Shown here: positions 1 through 53,062 of the stretch, piece by piece
How the letters are laid out: each line of letters opens with the position of its first letter
How positions within the stretch are numbered: position 1 is the stretch's first letter
Assembly (NCBI RefSeq): GCF_003426775.1
Contig: NZ_QJUG01000026.1
Span: forward strand, 1-53,062
DNA: 53,062 bases
Direction: 5' to 3'
Source: Allorhizocola rhizosphaerae
GTDB taxonomy: Bacteria; Actinomycetota; Actinomycetes; Mycobacteriales; Micromonosporaceae
Position numbers and translations under genes: made by a program
The notes under the pieces: model-generated
What the model was told of the DNA's origin: nothing
What the model saw: only the letters and a program-made list of their open reading frames with translations
The model's database searches: none

Positions 1-789
1 CCCGCGCCCGGGGCCGCTGCCCAGTGGGCGGTCCATCGCCGCGATCAGCGCGTCACGCCCGGCCCGGATCGGGTCGCGGCTGGGCCGCCGGCTCGCGTCG
101 GACGGTGTGGGCAGGCCGTGGCCGCCGAGGTCGCGCCCGCTGCGGCTGACCACCGGGCCTTGGCCCGCGGTCGGGTCCTGGCCGAGGATCTGCGTGGGCC
201 GCTCGGCGCACAGGTATTGCGCCATGTCGTCGTGGGGCGTGACGGACTGCCGGTTGCGGTCGAGCTCCCACACCGCCTGCGCCGTGGCCTTGCCGGACGG
301 CCATGTGGCCACGACCCGCCAGGTGCCGTCCTCTCTCCGGTATGCATCCCAAGAGATCTTTTCGGTATCGATGCCGTGCTGCGCCAACCGGCCGTCCACG
401 ACATCGGCCAGGGTCGTGCCCTTCTCCGAAGTCTTCAGCCGCGTGCGGCGCGCGTGCTGGGCGAGCATCGCCCGCTCCTGCAGCACCGGCCCCGCGTAGC
501 GCAGCACCCGGTCGACCGGCACACCGGCGATGCGCGCGACGTCGTCGGCGCTCTCACCACTGCGGATGCGGGCCTGGATGTCGCGCGGCGAAAGGTTGTT
601 GTTGGCGTCGAACGCCACCGCGGCGATCGTGACCGTGCCCGAACCGGGAGCCCGGTTGGGGTCGAGTGCGCCGCTGACCCGCTCGTCGATGGGCAGGGAG
701 AGCAGCCGGCCGACCTCGTCCGCGAGCACGAGCGCCTGACCGTCCTCGGACAGGGCAACGAACCGTACTGGTCGCACGCTGTCCTCCAT
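1..789 (-). CDS. sepH: Septation protein SepH (DUF3071), 5' part, cut by left edge
   Basis: SepH is an actinobacterial cell-division protein that binds FtsZ through a helix-turn-helix region and promotes Z-ring assembly. The reverse strand is open from an ATG at 789 to base 1, giving 263 residues with no stop, so the C-terminus lies outside the window. The start (MEDSVRPVRFVALSEDG) and the stretch IQARIRSGESADDVARIAG at about residues 71-89 match the DUF3071 core and its HTH. DGTWRV near residue 154 is also typical. A GAGGGG lies immediately before the ATG, an unusually tight spacing. Confident from the N-terminal pattern; the variable tail cannot be seen. Confidence 0.88.
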   Translation of the reverse strand, partial: MEDSVRPVRFVALSEDGQALVLADEVGRLLSLPIDERVSGALDPNRAPGSGTVTIAAVAFDANNNLSPRDIQARIRSGESADDVARIAGVPVDRVLRYAGPVLQERAMLAQHARRTRLKTSEKGTTLADVVDGRLAQHGIDTEKISWDAYRREDGTWRVVATWPSGKATAQAVWELDRNRQSVTPHDDMAQYLCAERPTQILGQDPTAGQGPVVSRSGRDLGGHGLPTPSDASRRPSRDPIRAGRDALIAAMDRPLGSGPGRG

Positions 790-1038
790 CCCCTCGGCTC
801 AGCCGCGGACGGGGGATTGCCCACGGCGTGACGTTCCTCCGTGACACCGTACGTGGCGAGCGCCGAATATGGCACCCGCCACGCCGTCTTTCCCCCAGCA
901 AGTGAGCCCGGATCAGCCGCCACGGACATTGCGCCGCTGTAGAAGGGGCGGCGGTGAGCTCGCTTCGGTTCGCTGTGCGCCCGGTCTCACTTGCGCCAGG
1001 AGCACGGCTTCGCCCGAGCGGAGCTCGACGATTCGGGT

Positions 1039-2172
<1,134 letters not shown>

Positions 2173-2232
2173 TCACGTCAACCGAGCATGATCCGCACCC
2201 CGCCCCAGCCATTGGACCGTGACGGTGAACAC

Positions 2233-3339
2233 TCACAACCCGTGGGGGATGGAGTTCCAGCCTTCGACTTCGGCGGGCTTGCGGGGGCCGTGGCCGACGT
2301 AGCGCGCGGCCGGGCGGACCAGGCGCTGCAGCTTCTTCTGCTCCAGGATGTGCGCCGACCAGCCGGCCACCCGGGCGCAGGTGAACATCGACGTGAACAT
2401 GTGCGCCGGCACCTCGGCGAAGTCGAGCACGACCGCTGACCAGAACTCGACGTTGGTTTCGAGCACCCGATCGGGTCGGCGGGCGCGCAACTCGGCCAAC
2501 GCGGCCTTCTCCAGCGCCTCGGCCACCTCGAACCGGGGTGCGCCCAGCTCCTTGGCCGTGCGGCGCAGCACTCGGGCGCGCGGGTCCTCGGCCCGATAGA
2601 TGCGGTGACCAAAGCCCATCAGCCGCTCGCCCCGGTCGAGCACGCCCTTGACGTAACCCTCCGGGTCGCCCGAGCGCTCCACACCCTCGATCATGTGCAG
2701 CACGCGCGACGGCGCCCCGCCGTGCAACGGGCCGGACAGCGAGCCGATGGCCGACGAGATGCACGCCGCCACGTCGGCGCCCGTCGATGCGGCGATCCGC
2801 GCGGTGAAGGTCGAGGCGTTGAGCCCGTGCTCGGCGGCCGAGATGAAGTAAGCATCGACGGCCTTGACGTGCCTCGGGTCGGGCTCCCCGCGCCAGCGCT
2901 TCATGAATCGCTCGACGATCGTCGAAGCCTTATCAATCTCTTTTTGCGGTACGGCCGGCAGCCCCAGCCCGCGCGCCGACTGCGCGACGAACGAAAGCGC
3001 GGTCACGGAGACCCGCGCCAGGTCCTCCCGGGCCTGGTCATCGGAGATGTCGAGCAGCTGCCCCAGACCCCAGTAGGGCGCGAGCATGGCGACCGCGGAC
3101 TGCACGTCGACGCGGATGTCGCCCGAGTGCACCGGCACCGGGAACGGCTCGGCGGGCGGGAGCCCCGGCCCGAACTTGCCGTCCGCGAGCAGCGCCCACA
3201 CGTTGCCGAACGAGACCTGCCCGATCAGGTCTTCGATGTCCACACCCCGATAGCGAAGCGAGCCGCCCTCCTTGTCGGGCTCGGCGATCTCGGTTTCGAA
3301 GGCTGTGACGCCCTCAAGGCCCGGCTTGAAGTCGGACAT
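2233..3339 (-). CDS. citA: Citrate synthase 2
   Basis: Condenses oxaloacetate and acetyl-CoA to citrate (TCA entry), cytosolic. The 368-residue product has the compact prokaryotic citrate synthase layout: SLRYRGVDIEDL near residue 28, SGPLHGGAP and GFGHRIYR active-site segments, and a C-terminal WNSIPHGL. The ATG at 3339 is preferred over a GTG two codons upstream, because AGGAG sits five bases before the ATG. It is divergent from pdxH, an arrangement also known in mycobacteria. citA here is the second citrate synthase type; the main gltA is not in the window. Confidence 0.92.
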   Translation of the reverse strand: MSDFKPGLEGVTAFETEIAEPDKEGGSLRYRGVDIEDLIGQVSFGNVWALLADGKFGPGLPPAEPFPVPVHSGDIRVDVQSAVAMLAPYWGLGQLLDISDDQAREDLARVSVTALSFVAQSARGLGLPAVPQKEIDKASTIVERFMKRWRGEPDPRHVKAVDAYFISAAEHGLNASTFTARIAASTGADVAACISSAIGSLSGPLHGGAPSRVLHMIEGVERSGDPEGYVKGVLDRGERLMGFGHRIYRAEDPRARVLRRTAKELGAPRFEVAEALEKAALAELRARRPDRVLETNVEFWSAVVLDFAEVPAHMFTSMFTCARVAGWSAHILEQKKLQRLVRPAARYVGHGPRKPAEVEGWNSIPHGL

Positions 3340-3448
3340 CTTCACTCCTGGTGTTCATCGACGTTGACTCGCGCAGTGTTTCGAGCACATCTTGCCGCGC
3401 CAACCGCCCGTTCGCCATCCATGAAGCCGTGTACAAGATGATGGCGTG

Positions 3449-4105
3449 ATGAGTAGCACACCGGGGAGCGGCCCGATCCATCTGTGGCGGATGCGTCAGG
3501 AGTACGAGGGTGGGCTGTCCGAAGCCGACCTCGCGCCCGACTGGATCGCGCAGTTCAGCCGGTGGATGGCCGAGGCCGTGGGCTTCGGGCTGCCCGAGCC
3601 GAACGCGATGATCGTGGCCACGGCGACCCCCGACGGGCGGCCGAGCGCCCGTTCGGTGCTGCTCAAGGAGTTCGACGAGCACGGGCTGGTGTTCTACACC
3701 AATTACGACTCCCGCAAGGGGCGCGAGGCAGCGGCGAACCCGCAGGCCAGCCTGGTGTTCCCGTGGTTTGCGATGCACCGCCAGGTGGTGGTCGTTGGCC
3801 GGGTCGAGCGGGTGAGCCGGGAGCAGAGCGCGGCCTACTTCGCCTTGCGCCCGCGCGAGTCCCGCCTCGGCGCGTGGGCGAGCGCCCAGTCCCACGTGCT
3901 GCCCGACCGGGCCGCGCTTGACGCCGAGTTCGAGCGGGTGAGCGAGCGCTTCCCGGATGAGGTGCCGCTGCCCGACAACTGGGGTGGGCTGCGGGTCGTG
4001 CCCGACGAGGTGGAGTTTTGGCAGGGCCGGCGCAACCGGCTGCACGATCGCCTGCGCTACCGGAGAATCGATGCCGGATGGAAGGTGGAGCGGTTAGCGC
4101 CCTAG
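3449..4105 (+). CDS. pdxH: Pyridoxamine 5'-phosphate oxidase
   Basis: FMN enzyme that oxidises pyridoxamine/pyridoxine 5'-phosphate to PLP, the cofactor of neighbouring SerC. About 218 residues, the usual PdxH length. Visible family segments: MRQEYEGGLSEAD at the N-terminus, PSARSVLLKEFDEHGLVFYTNY, SRKGREAAANPQASLVFPW, and the C-terminal FWQGRRNRLHDRLRY with the conserved substrate-binding arginines. GTG at 3446 immediately precedes the ATG at 3449, and either could be used. Divergent from citA with a 109-base gap that must carry both promoters. Confidence 0.95.
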   Translation: MSSTPGSGPIHLWRMRQEYEGGLSEADLAPDWIAQFSRWMAEAVGFGLPEPNAMIVATATPDGRPSARSVLLKEFDEHGLVFYTNYDSRKGREAAANPQASLVFPWFAMHRQVVVVGRVERVSREQSAAYFALRPRESRLGAWASAQSHVLPDRAALDAEFERVSERFPDEVPLPDNWGGLRVVPDEVEFWQGRRNRLHDRLRYRRIDAGWKVERLAP

Positions 4106-4124
4106 AACATATAGGGTTCCCGTC

Positions 4125-5069
4125 GTGGCAGCCAGTGGAGCGCAATGGACCATCCGGCGGGGCGACCAGACCGCGGTGATAGTCGAGGTCGGCGGTGGTC
4201 TGCGGACCTACGCGGCCGGCGGCGAGGAGATTGTCGACGGTTACGGCGAGGACGAGCTTTGTCCCGGCTCGGCCGGGCAGATCCTGGCGCCGTGGCCCAA
4301 CCGGCTACGCGACGGTGCGTTCCGGTTCGAGGGGGAGTCTTATCAGGTACCGCTTTCGGAGCCCAGCCTGCACAACGCGCTGCACGGTCTGGTGCGCTGG
4401 TCGAGCTGGCACGCCGAGGAGGTCGCCGACGACTCGGTGACCGTGTGGCACCGGTTGCACCCGCAGCCGGGCTACCCGTGGGAGTTGTTGCTGCGCGCCA
4501 AATACAGCATTGACCAAAGTGGACTGACGGTGCGGCACACCGCGCGGAATCTGAGCGGCTGCCCCGTGCCGTTCGGATTGGGCACCCATCCATATGTGCG
4601 CATTCCGGGGGTACCACTAAACGACCTTGAATTGTCTTTTCAGGCGCGCACGAGGCTGCTCGTCGACGGCCGCCAGCTGCCGATCGGCGCCGCCAAGGTG
4701 GCCGGGGGCGATTACGACTACTCGACGCCCCGGCGGATCGGCACGACTGAGCTGAACACGGCCTTCGGTGAGCTGTCGCGGGACGGCACCGGTCGGGCCG
4801 CCGTAACATTGACCGCGCCCGATGGGCGGGGCATCGTGGTGTGGGCCGACGGGGCGTTCAAGTGGTGGCAGTTGTTCACGGGGGAGTCGCTGCGGGGCGA
4901 GAGGCGGCGGCGCGCGCTCGCGATCGAGCCGATGACGTGCCCGCCCGACGCGTTGCGCTCCGGGCGCGACCTGATCACGCTGCAGCCGGGCGAGGAGTGG
5001 GCTGGCGAGTGGGGGATCGGCAGGGTGCAGCACGCCGGCGCGACGAACCTGCTCGAAAGGCTTGCCTGA
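4125..5069 (+). CDS. Aldose 1-epimerase family protein
   Basis: Interconverts anomers of aldohexoses (mutarotase fold), cytosolic. Of 314 residues, NALHG (residues about 84-88), LGTHPY (general acid histidine) and AIEPMTCPPDA (catalytic glutamate region) are the recognisable active-site segments, so it should be active; the sugar is unknown. Start GTG at 4125 has a TAGGGT -10 box exactly seven bases upstream (4112-4117) and no ribosome-binding site, so the mRNA is probably leaderless. The gap to pdxH is only 19 bases, and the gene ends one base before the next start. Confidence 0.85.
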   Translation: MAASGAQWTIRRGDQTAVIVEVGGGLRTYAAGGEEIVDGYGEDELCPGSAGQILAPWPNRLRDGAFRFEGESYQVPLSEPSLHNALHGLVRWSSWHAEEVADDSVTVWHRLHPQPGYPWELLLRAKYSIDQSGLTVRHTARNLSGCPVPFGLGTHPYVRIPGVPLNDLELSFQARTRLLVDGRQLPIGAAKVAGGDYDYSTPRRIGTTELNTAFGELSRDGTGRAAVTLTAPDGRGIVVWADGAFKWWQLFTGESLRGERRRRALAIEPMTCPPDALRSGRDLITLQPGEEWAGEWGIGRVQHAGATNLLERLA

Positions 5070-5070
5070 T

Positions 5071-5691
5071 ATGGAGTTTCGTGATGTCGTGCGGCGGCGC
5101 AGGATGGTCCGGCGCTACGACCCCGACCGTGCCGTGCCGGAGGAGGTCGTGCAGCGGCTGCTCAAGCACGCGACACGGGCCCCGTCGGCCGGTTACTCGC
5201 AGGGCTGGGCGTTTCTGGTGCTGCGGACCCCGCAGGAGCGCGAGCTGTTCTGGACTGCGACGGCCGGCCGGCGACGGGTGCTGGCGAAGTGGCTGGAGGG
5301 CATGCGCACCGCACCACTGATCATCGTCGCGCTGTCGAACAAGTCGGCATATCTGGATCGCTATGCGGAGGCCGACAAGGGCTGGACCGACCGTAGCGAG
5401 GCCCGCTGGCCCGTGCCGTACTGGGACATCGACACCGGCATGGCCGCGCTGATGATGCTGCTGACCGCGGTCGACGAGGGGCTGGGGGCGTGCTTTTTCG
5501 GGATCATGCCGGAGCAATTGGCCGACTTCAAGGCGGCGTTCGGCGTGCCCGCTGAATACACTCCGGTCGGGGCGGTCTCGGTCGGCTACCCGGCAGAGGA
5601 CAATATCCGTGGGTCATCCCATAGGGGGCGGCGTCCATTGGACGAAGTCGTTCATTTCGGGCACTGGAGGGCGCCGGATAGGCTGTCATAG
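5071..5691 (+). CDS. Nitroreductase family FMN oxidoreductase
   Basis: FMN-dependent NAD(P)H oxidoreductase of the nitroreductase superfamily; the physiological substrate is unknown. The 206-residue chain has the N-terminal RRRMVRRYD flavin-binding segment, APSAGYSQGW, a central DIDTGMAALMMLLTAVDEGLGACFFG helix region and the late PVGAVSVGYP strand. The ATG at 5071 directly follows the epimerase stop (5067-5069), so the two are probably co-translated. A GAAAGG lies ten bases upstream. A TTG nine bases earlier is possible but less likely. Confidence 0.85.
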   Translation: MEFRDVVRRRRMVRRYDPDRAVPEEVVQRLLKHATRAPSAGYSQGWAFLVLRTPQERELFWTATAGRRRVLAKWLEGMRTAPLIIVALSNKSAYLDRYAEADKGWTDRSEARWPVPYWDIDTGMAALMMLLTAVDEGLGACFFGIMPEQLADFKAAFGVPAEYTPVGAVSVGYPAEDNIRGSSHRGRRPLDEVVHFGHWRAPDRLS

Positions 5692-5727
5692 GTCCGACAC
5701 GGGAGAGCAGCCGGTTAAGGGGGGAAC

Positions 5728-6021
5728 TTGATCTTCAAAGCGGTGAGGGACGGGCGCCCCTACCCTGATCACGGTTACACGCTCAAGCAGTGGGCCGAGA
5801 TCCCACCGCGCCCGGTGCGCTTGGACCAGTTGGTGACGACCAAGCTCGAGCTCGGCCTGGATCGCGTGCTCGCGACCGACTCCACGTTCTACGGCGATCT
5901 GTTCCCGCACGTGGTGGAGTGGAAGGGCGAGCTTTACCTGGAGGACGGGCTGCACCGCGCGCTGCGGGCGGCGCTGCAGCAGCGCCACCAGATCCACGTG
6001 CGCGTGCTCGTGATGAGCTAG
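5728..6021 (+). CDS. Conserved small actinobacterial protein with ParB-like DGLHR motif
   Basis: 97 residues from a TTG start preceded by AAGGGGGG at good spacing. Function not known to me. The sequence has an N-terminal basic strand (IFKAVRDGRPYPDHG), a PRPVRLDQLVTTK segment and a C-terminal LYLEDGLHRALRAALQQR. The DGLHR..A pattern resembles the ParB/sulfiredoxin nucleotide-binding loop (DG.HR..A), suggesting a distant ParB-N-like fold. No toxin or partition partner is adjacent. It ends with a 4-base stop overlap against the convergent acyl-CoA dehydrogenase. Confidence 0.7.
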   Translation: MIFKAVRDGRPYPDHGYTLKQWAEIPPRPVRLDQLVTTKLELGLDRVLATDSTFYGDLFPHVVEWKGELYLEDGLHRALRAALQQRHQIHVRVLVMS

Positions 6022-7169
6022 CTGAAGGCCGACAGGCCGGTGAGCTTGGCGCCGATGACCAGCTGGTGGATTTCTGACGTGCCCTCGTAGGTCAGCACGC
6101 TCTCCAGGTTGTTGGCGTGGCGCAGCACCGGGTACTCGCCCGAAATCCCATTGGCGCCAAGGATCGTGCGGCACGTGCGCGCGATGGCCAGGGCCTCGCG
6201 CACGTTGTTGAGCTTGCCGGCGCTGACCATCTCCGGCGTGCGGTGCTCCTGCCTGCCGATGTGCAACGCCAGCAGGTACCCCTTGAAGAATTCGAGGGAC
6301 ATGTCGGCGAGCTTGGCCTGAGTCAGCTGGAATCCGCCGATCGGCCGGCCGAACTGGGTGCGAGTGCGGGCGTAGTCGATCGCGGTCTCCAGGCAGTCGC
6401 GTGCCGCCCCGAGTGACCCCCAGATGATGCCGTAGCGGGCCTCGGTCAGGCAGCTGAGCGGGCCTTTCAGCCCTTTTATGGAAGGGAGCACCGCGTCGTA
6501 GGGCAGGCGCACGTCGTCCAGGCCGATCTCGCCGGTCGAGCTGGCCCGCAGCGACAGCTTGTTATCGATCTCGCGAACGCTCACGCCGGGCGTGCCCATC
6601 GGCACGATGAAGCCCCGGATGCCCTCCTCGGTGCGGGCCCAGACGACGGCGAGATCGGCGACGGGCGCGTTCGTGATCCACATCTTGCCGCCGTGCAGCA
6701 CCCAGTCGTCGCCGTTTCGATAGGCCCTTGTGGACATGGACGCCGGATCGGAGCCGTGATCGGGCTCGGTCAGGCCGAAACAGCCGATGTATTGACCCTT
6801 CGCCATGCCCGGAAGCCATTGCTGCTTCTGCTCTTCGGAGCCGTACCGCCAGATCGCATACATGGCCAGCGACCCCTGCACGCTGACCAGCGATCGCACA
6901 CCCGAGTCGGCCGCCTCCAGCTCCATGCACGCCAGGCCGTAGGAGACCGCGCTCGCCCCGGCGCAGCCATAGCCTTCGAGATGCATGCCCAGCAAGCCGA
7001 TGTTGCCGAACTCGTTTGCGAGCTCGCGGATCGGGGCATGTCCATGTTCGTACCACTGGCGCACGAACGGGCGGACCCGTTGATCCACCAGCCGCCTGAC
7101 CACGTCACGGATCTGACGCTCCTCATCGGAGTGCAGGTCATCGAGGCCGAGGAGATCCAGGGTGTTCAT
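6018..7169 (-). CDS. Acyl-CoA dehydrogenase, glutaryl-CoA dehydrogenase-like
   Basis: FAD flavoenzyme oxidising (probably) glutaryl-CoA in lysine/tryptophan breakdown. 383 residues. GCFGLTEPDHGSDP near residue 130 and KMWITNAPVADLAVVW contact FAD. The catalytic glutamate lies in the C-terminal LTYEGTSEIHQLVIG. The first 30 residues and the LEAADSGVRSLVSVQGSLAM block are those of the GcdH branch. The ATG at 7169 is chosen because TAACCT lies seven bases upstream on this strand (7177-7182), a leaderless promoter; a longer open frame to 7877 is antisense to the next gene. Only 30 bases separate it from the divergent DUF4230 start. Confidence 0.85.
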   Translation of the reverse strand: MNTLDLLGLDDLHSDEERQIRDVVRRLVDQRVRPFVRQWYEHGHAPIRELANEFGNIGLLGMHLEGYGCAGASAVSYGLACMELEAADSGVRSLVSVQGSLAMYAIWRYGSEEQKQQWLPGMAKGQYIGCFGLTEPDHGSDPASMSTRAYRNGDDWVLHGGKMWITNAPVADLAVVWARTEEGIRGFIVPMGTPGVSVREIDNKLSLRASSTGEIGLDDVRLPYDAVLPSIKGLKGPLSCLTEARYGIIWGSLGAARDCLETAIDYARTRTQFGRPIGGFQLTQAKLADMSLEFFKGYLLALHIGRQEHRTPEMVSAGKLNNVREALAIARTCRTILGANGISGEYPVLRHANNLESVLTYEGTSEIHQLVIGAKLTGLSAFS

Positions 7170-7199
7170 GTGTAGCAGGTTAGCCTTACGGTAGTCGCC

Positions 7200-7889
7200 A
7201 TGACCGAACCCACCAAGGTGTTGCGTGAGCGCCGCAACTTCGGGCGGCGTGTGTTCTGGACCCTGCTGATCGTGGGCCTGGTGGGCGCGATGCTCATCGG
7301 AGTGAGCGCGGTCAACCTGGTCCCGTGGCTGAAGAATCCGTTCGCGAACCCGTTCCCCGAGCAGACGACCGATCGCAGCCAGCCGCCGATCCTGTTGTCG
7401 ATCAAAGACTTGGCCCGGTTTGTCGCGGCCGAGGGCAACTTCGAGGTGGTCATCGACCTCAAGAAGGATCGCAAGTATGTGCCCGACTGGCTGATCAACC
7501 AGCGCACGCTGTTCGTGGCGGCCGGGACGGTCGAGGCATACGTCGACTTCAGCGGCCTGACCGACGACAAGATCAAGGAGTCGGCCGACCGCAAGTCCGT
7601 GGAGATCATATTGCCCGCGCCGCAGCTGGCCGACCCCAAGCTGGACATCGATCGCAGCTACGTGTTCGCCGAGGAGCGCGGCCTGTTCAACAAGATCGGC
7701 GACTTCTTCGACGGCGACGCCAACCGGCAGCGCGAGACGTTGCTGGTCGCCAACGAACGCATCAAGGCCGCGGCGGCGGCGAGCACGCTGACCACGCGGG
7801 CGCAGGAAAACACGCGCAAGACGCTGGAGGGCATCCTCCGCTCGCTGGGCTACACGATCATCGTCGTGACGTTCCAAAACGGCAGCTAG
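7200..7889 (+). CDS. DUF4230 membrane-anchored protein
   Basis: 229 residues: a short basic cytoplasmic tail, one transmembrane helix at about residues 19-42 (FWTLLIVGLVGAMLIGVSAV), then an extracytoplasmic DUF4230 domain (LSIKDLARFVAAEGNFEVVIDL, KSVEIILPAPQLADPKLDID). The function of the family is unknown. The start ATG at 7200 has TACGGT seven bases upstream (7187-7192) and no Shine-Dalgarno, so a leaderless transcript is likely. It is followed 14 bases later by sdaA, which has its own leaderless-type promoter. Confidence 0.85.
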   Translation: MTEPTKVLRERRNFGRRVFWTLLIVGLVGAMLIGVSAVNLVPWLKNPFANPFPEQTTDRSQPPILLSIKDLARFVAAEGNFEVVIDLKKDRKYVPDWLINQRTLFVAAGTVEAYVDFSGLTDDKIKESADRKSVEIILPAPQLADPKLDIDRSYVFAEERGLFNKIGDFFDGDANRQRETLLVANERIKAAAAASTLTTRAQENTRKTLEGILRSLGYTIIVVTFQNGS

Positions 7890-7903
7890 GCTAGGCTGGT
7901 CCG

Positions 7904-9211
7904 GTGATCAGCGTCTTCGATCTGTTCAAGGTGGGCATCGGGCCGTCCAGCTCGCACACGGTCGGGCCGATGCGCGCCGCCAACCGGTTCGTGGCCGGAC
8001 TCAAGGCCGACGGGCGGCTGGTCGACGTGGCGCTGATCCGGGCCGAGCTGTTCGGCTCGCTGGGCGCGACCGGGCACGGGCACGGCAGCGAAAACGCCGT
8101 CTATCTGGGGCTTGGCGGGGAGGAGCCGGAGACCGTCGACACCGCCGGCGTCAACGAGCGGGTCGCCGAGATCCGGCGGGAGCTGAATGTCGAGCTCATC
8201 CTGCACAAGCGGCGCACGCTGCCGTACCACCCAAATGGCATGATTTTCACGGCCTTGGACGGGGGCGGGGCCTGCATTCGGGAGCGCACGTACTACTCCG
8301 TCGGCGGCGGGTTCGTGGTCGATGACGTGACGGGCCAGCTCAAAACCGACGACACGGCGGTGAGATATCCGTTCAAGACGGGCGCGGAGCTGCTCTCGCA
8401 CGGATTGCCGATCAGCGAGGTCATGCTGGCCAACGAGCTGGCCTGGCGGTCTTCGCAAGACGTGACCAATGGGCTGCTGCACATCTGGCAGGTCATGCAG
8501 GAGTGCGTGCAGGCCGGGTGCACGACCGAGGGCACGCTCCCGGGCGGCCTGCGCGTCGCGCGGCGGGCGGTGTCGCTGAAGCGGCAGCTGGAGTCGGAGC
8601 ATTTCGCCACGGATCCGTTGCGAGTCATGGATTGGGTGACCCTGTTCGCCTTGGCGGTAAACGAGGAGAACGCGGCCGGCGGGCGCGTCGTGACGGCCCC
8701 GACCAACGGCGCGGCGGGCATCATCCCGGCGGTGTTGCACTATTACGCCCGCTTCGTGCCCGGCGCCTCGGACGCGGGCGTGGTGCGGTTCCTGCTCACG
8801 GCAGGCGCGATCGGTGTGCTGTTCAAGGAGAACGCGTCGATCAGCGGGGCCGAGGTCGGATGCCAGGGCGAGGTGGGCTCCGCGTGCTCGATGGCCGCGG
8901 CCGGGCTGACCGAGGTGCTGGGCGGCACTCCGGCACAGGTCGAAAACGCCGCGGAAATCGCGATGGAGCACAATCTCGGCCTGACGTGCGACCCCGTGGG
9001 CGGCCTGGTGCAGATCCCGTGCATCGAGCGCAACGCGGTCGCGAGCATCAAGGCCATCACGGCCGCCCGCATGGCCCTGCGCGGCGACGGCAATCATTTT
9101 GTGTCGCTCGACAAGGTCATCAAGACGATGCGCGAGACCGGCGCCGACATGAAAGTCAAATACAAGGAGACTGCGCGCGGCGGCCTCGCGGTCAACGTCA
9201 TCGAGTGCTGA
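7904..9211 (+). CDS. sdaA: L-serine ammonia-lyase
   Basis: Iron-sulfur enzyme that deaminates L-serine to pyruvate (cytosolic). 435 residues, the single-chain form with beta and alpha domains. [20 protein letters not shown] at the N-terminus is diagnostic. The 4Fe-4S cysteines lie in [15 protein letters not shown] and in [34 protein letters not shown] is the substrate loop. GTG start at 7904 has TAGGCT six bases upstream (7892-7897), so it is probably leaderless. The enzyme opposes serC at the other end of this block. Confidence 0.93.
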
Positions 9212-9352
9212 AACGCCGGGGTGGCTTCCGGATGGTGGCTACCGTGAGGCCATGGGGGCCAGCATGGCCAGCGGTGTTTGGGGGGCATCGCGGCGTCCTG
9301 CGCAGCCGGGAGCGCGATGAGCGATGCGCTGCGGGCGTACAAGGATGTGGTG

Positions 9353-9886
9353 TCATCGCCGTAATGTCTTGCGCATGCGCGCGAGCGGGATCGTGACTCC
9401 GCTCGATGATTCGAGCACCTGCTCGACGAAGGTGAAGCCTGCGGCGGCATACAGCGGCTGGCCTGCCATCGTCGCCATGAGTTCGAGCACGGTGAATCCT
9501 TCGGCCGCGGCGGCGGTCTCGCAAAGCGAGAGCACGGCTCGGCCCACGCCGCGCCGGGTGAACGCGGGATGGGTGTACATCGCGCGGATCTTCGCGGGTT
9601 CGGTTGCGGGGTCGAGCAATCGCGCGTCGCGGCCGGCCGACTGGTCGCCGCCGTACAGGGTGGCACGCCGGCTCCAACCGCCACAGCCGGCGATCCGCCC
9701 GTCGAGTTCGACCACGAAGTAGGTTTGGTCCTCGATCAGTTGGGTGTCCAGGCCCATAATCGCGTGGCTGGCGCGGATCTGCGCGGGATCGAGGAAGCCG
9801 TGCTGTAGCTCGTCGATCGCCTCGGTGATCAGGGTGCGCAGCTCGGGCAGGTCTTCGCGGGTCGCCAGGCGGCCAACAGGGGTCAC
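9353..9886 (-). CDS. GNAT family N-acetyltransferase
   Basis: 177-residue GNAT: acetyl-CoA-dependent N-acyl transfer to an unknown amine. The acetyl-CoA-binding motif A is visible as MYTHPAFTRRGVGRAVL (about residues 103-119), followed by the C-terminal LMATMAGQPLYAAAGF typical of the fold. The ATG at 9886 overlaps the stop of the upstream Nudix gene by four bases (ATGA), so the two are translationally coupled. The 140-base gap to the convergent sdaA shows no further gene. Confidence 0.85.
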   Translation of the reverse strand: MTPVGRLATREDLPELRTLITEAIDELQHGFLDPAQIRASHAIMGLDTQLIEDQTYFVVELDGRIAGCGGWSRRATLYGGDQSAGRDARLLDPATEPAKIRAMYTHPAFTRRGVGRAVLSLCETAAAAEGFTVLELMATMAGQPLYAAAGFTFVEQVLESSSGVTIPLARMRKTLRR

Positions 9887-10320
9887 GACAGCAACACTAG
9901 ATTGGTCCCGTCATGATGCCGGATGGCGGGATGTATGCCCGCGTGCAGTGCGTCCCGCACGCGCACGGCGAACGCCTCGCTCATTTCGGACATCGCCTGC
10001 TGCGGTGTCCACCAGGCTACCTCGGCCGCCTCGTCGGTCGGACATGCTTGGCCCGCAACGGGTTCGGCGTGCATCACGATGGTCACGATGCCGTGGGCCA
10101 TGTTCTTGTAGACTCCGGTCAGGCGGGTGGGCCGCACCGAAATCCCGGTCTCCTCAAGCACTTCGCGGCTCAGGCCGTGCTCGATGGTCTCGCCCAGCTC
10201 CAGCACTCCGCCGGGCACCTGCCAGGCCCCGTTGTCGCGCCGCTTAATCACCAGCACGTGTCCTAATCGGTCGGTCACCACGGCGGCCACACTCACCGAG
10301 TGGCGGCTCGGCTCGTACAT
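9883..10320 (-). CDS. Nudix hydrolase, Pif-like (first chromosomal copy)
   Basis: 145 residues with a complete Nudix box (GGVLELGETIEHGL followed by REVLEETG), so a nucleoside-diphosphate-linked substrate should be hydrolysed. It is strikingly close to the Nudix protein inside the AICE at 20,750: both share RHSVSVAAV, VLVIKRRDNGAWQ and the C-terminal HxPAIRHHDGTNL. In pSAM2 the Nudix protein Pif gives immunity against incoming copies of the element. The ATG at 10320 has AAGGAGA eight bases upstream; an in-frame upstream extension has no such site. Coupled to the GNAT gene downstream. A chromosomal relic of an AICE immunity gene is my inference. Confidence 0.85.
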   Translation of the reverse strand: MYEPSRHSVSVAAVVTDRLGHVLVIKRRDNGAWQVPGGVLELGETIEHGLSREVLEETGISVRPTRLTGVYKNMAHGIVTIVMHAEPVAGQACPTDEAAEVAWWTPQQAMSEMSEAFAVRVRDALHAGIHPAIRHHDGTNLVLLS

Positions 10321-10384
10321 CGAGGTTCTCCTTGTCCTGGTCAGCTGGGCCAACGCTAACCCATCCGCGCGGTTGATTGCCCGA

Positions 10385-10825
10385 TCAGGGAATCGGGTCA
10401 AGCAGTTTCACGCCATCGTGATGACGGACGCTGGGCACGTCGGAATCCAATAGCGCGTCCAGGATCCGTAGCGCGAAGGCGGGCGTCATCAGTTCGGCGA
10501 CCTGCTCCCTGGTCCACCACGCAACGTCCTCCGACCGCGCCGTCCGGTGCGCCTCCCCGCCCACCATGTCGGCCCGGAACACCAGCGCGACCACACCGAG
10601 CTTCATGTTCTTGTACACCCCGGTGAGTAGGCCCGGCCGCACCTGCACCCCGGTCTCCTCGCGTACCTCCCGGATCAGCCCCTGCCCGAGGGTCTCGTCC
10701 TGGCGGAGAACCCCGCCGGGCAGCTGCCATTCCCCGTTGTCGACGCGCTTCATCACCAATACCCGCCCCAGTTCGTCGGTGACGACCGCGACCACACTCA
10801 CGGAGTGGCGGTAGCGCAGATCCAT
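10385..10825 (-). CDS. Nudix hydrolase, Pif-like (second chromosomal copy)
   Basis: 146 residues, paralogous to the preceding gene and to the AICE Nudix protein (RHSVSVVAVVTD, LLTGVYKNMKLGVVALVFRAD, VPSVRHHDGVKLL). The Nudix box is intact (GGVLRQDETLGQGL, REVREETG). TGGAGG lies about six bases before the ATG at 10825. The IYKNMxLGVVALV segment matches the AICE copy better than the copy at 9883 does, so this one may have come from a closer element. Tandem with the other copy, with a 64-base gap. Confidence 0.85.
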   Translation of the reverse strand: MDLRYRHSVSVVAVVTDELGRVLVMKRVDNGEWQLPGGVLRQDETLGQGLIREVREETGVQVRPGLLTGVYKNMKLGVVALVFRADMVGGEAHRTARSEDVAWWTREQVAELMTPAFALRILDALLDSDVPSVRHHDGVKLLDPIP

Positions 10826-10932
10826 GGATGCCTCCAGAATCGATTAGGTCGATTATGGATACCATCCTCCATCCGTGTGCGCAAGAGCCCCGTCATGCGA
10901 AACGTTTCTCCACGCCGACGCGACCTCGCTGC

Positions 10933-11690
10933 TCAAGGCAGGGCCGCTTGCGCAGCATCTTGGGAGCGCCGTCGTCGCCAATGCGCCAAGAGACTGGAGT
11001 TCTGGATGCGCCGAAATGCCTCGCTATAGGCGATGCCTATCACCACACAGGCCAGCAAGACTGACACGCCAGCCATACCACGCTGCTCCAGGCGCGAGAA
11101 GACCTGCCAATGCATTACATAGATGAACAGCGACGCGCTGGCAACAGTGCCGACCGCGATATTGACCAAGCGGATGCTCGGCACGGTCTTCACCCATACC
11201 AGAAGGAGCAGGCCAGCGATGATCACCAGCGTGCGCTCGCGTGACAGGAAGAACTCAGGCACCGTCAAGACGATCGCCAGTGACACAACGAGCCGATGCC
11301 ACACCTTGGTGGCCCGCGCGGCTGCCCAACCGGTGGCAAAGACCCAGAACAACATGACGATGGTTCTCGGATCATATTGCGTTGGAGAATGAAGGCTGAA
11401 GCCAAAGGCCATCACGGGACCGGACATCATCAAACTTGCCGGGAGCGCGAACGGATACCGCCGTTCCAGCCGGGCACCCCACGGCGTGCTCAGCACGGCT
11501 GCACAAATGACCAGGTAGTAGATGAGCACCTCCAGGAACCAGAAGTGCCACTCCGCGCGAGAGTTGTCCGTGCCGATCAGATAATTGGCCATGAGGAGAT
11601 TCACCGGCGAATAGACGTCAAACACCAGCAACGCGCCCACGATCCAGAAGAACGACGGCAGCCAAATACAGCGATGCTTTGTGCGATGCG
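10933..11690 (-). pseudogene. Acyltransferase family 3 remnant, N-terminus missing
   Basis: A membrane protein of which about 245 C-terminal residues remain, with repeated hydrophobic helices (WFLEVLIYYLVICAAVLS, TLVIIAGLLLLVWV, VSVLLACVVIGIAY) and IYVMHWQVF, typical of the acyltransferase-3 C-terminal half. The reading frame stays open upstream of the first internal GTG to about 11,690, then loses similarity where a VapC fragment begins on the other strand. The family is usually 350-400 residues with a catalytic His-Arg near the N-terminus, which is absent here. A decayed gene at a recombination junction; exact 5' limit uncertain. Confidence 0.6.
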
Positions 11691-11898
11691 GCGAAGCCGT
11701 GTCCCGATCACCTGGGGCTATATCGAGGCAAGGGCCCAGAAGCGCGGTCGGCCGCGGCCAGTTAATGATTCGTGGATAGCCGCAGTGTGCATCACGCGTG
11801 GAATCCCGCTGATTACCTTTAACGTCAAGGATTTTGAGGATTTCGCTGTGTTCGAAGGCCTTCAGCTCGTCGACGGCGGCCGTGCTGTTCGTCCCTGA
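11690..11898 (+). pseudogene. VapC (PIN-domain toxin) 3' fragment
   Basis: The last about 65 residues of a VapC RNase toxin: ARAQKRGRPRPVNDSWIAAVC then IPLITFNVKDFEDFAVFEGLQLV. The ND.WIAA and T.N..DF patterns are the second half of the PIN active site. The first half with the N-terminal catalytic aspartate, and any antitoxin, are missing. The fragment abuts the truncated acyltransferase head-to-head at about 11,690. Not expected to be functional. Confidence 0.65.
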
Positions 11899-12076
11899 AC
11901 ATATTCTGTTCCGGATAGCGATCGAATAGCGGCGCTGGCTTAGGAAACAGGATCCATACGCCCCCCGGCATTGCCGCTACCTGTACGGGTGGCTGACACG
12001 ATCAGCGTTTGTCCAAGACCATTGCACGCATTTGGCGCAGCCGGACCGCTGCCGACCTCAGCCGTATGCGATTGTC
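11899..12076. other. Gene-free remnant DNA with one arm-like repeat
   Basis: No supported gene. The only notable item is 12013-12038, a 26-base near-copy (23 of 26 by eye) of the sequence at 30505-30530 that precedes the right att site of the AICE. Here it is not followed by tRNA-like sequence, so it looks like an orphan element end. Confidence 0.4.
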
Positions 12077-12828
12077 CTATCGGGTAGCCGCTCGATCCTG
12101 TGGCGATATCTCACCGCTGCATTCACCGGTCGATGCGCCAGCCGTCAACCAACGTTTGTGCAGGTGCCAATAGCGTTTCTCATCGACTGCGGCAGGGTCG
12201 TCGAGGAGTGTAATGAGTTGTCCGCCGCCTGGAGTGCGTTTCACGTATGGGGTGATCTCAGGCAGCGGAAGGGATGGTAGGGCTCGTGTGAGATCTGGAC
12301 CGAGGTAGGTTGACCACCCCAGCCAGGACGGCCATGTGCCGGGCGCCATGCTTTGGTCAAAAACACCGGCCCGATCCCAGACCTTTCGAGCAATGACTCG
12401 TCAGCGATGCGGCCATGCATGACGTCAAGCGACTCCGCTCCGTCAACCCACATCGCGGTCCTTTGCTGATACAAGCGTCGAAACTCGTCGGCTGGCATCT
12501 TCGGCCGGCCCTTGCGATAGGTCCACGCGGAGTCCAGATACCAGGTGACGGTGATTCCATCGCCGACCCGGTCTGGCTCCCGTTGGCAGTAGAGGAAGCT
12601 ATCAACATCACTGCTCCAGAGAGTTAGGTGATGGATGCCGGCGGCGACACCCGCGATCGCTTCGCCATCCTCGTTGAGAAATAGATGCTCTTCTCCATTG
12701 AAGACGGTTATGGTGCCCAAGGGGTTTCGGGTAGAGAAGCCGTGCTTGCGAGCCAGCTCAATGACGTCGTTGACCACCCCTCTATCGGCCGGTTGGCCCG
12801 AAGGCGCAACTCCCAGCTCCAGTCCCAT
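12077..12828 (-). pseudogene. Frameshifted gene of unknown function
   Basis: The frame starting at 12828 reads about 155 plausible residues (LGTITVFNGEEHLFLNEDG, ITVTWYLDSAWTYRKGRP) as far as ERSGIGPVF near 12,360. Sensible protein then continues in another frame (MAPGTWPSWLGWSTYLGPDL, GGQLITLLDDPAAVDEKRYW) to about 12,080. Joined, they make one protein of about 250 residues broken by a single frameshift. I do not recognise the family. Tryptophan-rich acidic proteins like this include toxin-immunity families, but I cannot support that further. It could be restored by one indel, so a sequencing error is an alternative. Confidence 0.45.
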
Positions 12829-13130
12829 CCCACCACGAAAGCATGCCTACTGAGGTGGCTCACCGCCATCCAGTTCGGCAACCTTCGGGACAGCGGATTG
12901 GGAAAGGCTTCTTCATCAGGTGCCTCGGCCCTGGCACTCGACTCTCCCCGTCTAGATCATTCCGTGAATATGCCGCGTTCTCCGCTGAGCGAGCGCATAC
13001 CACCGCCACGGGATCATGCGACTAGAGGCGCTGGTGGATGCGGGCCGATCGATTGGAGGCGAAGGCGGCCCGGCACCGCATGGGCTGTGCTCGTCATAGT
13101 GATCAGCTCCTGACATGCCGCACTACGCTC
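12829..13130. other. Gene-free interval with an arm-like repeat
   Basis: About 300 bases without a supported gene. It contains 12952-12977, which matches 14595-14620 (upstream of the duplicated tRNA end) at about 24 of 26 bases. The sequence after it is unrelated to a tRNA. It otherwise provides the promoter region of the toxin-antitoxin pair. Confidence 0.4.
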
Positions 13131-13145
13131 GACTACACTGTAGTC
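13131..13145 (+). promoter_or_regulatory. Palindromic operator over the -10 box of the toxin-antitoxin operon
   Basis: GACTAC at 13131-13136 mirrors GTAGTC at 13140-13145, a 15-base dyad ending right at the antitoxin ATG (13146). TACACT (13134-13139) inside it is six bases from the ATG and would serve as -10 for a leaderless transcript. A repressor bound here would block RNA polymerase and cover the initiation site, fitting autoregulation by the ribbon-helix-helix antitoxin. Inference from position and symmetry. Confidence 0.6.
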
Positions 13146-13595
13146 ATGACCGCTCCACGTTCCGTCCGTTTTGACGAGGCGGTGCTGTCCCGGCTCGACA
13201 AGTACGTCAGGGAGCACCCTGGTTCGTCGTCATCGTCGGTCGCCAACATGTTCATTGACGAATCACTGCGCGCCTATGAGCACCCCGGGATCGTCTTCCG
13301 CCCTGGGCCAACCGGTCGACGCGCCGCCCTGGCCGGCGGTCCCGACGTCTGGGAGGTCATCGCCGCACTGAATGCCATCCGCGACGAGAGCCCGGATCTC
13401 GACGGGGAAACCCTGGTGGATGAGCTGGCTACCGTCACCGGCTTGAGCCAGGCCCGAGTGAGCGTCGCCTTGCGTTATTACACGGCCTACCCGGCCGAGA
13501 TCGATGAACGCATTGCCCGCAACACTGAGGTGGCCGAGCGAGAAGAGCAATTGTGGGCAGCCCAGCAAGCGCTACTGAGGCGGCGGAAGCCTTGA
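13146..13595 (+). CDS. Antitoxin with RHH-like N-terminus and DUF433 domain
   Basis: 149 residues. Residues about 7-40 (VRFDEAVLSRLDKYVREHP) look like a ribbon-helix-helix DNA-binding segment. Residues about 42-120 (EHPGIVFRPGPTGRRAALAG, DVWEVIAAL, LSQARVSVALRYYTAYPAEI) are a DUF433 domain, the usual partner of DUF5615 PIN-like toxins. It would bind the toxin and repress the operon. ATG at 13146 lies directly behind a palindrome containing a leaderless-type -10. The longer frame from 13038 would run through that promoter and is rejected. The stop overlaps the probable toxin start. Confidence 0.8.
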   Translation: MTAPRSVRFDEAVLSRLDKYVREHPGSSSSSVANMFIDESLRAYEHPGIVFRPGPTGRRAALAGGPDVWEVIAALNAIRDESPDLDGETLVDELATVTGLSQARVSVALRYYTAYPAEIDERIARNTEVAEREEQLWAAQQALLRRRKP

Positions 13596-13951
13596 CAGGG
13601 TTGCTGCTCGACGAGATGTACCCGCCTGCTCTCGCGAAGCGGCTGCGCGACATGGGCCATGATGTCCTCGCCGTGTTGGACGTCGAGGTAGGGCTTGCCT
13701 CCAGAAGCGATGACGACGTACTGGCCTGGGCCGCGCGTAACAACCGATGCGTGGTTACCGAGAACATCAGCGACTTCGCACGCCTCGCAGCTCAAGGCGC
13801 CACCCACGCCGGCCTCATCTTCGTCTCTGCGCAACGGTTCCCGCGCACCGCCCGCGGACTCGCACGGCTTGGCGATGCCCTCGACGCGCTATGCGCCGCG
13901 AAGCAATTGCCAGGTGCGGATGGCGTAATCTGGCTCGCCGCCGAAGACTAA
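13592..13951 (+). CDS. DUF5615 PIN-like toxin
   Basis: 119 residues from a TTG overlapping the antitoxin stop (TTGA); a GTG at 13553 would give 132. LLLDEMYPPALAKRLRDMGHDV opens the protein as in DUF5615 nucleases, with the first catalytic aspartate. DDDVLAWAARNNRCVVTENISDF carries the central acidic and T-N-D.F residues of the PIN-like site, and the chain reaches the family's normal end. All key acidic residues seem present, so this toxin is probably active RNase, unlike the VapC fragment nearby. Confidence 0.78.
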   Translation: MTGLLLDEMYPPALAKRLRDMGHDVLAVLDVEVGLASRSDDDVLAWAARNNRCVVTENISDFARLAAQGATHAGLIFVSAQRFPRTARGLARLGDALDALCAAKQLPGADGVIWLAAED

Positions 13952-14129
13952 CGATTCACTGCAACACGCAGCGGAGTGAATGGCTCTTGGCTCGGGAACC
14001 AGGTGCCCTTGCCTGGCGAGATGCTATCTACCAGCCAGAAGTCTCGTCGTGGTCCGGATGCCCTGAGATGATTGCATGCTCAGCGCAGCGAATGACCAAG
14101 AACGTTCCGATGACTATGCGACGTTGAAC
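13952..14129. other. Gene-free interval
   Basis: I see no gene or clear site between the toxin stop and the beginning of integrase-like sequence at about 14,130. Confidence 0.35.
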
Positions 14130-14525
14130 TCAACCCAGCGGAGCGGGCGTTCTTCGGCGCGATCTACTTCGTGGATCTGCGGCCGGGCGAGGCGATGGGG
14201 CTTCGTGAGCAGGACTGCCACCTTCCAGCCTCGTGCCTGGACTGCAAGGCGGACTTGACGCACGACTACTCCCGCGTGTGGTCCCTCGTTCGCCAGATCG
14301 CGCTGAAACCCGCTCAGGTCATGTCGGTGCTCGCTGGCACAGCCTATGACCTGCGCCACGCATGCCTGTCGCTGTGGCTCGACGCCGGGTTCCCGGACGG
14401 AGGTTGCCAACCGGGCCGGAAACTCCGTCGAAGTCCTGCTCAAGGTCTACGCGAAGTGCATAGACGGAGACGAGCAGCTCGTGAATCGGAGGATCGAGAA
14501 GGCGTTGCGAGGCGAACAGCTGTGA
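14130..14525 (+). pseudogene. Remnant of a second AICE integrase (C-terminal part)
   Basis: Parallels the intact integrase at 28,972-30,429: FFGAIYFVDLRPGEAMGLRE with CHLPASCLDCKADLTHDYSR corresponds to the intact LYFAALRPGEALGLR zinc-ribbon region. After a deletion, YDLRHACLSLWLDAGFP follows, then a frameshift at about 14,398, then VANRAGNSVEVLLKVYAKCIDG to a TGA at 14523. The catalytic-box histidine (RAGHSV in the intact copy) is Asn here. The N-terminal 270 residues, a central block of about 80 and the frame are lost, so it is dead. It proves an earlier, related element in the same site. Confidence 0.85.
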
Positions 14526-14545
14526 TCTTCAGATACAGTCAGAGG

Positions 14546-14573
14546 TGGCCGAACTCCGGCCGCTTCTTGCTTT
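14546..14573 (+). terminator. Hairpin after the integrase remnant
   Basis: GTGGCCG and CGGCCGC face each other around AACTC at about 14546-14562, followed by TTCTTGCTTT. It sits where the intact integrase has its terminator (30,442-30,480) and looks like the decayed counterpart. Confidence 0.45.
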
Positions 14574-14582
14574 GCGAGCTGG

Positions 14583-14730
14583 GAAAAACTGCTCCTAGAT
14601 CATTCCGTGAATGTTCCGCGACTGGCGACAAACAGGGCCGGTCATGGCGTCTGGTGGCAGCTGGTGGCACTGGCGTTCTAATTGCTCGCGGTGCATGTGC
14701 CCAGCGAGGGGTCCGTTTTGCCTGATCAAA
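14583..14730 (+). repeat. Left copy of the attP-flanking arm region
   Basis: About 150 bases that align with 30,493-30,642 to the right of the intact integrase: both have an AGATCATT motif, GCGACTGGCGACAA, TGGTGGCACTGGCGTTCTAA and GGTGCATGTGCCCAGC in the same order and spacing. Such repeats beside att cores usually bind the integrase N-terminal domain. Roughly one base in six differs, so this copy belonged to a related but distinct element. Confidence 0.75.
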
Positions 14731-14779
14731 TGGTGGCCCTGGCAGGATTCGAACCTGCGACGCACGGTTTAGGAAACCG
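14731..14779 (-). other. attL: 49-bp duplicate of the tRNA-Arg 3' half
   Basis: Identical, base for base, to 30,643-30,691. It covers tRNA-Arg(CCU) from position 28 (anticodon stem) to the CCA end. Beyond 14779 the sequence is not tRNA-like, so this is not a gene but the left boundary of the AICE, and simultaneously the former right boundary of the older decayed element whose integrase remnant precedes it. The crossover region spans the anticodon loop, as usual for tyrosine recombinases using tRNA genes. Confidence 0.93.
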
Positions 14780-14888
14780 TAAACCATCTGCGTTCGGAAG
14801 CCTCTTCACCTGCTTGGATACAGTTCGTTCAGTTACGCGGCGGAGATCATTGCTCACATTTTGCATAGAACTACGTGCAAGGGTTCAC

Positions 14889-17324
14889 CTAGACACCTTC
14901 ATTCCGGGCCTCATCCCGTCTACGTGCTGCATCCTGTGCACGTCGTTCCGCCTTGTCGATGTCAGCGGCCAGTGCAGCAGAGGCAATTGTCCAATCGAAC
15001 GGTAGATCAGAGCTTCCGCTGGGTAAGCGGTCCCACTGTTCATCGAAGTAGTTCTTGGCGATACGCGCACGTTCCAGGCGCTCATTGATGGATTGAACAT
15101 CCCTTATCAGACGGCGGTACTTGATATCGGTGATAGGCGTGTCGAGAACCATAGCGTCAAGGTAGGAGAACCGCTGCACCATTGACTTATACATGTAACT
15201 GCCTATGGTCGTGATGCGAAACGGCCCGTTGAAGGTATCTCCTTCTGGCGCAGATAGTAGGCCACGAGAAAGCGCTATTGCAATCTTTGGGGCTATCTGT
15301 TCCTGGCTGAAGCCAGCTGATTGACCGAATGATCGGATCACCGAAGATTCAACATAGCCCAAGCTATCACCCGCGACACCCTCGGCTTCGACACACGACA
15401 AGACCATGAGAAGTAGAAAGTGTTCCCGGCCATCGTCTGTATCGATGTCGAAAACGTTGCAAATTTTACTCTCGGAGGGAACATAATAGTTGTAGTCGCC
15501 ATAAATAATGGCTCGCATGAACTCATGTATCGGAACTCTGTATACGCCACCGCGCTCAGCTATCTCAACCATACGTTGAACAGAAACGAACGGACTACCG
15601 ATAAACGTGTTCAGGTACTCAAGCGCGGATCTGACATTTCCTCCGCTCAGATTATCAATGATCTCATTGAGTTCCCTGTTTTCTTTGAACGCCTTAATTA
15701 ACGCTTCTAGCACGGCCCGCATCGCTGGAGCGTTGACGCTGAATTGTGTTGCGAAAGCGCCTGATCCCGCTGCTTGCAGGAGCTTCTCATGCGCCCACTC
15801 AAGTCGGCGCAATATCACTTGATCGATCTTTGGAGGCGATACGGTAAAAACCTTGAGCGGGTACGCCGACAGCGACCCTTTTGTCTTGGACTCATACAAC
15901 GTTTTGGGGCGGAGCGAAACAAACACAGTCCCAGGCCAACCATCCGCTAGAGACTCTGCTATCAGGAATACCTCTTCTTGGTATGAAGGTTGCCTTTGAT
16001 CGATGTTATCAAGTACGAAGATCGGTGAACGCCGCTTCTTCTTCCGGAGGTGCTCAAATGTCTTCTTCAAGTGAGCTTCTGTGCGGCCTGTTAAGCCGAT
16101 CAGGTATTCAATCTCCTTCTCGCGATAGAGGGTCGGGTTCAGATCCGCATACTCACCTACAGGACTCTTTCGCAGTAGCTCAAGTTCCTTTTTGTAGACC
16201 GCCCTAACAAATTCGGATTCTTCGAAGTCGACGTGATGTATTTCTCTGAGTTGCTCGACTAAGCGCCGCGTGACGTACGATTTGAGGTCCGTTGCGAGGG
16301 CAGGCTCGCGGCCGAAGTCGATATAGAACACGTATGCATTGTTGAGAAGATCGCGTGCCTCAACCTCAAGAAGGTGTCGAATAAACATGCTCTTTCCGAC
16401 ACCAACGTCACCAACCAGTACTATCGGGCGATTGCTTAGCGCCTCCGTCATTGTAATGGCGGTCAATGACGGATTGATGCCCAACCTGGTTGTCACGCTC
16501 TCGGGCTTGGCTTGGACTGAGCGTTCAAGAGCGGCGTACCGCGATCGGAGAATTTCTTTGCTAACCGCAGAATATTGAGATAACGCACCGGTGGCACAGT
16601 AACAGTTCTTTATAAAGTCGGCCGAAATTGACCGAGATCTTCCCAGGTCCTGAAGGAACAACTCGCCAAGTTGCTTAAGGTCGGTTTCTAGATGAGTTCG
16701 TATGCGCAGAGTCTTGTAACCTTGAATCTGATCAGATGGCTTGGGCGGTGGTAGTGCCCGAGGAGATTTTCCTAGGAGGTGTCGCTGTAAAGTCTTTAAT
16801 CCAATTCCTTCGCGAGATAGGTTATTCCAGAGGCTATCGAAATCCGCCAGCATTTCGTCGAGCGACGAAAACAACAGTGCCCTTCCGTTGAGCGGAGGTA
16901 CTCCGTCCTGTCGAGAGGCATAGAATGCAACTAGTTGGCGACCATTCGTAAGTACGGCAATGGGCACGCCACGGTCCTGGCAGTAGCGCAGAACCTGTCG
17001 GACTGCCTTGTCACAAAGCGGGTCGTCTCGAAGGCTACGAAGATCAACTGAGCGACGTCCGGCAAGACCCGCCGGTAACGTGAAGTGCACTCCTTCGCGT
17101 TTCGCCTCAACTACCACCTCTGGTGTGGGTGCCCCGAGGACATAGTCGGCGTATTCGCCATCTTCGTAGTGTTCGGCTGTGACTGAGGAAGGACTCCAGT
17201 CGAGACAGTCATGCAGTAAGCGGTCGATGATACGATGCCTAGTAGTGGCTTCATTCAGGGAATCGCTACCAAGCTCGCGGATCAGGTCCTGGAGCTTGTG
17301 CTTACCGCTCATGTATCGGTCCAC
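14889..17324 (-). CDS. PD-(D/E)XK nuclease-P-loop ATPase fusion, candidate defence protein
   Basis: 811 residues, visibly less GC-rich than its neighbours. Residues 1-190 resemble the HsdR N-terminal nuclease: E25 in a leading helix, D60, then VVVEAK with E73 and K75, and QVLRYC (Q110) followed by VPIAVLTNGRQLVAFYA. After a helical linker a P-loop domain follows: Walker A GDVGVGKS at 305-312, Walker B IFVLDNID at 435-442, and VFVSLRP at about 468 as sensor-like strand. The C-terminal 280 residues show no clear repeats and end in a basic helix. No helicase motifs, methylase or specificity subunit occur nearby. GTG start at 17324 has GGAGAG five bases upstream. Cargo position beside attL suggests host-benefit; anti-phage function is inference. 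Confidence 0.8.
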   Translation of the reverse strand: MDRYMSGKHKLQDLIRELGSDSLNEATTRHRIIDRLLHDCLDWSPSSVTAEHYEDGEYADYVLGAPTPEVVVEAKREGVHFTLPAGLAGRRSVDLRSLRDDPLCDKAVRQVLRYCQDRGVPIAVLTNGRQLVAFYASRQDGVPPLNGRALLFSSLDEMLADFDSLWNNLSREGIGLKTLQRHLLGKSPRALPPPKPSDQIQGYKTLRIRTHLETDLKQLGELFLQDLGRSRSISADFIKNCYCATGALSQYSAVSKEILRSRYAALERSVQAKPESVTTRLGINPSLTAITMTEALSNRPIVLVGDVGVGKSMFIRHLLEVEARDLLNNAYVFYIDFGREPALATDLKSYVTRRLVEQLREIHHVDFEESEFVRAVYKKELELLRKSPVGEYADLNPTLYREKEIEYLIGLTGRTEAHLKKTFEHLRKKKRRSPIFVLDNIDQRQPSYQEEVFLIAESLADGWPGTVFVSLRPKTLYESKTKGSLSAYPLKVFTVSPPKIDQVILRRLEWAHEKLLQAAGSGAFATQFSVNAPAMRAVLEALIKAFKENRELNEIIDNLSGGNVRSALEYLNTFIGSPFVSVQRMVEIAERGGVYRVPIHEFMRAIIYGDYNYYVPSESKICNVFDIDTDDGREHFLLLMVLSCVEAEGVAGDSLGYVESSVIRSFGQSAGFSQEQIAPKIAIALSRGLLSAPEGDTFNGPFRITTIGSYMYKSMVQRFSYLDAMVLDTPITDIKYRRLIRDVQSINERLERARIAKNYFDEQWDRLPSGSSDLPFDWTIASAALAADIDKAERRAQDAARRRDEARNEGV

Positions 17325-17520
17325 AGCCGCTCTCCTCTCAAGAGCGCTAATTCTACGAGCATAAAACTCGGGAAAGCTACCTAGTCAGTAGCGTGGCTGT
17401 TTCGTCTGCGAAGCTACTTGCGCAAACAAGATTCTTTCGTCCATCCCCGTCCGCCATCGGCCCGCCCTTGCGCGGGCCCGACAGGTTCCGGCTCGGCTTG
17501 CCCCGGGTCGATGGAGGATG

Positions 17521-17535
17521 GGATGGTCACCATCC
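17521..17535. repeat. 15-base dyad in the AICE non-coding stretch
   Basis: GGATGGT and ACCATCC are perfect arms around one C. It is embedded in a slightly larger imperfect inverted repeat (17515-17536). Possible operator, origin or transfer-site element; nothing in the sequence decides which. Confidence 0.45.
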
Positions 17536-17873
17536 TGGGGGCCGGAGCGCTTTCGCCGGAGGCATTGAGTTTCAGCCACTCACGGAGTTAGATGGGAAGG
17601 GCCGTCAAAGGCCCGACCGCTCCTCCGCGGGAGCTACTCCGGGTGGCCACGACGGTGCGTGGTAAATAAAAGATCTTCCAAACTTTTGATCTTGAAATTT
17701 ACAGCATGCCGCCACTGGGCATGACGGTCGCCAGCGCGTGACCTCGGCGCACCGGTGATCAGTATGCCCGAAATGTCAATCGTTGATCTTTCATCTGGTG
17801 AAAGGCTGCTGCTGACTGGCGGCCGGCAGCGCCGCGGGCCGGAGGCATGAGCAGGCGCGTGCCGGGCCGCGGT

Positions 17874-17891
17874 GGCCGCGCTTGCGCGGCC
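17874..17891. repeat. Perfect 8-bp hairpin with TT loop
   Basis: GGCCGCGC-TT-GCGCGGCC. No U-tract follows, so it is a poor intrinsic terminator. It shares CTTGCGCGG with the inverted repeat at 17460-17477, so the two may be copies of one structural element. Confidence 0.45.
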
Positions 17892-18261
17892 CTTGACCTC
17901 GTATGGAAAGTTTCGACAGCCAACGACGAGTGGTTACGGCGAGCATGTTTGCAGATGAGAACGCTTGCCTGATGTCGAACTCCGTGGCTGGGGTCTACGG
18001 ATGGTCCGTCAGTCGCTCCAACGTGGATCGTGCCGATCGGCGCAACCAGCCGCCGCTGTGATGTCACGGCCGTCGAATCGCTATGGTCGATGGCAAGCCG
18101 ACCCGGAGCGCAGGGCCGAAGGCCCGAGCACCGGAAGCGGCGCGGCAGTCAGAAAGAACTTCGCCTCTGCTCTCTTAGTTGATCAAAAGGAAGTGAGGAC
18201 GTGGACCGCCAACCGGATCCTGGTGCCTATGTCGGCCGGGCCGTCAACGCCAACCAGGACG

Positions 18262-18846
18262 TCATCCGATCGACCCGAGGCCATGAATAGCTGCGGCCAG
18301 CATGGTGTTCACCTCGTCTGCGATAGCGCTCCAGGGGAAGAGGGTGGCTGCTGAGGATCCCATGTTGGGGATGGGAAGCGGGTAGACGTCAGAATCGAAG
18401 AGTATCCGGACGCCCCATGACTGGAGCCGGCCGACGCTTTCGAGGAAGATTGGGTGTCTGGCTAGAGCCGTACTGGGTGTCGGCACTGCGACCACCGGTA
18501 GGCCAAGGCCAATCGCCTCGTTGAGAAGGCCAAGCGCGAGCGTGTCGCTGATTCCGTGTGCCCACTTGTTGATCGTGTTAAAGGTGGCAGGGGCGACGGC
18601 GATCGCGTTCGGCAGCGGTAGGACGTCTGGCTCGTCGGGTTGCTTGTAGTCGGATCGTACTGGATAGCCGGTGAGCTCGGCTATCTCGGCGACATTCATG
18701 AATTTCAGCGCTGACGGCGTGGCCACGACGCATACCGTCCAGCCATCGCGCTGCCGGGCGGCTACGAACGGTGCGAGGTCGGCTGCTGCCCTGCCGCCGC
18801 ATGCGATCATGTAGAGGGTGGGGCTGCCGTTTCGCGCTGTGCTCAT
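18262..18846 (-). CDS. Flavoprotein (phosphopantothenoylcysteine decarboxylase-like fold)
   Basis: 194 residues of the HFCD flavoprotein family. LYMIACGGRAAADLAPFV opens the Rossmann-like fold; AIAVAPATFNTINKWAHGISD is the FMN/substrate loop with the PATFNT.NK pattern, and LPVVAVPTPSTALARHPIF corresponds to the substrate clamp. Family members decarboxylate cysteine-containing substrates or bind FMN; the substrate is unknown. It follows the XRE/TPR regulator by nine bases on the same strand, so they form an operon. Whether it serves the element or the host is unclear. Confidence 0.78.
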   Translation of the reverse strand: MSTARNGSPTLYMIACGGRAAADLAPFVAARQRDGWTVCVVATPSALKFMNVAEIAELTGYPVRSDYKQPDEPDVLPLPNAIAVAPATFNTINKWAHGISDTLALGLLNEAIGLGLPVVAVPTPSTALARHPIFLESVGRLQSWGVRILFDSDVYPLPIPNMGSSAATLFPWSAIADEVNTMLAAAIHGLGSIG

Positions 18847-18855
18847 ACGAGTCTC

Positions 18856-20136
18856 CTATGCCTTGTGGTCGATCCGTTTTGCGAGAGCGCGGAGCTCTGT
18901 TGCAAGGTTCGCGCGGGGGTGGCTGAGCAGTACGCTGATGGCGCCGTATGCTTGGTCGCTGAGCTCAAGTTCTTGGGGTGCGACGCGTTCGGCGTGGACG
19001 AGCGCGGTGGTTGCCGCTTGGTATTCGCGTTTGAGGATGTGTGCTCGAGCCATGTCGATGAGGAATTGTCCGCGCCGTTCTGCTAGGCCGTTGGGGAGGT
19101 TGCGCGGGTTAACCTGTTGGCCGCGCCGTATTGCTTCGCGGGCGTCGCCGAGTTCCATGGCTATTTGGACGTGGTGTATCGCGACGTTTGTTGGGCCGAA
19201 GATGGTGTAGAGGTTGGCGACGTCCTTGCCGAGGAGCTGGCTTGCTATGTGGGCTTCGCCGAGGAGTTCGTATGCTGTGGCTCGGTCCGATTTCCGGGCG
19301 GCGGCGACAGCGGCGGTGAGCAGTAATCCGCCTCGGATGCCTTGACGGTGAGGCACATTTACTCGGCCGACGTCTACATGGTCAGCGCCGTTGAAGGCGG
19401 TCGTTAGTGCTTCGTCCAAGCGTCCAGCAGCCAAGAGCACATTGGCTAAGCGGTATTTTGCGCATGCGATCAGGGCAGGGCTGTCGGACAGCAAGGCGGT
19501 TCTGACTGCTCGGTCGGCTGCGACGGCGGCGAGCAGGTTGTTTCCGAGTCGCTTCAGCAGCGAAGACGCGGCGTTGTATAGGTGGACCAAGGCTTCGTTC
19601 GCCGTTGTGGCATCGTAAGTGTTCGCGTCGGCCGCGTATGCCTCTGCTTGCGGGATCAGTTCCGCGAGCAGGTGGCCGAGGGCTTCGTATTGGGTACGCT
19701 GCCGTAGGTCCCATGCCTCCATTGCCGCGTTTGTCAGGGACTTGGCGGTCACAGGCTGCGTCGTGGCGCTCGGCGTCGGGTACAGCAGAGCACTGCTGAG
19801 GCGAGCCGACAACACGCTGAAGCGGCCGGCGCTGGCATCGTGGCTGTTGGTCGCAGTGGTAGCCGAGCCTGGCATGTCAATATCGTGTGGCGTTGCGGGA
19901 ACGCCGGTTGTCCGGGGGATGGTGCGGCCGGTGTGCGTGGCGATGAGGAGCACGGCGAGCTCGTTGACGGATACCTGGAGCGCTTTGGCCAGCTTCGGCC
20001 GGTGCGCCGGTTGTGGACTGGCTTCGGCGCGTTCCCAGCGGCCGATGGTAGTGGTATCGACACCGATTAGGACTGCCAGCTGTTCTTGGCTCAGCCCGAT
20101 GGCTTTGCGCCGCTCGGCCAGCCGTTGTCGCTTCAT
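18856..20136 (-). CDS. XRE-family regulator with TPR-like C-terminal region
   Basis: 426 residues. Residues 1-60 are a Cro/C1 helix-turn-helix (RKAIGLSQEQLAVLIGVDTTTIGRWERAEASPQ). The remaining 350 residues are alpha-helical with TPR-like periodicity (AKYRLANVLLAAGRLDEALTTA, LIDMARAHILKREYQAATTALVHAE), as in actinomycete regulators that sense peptides or partner proteins. It lies upstream of the flavoprotein gene and is divergent from the small gene at 20,450. Probably controls its own operon; the ligand is unknown. Confidence 0.82.
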   Translation of the reverse strand: MKRQRLAERRKAIGLSQEQLAVLIGVDTTTIGRWERAEASPQPAHRPKLAKALQVSVNELAVLLIATHTGRTIPRTTGVPATPHDIDMPGSATTATNSHDASAGRFSVLSARLSSALLYPTPSATTQPVTAKSLTNAAMEAWDLRQRTQYEALGHLLAELIPQAEAYAADANTYDATTANEALVHLYNAASSLLKRLGNNLLAAVAADRAVRTALLSDSPALIACAKYRLANVLLAAGRLDEALTTAFNGADHVDVGRVNVPHRQGIRGGLLLTAAVAAARKSDRATAYELLGEAHIASQLLGKDVANLYTIFGPTNVAIHHVQIAMELGDAREAIRRGQQVNPRNLPNGLAERRGQFLIDMARAHILKREYQAATTALVHAERVAPQELELSDQAYGAISVLLSHPRANLATELRALAKRIDHKA

Positions 20137-20449
20137 GATTCAATCCCTCGCGGGTGGTCGTTCGTTCGGTTTGTTCAAACATTGGTACAGGTCAAGTCGC
20201 CGACGCAACGCATTGAGGGATTTTCGCCGGATTCCCGCCGTGTACAGCGTGGATCTCATCAGCCAGAGTCAGATCTGCATCTGGTAGTCCGCACGCGGAT
20301 GAGACTCCCCTTTCCGGATGTAGAGCGAGGTCACGGCTCGGCTTCTCCCGCGGCTCGCGGTGGCCTCGCTTCCACGGCCGGCGGTGTGCAGTGCCGGGAT
20401 TCGGTTACGTCCGGCCGTGCTCGTGGTAAGGGCGGCAAGGAGGCGTGGG
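20137..20449. promoter_or_regulatory. Divergent intergenic region of the XRE operon
   Basis: 313 bases with no gene. A small dyad GTTTG-TT-CAAAC at 20169-20180, 33 bases upstream of the XRE start, is a possible operator for that regulator. The right part must hold the promoter of the small gene at 20,450. Confidence 0.35.
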
Positions 20450-20719
20450 ATGGTCACGAAGCAGTCAACTGGCGGCCTGCACACGGACCGGCCTGGGGAT
20501 GTCGAGAACGCGACGGAGGCTTCCTCGGACCCTGTGGCTGAGCGCGCCATCGATATGAACGCACAAGTGGTGCATCTGCACTGTGCGATGGTGTGGCCGG
20601 AAGGCTTGCACTGCAATAGTTGCCGGGCGTACTTCCGGCTCTGGAGCGTTCATGTCTTACACCGGGCGGGATGGAGTGACGAGCGGATCGCTGCGCTTGA
20701 TCCGCGTGCAGTTCTCTAG
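20450..20719 (+). CDS. Small AICE protein of unknown function
   Basis: 89 residues. The ATG at 20450 has AAGGAGG seven bases upstream, a strong ribosome-binding site that sets the start against a longer frame beginning at 20,360. The C-terminal half is the conserved-looking part: LHCNSCRAYFRLWSVHVLHR followed by GWSDERIAALDPR. The CxxC pair could bind metal together with upstream histidines (VVHLHC). Convergent with the Nudix gene, 30 bases apart. Function unknown. Confidence 0.65.
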   Translation: MVTKQSTGGLHTDRPGDVENATEASSDPVAERAIDMNAQVVHLHCAMVWPEGLHCNSCRAYFRLWSVHVLHRAGWSDERIAALDPRAVL

Positions 20720-20749
20720 CATGACGTTCACACGACTGGTACACCATCC

Positions 20750-21178
20750 TTATAGGAGGTTGGTGCCGTCGTGGTGGCGGATGGCTGGGATGTGGGTGTC
20801 GCGCAGGGCATCGAGGATGCGGATACCGAAGGCTTCGCTTTGGCCTGCGGTGACCTGGTCAGGGGTCCACCATGCGACTTCTGCGGATTCGTCGGTGGGG
20901 TGTGGTTGTCCTGAAAGGAGTTCGGCGCGTAGGACGAGGGCGACGACGCCGAGGTTCATGTTTTTGTAGATGCCGGTGAGCCGGGTCGGTTTGACGTCGA
21001 CGCCGGTTTCTTCCCGGACTTCGCGGACGACGCCGTCTTCGATGGTTTCGTCGAGTTCGAGCACGCCGCCGGGTAGTTGCCATGCACCGTTGTCGCGTCG
21101 CTTGATGACCAACACCTTGCCGTCGTCGTTGGTGATGACGGCGGCGACGCTGACGGAGTGGCGGGAGGACTGGCTCAT
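20750..21178 (-). CDS. Nudix hydrolase, Pif-like element immunity factor
   Basis: 142 residues with the full Nudix box (GGVLELDETIEDGV, REVREETG). In pSAM2 the pif gene, located beside korSA, encodes a Nudix-motif protein that prevents redundant transfer between element-bearing cells. Position and length here suit that role. Its ATG overlaps the PP2C stop by four bases, so it is the third gene of a GntR-PP2C-Nudix operon. Two relatives sit at 9,883 and 10,385. The hydrolysed nucleotide is unknown. Equivalence to Pif is by family and context. Confidence 0.85.
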   Translation of the reverse strand: MSQSSRHSVSVAAVITNDDGKVLVIKRRDNGAWQLPGGVLELDETIEDGVVREVREETGVDVKPTRLTGIYKNMNLGVVALVLRAELLSGQPHPTDESAEVAWWTPDQVTAGQSEAFGIRILDALRDTHIPAIRHHDGTNLL

Positions 21179-22020
21179 GTCGTGCGCTCCTGGGTGAAGG
21201 TGGCGTATGCGATCGTGGCGTCGTCGTGGCGTTTGAAGCGTGGGCGTTCGGCACCGGTCGGGTCGGCCAGTTCGGCGGCGCGGACACGGCGGATGAGTTC
21301 GTGCGGGCCGTGTTGGCTGATCATGTCGAGCAGTTCCCGCCAGTCCATGAGCGCAAACGTGTCCACGGCGCGGGTTGCTCCGTCGGTGAGCAGGGCGGCG
21401 CGGCGGATAGCCTGCTCGCCAGCGAGGGGCAAGGTTCCCGTGATGGCGTGGTGTGCGGCATCCGGGTTGGCGGCGGCGATCCAGTAGCCGGCTGGCGTGT
21501 TGGTGAGCGCCTGTTTTTGGCGGGCGACGTCGACGAGTTCGTTCTCGTGGGCGGGTGAACCGTACTCGGTTTGGCCGTTGAGGTGTTGACGCCGGATATC
21601 AGCGATGGCATGGGCAAATCGCAGGTCTGTGGTCATGGTGACCTCGTGGCCGTTGTCGGTGACCAGGTACGCGTCGCACAACAGGAGGTAGTCCAGGCTG
21701 GCGGGGGTTTCTCGGATGATGCCGACGCTCGCGGCCGGTGTTATCGGGTTGGACAGGTCGCACGTATCGGCGTGTGCTGCCGAGGTGTGCGCGATGGCGG
21801 TCGCAAGGAGGTCGGTCAGAGGCATGTCGGTGTTGGCGGCCTGGGCGAGATGCTCGGCCAGCATGTTGACGTACCAGGCGGCACCGTGCATACATCCACT
21901 GTCCAGATGTGACGGTTGGGATACGCCGTCGAACACGGCAACCAGGGGGCCGCGAACGAGGACGCGGTCTTCGTTTTCGAGCTGGCCGGGTGCGGCCTCG
22001 GTCGCGGTGGTCACGAACAT
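21175..22020 (-). CDS. PP2C-like serine/threonine phosphatase
   Basis: 281 residues from ATG at 22020 (an ATG at 22041 overlapping the GntR stop is also possible). PP2C metal motifs are present: NEDRVLVRGPLVAVFDGVS near the N-terminus (ED and DG), ALLTDGATRAVD, and the terminal HDDATIAYATF with the last acidic pair. It should dephosphorylate Ser/Thr phosphoproteins in the cytosol; no membrane segment or kinase is visible in the element. It sits between the repressor and the immunity gene and is coupled to the latter, suggesting a part in control of transfer. Confidence 0.8.
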   Translation of the reverse strand: MFVTTATEAAPGQLENEDRVLVRGPLVAVFDGVSQPSHLDSGCMHGAAWYVNMLAEHLAQAANTDMPLTDLLATAIAHTSAAHADTCDLSNPITPAASVGIIRETPASLDYLLLCDAYLVTDNGHEVTMTTDLRFAHAIADIRRQHLNGQTEYGSPAHENELVDVARQKQALTNTPAGYWIAAANPDAAHHAITGTLPLAGEQAIRRAALLTDGATRAVDTFALMDWRELLDMISQHGPHELIRRVRAAELADPTGAERPRFKRHDDATIAYATFTQERTT

Positions 22021-22028
22021 GGCGGCGC

Positions 22029-22787
22029 CTACTCGTCCCATCCGTAGCGCAGCTTCCACAGATACCCCGGCATGACATGAACGGTCACCTCGACGGGCCT
22101 GTCCTTCCCGTCGTAGGCAACGTGCCAGATCTGAAAGACGGGCTGGGTCGGTTCGAGTTCGAGTACCCGTTGTTCCTCGTCGGTGGGCATGCGCACGGTT
22201 ACATCTTCGGTGAAGCGTGCTGGTCCGTGGCCGATATCGGCCAAACGCTCGTAGGATCCGCCGGGGCCGGCGTTCTCGTTGAGTAGCTCAGGACTTTTCT
22301 CGGCTATGGTCCACGGGATGTATGAGTCGGCGATTTGTGTGGGCTCGTCGTTGGCGTACAGCACGCGGCTACGGATCAGAGTGGGTTGATCCTTTTTGAT
22401 GCCAAGGGTTTCGGCGACGTCCTCCGGTGCGGGTGTCTCGGCGATGCGCCGATAGACGGTTTTGGATTGTAGGTTGTGGAAGCGGGCTTCCACATCTCCG
22501 GCTCCGGTGCCCTGTGCCCTGGCGGCGTATCGTGCCTTGGCGTCGCGGTGGATCATCGGGAGGGCGCGGACGAGAGTGCCGCTGCCGCGCTTGACCTTGA
22601 CGTGCCCGGCGATGCGGAGGAGGCCCACGGCGCGATTGACGGTGACGCGCGAGACGCCCAGCTCGTCGGCAAGGCGGTCTTCGCTCGGCAGCGGGCTTCC
22701 CGCGGGGTAGGTGCCGTCTTCGATGCGGCGCAGCAGTAGTTCTGCGATCTGGCCGTATTGAGACCTCGGCGTCTCGATCATTGCCAT
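22029..22787 (-). CDS. GntR-family repressor with UTRA domain (KorSA-like)
   Basis: 252 residues: winged helix at about 1-75 (IAELLLRRIEDGTYPAGSPLPSEDRLADELGVSRVTVNRAV) and a UTRA effector domain in the remainder (TLIRSRVLYANDEPTQIADSYIP, QPVFQIWHVAYDGKDRPVEVTV). In pSAM2 KorSA is the GntR protein that represses the activator gene pra; here it is likewise divergent from a Pra-like gene across three matching operators. ATG at 22787 or 22781. A TACAAT box on this strand (22800-22805) touches the first operator, implying autoregulation. Confidence 0.87.
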   Translation of the reverse strand: MAMIETPRSQYGQIAELLLRRIEDGTYPAGSPLPSEDRLADELGVSRVTVNRAVGLLRIAGHVKVKRGSGTLVRALPMIHRDAKARYAARAQGTGAGDVEARFHNLQSKTVYRRIAETPAPEDVAETLGIKKDQPTLIRSRVLYANDEPTQIADSYIPWTIAEKSPELLNENAGPGGSYERLADIGHGPARFTEDVTVRMPTDEEQRVLELEPTQPVFQIWHVAYDGKDRPVEVTVHVMPGYLWKLRYGWDE

Positions 22788-22800
22788 AGAAAACCCCTGA

Positions 22801-22920
22801 TTGTAGTACGTCTTACGGAGAGCCTACGGCCTGTCGGAAGATCTTTGGAAGCGGGGACGTAATACGTCTTGCATCCCTGGTGAACCGGACGTACAGTCTT
22901 TGTAAGACGTAATACGTCGA
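22801..22920. promoter_or_regulatory. Divergent korSA-like/pra-like promoter with three operators
   Basis: GACGTAATACGTC occurs twice (22856-22868 and 22906-22918), and a third site, GTAGTACGTCTTAC at 22803-22816, matches the reverse complement of the right-hand site (GTATTACGTCTTAC) except at one base. Between the first two lies a promoter facing right: TTGCAT (22869-22874), exactly 17 bases, TACAGT (22892-22897). One operator abuts the -35 and one lies just downstream of the -10, a classic roadblock pair; the third overlaps the repressor's own -10. Repression by the GntR protein is inferred. Confidence 0.8.
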
Positions 22921-22941
22921 GCGATCAAGGAGAGATGAGAC

Positions 22942-23349
22942 GTGGCGATCAAGGGTCCGATCCCGATCCGATTCGAGCAGGTGTTTCCGCACGGGGCATA
23001 TCTGAACTCCGAGGTAACGCCGGTCTGGCAGTACGACGGCAACGGCAACCGGTTGGGTCAGGCCATCCACCCGGATACCGGCGAACTCATGTGGCAAGTG
23101 ACGGTGATCGACGCAGATCCAGCGGTGAAGGCAGCGTCGAAGGCGGTCGCGGTGAAGCTGGCTGCGCGTCATCAGCCTGTGCCGCCTGCGGCTCCTGAAG
23201 GATCGCCGTTCACGCCGGTTGAGTTCACGGACATGGCGGTGACACCGTACTTGGCGGACGGCTTCGGCGGAAGCAAAAGGCTGGCCTGGTCTATCCAGGC
23301 CCGCGACATGGTGCCGGTTTCTGCGTCGCAGGTCGCTGCTGCTGCGTGA
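22942..23349 (+). CDS. Pra-like activator of element replication, integration and excision
   Basis: 135 residues from GTG at 22942, with AAGGAGA 9 bases upstream. The N-terminal GPIPIRFEQVFPHGAYLNSEVTPV and the middle DTGELMWQVTVIDADP, VEFTDMAVTPYLADGFGG match the family of small AICE proteins named after pSAM2 Pra, which switches on rep, xis and int. No DNA-binding motif is obvious. It is the first gene of the rightward transcript and is driven by the promoter with the three operators, so de-repression would release the whole element programme. Confidence 0.8.
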   Translation: MAIKGPIPIRFEQVFPHGAYLNSEVTPVWQYDGNGNRLGQAIHPDTGELMWQVTVIDADPAVKAASKAVAVKLAARHQPVPPAAPEGSPFTPVEFTDMAVTPYLADGFGGSKRLAWSIQARDMVPVSASQVAAAA

Positions 23350-23356
23350 CGACGGT

Positions 23357-23581
23357 GTGATCGTCCGGGACGAGCCGATTGTCTTGGCGGACTGTCTCGT
23401 CCCGGACACCCAAACCTCATGTATCCCTTGGAAGGGCGAGTTTGTTGTGTCCAGACTACGCCGCCTGTCTCGGGTGGCTATCCGGGTCCAGGCTTGGTGT
23501 TTCTTCTGTGGCAAGGTGCCGGTCGCGCATCCCATGGATTGCTGCGCCGACTGCGGTTCGCGGCAGCGGGGTGACCGGTGA
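23357..23581 (+). CDS. Small zinc-ribbon-like AICE protein
   Basis: Up to 74 residues from GTG at 23357; a GTG at 23447 giving 44 residues is an alternative. The C-terminal CFFCGK then eleven residues then CADC forms a CxxC...CxxC pattern suited to one zinc ion. The stop TGA shares bases with the next ATG (TGATG), so it is probably translated and coupled to the following gene. Function unknown. Confidence 0.5.
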   Translation: MIVRDEPIVLADCLVPDTQTSCIPWKGEFVVSRLRRLSRVAIRVQAWCFFCGKVPVAHPMDCCADCGSRQRGDR

Positions 23582-23913
23582 TGGCTAGCACGCGCGATCT
23601 GATGTATGCCGCACAGCTGCGGACAGCTGATGTGCTGGCTGGGTTGCTGACGGCGGCTGACGATGCTGGGTTGCCGCCGTTGGCGTGGACGGTGACCACG
23701 ACCGGCGCGTTGGTGGGGCATTCCCTGTGCGGTAACGACGAGCAGCGTCGTTCGGAGTTTGAGGCGTGGCGGAAGCTCCTTGATGTACCACGGATTCTCG
23801 AATACTCCGAGGATGGCAGGCTCGCCCTGCAAGCGACCGCAGACGACGTGCGTGGGTGTCGGGTGACGGTGATCGCGCATCTGGACGAGCTCGTCAACGG
23901 GGGTGATCGGTGA
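23581..23913 (+). CDS. AICE protein of unknown function, paralogue A
   Basis: 110 residues. An N-terminal helix region (YAAQLRTADVLAGLLTAADDAG) is followed by PLAWTVTTTGALVGHSLCG, FEAWRKLLDV and the C-terminal ATADDVRGCRVTVIAHLDEL. The last segment and the FxAWxxxL motif recur in the next gene, so the pair arose by duplication. The start ATG overlaps the previous stop and its own end overlaps the next start. Alternating strand/helix pattern suggests a compact alpha/beta fold; no known domain recognised. Confidence 0.65.
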   Translation: MASTRDLMYAAQLRTADVLAGLLTAADDAGLPPLAWTVTTTGALVGHSLCGNDEQRRSEFEAWRKLLDVPRILEYSEDGRLALQATADDVRGCRVTVIAHLDELVNGGDR

Positions 23914-24245
23914 TGCTGTTCGGCCCGATCACGGACAAGGAGCGGTTGATCTGGCAGCGGCAGGCGGTGAAAGTCCTGGCTGACTTCATCGGCGAGGCGG
24001 TCCGCGCTGAGTTGCCGCTCGTGCACTGGCAAACCGGCTGCGGCCGGATGCTGGTGGGCACATGTCGTGAAGGTGACGCCGAGTCGCGCCGAGCGGCATT
24101 CCTTGCCTGGACACGGTTCTTGGGCATCGCCGAGGTGACCGAGGTAACTCGGTGCGGGGTTACGCATCTGCGTGGATCCACTGATGACTTCCGGGGCTGC
24201 CGGATTGTCGTGACCGCTGATCTTTATGTGGAGGTCGGGTCATGA
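23913..24245 (+). CDS. AICE protein of unknown function, paralogue B
   Basis: 110 residues from ATG at 23913 (GTG at 23910 also possible). RLIWQRQAVKVLADFIGEAV, PLVHWQTGCGRMLVGTC, AFLAWTRFLGIAEVTEV and STDDFRGCRIVVTADLY run parallel to the preceding protein (TADDVRGCRVTVIAHLD). Its stop overlaps the next start by four bases (ATGA). The conserved DDxRGCRxxV signature across two adjacent copies suggests they form a heterodimer or divide a substrate-recognition task; that is inference. Confidence 0.65.
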   Translation: MLFGPITDKERLIWQRQAVKVLADFIGEAVRAELPLVHWQTGCGRMLVGTCREGDAESRRAAFLAWTRFLGIAEVTEVTRCGVTHLRGSTDDFRGCRIVVTADLYVEVGS

Positions 24246-24628
24246 CACCGATCAGTGCACGGATGTTGCGGCGTCGTCTGGCGGTCGCGTCGGCAGCGTC
24301 GTCGGTGGTCTTTGAGGGTCGCCGGGTTGAGCTGGCGGCGATACCGGCTGTGGCGCGGGTCGCGATTCTTGCCGAGGCGGCCGGAGCGTTGGCCGCGTTG
24401 GCACGCAAACAGGCGCTGCTGTCGCATGTGGACGCTAATCAGGTCGCGCAGTTGGTGACTGATCCGGTCGACGCGCGGGCGGTGCTTGGTCGTGGGCGGT
24501 GGACGCCGTTGATGTGCCGTCCGGTTCTTGCGGTACCTGTGCGCAACACGCGCCGCGCGGCGAGTCGTTCTGCTGCGGTGTCGGCGGTTCAGCCGTCGTT
24601 GTTCTCGCCCATGGACGAGGGGAGGTAA
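24242..24628 (+). CDS. AICE protein of unknown function
   Basis: 128 residues, starting inside the previous stop. Basic, alanine- and arginine-rich: MLRRRLAVASAASSVVFEGRRVEL, then a helical AVARVAILAEAAGALAALARKQALL. The tail is loose (RAASRSAAVSAVQPSLFSPMDE). It ends six bases before the tra gene. No family recognised; basic composition and location before the translocase make a DNA-binding or tra-accessory role possible. Confidence 0.6.
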   Translation: MTPISARMLRRRLAVASAASSVVFEGRRVELAAIPAVARVAILAEAAGALAALARKQALLSHVDANQVAQLVTDPVDARAVLGRGRWTPLMCRPVLAVPVRNTRRAASRSAAVSAVQPSLFSPMDEGR

Positions 24629-24633
24629 CCATC

Positions 24634-26127
24634 ATGTTCGGCAAACCCGTTGCGGGGGACCGGCATCCGGAGCGTGTTGTGATGTCGCGGTCGGTGCTTC
24701 GCAAGCCGACCATGGGGATTCCGTGGCCGTTGTATCTGCTCGGCCAGCTAATCAAGTGCCTGTACTGGGGCGGCTCATGGGGCCTGAAGTGTTACCTACG
24801 GTTTTGGTGGGTCACCATGCCCGCGACCGTGGTGGGCTATGGCTGGTGGCGGTACGGCTGGGGTCTCACCGTTTCCATCCTGGCTGCCGTAGCGGCAGGG
24901 TTGGCGGTGTGGTGGTGGCGGCATCCGGCGACGTTCTCGCGGTGGCTGGGCTGGTTCTACATCGCGCAGTGGCGTCGCTGGTTCGTCTTCCGTAAGCCGT
25001 GGTACCCGACATGCGCCAACCTCGGCTTGGCAGTCGCGTTCGACGGTGACCGGTACTACCCGAGCATCATCAAAGTGCGCCGCGACGCCGAGGGCGACTT
25101 GGTCACGGTGCGGATGCTCCACGGTCAGCATCCCAACGATTGGGCCAAGCACGCTGCCCGGTTCGCGTATGCCTTCAACGCGCTGTCGTGCCGGGTGCGG
25201 TCGGTGAGCGGGAGGCGTGGACGGAATCGCATTGTGCTTCACGTCCAGGTCCGCGACTCGCTGGTCACAACGATCGCGCCGTTGCCGGTGCCGGCCGTTC
25301 CGGACTTGCGAAGGTTGCCGGTAGCGATACAGGCCGGTAGCAAGAAGGTCTTCATCTCGCTGGTGACGCACGTGCTCATCGCCGGAGCGTCCGGGGCTGG
25401 GAAAGGCTCGGTGCTGTGGGCCATCGTCGCCGGGCTTGCGGCGGGTGTCCGCGACGGCACGATCCGCCTGTACGGCTTCGACGCGAAGGGCGGTGTGGAG
25501 CTGATCAACGGCGAGCCGCTGTTCCATCGGCTGTACTTCGGCGATCCCGAGTCGATGGCCGGGGCGCTCGAAGACCTGGTCAAGACCATGAAGAGGCGAC
25601 AGGAGACCCTTCGCCAGCGGCGGCAGCGCACGCACGAGGCCACGCCGGGTGACCCGACCATCGTGATAGTCATCGACGAGTTCGGAGCGATGATCGCGTA
25701 CCTGACGGATAAGAAGCTCAAAGAAAGGATCAATGCCGCGCTGTCGCTGATCCTGTCGCAGGGCCGGGCGGTCGGGGTGCATGTCGTCGCCGCGTTGCAG
25801 GATCCGCGCAAAGAGATCCTTCCGTTCCGGAACCTGTTCACAACCCGGATTGCGTTGCGGCTCAACGAAGAGTCCGAAGTGGGTCTGATTCTGGACGATG
25901 ATGCGGTCGATCGCGGAGCGGCCTGCCATGAAATCCCCGAATCGCTGCCTGGTGTCGCGTACATGATGCTCGAAGGTGATCAACAGCCGGTTCGGTTGCG
26001 CTTCCCCTACCACGACGACACCCAACTCGCAGAGCTGGGCCAGCAGTACCGGCCCGCGATCAACCCACCGACCGTGCTCGACGGACAGGTGTTGGACATC
26101 AAGCCTGTGTATGAGGTGAACCGATGA
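24634..26127 (+). CDS. FtsK/SpoIIIE-like conjugal DNA translocase (TraSA/TraB-like)
   Basis: 497 residues; start ATG 24634 has GGGGAGG upstream. Two or three membrane helices lie at about 55-100 (FWWVTMPATVVGYGWWRYGW, LTVSILAAVAAGLAVWWW). The motor domain has Walker A GASGAGKGS at 251-259 and Walker B IVIVIDEF at 343-350, followed by LSQGRAVGVHVVAALQDPRK, typical of FtsK-like transfer proteins. In actinomycete elements one such hexameric pump moves double-stranded DNA between hyphae by recognising a clt repeat. A separate gamma winged-helix domain is not obvious. Overlaps the next gene by four bases. Confidence 0.9.
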   Translation: MFGKPVAGDRHPERVVMSRSVLRKPTMGIPWPLYLLGQLIKCLYWGGSWGLKCYLRFWWVTMPATVVGYGWWRYGWGLTVSILAAVAAGLAVWWWRHPATFSRWLGWFYIAQWRRWFVFRKPWYPTCANLGLAVAFDGDRYYPSIIKVRRDAEGDLVTVRMLHGQHPNDWAKHAARFAYAFNALSCRVRSVSGRRGRNRIVLHVQVRDSLVTTIAPLPVPAVPDLRRLPVAIQAGSKKVFISLVTHVLIAGASGAGKGSVLWAIVAGLAAGVRDGTIRLYGFDAKGGVELINGEPLFHRLYFGDPESMAGALEDLVKTMKRRQETLRQRRQRTHEATPGDPTIVIVIDEFGAMIAYLTDKKLKERINAALSLILSQGRAVGVHVVAALQDPRKEILPFRNLFTTRIALRLNEESEVGLILDDDAVDRGAACHEIPESLPGVAYMMLEGDQQPVRLRFPYHDDTQLAELGQQYRPAINPPTVLDGQVLDIKPVYEVNR

Positions 26128-26363
26128 ACGCGTACGTCAACGGCAGCGGTGGGCGCGAGGATGGCATGCCCGGTCGTCCGTACCGACCGGTTGAATTCCG
26201 GCTCGTGGGGTCGCGGGCCTCGGTGGCGGCCTATCTGCGGATGCTGGAGCGCTTCTTCTCCCTCACTGGAGTGTCCGAACCCGAACCCGCTCCGGACGAC
26301 AAGGTGCGCGTGTACGGCACCATGCATCGCCCTTACCGGCTGACAGGAGGTGAACCTCTTTGA
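26124..26363 (+). CDS. Small AICE protein between tra and spdB
   Basis: 79 residues, coupled at both ends: its ATG overlaps the tra stop (ATGA) and its stop overlaps the TTG of the next gene. The middle YRPVEFRLVGSRASVAAYLRMLERFF looks like a strand-helix unit; the ends are loose and proline/glycine-rich. No family recognised. Translational coupling with the transfer genes suggests an accessory role in spread. Confidence 0.65.
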   Translation: MNAYVNGSGGREDGMPGRPYRPVEFRLVGSRASVAAYLRMLERFFSLTGVSEPEPAPDDKVRVYGTMHRPYRLTGGEPL

Positions 26364-27193
26364 GCCACAACGATTCCAGTGACACCGATGCCAGGGTGGA
26401 AAGGTGGATGCGTATCGGCGAAACGAGTGTCTTGATCCTGATCCTGTTGATCACGTTCGTGTCGGCTGGTCGGGCCTCGTTCACGCACGTGCACGACTGG
26501 ACGATGCGCAATAGCCCACCGGGAACTGGCGATTGGTTTGGCTGGACCAACGCCGTGATCTCAGAGCTCATCCCGATCGCGGCGATGCTGGTAATGCGCC
26601 GACGTAGACGCGAACAGCAGTCCATCGCCTATCCGGTGCTCTTGCTGATCGCCTCGCTGGCTCTTTCCATCACCGCACAGTTGGCGGTCGCCAAGCCTGG
26701 ACTGTCGGGCGGCGTGGTCGCGGTCATTCCGGCACTGGCGTTCGCCGCGCTGGCCAAGCTGGTGTTCGGTAAACCCCCGAAACGCAAACGGCAACGGGGC
26801 GCGTCCGTCACGGTGCCTACCGCTGATGCGACACCAGTTGTCGCGGCGTCGGTGAAGGATGTGCAGCTAGAGGTATCCGTCCAGGACCGTCCCGAGGCAA
26901 GCCGTGTTCCATCGTCCGCTCAGGACGATCAAACCGACAACCCTCCGGCCCCGAAGCTGTGGCCTACACCGCCTCTGCCGCTCCAGCTGCTTGACGCGGC
27001 CCAACGCGCCGCCGACCAACACTTAGCCGAGACCGGTCGCGTGATCTCCCGCGACGAGCTACAGAAGATCCTCCGAGTTTCGAATGCCACGACCGGTGAG
27101 GTCATGCGTGCGCTTGACCTGCGCGACGCGCCCCTGCAACTGGCCACGACACCGGCCGCGATATCCCCGCTGACCGGCAAACCACTGCTCTAA
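26360..27193 (+). CDS. SpdB-like DUF2637 membrane protein
   Basis: 277 residues. TTG start with AGGAGG nine bases upstream, which settles it. Four hydrophobic segments at about residues 18-150 (TSVLILILLITFVSAGRA, NAVISELIPIAAMLVM, YPVLLLIASLALSITAQLAV, GGVVAVIPALAFAALAKLVF) form the DUF2637 module found in Spd (spread) proteins of actinomycete plasmids, which help DNA move along the mycelium. The C-terminal 120 residues are cytoplasmic, basic then proline-rich, ending in a helix-turn-helix-like RVISRDELQKILRVSNATTGEVMRAL, possibly DNA-binding. Confidence 0.82.
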   Translation: MSHNDSSDTDARVERWMRIGETSVLILILLITFVSAGRASFTHVHDWTMRNSPPGTGDWFGWTNAVISELIPIAAMLVMRRRRREQQSIAYPVLLLIASLALSITAQLAVAKPGLSGGVVAVIPALAFAALAKLVFGKPPKRKRQRGASVTVPTADATPVVAASVKDVQLEVSVQDRPEASRVPSSAQDDQTDNPPAPKLWPTPPLPLQLLDAAQRAADQHLAETGRVISRDELQKILRVSNATTGEVMRALDLRDAPLQLATTPAAISPLTGKPLL

Positions 27194-27241
27194 CCCCAAC
27201 CCCGTTTCACCTGCCCGGACAGCCTCGAAAGGAGGTGCCCT

Positions 27242-28768
27242 ATGTTTCGTGCGCCCGAAAACAGCCCGGTCCACGTCGACGCCGACGAGCGCTTGACGCG
27301 TGGGCTCCTTCAGGAGCTGTCCGGGCTCCCGCTCGTCGACGTCCCCGGCGACCCTGACGGGCTGCTGGCCCGCGCGGCCCGACCGGACCTCGGTGGCTGG
27401 CTCGCCCACGCGGCCCGTGCTCGGGGTTGCGCGCATCCTGTCCGATTGCGCGGTGAGGTACTGACCGTGCAGGCGTCGACAGGTGTCGTGTTGCAGCGGT
27501 TCAACACCGACGACCTGCCCGACAAGGTCCTGTATAAGCCTTGCGGCACAAGGCTTGCCTCCCGTTGCCCAGCGTGCGCCGAGGTCTACCGCTGGGACAC
27601 TTACCAGCTCGTGAAAGCTGGCCTGGCGGGAGGTAAGGGCGTGCCGGAAACGGTTGCGACGCATCCGGCCGTGTTCGCTACCTTCACCGCCCCGTCGTTC
27701 GGGCTGGTGCACACCCGCGACGCGCGCTCCCCGAAGCCGTGCCGGCCACGTCGCGACCGGCCCGTCTGCCCGCACGGAAAACCCTTGTCGTGTATGGCGT
27801 TGCACGCCGAGAACGATCCGCGCTTGGGCCAGCCGCTGTGCCTGGACTGCTACGACCACACCCATCACGTCGTGTGGAACCACCTGGTCGGCAAGCTGTG
27901 GGACCGGACCATGCTCCGCCTGCGCCGCGCGACGGGTGCCACAGGAGCCGGGCCTATCCGGCTGCGGTTCGCCAAGGTCGCCGAATACCAGCGACGCGGC
28001 GTCGTCCACCTGCACGCGCTGATCCGCATCGACGGGCACGACCCCAACGACCCGGACGCGTTCCTACCGCCTCCCGTGGCGGTCGCGCCGGACGGCTCCA
28101 CGATCCCGCTTTACAGCGCCGCACGCCTCGCTGAGACGGTCAAGACGGTGGCGGCCGAACTCGCGCTGCGAACCCAAGCGCACCCGGCCAACGCGGACGG
28201 CTGGGTGATCGCCTGGGGCCACAAAGGCATTGACGCCAAAGTCGTACGCACCGGGCTGCCCGGTGGCGAACTGACCGAACAGCACGTCGCCGGATACCTG
28301 GCCAAATACGCCACCAAGGCTACCGAGGTCTGCGGCGTTACCGCTGGGCGGATCACGTCCGAAACCATTGCTGCGTATGGGGATCGCGCACGGCACACGA
28401 ACCGATTGATCCTCGCGAGCTGGGATCTTGGCGCCTACGTGGAGTGGATGGGGCTGCGGCGTTGGGCACACCGGCTCGGCTTCGCGGGCCACTTCTCGAC
28501 GAAGAGCCGCCGCTACAGCACAACGCTTACCGCACTGCGGCGGGCGCGGCGCCCACAGAACCGTATCCAGGTCACCGCGATCGACGAACAGGACCCGGCC
28601 GAGCTGACCGAAGACCTCCACGACGACGAGACCACCCTCGTCATCAATCACTGGCAGTACGTCGGAAACGGTTGGCAGACAACAGGAGATGCAGCCTTGG
28701 CCGCGATGGCCGCTGATGCTGCGCGGCAGAGACGCCCGGCTTCGAGCGCGGGAACCAATCAAACCTAG
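27242..28768 (+). CDS. HUH-type replication initiator (RepSA-like)
   Basis: 508 residues; AAAGGAGG precedes the ATG at 27242. Rolling-circle signature: the HUH metal motif VVHLHALIRID (H256, H258) and a downstream GYLAKYATKA with tyrosines at 352 and 356 as nicking candidates. The N-terminal half has cysteine clusters (CGTRLASRCPAC at 101-112; CPHGKPLSC and CLDCYDH further on), probably zinc-binding. RepSA of pSAM2 starts autonomous replication of excised elements before transfer. It is followed 18 bases later by xis, giving the classic rep-xis-int order. Confidence 0.88.
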   Translation: MFRAPENSPVHVDADERLTRGLLQELSGLPLVDVPGDPDGLLARAARPDLGGWLAHAARARGCAHPVRLRGEVLTVQASTGVVLQRFNTDDLPDKVLYKPCGTRLASRCPACAEVYRWDTYQLVKAGLAGGKGVPETVATHPAVFATFTAPSFGLVHTRDARSPKPCRPRRDRPVCPHGKPLSCMALHAENDPRLGQPLCLDCYDHTHHVVWNHLVGKLWDRTMLRLRRATGATGAGPIRLRFAKVAEYQRRGVVHLHALIRIDGHDPNDPDAFLPPPVAVAPDGSTIPLYSAARLAETVKTVAAELALRTQAHPANADGWVIAWGHKGIDAKVVRTGLPGGELTEQHVAGYLAKYATKATEVCGVTAGRITSETIAAYGDRARHTNRLILASWDLGAYVEWMGLRRWAHRLGFAGHFSTKSRRYSTTLTALRRARRPQNRIQVTAIDEQDPAELTEDLHDDETTLVINHWQYVGNGWQTTGDAALAAMAADAARQRRPASSAGTNQT

Positions 28769-28786
28769 GGAGGAAGAGAGTCCACG

Positions 28787-28975
28787 GTGGACGATGAGCT
28801 TCTGACAGTGCCGGAAGTGCTCGCCGAACTGCGGGGAGTGTCGAAGAGGACGTTCTACCGCTGGCGGGAGCTCGGCCGTGCACCACGTTGTTTCCGGTTG
28901 CCCAACGGAGAACTTCGCGTCTCCAAGGGTGACCTGAAGGTGTGGCTTGAGAAGCATCGCGAGGTGGCGGTGTGA
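28787..28975 (+). CDS. xis: Excisionase (MerR-like HTH)
   Basis: 62 residues from a GTG. A single winged helix-turn-helix: LLTVPEVLAELRGVSKRTFYRWRELG then RLPNGELRVSKGDLKVWLEKH, the standard small excisionase fold that bends att DNA to favour excision. The stop overlaps the integrase start (GTGA), as in pSAM2. Confidence 0.9.
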   Translation: MDDELLTVPEVLAELRGVSKRTFYRWRELGRAPRCFRLPNGELRVSKGDLKVWLEKHREVAV

Positions 28976-30429
28976 AGAGCTACGACGTCAAGATCTGGAA
29001 CATCCAGGTCAACCGGCTGACCAAGGGTAAGTCGTACACGGTGCGGTGGAAGGTGGCAAAGGTGCCACCTTTCTCGCGCACCTTCGTGACGCGTCCGTTG
29101 GCCGACAACTTCCGGTCGGATCTGAAGCAGGCGATTAACGCGGGCGAGCCTTTCGATACCGAGACGGGATTGCCGGATTCGCTTGTGGAGGAGCCGAAAG
29201 AGGAGGCTTTGACGTGGCTCGACTTCGCGATGACCTACGTGAAGATGAAATGGCCGGGCGCGGCCGCGAAGAGCCGGACGAGCATGGTCGACGCCTTGGC
29301 AACGGTAACTCCGGCGCTGTGTGAGGAGGTGCCGGGCCGGCCGGAGGATGAGCTCTTGCGAGATGCGTTGCGGGATTACCTATTGCCTCCGGATCGGCGC
29401 GAGCGGGAGCGGCCGGAGGAGATTCAATGCGCGGTGGCGTGGCTGGAGTGCAACTCTGTGGCGCTCTCGCGCCTGGCGGAACCCGCGATTGTACGGGCAG
29501 GGCTGGACGCAATCGGGCTGAAGATGGATGGCAAGCCGGCCGCGGTGACCACGATGCGGCGCAAGCGTTCCGTGTTCTTCAACGTGCTTCAGTACGCGGT
29601 TGAGCTTGAGTTGCTGGACTACAACCCGATCGACAAGCTTCGGGTCAGGTCGCGCCGGTCCAAAGTGGTCACTGTAGTTGATCGTCGTGTGGTCGTGAAC
29701 CCGAAGCAGGCGCGCCAGCTGCTGGCGGCTGTGACCTACATCGGTGAGCGGGGCCGTGGTCCACGGATGCGGGCGTTCTTCGCATGCCTGTACTTCGCTG
29801 CACTGCGGCCAGGTGAAGCGCTTGGACTCCGCGCGCAAGACTGCAACTTGCCCGAGGTGTGCGAGGCGTGCGGGCTTGACCTAACGCACGACTTCAACCG
29901 GACGCCGGTCAACGGCTGTGAGCACGAGCAGGTCAAGCACGCATGGGGCCTGCTCAGCCTGGAGAAGAACCGTCCGGCTGCGGGCAAGCGTTGGACCGAC
30001 AGCGGTCAGGCGCACGACGAGCGGGCGCTCAAGCACCGTGGGGAAGAGGAGCCGCGGCCGGTTCCGATCCCACCTGAACTCGTGGGCATCCTCCGGGAGC
30101 ACATCCGGACCTACGGCGTCGGTGAGGACGGGCGGATCTTCTCCAGCCGCAAGGGCAACGTTATCGGCTCGGCGGCGTACTCGAAGGTGTGGCGTGAGGC
30201 GCGAGCGGTCGGGCTGTCTCCCGCTCAGGCAGCGTCTCCGCTTGCCGGGCGCCCGTACGACTTGCGTCACGCGGGCGTCTCGCTCTGGCTCAATGCAGGC
30301 GTCCCAGCTCCCGAGGTCGCGGAGCGAGCGGGCCACTCCGTCGACGTGCTTCTGAAGGTGTACGCCAAATGCATCGATGGCCAAGCCGACGTCGTGAACC
30401 AACGGATCGAGGCGGCTCTCTCGGCCTGA
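28972..30429 (+). CDS. int: Tyrosine site-specific integrase
   Basis: 485 residues; GTG overlaps the xis stop. Catalytic residues are all visible: R279 in ALRPGEALG, RH at 432-433 in PYDLRHAGVSLWL, H455 in RAGHSV and nucleophile Y464 in LLKVYAKCID. An insert with CNLPEVCEAC...CEH (about 291-318) forms a zinc-ribbon-like element between the first and second catalytic boxes, seen in AICE integrases. The gene lies 213 bases from attR, in the right place to act on the tRNA-Arg att site. Followed by a strong terminator. Confidence 0.95.
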   Translation: MKSYDVKIWNIQVNRLTKGKSYTVRWKVAKVPPFSRTFVTRPLADNFRSDLKQAINAGEPFDTETGLPDSLVEEPKEEALTWLDFAMTYVKMKWPGAAAKSRTSMVDALATVTPALCEEVPGRPEDELLRDALRDYLLPPDRRERERPEEIQCAVAWLECNSVALSRLAEPAIVRAGLDAIGLKMDGKPAAVTTMRRKRSVFFNVLQYAVELELLDYNPIDKLRVRSRRSKVVTVVDRRVVVNPKQARQLLAAVTYIGERGRGPRMRAFFACLYFAALRPGEALGLRAQDCNLPEVCEACGLDLTHDFNRTPVNGCEHEQVKHAWGLLSLEKNRPAAGKRWTDSGQAHDERALKHRGEEEPRPVPIPPELVGILREHIRTYGVGEDGRIFSSRKGNVIGSAAYSKVWREARAVGLSPAQAASPLAGRPYDLRHAGVSLWLNAGVPAPEVAERAGHSVDVLLKVYAKCIDGQADVVNQRIEAALSA

Positions 30430-30441
30430 CTTGCGATCATC

Positions 30442-30480
30442 AGAGCCGGTCCTGTGTCATTGCACAGACCGGCTCTTTGC
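30442..30480 (+). terminator. Intrinsic terminator after int
   Basis: AGAGCCGGTC (30442-30451) pairs perfectly with GACCGGCTCT (30467-30476), with CTGTG/CACAG extending the stem inside, followed by a short T run. It ends the rightward transcript before the tRNA gene, which is read from the other strand. Confidence 0.85.
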
Positions 30481-30492
30481 TGTGTGCGACCA

Positions 30493-30642
30493 GGCAAAAC
30501 AGCCCCAAGATCATTGCACGTATTTTGCGCGACTGGCGACAACTGCCCGCCGATCATGGCGTTCGGTGGCATCTGGTGGCACTGGCGTTCTAATTGCTCT
30601 TGGTGCATGTGCCCAGCAAGGGGGCTGTTTCGCCTGATCAAC
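30493..30642 (+). repeat. Right copy of the attP-flanking arm region
   Basis: Aligns with 14,583-14,730 in the same order (AGATCATT motif, GCGACTGGCGACAA, TGGTGGCACTGGCGTTCTAA, GGTGCATGTGCCCAGC), ending at the att core. Likely integrase arm-binding DNA. The 26-base stretch 30505-30530 recurs imperfectly at 12013-12038, 12952-12977 and 14595-14620. Confidence 0.75.
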
Positions 30643-30691
30643 TGGTGGCCCTGGCAGGATTCGAACCTGCGACGCACGGTTTAGGAAACCG
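30643..30691 (-). other. attR: 49-bp core within the intact tRNA-Arg gene
   Basis: Identical to 14,731-14,779. The element restores the 3' half of the tRNA, so the gene stays whole. The core ends at tRNA position 28; the next base (30692, position 27) differs from the left copy. Confidence 0.93.
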
Positions 30692-30718
30692 ACGCTCTAT
30701 CCCCTGAGCTACAGGGCC
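30643..30718 (-). tRNA. tRNA-Arg (anticodon CCU)
   Basis: 76 bases including an encoded CCA. The acceptor GGCCCTG pairs fully with CAGGGCC; D arm GCTC...GAGC, anticodon loop TTCCTAA (CCT at 34-36) and T arm GCAGG-TTCGAAT-CCTGC are all regular. The only blemish is a T27-T43 mismatch at the outer anticodon-stem pair, exactly at the att core edge. It reads the rare codon AGG in this GC-rich genome. Host site of the AICE. Confidence 0.95.
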
Positions 30719-30739
30719 CGGCCTGTGCAGCTTACTAGC

Positions 30740-31168
30740 CTATCGGTTTGGCCGTAGCGTCCAGGTCACCGTCATCTCGCCCGTGGACACTCCCTCGGCA
30801 TTGACCAGCGTAATGGCCACGTCAAACTCCGGGCGCTGCCCTGCGTCGAGCTCGGCTACGACCTCTGCGGGCGGGCGGGAGAGGGTGGCGCTGGCGGTCA
30901 TGGCGCCCATGGCCAGTTTGGAGTACCCGATCTGCGCCCGCACCGCAAGCGGCGTCACCCGCCCGAGATGCTCGCCGAAGGCGGCGATCACGATTGCGCC
31001 GGATGCCGACTCGCCAAGCGTGAACATTGCCCCTGCATGCGGCCCGCCCACGTGGTTGTGCAGCGCGGGCTGGTCCGGCAGCACGGCGACGGCCGACTCG
31101 GCCGTGACCGACGTGAACTCGATCCCGAGTGTGCGCGCGAACGGGACGATGTCCAGCAGTGGCGTCAT
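30740..31168 (-). CDS. Hotdog-fold thioesterase family (DUF4442/PaaI-like)
   Basis: 142 residues. NHVGGPHAGAMFTLGESASGAIVIA is the hotdog active-site helix region (general-base position in the HVGGPHAGA loop), followed by PLAVRAQIGYSKLAMGAMTASATL strands. It probably hydrolyses an acyl-thioester, substrate unknown. The ATG at 31168 has TAACGT eight bases upstream (31177-31182) and no Shine-Dalgarno, a leaderless-type start; a much longer upstream frame is a shadow of the ABC gene. Confidence 0.8.
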   Translation of the reverse strand: MTPLLDIVPFARTLGIEFTSVTAESAVAVLPDQPALHNHVGGPHAGAMFTLGESASGAIVIAAFGEHLGRVTPLAVRAQIGYSKLAMGAMTASATLSRPPAEVVAELDAGQRPEFDVAITLVNAEGVSTGEMTVTWTLRPNR

Positions 31169-31197
31169 GCCCACGGACGTTACTCCCCGGTAACGTC

Positions 31198-32511
31198 TCA
31201 GCGCCACCCTACGTCGATCCGGTCCCCGCGGTCGTCGAAGAAGTGCAGCGCCTCCATGCGCACCGCAACCGCCAGCGGATGCCCCGGCCCAACCTGCGGG
31301 TACGGCGCCAACCGCACCGCGAGCTCGGCCGCCCGCCGGTGGTGCCGGCCCGGATCGGACAGCACGCTCTCGCGTTGCCCCGACCGCTCCGCCAGCGCCG
31401 TGCCCGGATTGTGCGCGTTGGCCCGCCCCTTGAGCCTGCTGACGACGTTGCCCAACCGGCGCAGCCCGCGCGCACCGGGCTCCTCGATCTCCGCCGCCGC
31501 CCGCCCGACCTCGTCCACCACGACCGCTGTCGCGCCGATGTCGACGAACGCCAGCGACTCGTGCCCATGGTGTTCCAGATATCTGATCCGCCCGTGCAGC
31601 ACGTCTCCGGGGTGGTCGGGGGCGACCGGCATGAGCGCCTCCGCCCGTACCCCGATAACGATCCGCTCCCCATGAAAATGGGAGACCGCCCGCGCCCGGA
31701 TGTCGTTCCACTGTAGATAAAGCGACTGCTCGCCCAGGTTCAGCTGCACATACCGATCGAGGTGGACATAGACCGAGGCCTCAAGCAGGTTCATCCGCGG
31801 GCTGCCGAGGAAGGCCGCGACATACAGCGTCGCCGGTTTTCCATAAACCTGTGTGGGGGTACCCACATCCTGCAGCACACCTTTTCGCATGATGGCCACC
31901 CGGTCGGCCATGGTCAGCGCCTCGGCCTGATCGTGTGTCACATAGATGGTGCTGACACCCAACTCCCGCACCAGACCGGAGATCTCCGCGCGCAGCTCGG
32001 CCCGCAACCCGCTGTCGAGATTGGACAGCGGCTCGTCCATCAGGAACAGGCCGGGCCGGCGCACGATCGCCCGCCCCATCGCCACGCGCTGCCGCTGCCC
32101 ACCGGACAGCTGGTTGGGCCTGCGGCCGAGCACATCGCCGATGCCGAGCGCGCTCGCCACATCCGCGACCCGCTCCGACCTCGGCGCCGGCTCCACACCG
32201 GACAGTCGCAGCGGGAAGCCGATGTTTTCGCCGACGGTCATGTGCGGGTACAGCGCAAAATCCTGGAAGACCATGGCGATTCCACGGTCGCGCGGAGGCA
32301 GCTCGTTGGCTAACTGACCGTTCAGGACGATCGCTCCCGTGGTGGGGTCTTCGAGGCCCGCCACCATGCGCAGCACGGTCGACTTCCCGCAGCCGGAGGG
32401 CCCGAGCAGGACCATGAATTCTCCGTCGGCCACATCCAGGCTGACGTTGTCGACAGCAACGGTCCCGTCGGGGAAGACCTTGGTGACGTCTTTGAGCGCG
32501 ACGGTGGTCAC
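31198..32511 (-). CDS. MsmK/UgpC-type ABC transporter ATPase, orphan
   Basis: 437 residues. Walker A GPSGCGKST (about 38-46), Q-loop VFQDFALYPHMTV, signature LSGGQRQRVAMGRA, Walker B LFLMDEPLSNLD and switch H in VTHDQAEALTMAD are all intact, with a C-terminal MOBE/TOBE region (NLLEASVYVH, IGVRAEALMPV). It powers sugar import with CUT1 permeases. No permease or binding protein is adjacent, so it may serve several systems like MsiK. The C-terminal half is about 60 residues longer than usual because of an Arg/Ala-rich insert (ERSGQRESVLSDPGRH). Start GTG 32511 has GGAGGGA four bases before it. Confidence 0.87.
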   Translation of the reverse strand: MTTVALKDVTKVFPDGTVAVDNVSLDVADGEFMVLLGPSGCGKSTVLRMVAGLEDPTTGAIVLNGQLANELPPRDRGIAMVFQDFALYPHMTVGENIGFPLRLSGVEPAPRSERVADVASALGIGDVLGRRPNQLSGGQRQRVAMGRAIVRRPGLFLMDEPLSNLDSGLRAELRAEISGLVRELGVSTIYVTHDQAEALTMADRVAIMRKGVLQDVGTPTQVYGKPATLYVAAFLGSPRMNLLEASVYVHLDRYVQLNLGEQSLYLQWNDIRARAVSHFHGERIVIGVRAEALMPVAPDHPGDVLHGRIRYLEHHGHESLAFVDIGATAVVVDEVGRAAAEIEEPGARGLRRLGNVVSRLKGRANAHNPGTALAERSGQRESVLSDPGRHHRRAAELAVRLAPYPQVGPGHPLAVAVRMEALHFFDDRGDRIDVGWR

Positions 32512-32629
32512 ACCGTCTCCCTCCAGCAGAAATGACTTAAGGCTTGAATTCGTCACTTTGGCGAAACAAAGCCCCTACTGCCAATCGGGTGAACGTGCCA
32601 TGTTCGGCCAGTGACACCGCCATTACGTT

Positions 32630-33302
32630 GTGAGGAGGTTCGTCCGCTCTAAGTCGGACATAAAGTCCACCTCCGCGCAGCCGAACGGCGAGATGTCGAC
32701 GGCCGAAAAGCGTACGCCCGATTCAGAGATAGCCGTCTCCATGCCTCGCTCGAAATAGTCCTCATCGGCGCATCGATCCAGCGCTCGGCGAGGATGGCAC
32801 GATCGCCCGGCGCGACATAGTTGATACCAACCGCTTCGCCCAGCCCTTCGACCACCTGTTTCGACAACTCCTTGATGTAGCCGTCTCCGTCGACCGTGTA
32901 TTTCACCTCCTCCTCGCCGACCTTCGCGGTGTTCACGGCGACAACGTACCGATCGAACCGCAGCGCGCTCAGCAGCTGCGGCACGAAAACGACATCGCCG
33001 TGCAGCCGCAGCACCTGCCCGGCGGCGCCAGCCGCGACGCCCTCAGCAGGCTCTTCGCCGTATTCGTCTGATCGAAGATCTCGTTGTGGACGAACGTGGC
33101 CTCGGCCCCGGCGGCCTCCAGGATCACCTTCAGCTTTACCCGACCACGACCATGATGTGCAGCGATGGGCCGAAATGGGTGCGCGGGTTGTGCAGCTGAA
33201 GGCGCAGAATAGTTCGCCCGTCGGCAAGCCGGGTCAGCGGTTTCGGGTGCGGGCGCCCGAGCCGCGTCCCGAGCCCGGCCGCCAGGATCACCACGTTGCA
33301 CA
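32630..33302 (-). pseudogene. Decayed LicC-like sugar/choline-phosphate cytidylyltransferase
   Basis: Pieces of one protein are spread over three frames. VVILAAGLGTRLGRPHPKPL (nucleotide-binding start) is followed by EATFVHNEIFDQTNTAKSLL, then LRLHGDVVFVPQLLSALRF and NTAKVGEEEVKYTVDGDGYI, then DEDYFERGMETAISESG with CAEVDFMSDLERTN at the end. Order and content match the nucleotidyltransferases that activate choline or sugar phosphates for wall polymers. At least three frameshifts, so it is inactive. It shares orientation with the fragments upstream. Confidence 0.75.
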
Positions 33303-33309
33303 TGCCGGC

Positions 33310-34607
33310 CGCCGCCCTTCGGATGAATCGCGTGCAGGCCGCTCGCCTAAAAGACACGCGGCGCACCACCCGCTCCGCAGCATTGCCGTCGTCGAATTGG
33401 CAAAAGCGATCGCGAAAGGCCGTCCGCAGTTCGGCGGTACCGGAGGAGCCTCGCGAAAAGTGGGCGCGTATAAGACCAGTGGGGCCCCGGGGATAGCGGG
33501 CGCGGAGGCGGGCAACGAGCTCGACGTGGCGTTGACGAGCACGTCGTTGCGCGGATAGCCGTGCCGTACTCAAGCGACTCGAAGCGGCACGGATAGGCGC
33601 GCGCCCAGATCTCGGTCGAATACCGGTTCGAGGAAAGGCTGAAATCCCAGCGGTCGCTGCGCTTCAGGAGCCTATCGGGGTCGTCGCGAAAGGCGGCTCG
33701 TCGACTCCCGTGAGTTTGAGCGGCGTGCCATGGTGGGTTTGCACGTGCACCGATCCGGGGCGCTTGACGACTTCGTCTCTGAAATTGGCATTGTCGAATG
33801 TCCACTTTGCCCGTGCGAGAGCACGATAGTAGGCGAAACTATGTGTCACCGCGGCTTCGACGCCTGGCGGGAGGCGGTGCTTCTGGTCCGCGGTCACCGC
33901 CCACACGCTGCGCACGTGCGGGGCCAACGGGCTGCGGCGGCGTGGATCGCGGCCGGATTGTATTCGTAGGCCCGGCCCCAATAGCTGCTGTAAACGGCCA
34001 AGTCCTGCAAGGGAAATCGGCGCTGGAACCAATAGTAGGCGAGCCAGGGAAGACGGAGAATCGTCGAGAGGTGTGGGGTTTCGGGAGGCGGGCCATGCGG
34101 GTGCGCTTGAGGAACCAGTAGGAGCGCCAGGCGCGCCCCGGCTTATCAAGAGATCGCGGATGGCCGGGCGAATACGCCGGTACCGCAATCCAAAATCTTT
34201 TGATCTTTTCAAGAAGGCCTTGCGTACGTTGGCGGGAAGGCGTTCGCGGATGCCGAGGATCGTCGAGCCGTGGTCGACGGCGGCGCGGGCGACGTGCTGG
34301 CGCACGAGCGGGTCTTCGATGCGGCTCAGTGCGAGCTCGTACTGGTCGAAGACTTGGGTGTGCTGAGCGCTCGTGGTGCCGAGGATGTTGCCGTGGCGGC
34401 GCCGGCGGTAGCTGATGCAGACGCGGGGCAGCACGCTGATCCGACGGGCGCGGGCGAGCAGCGGGTAGGTGAACGGGATGTATTCGTACCGGCCGGTGGG
34501 GAAGCGGAGTCCGGTTTCGCGAAGGAAGCCGGCGCGCACGACCTTGTTCCAGGCGGCGACGAAGTTGTTCAGTAGACGCGGGTAATCGTGGATGTGGAAC
34601 GCTTACT
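33310..34607 (-). pseudogene. Decayed glycosyltransferase and CDP-glycerol glycerophosphotransferase
   Basis: From the 5' end: RLLNNFVAAWNKVVRAGFLRETGLRFPTGRYEY, the C-terminal part of a family-2 glycosyltransferase. Then THSFAYYRALARAKWTFDNANF and VHVQTHHGTPLKLTG, the start of a CDP-glycerol glycerophosphotransferase domain. After a frameshift come WDFSLSSNRYSTEIWARAY and PLVLYAPTFREAPP. Such bifunctional proteins build teichoic-acid-like polymers at the membrane. The C-terminal end is missing, the N-terminus stops abruptly at about 34,607, and several frames are mixed. A dead gene. Confidence 0.72.
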
Positions 34608-34771
34608 GGGCCTGCCCCGGCCTCGACCTGGTATACCGGCACCGCCAGGTAGCGTTGCCTTCTCATCGGCTGCCGGGCCGCTGCGGCTCGTCTCCACTCG
34701 TCCGGCTGGCTTACCGGCCCCGAACTGCGCATCCCGTCCCTTTGTTGACTGCAGGGCAACGGTGATTGACG
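34608..34771. other. Junction region
   Basis: Unrelated sequence begins at about 34,607 with a short fragment reading ACPGLDLVYRHRQVA on the plus strand, too short to name. It likely marks the rearrangement that truncated the glycosyltransferase. Confidence 0.3.
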
Positions 34772-35587
34772 ATGCATGACGTGCGAGCCGATGATTGGGG
34801 CCAGGACGGTGTGGATTCCGACGTGCCGAACGTGGCCCGGATGTACGACTACTATCTCGGTGGCTTGCACAACTTTCCCGTCGATCGTGAGATGGCGCAG
34901 CGTGTGATCGGCGCTTGGCCCACCCTGCCGGCCGTCCTCCAGCTCAACCGTGCCTTCCTGCGGCGGGCTGTCCGGCTTCTGGCCCGGCAGGGCGTGAAAC
35001 AGTTCATCGATCTCGGCTCCGGCCTGCCTACCGTCGGCAACGTGCACGAGGTCGCCCAGGGCGAGCAGCCCGACGCTCGCGTGGTGTACGTCGACATCGA
35101 CTCCACGGCCGTGCTGCACAGCCGGCTGATGCTCGTCGGCAACCCCGGCGCGACCGTGCTCCAGGTCGACCTGCGCCAGCCCGAGCAGGTGCTCAATCAC
35201 CGCGACCTGCGCTGGCAGATCGACCTGGACCAGCCCGTGGCCCTGTTGGCCGTGGCCGTGCTGCACTTCGTGCCCGACTCCGACGACCCCGGCAAGGTGA
35301 TGGCCGCCTACCGCGACGCGCTCGCGCCCGGCAGCCACGTCGTGCTGTCGCATGCGAGCCAGGATCTCGAACCCGAGGCCGCCGAGAAGGTCACGCAGCT
35401 GTACGCCCGCAGCGGCAACCCGATCCAGTTTCGGACGCACGCCGACATCGCGGCCTTCTTCGGCGACTTCGACCCGGTCGATCCCGGCCTGGTGTTGCCC
35501 AACGACTGGCACCCGGAACTCGCCGACGCCCCGCTGATCGACGTCGGCGGCGTGTCCGGGTACTGCGGGATGGCCAGCAAACCATAG
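34772..35587 (+). CDS. SAM-dependent methyltransferase, DUF574 family
   Basis: 271 residues from ATG 34772 (TTG at 34766 possible). N-terminal VPNVARMYDYYLGGLHNFPVDRE is the hallmark of this actinomycete family; FIDLGSGLPTVGNVHEVAQ is the SAM-binding loop and VVYVDIDSTAVLHSRLML the second acidic strand. Many actinomycetes carry dozens of copies, often near regulatory genes, with unknown substrates. C-terminal GGVSGYCGMA is also typical. It stands alone beside a decayed region. Confidence 0.88.
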   Translation: MHDVRADDWGQDGVDSDVPNVARMYDYYLGGLHNFPVDREMAQRVIGAWPTLPAVLQLNRAFLRRAVRLLARQGVKQFIDLGSGLPTVGNVHEVAQGEQPDARVVYVDIDSTAVLHSRLMLVGNPGATVLQVDLRQPEQVLNHRDLRWQIDLDQPVALLAVAVLHFVPDSDDPGKVMAAYRDALAPGSHVVLSHASQDLEPEAAEKVTQLYARSGNPIQFRTHADIAAFFGDFDPVDPGLVLPNDWHPELADAPLIDVGGVSGYCGMASKP

Positions 35588-36255
35588 CCCGCTCGCAGCC
35601 GGATCGAGCGCAGCCCGCGCTTTGCCCGCGACCGGGCCGAGTCTGCGGTGCGCAGGGCACCCGACCCCAGCTGGCCGCTGCCACCCGGCCGCTGCCACCC
35701 GGCCGCTGCCAGGCGGCCTCTGCCACCCGGCCTCTGCCACCCGGCCTCTGCCAGGGAGGTCGCCAAACCGTAGGCCTGCCATTGCTATCTCCGGGGGAAT
35801 GGCCTCTGCTACGACCGGTTCTGTTTCTTCCACGGACACAACCTACGATCCGGCTTCGACACTGGCGGTCCAAAGAGGAGCGTGATCGCGTGTTTAGGCC
35901 AAACTCGTTGTTCTGCGCGAAAAACTGACCACAGTTCGCGATCAAGGATGACAACACCAGCCGCTCAAGGCATGTTCCTTGTTGAACAGCAAGCCTTTGC
36001 CGGCAACGGCTCCGTGGGTGAGGCTCAAACTGCTTGCTGCTCAATGGAAACCAGGTCTGAAGCGACTGATCCAGGGCACGCGAGACGGGGGAGGGTGCGG
36101 CACGGTTGGGCGGGTGGTCAGCGGAATCAGCTGAGCGCCGCTACTCGTACCGCCAAATAATATGAAACGCCCCAAACCAACTTGATCGACTGGCGGTGGT
36201 TTGCCATGGGAACAGCATGCGAGGATGGAGGCGATCTTAATGACGGAGGCGGTCG
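35588..36255. other. Intergenic stretch with minisatellite, no gene supported
   Basis: About 670 bases. The left part holds the 14-bp tandem array (separate entry). The rest is less GC-rich than its surroundings and I find no gene, RNA or terminator in it. It must contain the promoter of the phosphatase gene at 36,256. Confidence 0.5.
35673..35756 (+). repeat. Six tandem copies of a 14-bp unit
   Basis: Unit GGCC(G/T)CTGCCACCC in direct, gap-free order; copies 1-3 carry G and copies 4-6 carry T at the fifth base, and copies 3 and 6 end in AGGC and AGGG. The block structure suggests a three-unit duplication. A 14-base period does not keep a reading frame, so it is non-coding. Confidence 0.9.
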
Positions 36256-37050
36256 ATGATAGACCAGGTCGTGAAGGTGCTGCGCGAGGTGGCGGAGGAG
36301 CTGGTGCTTCCGCGCTTCCGCAATCTCGCCGAGGGCGACATCACCGAGAAGAGTCCGGGCGACCTGGTGACCATTGTGGACCGCGAGGCGGAGGTGGCGC
36401 TCGGCCTGCGCCTGGCCGACCTCCTGCACGGCTCGCTCGTGGTCGGCGAGGAGGCCGTCGCGGCGGACCATCGGGTGCTGGAGCGCATCGGCGACCCGGG
36501 GCCGGTGTGGGTGATCGATCCGATCGACGGCACCGGCAATTTCGCGGCGGGCAAGGAGCCGTTCGCGCTGATGGTGGCCCTGCTGCGGGGCGGCGTGCCG
36601 GCGCTGAGCGTGATCTACCAGCCGGTGCCGGGCGTGGTGGCGGCCGCCGAGCTGGGCTCCGGCGCCTATGTGGACGGTGTGCGGGTGACGCTCGACCACG
36701 ACCCGCTGGCCATGGACCAGCTGATCGGGACCGTGCACAGCAAATATCTGCCGGAGGCGGTGCGTGAGCAGGTCGTCGGCCGGATCGGCCGCATCGGCGA
36801 GCGCCTGCCGAGCCGCCACTGCGCGGGCCACGACTACCCGGAACTCCTGCTGGGCCACCACCACTTTGTCCTGTATTGGCGGAGCCTGCCGTGGGATCAC
36901 GCCCCCGGCTCCCTCCTCGTGCGCGAAGCCGGGGGTGTGGTGAAACACTTCGACGGCACGCAGTACGACCCGACCCTGCCGCACCCAGGCCTTTTGGTCT
37001 GCCGCGACGAGGCGGTCTTCGAGCAGGCCAGATCCGCTCTGCTGGAGTGA
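36256..37050 (+). CDS. Inositol monophosphatase family protein
   Basis: 264 residues. Metal-dependent phosphomonoesterase with all three motifs: GEEAV (about 74-78), DPIDGTGNF (about 95-103) and WDHAPGSLLVREAGG (about 215-229). Substrate could be inositol-1-phosphate, histidinol phosphate or FBP-like sugar phosphate; this branch (GHDYPELLLGHHHFVLYWRSLPWDHAPG) has no assigned substrate I can name. The ATG is followed by a regular helix; a GGAGGCG lies about eight bases upstream. Leads into the secreted coiled-coil gene 29 bases downstream. Confidence 0.85.
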   Translation: MIDQVVKVLREVAEELVLPRFRNLAEGDITEKSPGDLVTIVDREAEVALGLRLADLLHGSLVVGEEAVAADHRVLERIGDPGPVWVIDPIDGTGNFAAGKEPFALMVALLRGGVPALSVIYQPVPGVVAAAELGSGAYVDGVRVTLDHDPLAMDQLIGTVHSKYLPEAVREQVVGRIGRIGERLPSRHCAGHDYPELLLGHHHFVLYWRSLPWDHAPGSLLVREAGGVVKHFDGTQYDPTLPHPGLLVCRDEAVFEQARSALLE

Positions 37051-37079
37051 TATCGAACCTTCCGGTATCGTGACCGGCC

Positions 37080-38126
37080 GTGACCCTGACGGTGCCCCCT
37101 CGCCGCCGACGTTACACGTTGGCCACGCTCGCTCTGACCGCGTTGACGCTGGTCATCGGGCTGGCCACTCCCGCGTCGGCGCAGCCGACAACCCCGCCCG
37201 ACGAGGGCGAAAGTGACCAACTAACCACACTGCGTAGCAACCTGGAGACCGCGGCGATCGGCTATCTCGACGCGGAGGCCCAACTGGCCACCGCCACGGC
37301 CAAGCAGGGGCAGCTGCAGCAGGAGCTGACCCGCGCCGAGCTCGACATGGCCCGGGCAAAGATAGCTGTGGCCCGCTACGTGGGCGAGGCCTACAAGACC
37401 GGCCGGGTCGGCACGCTCGGCATGATCCTCAACGCGACCAGTCCGGACCAGTTCCTCGGGCGTGCCGTCGCGATCGACAAGATGACCCAGCGCGACCAGG
37501 TCATGATGCGCGACCTCATCGACGCCCGGCAGCGCGCGCTCGACGCCAAGGCCGGCATCGACGCGGCCATCGAGATGGCCAATGCCGCCAAGGACGAGAT
37601 GCAGCGCCGCCGCATCGCGGCCGAGCGGGCGCTCTCGTCGATGGGCGGCTACGCCGTGAACGGCTGGATGGACCCGAACTCCCCGGCAGCGCAGCCCGCC
37701 AAGCGCAACCCGGACGGCAGCTGGCCCCGGGAGCTGTGCACCATCAACGATCCGACCACGTCGGGCTGCATCACCCCGCGCACGCTGCACGCCATGAAGC
37801 AGGCGCAGGCCAACGGGTTCACCCGCTACGTGTCGTGCTACCGGCCGGGCAACCGGTTCGAGCATCCGAAGGGCCGGGCCTGCGACTTCTCGGCGGAGAA
37901 GAGCGGTTTCGTCGACGCCAACGCGGGCGGTGACGACAAACTGTACGGCGACAAGCTGGCCTCGTTCTTAGTCAAGAACGCGAGCGCACTCGGCGTCATG
38001 TACGTGGTCTGGTACTGCAAAATCTGGATCGCCGGCGGCTGGAAGTCTTACAGCTCAACGGGCTCCAAGTGTGGTGACGCCCCGGCCGGCGACCACACCA
38101 ACCACGTGCATTTATCGGTTTATTAA
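37080..38126 (+). CDS. Secreted coiled-coil protein with C-terminal peptidase-like domain
   Basis: 348 residues. Signal peptide at 1-37 (RRRRYTLATLALTALTLVIG, cleavage after ASA). Residues about 45-190 form a long coiled coil like the N-terminal regulatory part of RipA-type wall hydrolases (LETAAIGYLDAEAQLATATA...). The C-terminal 150 residues (FTRYVSCYRPGNRFEHPKGRACDFS...GDHTNHVHLSVY) resemble the VanY/ARB-like fold, with HPKGRACDF and H.NHVH as putative zinc ligands. Acts outside the membrane on the wall. GTG start at 37080 has TATCGT eight bases upstream (leaderless). Confidence 0.78.
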   Translation: MTLTVPPRRRRYTLATLALTALTLVIGLATPASAQPTTPPDEGESDQLTTLRSNLETAAIGYLDAEAQLATATAKQGQLQQELTRAELDMARAKIAVARYVGEAYKTGRVGTLGMILNATSPDQFLGRAVAIDKMTQRDQVMMRDLIDARQRALDAKAGIDAAIEMANAAKDEMQRRRIAAERALSSMGGYAVNGWMDPNSPAAQPAKRNPDGSWPRELCTINDPTTSGCITPRTLHAMKQAQANGFTRYVSCYRPGNRFEHPKGRACDFSAEKSGFVDANAGGDDKLYGDKLASFLVKNASALGVMYVVWYCKIWIAGGWKSYSSTGSKCGDAPAGDHTNHVHLSVY

Positions 38127-38590
38127 GGCCGTCTTGGTTGCAGGCGGTTGCGCAGGGCCAGCAGGTCGTGCTGCTGCCTGCGCTGCTGCGTGATGAGCGC
38201 GTCGAGCGTGCGCCTGGCCGCGTCATAGCGCGCACTCTCGATCTGCAGGGCGCGGATCTCCTGCTTCTGCCGCAGCGTGAATCCGGCCAGGAGCTGGAGC
38301 CGTGCCATCGCATCCTCCGTCGTCGCGGCGCCGGACAGCACATACAGCGGATCGATCCGATAGTTGCGGTAGCTCGCCGACGCGACCCGCCCCACGGCCG
38401 CCCGCCGCTGCGCGATCCGCTGCTGCAGCGTGCCGATCTGCCGCTGCATGATTTCGGTCTGGGCGATGGTGACGCTGAGGTCGGCGGCGAGCTGATGGTA
38501 GCGGGCGATATTCTCGTCAACGTCCGGCTGGGCGGCGACGGGTGTCAGGGTTAGCGTTGCGGCGAGCACTGATGCGAGGATCGGGGCCAC
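38123..38590 (-). CDS. Small secreted coiled-coil protein
   Basis: 155 residues: a signal peptide (LASVLAATLTLTPVAAQ) followed entirely by coiled coil (YHQLAADLSVTIAQTEIMQRQIGTLQQRIAQRRAAVG) with YRIDPLYVLSGAATTEDAMARLQLL, a pattern shared with the coiled-coil domain of the convergent neighbour (GTLGMILNATSPDQFLGRAVAI). No enzymatic domain. Its stop shares bases with the neighbour's stop. Perhaps a free regulatory partner of wall hydrolases; inference. Confidence 0.75.
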   Translation of the reverse strand: MAPILASVLAATLTLTPVAAQPDVDENIARYHQLAADLSVTIAQTEIMQRQIGTLQQRIAQRRAAVGRVASASYRNYRIDPLYVLSGAATTEDAMARLQLLAGFTLRQKQEIRALQIESARYDAARRTLDALITQQRRQQHDLLALRNRLQPRRP

Positions 38591-38630
38591 GTCCCGGTTA
38601 ACGAGCGGCGCGGCGGGTGGTTGCCGATCG

Positions 38631-38647
38631 ATACCCTAGGGGGGTAT
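38631..38647 (+). promoter_or_regulatory. CsoR operator overlapping a leaderless promoter
   Basis: ATACCCTAGGGGGGTAT is the classic Cu(I)-CsoR box (TACCC...GGGTA). TATTTT (38645-38650) overlaps its right end and lies exactly seven bases before the csoR ATG, a leaderless -10. CsoR binding therefore blocks its own promoter until copper releases it. Confidence 0.9.
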
Positions 38648-38657
38648 TTTTGCTGCC

Positions 38658-38942
38658 ATGACGGTCAGTTACAGCCACTCAGCCGACAAGGAGGCGCTGC
38701 TTGCCCGGCTGCGCCGGGTCGAGGGTCAGGTCCGTGGCCTGCAGCGGATGGTGGAGCAGGATACCTACTGCATTGACGTCCTGACCCAGATCTCGGCCGC
38801 GACCCGCGCCCTGCAGGCCGTGGCGCTGGGCCTGCTGGAGGGGCACATCTCGCACTGCGTGGTCGACGCGGCCCGCGACGGTGATCCCGACGCCAAGGTC
38901 AAGGAAGCCACAGACGCCATCGCACGTCTAGTGAGGTCTTAG
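38658..38942 (+). CDS. csoR: Copper-sensing transcriptional repressor
   Basis: 94 residues. All-helical DUF156 repressor: LLARLRRVEGQVRGLQRMVEQDTYCIDVLTQISA with Cys in YCID, and GHISHCVVDAA with His-Cys, giving the Cys-His-Cys copper site. Apo-protein holds the operator immediately upstream; Cu(I) releases it. First gene of csoR-copZ-membrane protein operon. Confidence 0.93.
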   Translation: MTVSYSHSADKEALLARLRRVEGQVRGLQRMVEQDTYCIDVLTQISAATRALQAVALGLLEGHISHCVVDAARDGDPDAKVKEATDAIARLVRS

Positions 38943-38947
38943 GAAGC

Positions 38948-39166
38948 ATGTCCACCACCACGACCTATCAGATCACCGGCATGACCTGCGGTCACTGCGC
39001 CGGCGCGGTCACCAGAGAGCTGTCGGTCCTGCCGGGTGTGCACGACGTCGAGGTCGACCTCGGCTCGGGCACAGCCAAGGTCACCAGCGACGCCGTGCTC
39101 CCGATCGACGCGGTGCGCAACGCCGTCGACGAGGCGGGCTACGAACTGGCGGGCGTTGATGCCTGA
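38948..39166 (+). CDS. copZ: Copper chaperone (HMA domain)
   Basis: 72 residues, one heavy-metal-associated domain with the MTCGHC metal-binding loop near residues 13-18, followed by LSVLPGVHDVEVDL. It carries Cu(I) in the cytosol to partners; usually that is a CopA ATPase, which is not in this operon. Starts five bases after csoR and its stop overlaps the next ATG. Confidence 0.93.
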   Translation: MSTTTTYQITGMTCGHCAGAVTRELSVLPGVHDVEVDLGSGTAKVTSDAVLPIDAVRNAVDEAGYELAGVDA

Positions 39167-40022
39167 GCAACAGCAATCGGGCGTCAAACTGGGCGTGTTC
39201 GTGGGCGGGCTCGCGGTCGCGCTGATCGCAGGCTTCGGGCTCGGCAAAGTGGTCAAGCCGGCGAGCCCCACCGCCGGTGGGCCCGTGCCGCAAGCCACCG
39301 CGAGTGAGGGGCATGTTCATGCCACGGGCGCGAGTGCCGGCTCCGAGGTCGGCGGCCTGGCCATCAGCAGCGGGGGCTACACGCTCACCCCGCTCGCGCA
39401 CGACGCCACCAAGCTTTCCTTTGTCATCAAGGGTTCCGATGGCAAGCCGGTCACCGACTTCACCATCGTCCACGAGAAGCCGCTGCACCTGATCCTGGTG
39501 CGCCGCGACTTCACCGGATATCAGCACCTGCACCCGACCATGGCGCCCGATGGCACGTGGTCGGTGGCGGCCGATCTGAGCAAGCCGGGCCTGTGGCGGG
39601 TCTTCGCCGACTTCGCCGCGACCGCGCCGGGAGGCGCGCAAAACGCCATGACGCTGGGCTATGACATCACCGTGCCGGGCGACTACCAACCCCAACCCGT
39701 TCCGCCCGCCGCCCGCGAGTCCACTGTGGACGGCCAGACGGTGACCTACGAGGGGACTCCCGTTGTCGGCGCCACGTCGCCGATGCTTTTCAGAGTGGCG
39801 GGCAACCCGACGCTTGAGCCCTATCTCGGCTCGTTCGGCCATCTCGTGGTGGTGCGGCAGGGCGATCTGGCCTATGTCCACGTCCATCCGGAGCCCCAGC
39901 TCTCCGGTGGCGCCGTGAAGTTCTGGCTCGCCGCGCCGAGCCCTGGAACGTACCGGATGTATTTCGATTATCAGATCGGCGGGAAGGTCCGCACCAACGA
40001 GTTCACCTTGGTGGTGGGGTAA
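39159..40022 (+). CDS. Membrane-anchored histidine-rich protein of the copper operon
   Basis: 287 residues; ATG 39159 lies inside the copZ stop region, so translation is coupled. An N-terminal helix at about 10-30 (LGVFVGGLAVALIAGFGLG) anchors two extracytoplasmic beta-rich domains, each with an HxHP motif: YQHLHPT (123-126) and YVHVHPE (241-244), plus HVHATG near 52. These suit copper binding outside the membrane. Family function is not known to me; the operon argues for periplasmic-side copper handling. Its 3' end overlaps the convergent lyase gene by 20 bases. Confidence 0.78.
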   Translation: MPEQQQSGVKLGVFVGGLAVALIAGFGLGKVVKPASPTAGGPVPQATASEGHVHATGASAGSEVGGLAISSGGYTLTPLAHDATKLSFVIKGSDGKPVTDFTIVHEKPLHLILVRRDFTGYQHLHPTMAPDGTWSVAADLSKPGLWRVFADFAATAPGGAQNAMTLGYDITVPGDYQPQPVPPAARESTVDGQTVTYEGTPVVGATSPMLFRVAGNPTLEPYLGSFGHLVVVRQGDLAYVHVHPEPQLSGGAVKFWLAAPSPGTYRMYFDYQIGGKVRTNEFTLVVG

Positions 40023-40956
40023 AGAACTGGGTGCGGTGCATCCCGGCCGCGCGTCCCTTGGCCGCGACAACGAGTGCCATCTTGCGCGACGCTTCGTCAA
40101 TCATCTCGTCGCCGAGCATGACCGCGCCCAGCTTACCGCCCTCCTCCGAGGTGTAGTACTCGTATGCGTCGAGGATCAGCTCGGCGTGGTCGTAGTCCTC
40201 CTGCGCGGGCGAATAGACCTCGTTGGCCGCCGCGATCTGGTCCGGGTGCAGCACCCACTTGCCGTCGAACCCGAGGGCCGCGCTGCGCTTGGCGACCTCC
40301 TGGAACCCCGCCAGATCCCGGATCTGCAGATAGGGCCCGTCGATGGCCTGCTTGTCGTGCATGCGCGCGGCCATGAGGATGCGCATCAGGATGTAGTGGA
40401 ACGGGTCGCCGGGGTAGTCCGGGTGCAGCGCGCCCACCACCAACGACTTCATGTTCAGCGAGGCCATGAAGTCTGCCGGGCCAAAGATGATGGTCTCGAC
40501 GCGCGGCGACGCGGCGGCGATGGCGTCCACATTGACCAGCCCGGCCGCGTTTTCGATCTGCGCCTCGATGCCGATCCGGCCGACCTGCAGCCCCAGCGAC
40601 TTTTCCAGCTGGGTCAGCGTCAGGTCGAGCCACTCGATGTGCGCGGCCGACTGCACCTTCGGCAGCATGATGCAGTCCAGGTGCGGGCCCGCGCCCTCCA
40701 CGATCTCGATCACGTCCTGGTAGGTCCAGGGCGTGGTCAGGTCGTTGACCCGCACCACGCGGGTCTTGTCGCCCCAGTCGCCGTCGCATAGCGCGGCGAC
40801 GATATTCTTGCGCGCCATGGGTTTCGCCAGCGGCGCGACCGCGTCCTCAAGGTCAAGGAACACCTGATCCGCGGGCAGACCCTGCGCCTTGGTGAGCATC
40901 TTGACGTTCGAGCCGGGGACGGCCAGACAGGACCGGCGCGGGCGACCTAGCGACAT
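40003..40956 (-). CDS. HpcH/HpaI-CitE family acyl-CoA lyase
   Basis: 317 residues. TIM-barrel CitE-like protein: RSCLAVPGSNVKMLTKA (CoA loop), VFLDLEDAVAPLAKP with metal-binding acidic residues, VRVNDLTTPW, IMLPKVQSAAHIEW, GIEAQIENAAGLVN and HPDQIAAANEVY. Likely cleaves a beta-hydroxyacyl- or malyl-CoA. The ATG at 40956 is chosen because TACCGT lies seven bases upstream (40964-40969), a leaderless pattern; a GTG nine bases earlier would fall inside that promoter. Groups functionally with the acyl-CoA dehydrogenase and MaoC genes nearby. Confidence 0.85.
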   Translation of the reverse strand: MSLGRPRRSCLAVPGSNVKMLTKAQGLPADQVFLDLEDAVAPLAKPMARKNIVAALCDGDWGDKTRVVRVNDLTTPWTYQDVIEIVEGAGPHLDCIMLPKVQSAAHIEWLDLTLTQLEKSLGLQVGRIGIEAQIENAAGLVNVDAIAAASPRVETIIFGPADFMASLNMKSLVVGALHPDYPGDPFHYILMRILMAARMHDKQAIDGPYLQIRDLAGFQEVAKRSAALGFDGKWVLHPDQIAAANEVYSPAQEDYDHAELILDAYEYYTSEEGGKLGAVMLGDEMIDEASRKMALVVAAKGRAAGMHRTQFFTPPPR

Positions 40957-41000
40957 GTACCCCACGGTAACCTTTGCCGCGGCCGAAGGAGAACGAGACT

Positions 41001-41780
41001 GTGGAAAAGACCACCCCGCATATAGTCATCACCGGTGCGAGCTCCGGGATCGGCGCCGCCGCCGCGGTTGAAATGGCCCGGCGTGGCTGGCGGGTCACCC
41101 TGGTCGGCCGTGACCCCTCCCGGCTGTCCGCCTCTCTTGATGCGGTACCGGGTGAGCCCACCGCTGTGCAGGCCGACTTCAGCCGGCTCGCCGACGTGCG
41201 GGAGCTGGCCAAGCGGCTGCTGTCCGGGCCCCGCATCGATGTGCTGGCCAACAACGCCGGGCTGGTGGCCCGCGGGTCCACAGTGGACGGCTTTCACACC
41301 ACCATGCAAGTCAACCACCTGGCTCCGTTTTTGCTGTCCCACCTGCTCCTGCCCCACCTGGACGGGGGCCGGATCATCAACACCGCGTCGCTGTCCGCCG
41401 CCTACGGGCTCGACCCGACCCCGCCCACCCGAGCATTCCCGAGCGCGTGGCTGACCTATTGCACGTCCAAGAAGGCGAACATCTACTTCACCGCCGAGGC
41501 CTCGCGCCGCTGGCCCTCGGTGGCGAGTCTCGCGTTCCATCCGGGCGTGCCGCGGACCCGGTTCGGGACCCCGGCCGCACAGTTGTTCTACCGGATCGCG
41601 CCCGGCCTGCCCACCTCGGAGCAGGCCGCGCGGGAGCTGGTGCGCCTGGCAACCGAGCCGGTCGCGCAGCTGGTCAACGGCGGTTACTACTACAACGGGC
41701 GGCTGCTGTCCGGCCCGGAACGCCGAAAGACGGCGGCATCCCGGCTCTGGGACGCCACCGCCTCGGCGCTTGACCTCTGA
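41001..41780 (+). CDS. Short-chain dehydrogenase/reductase
   Basis: 259 residues from GTG 41001, with GAAGGAGA eight bases upstream. Rossmann motif TGASSGIGAAAAVE, then NNAGLVARG. The catalytic region has NTASLSA and, where YxxxK is expected, YCTSKKANIYF (Tyr and Lys present). NAD(P)H-dependent oxidoreductase, closest in layout to retinol-dehydrogenase-like actinobacterial SDRs; substrate unknown. Divergent from the lyase, 44 bases apart. Confidence 0.87.
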   Translation: MEKTTPHIVITGASSGIGAAAAVEMARRGWRVTLVGRDPSRLSASLDAVPGEPTAVQADFSRLADVRELAKRLLSGPRIDVLANNAGLVARGSTVDGFHTTMQVNHLAPFLLSHLLLPHLDGGRIINTASLSAAYGLDPTPPTRAFPSAWLTYCTSKKANIYFTAEASRRWPSVASLAFHPGVPRTRFGTPAAQLFYRIAPGLPTSEQAARELVRLATEPVAQLVNGGYYYNGRLLSGPERRKTAASRLWDATASALDL

Positions 41781-42266
41781 TCAGTTGAAGCCGCCGCTTG
41801 AGCCGATCGCGGCCACGACGAAAATGATGTACCCGATGCAGCACAGCCCGTAGAGCCCGGTGACGATCCAGCCGACGATGATGCCGGTCTTGGCCATGCC
41901 CTCGCCAGACTCACCCGTCTGGCGGATTTGCTTGAGCGCGACGTGTCCCAGGATTGCGCCCACCGGCGCGGTGACGGACACGAGGATGCCGACCAGCGAG
42001 AGGATCATCGAGACCAGCGCCATCGTGTTTTGCGGGGGCGCGGCCGGCGCGTAACCATAGGGCTGCTGCTGTGCGTAGGGCGCGCCGTAGGGCGGCGCCG
42101 ACGAAGGGCCATATGAAGGGGCCGCGGGTGGCTGTGGCGGTTGCGGCGGCGACACCGGCTGCTGCGCATAGGGGTTCGACGGCTGCGCCGCGAACGGATC
42201 CTGTGGCGTCGGGTCCGGCTGCGAGCCGAATGGGTCAGGCGTGCCAGGCGGTGGCGGGTAGGTCAT
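41781..42266 (-). CDS. DUF4190 membrane protein with proline-rich N-terminus
   Basis: 161 residues. Residues 1-80 are Pro/Gln/Tyr-rich and unstructured (YPPPPGTPDPFGS, YAQQQPYGYAP). Then two transmembrane helices (NTMALVSMILSLVGILVSVTAPVGAILGHVAL and GIIVGWIVTGLYGLCCIGYIIFVVAAI) with the DUF4190 loop KQIRQTGESGEGMAKTG between them. Role unknown; such proteins are common near actinobacterial division and stress genes. Stop directly abuts the convergent SDR stop. Confidence 0.85.
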   Translation of the reverse strand: MTYPPPPGTPDPFGSQPDPTPQDPFAAQPSNPYAQQPVSPPQPPQPPAAPSYGPSSAPPYGAPYAQQQPYGYAPAAPPQNTMALVSMILSLVGILVSVTAPVGAILGHVALKQIRQTGESGEGMAKTGIIVGWIVTGLYGLCCIGYIIFVVAAIGSSGGFN

Positions 42267-42404
42267 GAACGGCTCCTCATGTATTTAGTGAGCACACACG
42301 GTACGACATCCTGTCAGGAGGTGTCCCGTTTCACGTGTCCGGGCACCCGGCGATGAGCGATACTCAGCGGTAACTAACGCCGCCTCCCGTGCGAAAGGAC
42401 CGCC

Positions 42405-43604
42405 ATGCCACGCCTCGCCCGCACGCCCGGCCTGACCGATGAGCAGGTCGCCATCCTCGAGACGGTGCGTGAGTTCGCCGACAAGGAGATCATCCCACGG
42501 GCCCAGCACCTGGAGCACGCGGATGAGTATCCCGAGCAGATCATCGACGGCATGCGCGCCATGGGCCTGTTCGGGCTCACCATCCCGGAGGAGTTCGGCG
42601 GGCTCGGCGAGTCGCTGCTGACCTACGCGCTCGTGGTCGAGGAGCTCTCGCGCGGCTGGATGTCGATCTCGGGCATCGTCAACACGCACTTCATCGTGGC
42701 GTATCTGATCGCGCAGCACGGAAGCGACTCGCAAAAAGAGCACTTCCTGCCGCGCATGGCCACAGGCGAGGTGCGCGGCGCGTTCAGCATGTCCGAACCG
42801 GAGACCGGCTCGGACGTGTCGGCCATCAAGACGCGCGCCGTGCTCGACGCAGACGCGTATGTCCTCAACGGACAGAAGATGTGGCTCACCAACGGGGCCT
42901 ATTCGTCGGTCGTCGCGACGCTGGTGAAGACCGACCAGGGCGCGGATTCGGTGTACGGCAACATGACCACGTTCCTGCTGGAGAAGGAGCCGGGCTTCGG
43001 CGAGACCGCGCCGGGCCTGACGATCCCCGGGCGCATCGACAAGATGGGCTACAAGGGCGTGGAGACCACGGAGATGGTGCTCGACGGGCATCGCGTGCCG
43101 GCCACATCCGTCCTAGGTGGACCGTCGCAGGCGGGGCGCGGCTTCTACCAGATGATGGACGGCATCGAGGTGGGCCGGGTCAATGTGGCGGCGCGGGCGT
43201 GCGGCATCTCGATCCGGGCGTTCGAGCTCGCCATCGCCTATGCGCAGCAGCGCAGGACGTTCGGCAAGCCGATCGCGCAACACCAGGCGATCGCGTTCAA
43301 ACTGGCCGAGATGGGCACGAAGATCGAGGCGGCGCACGCATTGATGGTCAACGCTGCCCGGCTGAAGGACGCGGGCCAGCGCAACGACGTCGAGGCGGGC
43401 ATGGCCAAGCTGCTGGCGAGCGAATACTGCCACGACATCGTGACCGAGGCGTTCCGCGTCCACGGCGGCTACGGGTACTCGAAGGAGTACGAGATCGAGC
43501 GGCTGATGCGCGAGGCGCCGTTCCTGCTCATCGGCGAGGGTACGAGTGAGATTCAGAAGACCATCATCTCGCGCGGGCTGCTCCGGGAGTACGGAATACA
43601 CTAA
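42405..43604 (+). CDS. Acyl-CoA dehydrogenase
   Basis: 399 residues. FAD-dependent acyl-CoA oxidation at the alpha,beta position. FGLTIPEEFGGLG, FSMSEPETGSDVSAI and MWLTNGAYSSVVATLVKT form the FAD site; FRVHGGYGYSKEYEIERLMREA and the C-terminal LIGEGTSEIQKTII carry the dimer and catalytic-glutamate regions. Resembles FadE-type enzymes beside CitE and MaoC genes in mycobacteria. ATG with GAAAGGA seven bases upstream. Confidence 0.87.
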   Translation: MPRLARTPGLTDEQVAILETVREFADKEIIPRAQHLEHADEYPEQIIDGMRAMGLFGLTIPEEFGGLGESLLTYALVVEELSRGWMSISGIVNTHFIVAYLIAQHGSDSQKEHFLPRMATGEVRGAFSMSEPETGSDVSAIKTRAVLDADAYVLNGQKMWLTNGAYSSVVATLVKTDQGADSVYGNMTTFLLEKEPGFGETAPGLTIPGRIDKMGYKGVETTEMVLDGHRVPATSVLGGPSQAGRGFYQMMDGIEVGRVNVAARACGISIRAFELAIAYAQQRRTFGKPIAQHQAIAFKLAEMGTKIEAAHALMVNAARLKDAGQRNDVEAGMAKLLASEYCHDIVTEAFRVHGGYGYSKEYEIERLMREAPFLLIGEGTSEIQKTIISRGLLREYGIH

Positions 43605-43690
43605 GCCGGTGCGCCGACTTGCTCACGCTGCCGCCAAGGATCCGCACGCCGGCTCCTTCATCACCCCTGCATGCCTTACGGGGTGATCCG

Positions 43691-44074
43691 ATGCGCCGAC
43701 TGCTCACCCCGAAATGGCTGGCCGCGCACGCGCTGGCCTGGCTGGGTGTCGCCGCATGTCTTGCGCTGGGCTGGTGGCAGGCGGGTCGCGCGCTCGAGGG
43801 CAACATGCTCAGCTGGGCCTACACGTTCGAATGGCCCGTCTTCGCAATTTTCATAATCGTCATTTGGGTACGGGAAATGCGTCTGGCGGTCCGGAAGGCC
43901 CCGGCGGGCGGGGAGACGAAGGTCACTCCCGCGAAGCGGGGACCGGTGATCACCAGGCCAATGGCGGCTGCGCCCGCTGATGACGACGACGATCCGAAGC
44001 TCGCCGAATACAACCGATATCTGGCGTGGCTGAGCGCCCACCCGGACGCGAACCCCAAGGAGTATCAATGCTGA
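43691..44074 (+). CDS. Small membrane protein upstream of DUF3817 gene
   Basis: 127 residues. Two helices: LAAHALAWLGVAACLALGWWQAGRA and WPVFAIFIIVIWVREM, then a cytoplasmic tail with an acidic DDDDD run and LAEYNRYLAWLSAHPD at the end. This architecture (with W..GRAL between helices) is a conserved actinobacterial unknown, usually paired with a DUF3817 protein as here. The stop overlaps the next start by seven bases, which implies coupling. Function unknown. Confidence 0.75.
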   Translation: MRRLLTPKWLAAHALAWLGVAACLALGWWQAGRALEGNMLSWAYTFEWPVFAIFIIVIWVREMRLAVRKAPAGGETKVTPAKRGPVITRPMAAAPADDDDDPKLAEYNRYLAWLSAHPDANPKEYQC

Positions 44075-44418
44075 AACGCGGCCTGCCCGGCGCGCTGGCC
44101 CGCTATCGGGTGATCGCCTGGACCGTCGGTGTGCTGCTGCTGTTGCTCACGCTGGTGGCCATGCCGCTGAAGTACTTCGCGCACAACGACATCGGCGTGC
44201 TGCTCGTGGCGCCCGTGCACGGCTGGCTCTACGTCGCCTACCTGATCGCGACCGCCGACCTGGCGCGCCGGGTGCAGTGGTCGGTCAAGCGCGTGGTGGT
44301 GGTCGCGCTCTCGGGCACCATCCCGTTCGTGTCGTTCATGATGGAGCGGCAGGTGCGCCAGTGGGTGCAGCTGACCACCCGGGGTGGCAAGGAACCCTCG
44401 GCAGCGTCGGCCAGATAG
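44068..44418 (+). CDS. DUF3817 integral membrane protein
   Basis: 116 residues. Three or four helices (VIAWTVGVLLLLLTLVAMPLKYF, VLLVAPVHGWLYVAYLIATADLA, VVVVALSGTIPFVSFMMER); the PVHGWLY motif marks DUF3817. AAGGAG lies five bases before the ATG, inside the previous gene. Unknown function; the two membrane proteins probably act together. Confidence 0.85.
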   Translation: MLKRGLPGALARYRVIAWTVGVLLLLLTLVAMPLKYFAHNDIGVLLVAPVHGWLYVAYLIATADLARRVQWSVKRVVVVALSGTIPFVSFMMERQVRQWVQLTTRGGKEPSAASAR

Positions 44419-44428
44419 GCTGATTGGC

Positions 44429-45142
44429 ATGACACAGGTCAATGGCGACACCGTTTTGCAGTCGGAGGTCCTGGAGGATCTCAGTGACGCGGTGAACTAC
44501 CAGCGATGGCTCGCCGACCTGGTCCGGCCGCACCTGGGCGATGAGCCGCTGGAGATCGGCAGTGGGCTGGGCTACTACGCGGCCCTGTGGCTGCCCGACG
44601 TGCGGCACTTCACGGCGACCGAGGCCGACCCGGCGCGGCTGGTGGACCTCAAGGAGCGATATGCGGGCGAGCCTCGCGTGACCGTGCGCCAGCTGGCCCT
44701 GCCCGCGCCCGCCGAGGGGATCGGGCAGCACAGCTGCATCGTGGCGCTCAACGTGTGGGAGCACATCGACGACCACGTGGGCGCGCTGCGCTCGGCCGCC
44801 GCCATGCTGCGGCCCGGTGGGCGGGTGGTGCTCGTGGTGCCCGCGTTCGAGTCGGCGATGAGCAACTTCGACCGGCTCATCGGGCACGTTCGCCGGTACA
44901 CGACAAAATCGATGAGGGAGTTGCTCGAAGCCGCCGGCCTGGAAATCCAGGATGTTCACTATATCAACCCGGTCGGGCTGTTGAGCTGGTATGTGGTGTG
45001 CAAGCTGTTGCGGCAGCGCCCGAAGAACGGGTTGCTGCTGCGGGTTTACGACCGCGTCATGATCCCCATGCTGCGAAGGGCCGAACAGGGGAGGCGTCCC
45101 CCGTTCGGCCAGAGCGTGTTCGCAGTCGCGATCAAGCGGTAG
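44429..45142 (+). CDS. Class I SAM-dependent methyltransferase
   Basis: 237 residues from ATG 44429, which has TAGGCT exactly seven bases upstream (44416-44421). EIGSGLGYYAALW is the SAM-binding glycine loop, TATEADPARLVDL the acidic second strand, and VALNVWEHIDDHVGALRSAA the post-motif typical of methyltransferase type 11/23. LIGHVRRYT is followed by a helical C-terminal region with one amphipathic or hydrophobic segment (INPVGLLSWYVVCKLL), as in glycan- or lipid-modifying members. Substrate unknown. Independently transcribed despite the short gap. Confidence 0.85.
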   Translation: MTQVNGDTVLQSEVLEDLSDAVNYQRWLADLVRPHLGDEPLEIGSGLGYYAALWLPDVRHFTATEADPARLVDLKERYAGEPRVTVRQLALPAPAEGIGQHSCIVALNVWEHIDDHVGALRSAAAMLRPGGRVVLVVPAFESAMSNFDRLIGHVRRYTTKSMRELLEAAGLEIQDVHYINPVGLLSWYVVCKLLRQRPKNGLLLRVYDRVMIPMLRRAEQGRRPPFGQSVFAVAIKR

Positions 45143-45189
45143 TTGCCAGGCACTCGCGCGCTGATTCTGGCGCGGGGCAAGCAACTCGG

Positions 45190-45278
45190 GCGTGATCGCC
45201 TGGGTGCGAAGGTTGCGTCGCGATTGGCGAGGGGCCTCGCCCGCATGCAAATCGGGCGCGCCCCACGCGCGATCACGC
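45190..45278. terminator. Nested inverted repeats between convergent genes
   Basis: GCGTGATCGC (45190-45199) pairs with GCGATCACGC (45269-45278), enclosing a tight hairpin GGCGAGG-GG-CCTCGCC (45226-45241). It sits between the convergent methyltransferase and thioredoxin genes, overlapping the latter's last codons. A bidirectional terminator without U-tract is likely. Confidence 0.5.
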
Positions 45279-45632
45279 CTTGGCTGCGGCGGCCTTGACC
45301 TTTTCCATGTCGAGCGCCCGCACCTGGGTGATCAGGCTCTCCAGCGCGGACGCCGGCAGGGCGCCGGGCTGGGCATAGACGATCACGCCGTCGCGGATGG
45401 CCATGATGGTCGGTATCGACATGATGCCGTAGCGGGCTTGGAGCTCGGGCTGCGCCTCGGTGTCCACCTTGCCGAAGGTGATGTCGGCGTGCTTCTCGGA
45501 GGCGCTCTCATAGGTCGGTGCGAATCGAATACACGGGCCGCACCACGACGCCCAGAAATCGACCAGCGTGATGCCCTCGGGCTTGCTGGTGACCTCGTCA
45601 AAGTTGTCCTTGGTGAGCTCTACTGTCGCCAT
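45273..45632 (-). CDS. Thioredoxin
   Basis: 119 residues. Active site FWASWCGPCIRFAP near residues 27-40, cis-proline in MSIPTIM, full thioredoxin fold. Cytosolic disulfide reductase. The C-terminus extends with a charged helix (ALDMEKVKAAAAKA), slightly longer than classical TrxA. ATG 45632 with GGAGCGG six bases upstream. The upstream in-frame extension is a shadow of the next gene. Confidence 0.9.
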   Translation of the reverse strand: MATVELTKDNFDEVTSKPEGITLVDFWASWCGPCIRFAPTYESASEKHADITFGKVDTEAQPELQARYGIMSIPTIMAIRDGVIVYAQPGALPASALESLITQVRALDMEKVKAAAAKA

Positions 45633-45739
45633 GTTTCCCGCTCCGAGTCTCATCGATTGATCAGGCGTGATGAATAACCGGCGGCGGTCGCCGGGAATTC
45701 CCGCACGATTACGATACCCAGGGTGAGCAGTAGCACACC

Positions 45740-46198
45740 CTATTCGGCGGGGCGTTTCGGCACCATCACCTTGCGGCGGAAGACGCAGACCATCGTGCCG
45801 TCCTGCTTGTAGCCGCGGGTCTCGACGCTGACCACGCCTCGATCCGGCTTGGACTCGGACTCGCGCTTTTCGAGCACGGTCGTCTCGCCGTAGATGGTGT
45901 CGCCGTGGAACGTCGGCGCGACATGGCGCAGCGACTCGACCTCCAGGTTGGCGATGGCCTTGCCGCTTACGTCGGCCACGGACATGCCGAGCAGCAATGA
46001 GTAGATGTAGTTGCCCACCACCACATTGCGTTTGAACTCCGTCTGGGTCTCGGCGTAGTGCGCGTCGAGGTGCAGCGGGTGGTGGTTCATGGTGAGCAGG
46101 CAAAATAGGTGATCGTCATATTCGGTGACGGTCTTGCCGGGCCAGTGCTTGTAGATCGCGCCGACTTCGAACTCTTCAAAATACCGACCGAACTGCAT
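45740..46198 (-). CDS. MaoC-family acyl-CoA hydratase
   Basis: 152 residues. Hotdog hydratase: GRYFEEFEVGAIYKHWPGKTVTEYDDHLFCLLTMNHHPLHLD, with the catalytic Asp-His pair in the NHHPLHLD region, then VVVGNYIYSLLLGM and a strand-rich end. Adds water to an enoyl-CoA. In M. tuberculosis the same three families (CitE-like lyase, MaoC, acyl-CoA dehydrogenase) are neighbours in Rv2498c-Rv2500c, so the same pathway is plausible. AAGGTGG just before ATG 46198, which also fits a TAAGGT -10. Confidence 0.85.
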   Translation of the reverse strand: MQFGRYFEEFEVGAIYKHWPGKTVTEYDDHLFCLLTMNHHPLHLDAHYAETQTEFKRNVVVGNYIYSLLLGMSVADVSGKAIANLEVESLRHVAPTFHGDTIYGETTVLEKRESESKPDRGVVSVETRGYKQDGTMVCVFRRKVMVPKRPAE

Positions 46199-46531
46199 GA
46201 TCCACCTTACTGTGCGTGATCGCCTTCTGGTCAGAGTGCCTACGCCTGTGGGGTGTCCGGGGCTCGGCCCCGGAGAATTATCGCGGCCCTCGGCGAAAGC
46301 GCCAAAGGCGCTGAGCAGCAGTGAACGGCGGGGCCCTCCCCGGCACCCGCCGCCCACGCTCTCGTAACACGGAATTCTGCCGTACAACAAAGAACGTGTA
46401 TAGGTCTCCGTCAGAGACTCAGGTCACAACACAGCGTCATTGTTCCGACAGTGGCTCACGCGTGCGGGTGATTACCACGCAAGGTGACAGCGGCTCGGGT
46501 TCGCGGCATATGCTGGCCACAGGAGGTCACC
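46199..46531. other. Intergenic region with hairpins
   Basis: 333 bases. GGGGC-TCG-GCCCC at about 46258-46270 is a short GC hairpin. The rest shows no gene. The right end carries the strong AGGAGGT ribosome-binding site of the next gene and presumably its promoter. Confidence 0.4.
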
Positions 46532-47053
46532 ATGCCGAGCAAGTCAGCTTCAGGGAATCTCCTTTCCGCGCGAGAGTCCGTGCTCCTCGCGTTCGAACCG
46601 CATGAGTGGGAGCTGCTGGTGCGGCTCCCGGCGCGCATCATGATCGCGGCCACCTCGGCCGAACCCGACAGCGACCGCCGCACCGTCGCCGAGGGATTGG
46701 CGGGCATCAACGCCATCGCCGCGGGTGCATCGTCGCACTCCGATCTGGTGCGCGCGACCGTAGCATCGATCTACGCCGAGGCCGACCCCGATCCGCCCAC
46801 CGCCGAGCAGTTCCGCGACCGCGCGGCGGGCATCACCGAGGTGCTCGTGAGCTGCCGGGCGGCGGCGCTCGTGCTCGACTCCCGTGCCACCCGCGACGAC
46901 GCGGCGACCTATCGGACGTGGGTCGAGTCCATCGCCGAAAAGGTGTGCGGCGCGGCCAAATCCGGTGGTGTGCTTGGCGTCGGCGGCGTCACGCACAGCG
47001 CGGCAGAACAGAAGTTCCTGGCCGACCTCGCCGACGCATTGCGCAATAAATAA
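46532..47053 (+). CDS. Conserved hypothetical protein
   Basis: 173 residues, strongly translated judging from AGGAGGT four bases before ATG 46532. All-helical: LLAFEPHEWELLVRLPARIMIAA, VAEGLAGINAIAAGASSHSDLVRATVAS, ITEVLVSCRAAALVLDSRA, WVESIAEKVCGAAKSGGVLGVGG. The last part with THSAAEQKFLADLADAL is typical of a compact soluble bundle. I do not recognise the family. Twelve bases before the SpoU gene, which however has its own -10. Confidence 0.72.
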   Translation: MPSKSASGNLLSARESVLLAFEPHEWELLVRLPARIMIAATSAEPDSDRRTVAEGLAGINAIAAGASSHSDLVRATVASIYAEADPDPPTAEQFRDRAAGITEVLVSCRAAALVLDSRATRDDAATYRTWVESIAEKVCGAAKSGGVLGVGGVTHSAAEQKFLADLADALRNK

Positions 47054-47064
47054 GCTGCTGCTTT

Positions 47065-47697
47065 GTGATCGACGACGAGGCCGTGGGCACGGTGGGTGTC
47101 GGGCCATGGGAGGGCCCGTGGCCCGACGACCCCCGATACGACCCGCAGCTGCTGGCCGAGGGCGACCGGCGCAACGTCGTCGACCGGTACCGGTATTGGC
47201 GGCTCGAAGCGATCGTGGCCGACCTGGACACGCGCCGGCACGCCTTCCATGTGGCCATCGAAAACTGGCAGCACGACCTCAACATCGGCACGGTCGTGCG
47301 CACGGCCAACGCGTTCCTTGCCGCCGAGGTGCACATCGTGGGCAGGCGGCGCTGGAACCGGCGCGGAGCCATGGTCACCGATCGATACCAGCACGTGCGG
47401 TACCACGAGACGATCTCCGATCTGGTGGGGTGGGCGCACGGGGCGGGCCTGACCGTGGTCGGGATCGACAACCTGCCCGGCAGCCGGCCCATCGAGACCG
47501 TCGACCTGCCACGCCAATGCCTGTTGCTGTTCGGCCAGGAGGGGCCCGGGTTGTCCGATGCCGCGCGGGAGGCGTGCGATCTGCTCTTCTCCATCGCGCA
47601 GTACGGCTCGACCCGCTCGATCAATGCGGGTGTGGCCTCGGGGATCGCGATGCACGCCTGGATCCGGGAACACGCGCCACCGCCCCCACCCGCTTGA
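47065..47697 (+). CDS. SpoU/TrmH-family RNA 2'-O-methyltransferase
   Basis: 210 residues. SPOUT knot methyltransferase: ENWQHDLNIGTVVRTANAFLAAEVHIVG (motif 1, N..AN.RTA), CLLLFGQEGPGLS (motif 2) and IAQYGSTRSINAGVASGIAMHAW (motif 3). Methylates a ribose in tRNA or rRNA. Start GTG 47065 has TAAGCT eight bases upstream and no Shine-Dalgarno. The protein has an unusual 45-residue acidic, tryptophan-containing N-terminal extension (GPWEGPWPDDPRYD). Confidence 0.9.
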   Translation: MIDDEAVGTVGVGPWEGPWPDDPRYDPQLLAEGDRRNVVDRYRYWRLEAIVADLDTRRHAFHVAIENWQHDLNIGTVVRTANAFLAAEVHIVGRRRWNRRGAMVTDRYQHVRYHETISDLVGWAHGAGLTVVGIDNLPGSRPIETVDLPRQCLLLFGQEGPGLSDAAREACDLLFSIAQYGSTRSINAGVASGIAMHAWIREHAPPPPPA

Positions 47698-47728
47698 CGT
47701 GCTGTGACGGGCGGCGGAAAGTGGGACT

Positions 47729-48376
47729 ATGAGCCTCGCGGTGTCCTGTCCGCGGTGCGGGGGGCCTGTGCGGCCGCCCGGGCTCACCCATTCCCAATGG
47801 TTGTGCGACAGCTGCGGCCCGGTACTGCCCCTGCACACGGCCTCGCGGGTCAACCGCGAGGTGGTGGCGTCCGCCGTGGAACGGGCCAAGCGCGACGGCA
47901 TGCCGATGTGGTGCCCGTGGCCGATGCCCCCGGGCTGGATGGTCACCGGCCTGGGCTGGGTGGCCGACGACCGGTCGCGGGTGGCCGCGACCGCGGTGGC
48001 GTGCACCGGGCCCACGCCGTTGGGCGACGGGCCGGCCGATGTCGTGCTGGTGGCCGAGGAGCCCGGGGTGGGGCTGGGCGCCCGCATGGCGGGCCTGCCC
48101 GGACAACCCGACCTGGGCCCGGATATCGCGGGAGCAGGCTCGCACGCCAAGGTCAAGGCGGCGGGGCATCCGACTCCATTGTGGTCGGTCGAGGTACCCC
48201 CTGATAGGAGCGTCTATGCCGGGGAGGCGAAGGGTCGCTGGATCTACGCCATAGCATGGCCTGCGCACGCCGGCTACTTCTTCGCCGAAAACCCCGTCCT
48301 GCACGACCTGGCCGAATGGCTGCCCGCTGAGCTCGTCTTCGGTGCGCCCTCACCTCGTTTGAGCAGCTCAACCTAG
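47729..48376 (+). CDS. Zinc-ribbon protein of unknown function (DUF6758-like)
   Basis: 215 residues. N-terminal CPRCGGPVRPP then CDSCGPV gives a four-cysteine zinc ribbon; the rest (WCPWPMPPGWMVTGLGWVADD, ADVVLVAEEPGVGLGARMAG, GRWIYAIAWPAHAGYFFAENP) is a conserved actinobacterial unknown. Family naming is from memory and less certain than the domain layout. Monocistronic, 31 bases after the methyltransferase. Function unknown. Confidence 0.78.
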   Translation: MSLAVSCPRCGGPVRPPGLTHSQWLCDSCGPVLPLHTASRVNREVVASAVERAKRDGMPMWCPWPMPPGWMVTGLGWVADDRSRVAATAVACTGPTPLGDGPADVVLVAEEPGVGLGARMAGLPGQPDLGPDIAGAGSHAKVKAAGHPTPLWSVEVPPDRSVYAGEAKGRWIYAIAWPAHAGYFFAENPVLHDLAEWLPAELVFGAPSPRLSSST

Positions 48377-48518
48377 TTCTCGTGGATAGCGCCCGAGGTG
48401 GCGGGCGGGCATCGCACACGTCTGACGGAGATGTGCCTTAATGATTCTGAAGCGGGCGCCAAACTGTTAATCTGAGAACGCTCAGCCACGGAATAACCGC
48501 AGAGGGAGAAGGCCTGAC
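48377..48518. other. Short intergenic region
   Basis: Promoter region for the small membrane gene; GAGGGAGAA at about 48503 is its ribosome-binding site. Nothing else seen. Confidence 0.35.
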
Positions 48519-48686
48519 ATGGTCAAGAAGATCCTTACCTGGGGAGGCATCGCCTTCTTGATCTTCTTCGTTGCGTTCCGGCCTGGAGCTGCGGCGGAAG
48601 TGGTAAAAACTCTTGGCAGCACCGCGGTCGACATCCTGACCGGCGTCGGTGACTTCTTCAGCAGCCTGGTGTCCGCCCTCGCATGA
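48519..48686 (+). CDS. Small hydrophobic membrane protein (55 aa)
   Basis: MVKKILTWGGIAFLIFFVAF at the start, a basic N-terminus and one helix, then an amphipathic LGSTAVDILTGVGDFFSSLV tail. Conserved-looking for its size: the pattern K..L.W.....F..F is common in a small actinobacterial family next to PH-domain proteins. The TGA overlaps the next ATG by four bases (ATGA), so the two proteins are made together. Function unknown. Confidence 0.72.
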   Translation: MVKKILTWGGIAFLIFFVAFRPGAAAEVVKTLGSTAVDILTGVGDFFSSLVSALA

Positions 48687-49522
48687 CCACGGGTCCTGGG
48701 CCGGGCGAGCCCGAAGAGCCGCGGCGCGAGCGGGATACCGAGCCGATTCCGCGCACGCGGGGTGAGGCGCACCCACCGCCCGACGAGCTGTCCGACACCG
48801 ACGAGGTCCCGCACTTTGTCGGCAAGGCGACAGTGGGCGCGGCGGCCGGCCGCGGCCCCGGTGGGCACGGTTCGGCGGCGGGGCCCGACGACGAGCTGCC
48901 GCACTTCTCCGAGGAGGAGCTGGCCGGTGTCCGGTTCGACTCCTCGGGCGCGCCGGTCAGCTCCCGTCGCGTGCTGCCGCTGGAAGACGAGCCGAGCAAC
49001 CTCGTGGCGCGCTACCTGTTCCCGACCGAGCGTTACCGGGGCGAGTGGAAGCGGCACTGGGTGCACCTGGGCAACCACCTTCTGATCGGCGTGGTCGCCA
49101 CGTTCATCCTGGGCTACCTGTCCGGCTTCCTCGCCAAACAGGATGCGGCGCGGGGCCTGTGGGTCGGCGCCGTCGTGGTGTGGGCGGTCATCATGGGCTG
49201 GGTCGCGTGGAAGGTCGCCGACTGGTACTTCGACCGGTTCATCCTGACCAACAAGCGACTGATGCTCGTGAACGGAATAATCACCCGGCGGGTCGCCATG
49301 ATGCCGCTGATCAAGGTGACCGACATGAAATACGAGCAGTCCCCGATGGGGCGCATCCTCAACTACGGCACGTTCGTGCTGGAGTCGGCGGGCCAGGACC
49401 AGGCATTGAGCAAGGTCGCTCACATGCCCAACCCCAACGAGCTCTATCTGCGCATCGTCGAGGAGATGTACGAGCCGGCGGCCGTCGAGGCGAGACTCGG
49501 CCGTGAGCCCGACGAGGAGTGA
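48683..49522 (+). CDS. Bacterial PH-domain (DUF304) membrane protein
   Basis: 279 residues. The first 110 are acidic, charged and disordered (DELSDTDEVPHF, DDELPHFSEEELAG: two DE..PHF repeats). Two helices follow (HLGNHLLIGVVATFILGYLSGFLA, LWVGAVVVWAVIMGWVAWKV), then a cytoplasmic PH fold: DRFILTNKRLMLVNGIITRRVAMMPLIKVTDMKYEQS and ILNYGTFVLESAGQDQAL, the bPH2/DUF304 signature. Function unknown; coupled to the small membrane protein upstream, which is probably a partner. Confidence 0.83.
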   Translation: MTTGPGPGEPEEPRRERDTEPIPRTRGEAHPPPDELSDTDEVPHFVGKATVGAAAGRGPGGHGSAAGPDDELPHFSEEELAGVRFDSSGAPVSSRRVLPLEDEPSNLVARYLFPTERYRGEWKRHWVHLGNHLLIGVVATFILGYLSGFLAKQDAARGLWVGAVVVWAVIMGWVAWKVADWYFDRFILTNKRLMLVNGIITRRVAMMPLIKVTDMKYEQSPMGRILNYGTFVLESAGQDQALSKVAHMPNPNELYLRIVEEMYEPAAVEARLGREPDEE

Positions 49523-49593
49523 CTCGTTAGCTCTAGCTCCCGCTGCCTTGTTGTGCCACCCTGTCCGATAGCGCGACAGGGGAGGTGCCACAC

Positions 49594-50295
49594 GTGGCTT
49601 CGGGCAGCCGGCAGCGCCAGGTCTTGGAAGACGAGTTTCGCGACTTCGTCAATGCGCGCTCGGCTGCGCTGCTGCGCACCGCCTACCTGCTCGCGGGTGA
49701 CTGGGCCACGGCCGAGGACCTGCTGCAGACCGCGCTGACCAAGACCTATCTGGCTTGGAAGCGGCTCGGCCAGATCGAGGCGGTGGAGCCCTACGCCCGG
49801 CGTGTGCTGGTCAACACCGCCACCAGCTGGTGGCGCCGCCGCTGGCACGGCGAGCGGCCCACCGAATTCCTGCCCGAACGGGCCGCGCCCGACCGCCTGG
49901 ACGAGCAGCTCGACCGCGATGTCCTATGGAGGCACGTCAAAGCCTTGCCGGCGCGACAACGCGCCGTGCTAGTTCTGCGTTTCTACGAAGACATGTCCGA
50001 GGCGCAGACGGCCGCGATGCTCAACATCTCCGCGGGCACGGTGAAGAGCCAAACCTCCCGTGCACTGGGGACGTTGCGCCAGCGGCTGGCGGCCGAGGGG
50101 CTGCAACCACCGGTGTTGCCAGAGCGTGAGCAGGCTTCGAAGAAGCCGGTCAAGCCGGCCGAGCCGGTGGTGGAGCAGCCCGTCATGCCGCTCGTCGACG
50201 TGCCGGAGCCCGTAGAGGTGCCGGCGCAGCGCTCGGAGGGGGATGAGATCAGGCCTGCACCGGAAGCGGTGCCGGCCGGGAGAGCCGGGCGATGA
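49594..50295 (+). CDS. SigE-family RNA polymerase sigma-70 factor
   Basis: 233 residues. Region 2: FVNARSAALLRTAYLLAGDWATAEDLLQTALTKTYLAW; region 4: ALPARQRAVLVLRFYEDMSEAQTAAMLNISAGTVKSQTSRAL (HTH). This is the actinomycete SigE/SigM-like ECF subgroup. Beyond region 4, about 65 residues of Pro/Glu/Val-rich low complexity follow (KKPVKPAEPVVEQPVMPLVD), unusual for a sigma factor. GTG 49594 with GGAGG upstream (49585 also possible). Four bases before the membrane partner. Confidence 0.88.
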   Translation: MASGSRQRQVLEDEFRDFVNARSAALLRTAYLLAGDWATAEDLLQTALTKTYLAWKRLGQIEAVEPYARRVLVNTATSWWRRRWHGERPTEFLPERAAPDRLDEQLDRDVLWRHVKALPARQRAVLVLRFYEDMSEAQTAAMLNISAGTVKSQTSRALGTLRQRLAAEGLQPPVLPEREQASKKPVKPAEPVVEQPVMPLVDVPEPVEVPAQRSEGDEIRPAPEAVPAGRAGR

Positions 50296-50298
50296 CGA

Positions 50299-51486
50299 AT
50301 GCTTGAGGACGAGCTGCGAGAGATGTTCCGCGCGCGCGTCCACACCCCGCCCGCCACAGAGGATCCGGCGGGGGTGGCCATCAGCCAGGGGGAGGGCCGG
50401 ATCAGCCGGCGTCGGACACTGATCGGCACCGTGTCGGTCTTGCTGTTCGTCGCGCTCCTCGGCGGCGTCGCGTCGATCAGAGCGGTGTGGGGGCCACCCG
50501 CTGGGGCCGATCAGGCGCTCACCTTCGATGCGTACTTCGGCAGGGATGAGCAGACGCCGAGCCCCGCGCCGCCCGAATCGCTGCCGATCATCGCGATGCC
50601 GGTGGACGTGCATGTGGGGACGGCCCTGTGGACGACGGACGGGCGCCAGCTCAAGCTGCCGGGCGTCAATGAGGTGGTGGAGGTCGTCCGGGTACCCGAT
50701 GGATGGCTTTATTCCGATGACTTCCGCCTGCATCTGCTGACCCTCGGCGGCCAGCTGATACCCATCGTCGCGAGCAACCTTTCCGCGTGGACCGTCAGCA
50801 ACGACGGCAGCCAGGTCGCGACGGTCGCCGACGACACCGTGCTGGCGCTGAAGACCCCCACGGGCACGCAGAAAGCGAGGACGACCGTGCCCAACGGGGC
50901 GCGGGCCGTCGCGTTCGACGGCGCGCGGGTGGTGCTCTCGCGCAGCGACCGGGGCAGCGACAGCTGGAGCGGCGAGTCGGCGTCCTACCGCGAGGCATGG
51001 GACGCGAAACTGGTTGTCGTCTATGGCGGGCGCGGTGGGGACGCGGTCGGCCTCTATCAGCAGGGCTCGGACGTCTGCCTGGTCGACCTGCGGACACAGC
51101 CCGAGGGCTGGCAGGTCACGACCATTCTGGGCTGCGGCGATCTGCCGGCGACGGCGGCCAAGGCCGGATACGGGATGTCGCGTGCGGCACGGTCGCCGGA
51201 TGGGCGGTGGCTGGCGGTGCCGTCACCGACCGGGGTGCACCTGGTGGACCTGCAGGCGTCGCGGGTCGCGGCTGCGGGCGGCCTGGGCGGACCGCCGGTG
51301 GTCGCGCACACCTGCCTGTCGCTTCCGGACGCGCCGGCGGTGTGGTCCGATGCCGACACGGTGCTCACGATCAGCACGGCAAACGGTGTGATCGCGTGCG
51401 GGACCGACGGCGGCCGCGCCTCGGTGCAGCTACCCGGCGGGGTGTCGGACGGGTGGGCGCTGGTGCGCCGGTACGGGGTCGGTTGA
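50299..51486 (+). CDS. Membrane-anchored beta-propeller-like protein, putative anti-sigma partner
   Basis: 395 residues. A 40-residue cytoplasmic part (LEDELREMFRARVHTPPA), one helix (TLIGTVSVLLFVALLGGVAS), and an extracytoplasmic region of repeated strand units with propeller-type blades (WTVSNDGSQVATVADDTVLAL, SRAARSPDGRWLAVPSPTGVHLVD). The gene follows the SigE-family gene by four bases; the LEDELREMFR opening is characteristic of proteins paired with these sigma factors. No zinc (HxxxCxxC) anti-sigma motif is visible. Probably modulates the sigma factor; unproven. Confidence 0.8.
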   Translation: MLEDELREMFRARVHTPPATEDPAGVAISQGEGRISRRRTLIGTVSVLLFVALLGGVASIRAVWGPPAGADQALTFDAYFGRDEQTPSPAPPESLPIIAMPVDVHVGTALWTTDGRQLKLPGVNEVVEVVRVPDGWLYSDDFRLHLLTLGGQLIPIVASNLSAWTVSNDGSQVATVADDTVLALKTPTGTQKARTTVPNGARAVAFDGARVVLSRSDRGSDSWSGESASYREAWDAKLVVVYGGRGGDAVGLYQQGSDVCLVDLRTQPEGWQVTTILGCGDLPATAAKAGYGMSRAARSPDGRWLAVPSPTGVHLVDLQASRVAAAGGLGGPPVVAHTCLSLPDAPAVWSDADTVLTISTANGVIACGTDGGRASVQLPGGVSDGWALVRRYGVG

Positions 51487-51504
51487 TCGTCGTGCTATAC
51501 GTCC

Positions 51505-52122
51505 ATGGTGGACGTCAAATTGTTCGGCGAGGTCTTCGTCACCCTGCTGGTGATCACCGATCCGCCCGGCATGGTGCCGATCTTTCTTGCCTTGACCGGT
51601 ACCATGTCGGCGCGCGAGCGGCGCAAGGCCGCGTGGAACGCGGTGGCGCTGGCACTGGGTGTGATCGCGGTGTTCGCGGTTGCCGGGCGCACGATCCTGG
51701 AGTATCTGCACATTGACCTGCCGGCGCTGCAGGGGGCGGGCGGGCTGCTGCTGATCCTGGTCGCGCTCGAATTGCTGACGGGCAAGACCGAGTCGCCCGA
51801 CCAGCACAAGACGTCCAATGTGGCGCTCGTGCCGCTGGGCACGCCGCTGCTGGCCGGGCCGGGCGCGATCGTCGCGACGATGCTGTTCGTGCAGCGGTCG
51901 TCCACGGTGGGGCAATACGCGGCGATCGGTGTGGCGATCGTGCTGGTGATGGTGGCCGTGTATCTGGTGCTGCACTTCTCGGGGGCGCTGGTCCGGATAC
52001 TCAAGCCGAGCGGGATCGAGGTATTGACCCGCATCGCCGGCCTGCTGCTGGCCGCGATCGCGGTGCAGCTCATCGCGGATGCGGTCAGCGCGTTCGTGGA
52101 GAAGTACGCCCTATCGCATTAG
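51505..52122 (+). CDS. MarC-family integral membrane protein
   Basis: 205 residues with six predicted helices. FGEVFVTLLVITDPPGMVPIFLALT carries the conserved D-P-P of the first MarC repeat; VPLGTPLLAGPGAIVATMLFV is the matching motif of the second half. Family function is unresolved (transporter fold, earlier linked to antibiotic resistance without proof). ATG 51505 without a clear ribosome-binding site. Confidence 0.9.
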   Translation: MVDVKLFGEVFVTLLVITDPPGMVPIFLALTGTMSARERRKAAWNAVALALGVIAVFAVAGRTILEYLHIDLPALQGAGGLLLILVALELLTGKTESPDQHKTSNVALVPLGTPLLAGPGAIVATMLFVQRSSTVGQYAAIGVAIVLVMVAVYLVLHFSGALVRILKPSGIEVLTRIAGLLLAAIAVQLIADAVSAFVEKYALSH

Positions 52123-52152
52123 TTGTCGTACCCGGGTGGCAGTATTTGGGGC

Positions 52153-53028
52153 GTGACAGCTTGGGTGGAAAAGCCCGTCCAGCACGAGCAGCTCCGGTTC
52201 GACATGATGCCCGAGCGGCTGTTCGTGTGCACCCCCAGCAAACTCGCTGCGTTCGCGGACTGTCCGCGCAAATATCGGCACTCATATATCGACCGCCCGC
52301 CGCCGGCGAAGGGGCCGGCGTGGGCGCACAATTCGGTCGGCGCGAGCGTGCACACGGCGCTGCGCAACTGGTGGGATGTGGCGCCCGAGCGGCGGCACAG
52401 CGAGCCCGGGGTGATGGGGCGGCTGCTGCGAGCCACCTGGGTGCGCGAGGGCTATCGCGACGAGGAGCAGGAGCGGGCGGTCTTCCGGCGGGCGCTGGGC
52501 TGGCTCGAAACCTATGTGGGCTCGCTGGATCCGGAGTTCGAGCCGGTCGCGGTGGAGCGCACCGTTGCGGCCAAGACCACCGTGCTGGCGTTGAGCGGGC
52601 GCACCGACCGCATCGACCGGCGCGGCGACGAGCTCGTCATCGTGGACTACAAGACCGGGCGCGCCGGGCTCGACCAGGACGACGCGCGCGGCTCGCAAGC
52701 CCTTGCGCTGTATGCGTTCGCGGCCGAGCGCACGTTTCGGCGGGCATGCCGCCGGGTCGAGCTGCACCACCTGCCGACGGGCACCGTCGCGGCGCACGAG
52801 CACACGGAGGAGTCACTGCGGCGGCAGGTCACGCGGGCCGAAGCGGCGGCGCGCGACATCGTGGCGGCGGAGCGTGCGCTGGCAGAAGGCGTGCCGGCGG
52901 ATGAGGCGTTTCCGACCCGGCCGAGCAGGTTTTGCGGGTGGTGCGATTTTCGGCGGTCTTGCCCGGGTGGGGTGGGGGCGCCGGTGCATGAAGCTTGGGC
53001 GGGGGTTTTGGAGTTCGGCTCGGCTTGA
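52153..53028 (+). CDS. RecB-like PD-(D/E)XK exonuclease family protein
   Basis: 291 residues from GTG 52153 (an in-frame upstream extension to 52123 is less likely). Cas4/RecB-type nuclease: PSKLAAFADCPRKYRHSYI with the first cysteine, GASVHTALRNWW, ALSGRTDRIDRRGDELVIVDYKTGR (D, D, and the VDYKTG catalytic motif), QALALYAFAA, and three clustered C-terminal cysteines FCGWCDFRRSC that with the first bind 4Fe-4S. A single-strand DNA-processing role is likely. It ends 34 bases before the right edge. Confidence 0.9.
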   Translation: MTAWVEKPVQHEQLRFDMMPERLFVCTPSKLAAFADCPRKYRHSYIDRPPPAKGPAWAHNSVGASVHTALRNWWDVAPERRHSEPGVMGRLLRATWVREGYRDEEQERAVFRRALGWLETYVGSLDPEFEPVAVERTVAAKTTVLALSGRTDRIDRRGDELVIVDYKTGRAGLDQDDARGSQALALYAFAAERTFRRACRRVELHHLPTGTVAAHEHTEESLRRQVTRAEAAARDIVAAERALAEGVPADEAFPTRPSRFCGWCDFRRSCPGGVGAPVHEAWAGVLEFGSA

Positions 53029-53062
53029 GGTTGGTGGGGGCGCGAGGTGGGGCGCGAGGTGG

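Follow-up and report, generated by a model that had tools for sequence, protein, structure and literature searches.

A predicted HsdR-type nuclease joined to an Orc1/Cdc6-type AAA+ ATPase: a candidate single-gene defence protein carried by a pSAM2-type AICE

The integrative element and its cargo gene

The window examined in this study (the whole 53,062-nucleotide stretch of Allorhizocola rhizosphaerae DNA) contains an exact 49-bp direct repeat, 14731-14779 and 30643-30691, which corresponds to the 3' end of a tRNA-Arg(CCT) gene. The element bounded by this repeat encodes a RepSA initiator, an FtsK-type transfer protein, an integrase, a GntR-UTRA regulator and a NUDIX protein, and is a pSAM2-type AICE. 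We take the regulator to be KorSA-like, and the NUDIX protein is presumably Pif-like. The features of the element are as follows:

14731-14779, plus strand: att repeat, a remnant of the tRNA-Arg 3' end and the element boundary on the cargo side (exact 49-bp repeat)
14889-17324, minus strand: focal gene, encoding an 811-aa predicted nuclease-AAA+-winged-helix protein (GTG-start ORF with a ribosome-binding site; PHROG 14719 match)
17330-17336, minus strand: ribosome-binding site AGGAGAG, 6-12 bases 5' of the GTG start
20750-21178, minus strand: NUDIX protein (PF00293, E 1.5e-22)
22029-22787, minus strand: GntR-UTRA regulator (domain match)
24499-26127, plus strand: FtsK/SpoIIIE-type transfer protein (PF01580, E 4.9e-17)
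27242-28768, plus strand: RepSA replication initiator, pSAM2 family (PF20199, E 6.5e-143)
28972-30429, plus strand: tyrosine integrase (PF00589, E 4.3e-7)
30643-30718, minus strand: intact tRNA-Arg (CCT), containing the other att copy (30643-30691)

The focal gene ends approximately 110 bp inside the att repeat at 14731, in agreement with a sequence-only reading of this DNA that had described it as AICE cargo beside an att site. The ORF is real and complete, with 811 codons; in 300 shuffles of the region, no stop-free run exceeded 309 codons. Its GC content is 0.519. At 0.547, its GC3 is below that of one host gene and of the four other genes of the element that were compared (0.76-0.84), so the AT-richer composition proposed earlier is also borne out. 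The main element ORFs scanned included no methyltransferase, again as first proposed, no HsdM or HsdS partners and no second defence gene.

The profile of PHROG 14719 spans residues 19-745 of the window protein (E 9e-79) and is matched by all 39 aligned family members (best E 2.9e-301), a full-length family match to a sequence cluster that has no function or mechanism attached. No full-length model for the family was found in Pfam or NCBIfam, and PADLOC-DB 2.0 gave weak partial matches only (best 0.002 for the window protein). No description of the family was found in the literature reached, including under six homologue accessions. The protein had been put forward as undescribed; as far as the literature searches reached, this holds for its function, but not for the family itself, which is already catalogued.

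Several observations concern the surroundings of the element. The interval 14637-14779, which lies partly outside the element, is 92% identical to 30549-30691, and the plus-strand region 14171-14725, which overlaps it, resembles the terminal part of the integrase gene of the element. This is probably a leftover from an earlier or a tandem insertion at this tRNA. Just outside the element, also on the plus strand, a gene for a DUF5615/PIN-like protein (13553-13951; PF18480, E 2.3e-17) and its upstream ORF (13038-13595) resemble a toxin-antitoxin-type pair. Of two relatives, one (G1073) has the tRNA-Arg with no match to the window element's integrase alongside, whereas the other (G1072) has a related integrase at tRNA-Arg, a contrast consistent with this tRNA being a used integration site.

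Predicted nuclease, ATPase and C-terminal modules

The modules of the 811-aa protein, all on the minus strand, are as follows:

16755-17324: predicted HsdR-type PD-(D/E)XK nuclease domain, residues 1-190 (E25, D60, E73, K75, Q110xxxY114; conservation, profile and fold matches)
15600-16472: predicted Orc1/Cdc6-type AAA+ ATPase, residues ~285-575 (AAA_22, E 6.3e-6; fold matches to Cdc6 1fnn, TnsC, BrxC and RdrA)
16389-16412: Walker A, GDVGVGKS, residues 305-312 (sequence, alignment)
15999-16028: Walker B strand (FVLDNID), residues 433-442 (sequence, alignment, model)
15174-15467: predicted winged helix, residues ~620-717 (C-terminal model and structure matches)
14889-15173: predicted helical C-terminal tail, residues ~718-811 (model), at the spot where some relatives carry S1 or cold-shock domains

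An HsdR-N-like nuclease had been proposed on the basis of E25, D60, E73-x-K75 and Q110. In an alignment of 39 diverse homologues, E25, D60, E73 and K75 are identical in every member, while position 110 holds Q in 26 members and E in the other 13, and Y114 is present in all 39, giving a QxxxY motif. This is the motif of HsdR-type PD-(D/E)XK nucleases. HSDR_N (PF04313) was recognised in 17 of the 39 members (best 4.1e-14), although not in the window protein itself, and the family profile matched the HsdR structure 3h1t (E 8.1e-7), with the catalytic positions of the two in register. In addition, the N-terminus of the structural model matched the BpuSI nuclease (Z 10.7 over 147 residues). Residues 1-190 are thus predicted to form an HsdR-type nuclease domain, and the alternative of a non-nuclease fold with unconserved acidic residues is contradicted by both the alignment and the structure matches.

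The P-loop ATPase that had been proposed is also present, with Walker A where it was expected and Walker B at residues 433-442 (first given as 435-442). G305, G308, G310, K311, D439, N440 and D442 are invariant across the 39 homologues, and the sensor-2 arginine R565 is kept in 38 of them. The active-site residues of both the nuclease and the ATPase are therefore invariant despite an overall identity of only about 20%. By itself, the window protein gave only weak ATPase profile matches, of which AAA_22 is the one listed above. In an AlphaFold2 model of the 811-aa protein (mean pLDDT 82.8, pTM 0.70), the fold of the ATPase part matched Cdc6 1fnn (VIA-align Z 13.7 over 327 residues, with an rmsd of 8.7 because the alignment runs across domains). 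It also matched 5uj7_D (270 residues, Z 12.9, rmsd 4.4), TnsC 7m99 (Z 11.9), RdrA 8hr8 (Z 11.6) and BrxC 9zdx (Z 11.1). No helicase family was matched by the window protein or the 39 homologues, in keeping with the earlier claim that helicase motifs are lacking, and there is no SF2 translocase. On the evidence of this model, the central ATPase is predicted to be of the Orc1/Cdc6-TnsC AAA+ type rather than a typical Avs/STAND module.

The C-terminus had been thought to differ from those of familiar systems, and a predicted winged helix followed by a helical tail was indeed found there. Folded alone, the C-terminal part reached a pLDDT of 91.3 and matched winged-helix proteins at Z 6.7-7.7, a level that by itself possibly reflects a common arrangement, but nearly all of the top PDB rows were winged helices. 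No repeat-rich C-terminal sensor is evident in the 811-aa model, where the winged helix and a tail of about 90 residues occupy this part instead. An S1 domain was recognised in 13 of the 39 aligned members. A clade of proteins of approximately 880-910 aa, mainly from viral contigs, has an S1 RNA-binding domain at the C-terminus (L015, L032, L036-L044, L047-L052), and a more distant homologue (L012) has a cold-shock domain in its place.

Each module resembles part of a known system. The nuclease resembles type I HsdR in its PD-(D/E)XK residues, its QxxxY motif and its significant profile match; however, the window protein is without an SF2 translocase or HsdM/HsdS partners, and its nuclease is joined to a Cdc6-type AAA+ ATPase. 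Ordinary type I restriction-modification is rejected, as the translocase is missing and the main element ORFs scanned include no partner genes. With the Orc1/Cdc6 initiators and TnsC-type AAA+ proteins, the window protein shares the AAA+ fold, the sensor-2 arginine and a winged helix after the lid, but it is fused to a nuclease and gives no sign of a host-initiator or transposon-regulator role. Two defence ATPases, BrxC of BREX and RdrA of RADAR, have folds matching the ATPase part, but each belongs to a multi-gene system in which no HsdR-type nuclease is fused to it.

Close published parallels are conflict systems, predicted to act against invaders, that combine an Orc/Cdc6-clade ATPase with a REase-fold domain, according to the passages of PMC10853773 considered here (citing Zhang et al. 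2016). In those passages, the CR-effectors have a C-terminal REase, and other Orc/Cdc6-REase systems lie in multi-domain neighbourhoods with HerA/FtsK and have an inactive REase as an insertion ahead of the wHTH. The domain pairing is the same as in the window protein, which instead has one N-terminal nuclease of the HSDR_N type in a single gene. In the literature reached, no description was found of an N-terminal HSDR_N-type nuclease and an Orc/Cdc6 ATPase in one gene, and none of the nuclease and ATPase passages considered from Rousset 2022 (PMC9122126) and Vassallo 2022 (PMC9519451) describes such an architecture. The PHROG 14719 cluster and NTPase-gated nucleases are known already, and what appears new within that literature is the predicted domain order in a single gene.

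Distribution and genomic settings of the family

The family is rare and patchy and consists of single genes on mobile DNA, so the single-gene organisation first seen in the window extends to the homologues. Homologues were found on 30 plasmid records, at 43 viral-contig loci, in six species genomes (with a three-sequence alignment as the query) and, at high coverage, in 15 E. coli chromosomes. Genome contigs scanned with the single window protein gave no match, and a tblastn search of sequenced phage records with three family members also gave none, whereas the 43 viral-contig loci did match. Homologues were present in 2 of 396 Actinomycetota genomes (one of these with a weak match to the nuclease alone; the single protein as query gave 1 of 396), in 2 of 297 genomes of the window host's class, in 4 of 399 genomes of its order and in 4 of 398 Pseudomonadota genomes (centre included); these frequencies, approximately 1% overall, are rough, as few candidates were scored per genome. 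The window protein forms a pair in the tree with an actinobacterial homologue (L074, ~48-49% identity), and the clade around them otherwise consists of Pseudomonadota, plasmid and viral-contig rows. Two other actinobacterial homologues, L097 and L099, have 40-41% identity and a GC3 below that of their neighbours, and L099 is near an ORF identified by eye as serine-recombinase-like.

A survey of neighbours placed the homologues in mobile and in defence-rich loci and not in housekeeping loci. Integrases adjoin four homologues (L009, L010, L018 and L020), one of which (L018) sits beside the integrase of a P4-like satellite that also encodes AlpA and a primase. Another adjoins the terminase and capsid genes of a degraded prophage (L007), one is on a phage-plasmid-like Klebsiella record (L005), and in E. 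coli the homologues are carried by Rac-type and other lambdoid prophages. Several of the closer homologues have other predicted conflict genes beside them. Restriction-modification genes are of type II at L002 and of type I at L006, as they also are at the more distant L012. At L063 the neighbour is PDC-S37, and at L060 the neighbours are PDC-S32 and TPR-GreAB-C-PIN, a predicted counter-invader system (PMC8195603). The two-gene TPR-GreAB-C-PIN system is directly upstream of this Vibrio homologue (L060:3493-9508). A YobI-type ATPase is a neighbour at L003. No obvious defence neighbour was seen at L062, L064, L065 or L097, where the ORFs were read by eye only.

In E. coli lambdoid prophages, two homologue subfamilies, which share only about 22% identity with the window protein, adjoin DUF977. 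WP_040091717 and WP_001349602 are E. coli prophage homologues. The interval from DUF977 to hokD/DUF968 is a variable cargo slot (L066, L068, L069, L070, L087-L091). In other E. coli it is occupied by AbiH with a hypothetical gene, QueH with NgoMIV restriction-modification genes, a RelA/SpoT protein, a HEPN protein or AAA ATPases. Of the slot cargos compared with PADLOC, AbiH was matched at 1.7e-27, the RelA/SpoT protein as PDC-S33 (E 5.3e-119) and the AAA protein in part by PDC-S06 (3.1e-23), while the HEPN protein was unmatched. These five alternative cargos were picked for their defence-like names and do not represent an unbiased count, and many of the remaining occupants are hypothetical genes, QueH alone, hydrolases or insertion sequences. 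Any enrichment of defence genes in the slot is thus suggestive. QueH is itself a frequent occupant of the slot.

Proposed function and alternative explanations

From the location and anatomy of the gene, we infer that its product probably serves as a self-contained cargo defence protein against incoming DNA, whether from phages or from competing mobile DNA, in which an ATP-dependent, DNA-bound assembly would license the nuclease. The HsdR-type nuclease would be the effector, and the Orc1/Cdc6-type AAA+ module with its winged helix (and the S1 or cold-shock domain in relatives) would be the DNA-engaging sensor and switch. In such a cycle the protein would bind ATP and then load or assemble on invader-specific DNA or a replication structure, whereby at least two nuclease domains may be brought together to cut DNA, and ATP hydrolysis would reset the system. 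Since no methylase is linked to the gene in the ORFs scanned, it would be up to the trigger to tell self from non-self. The DNA that is cut could be that of the invader or that of the host, and protection might take the form of direct immunity or of abortive infection. Cdc6/Orc1 and TnsC, the proteins matched by the ATPase part, form DNA-loading rings or filaments. A more specific version of the proposal, which we offer tentatively, is that the AAA+ module loads onto the site where invader replication starts or onto a replication structure, so that foreign initiation would be sensed, with the swappable S1 and cold-shock domains tuning the nucleic-acid ligand.

With this proposal, PHROG 14719 changes from a nameless cluster of phage proteins into a concrete one-gene defence candidate that can be tested and whose active-site residues are named, and the E. 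coli prophage homologues make this candidate tractable in E. coli. It also raises the question of whether a DNA-loading ATPase of the Orc1/Cdc6 type can trigger a restriction-type nuclease when no methylation marks self DNA.

There are several alternative explanations for such a protein. It is conceivable, if rather unlikely, that the nuclease serves competition between elements or element maintenance, and that it attacks rival plasmids, AICEs or conjugating DNA, or lowers the copy number of relatives, instead of attacking phages. Plasmids, AICEs, satellites and prophages all carry the family alike, and an ATPase of the replication-initiator type would be well placed to recognise the replication of plasmids or elements; however, the E. 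coli slot also houses restriction-modification, AbiH and RelA/SpoT genes, which are usually anti-phage.

An improbable alternative is a sensor nuclease of the STAND/Avs type, in which a C-terminal ligand sensor is activated by a phage protein and leads to abortive infection. The likeness to Avs-type STAND nucleases that had been drawn at the outset holds for the general plan, as both are single proteins with a nuclease effector at the N-terminus and an NTPase switch in the centre. At an E threshold of 0.01, nSTAND_NTPase5 matches 12 of the 39 members (best 2.1e-7) and NACHT matches 6, and the 'SLRP' segment at R472 resembles the STAND sensor-1 arginine. Against this, Cdc6/Orc proteins, rather than NLRs, head the list of fold matches for the ATPase part, the nearly universal R565 and the winged helix point towards Orc1/Cdc6 and TnsC, and at 811 aa the protein is much shorter than Avs, with no evident repeat-rich sensor.

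We give still less credence to a role in transposition or integration, in which a TnsA-like nuclease fused to a TnsC-like AAA+ regulator would serve a transposon. TnsA is a PD-(D/E)XK nuclease, the ATPase part matches TnsC, and at two loci there are genes for a Mu-type transposase and TniB a few kb away (L003) or integrases nearby (L008). Nevertheless, no transposase gene recurs beside the homologues across the loci viewed, the nuclease profile match is to HsdR, and the integrase of the window element, together with its tRNA att sites, already accounts for its mobility.

Least probable of all is an ordinary part in element or host DNA metabolism, as a replication, repair or segregation helper without a conflict role: an Orc1/Cdc6-type ATPase with a nuclease and a winged helix could process replication intermediates, and two homologues (L015, L017) are near replication genes, but against this the family is rare, patchy and single-gene, and its copies frequently occupy variable cargo slots and are in many cases broken. 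The apparently broken copies include four (L045, L054, L059 and L067), on separate contigs or chromosomes, that are split into two ORFs, and one (in H44) that is interrupted by an IS. Their frequency is compatible with a costly gene.
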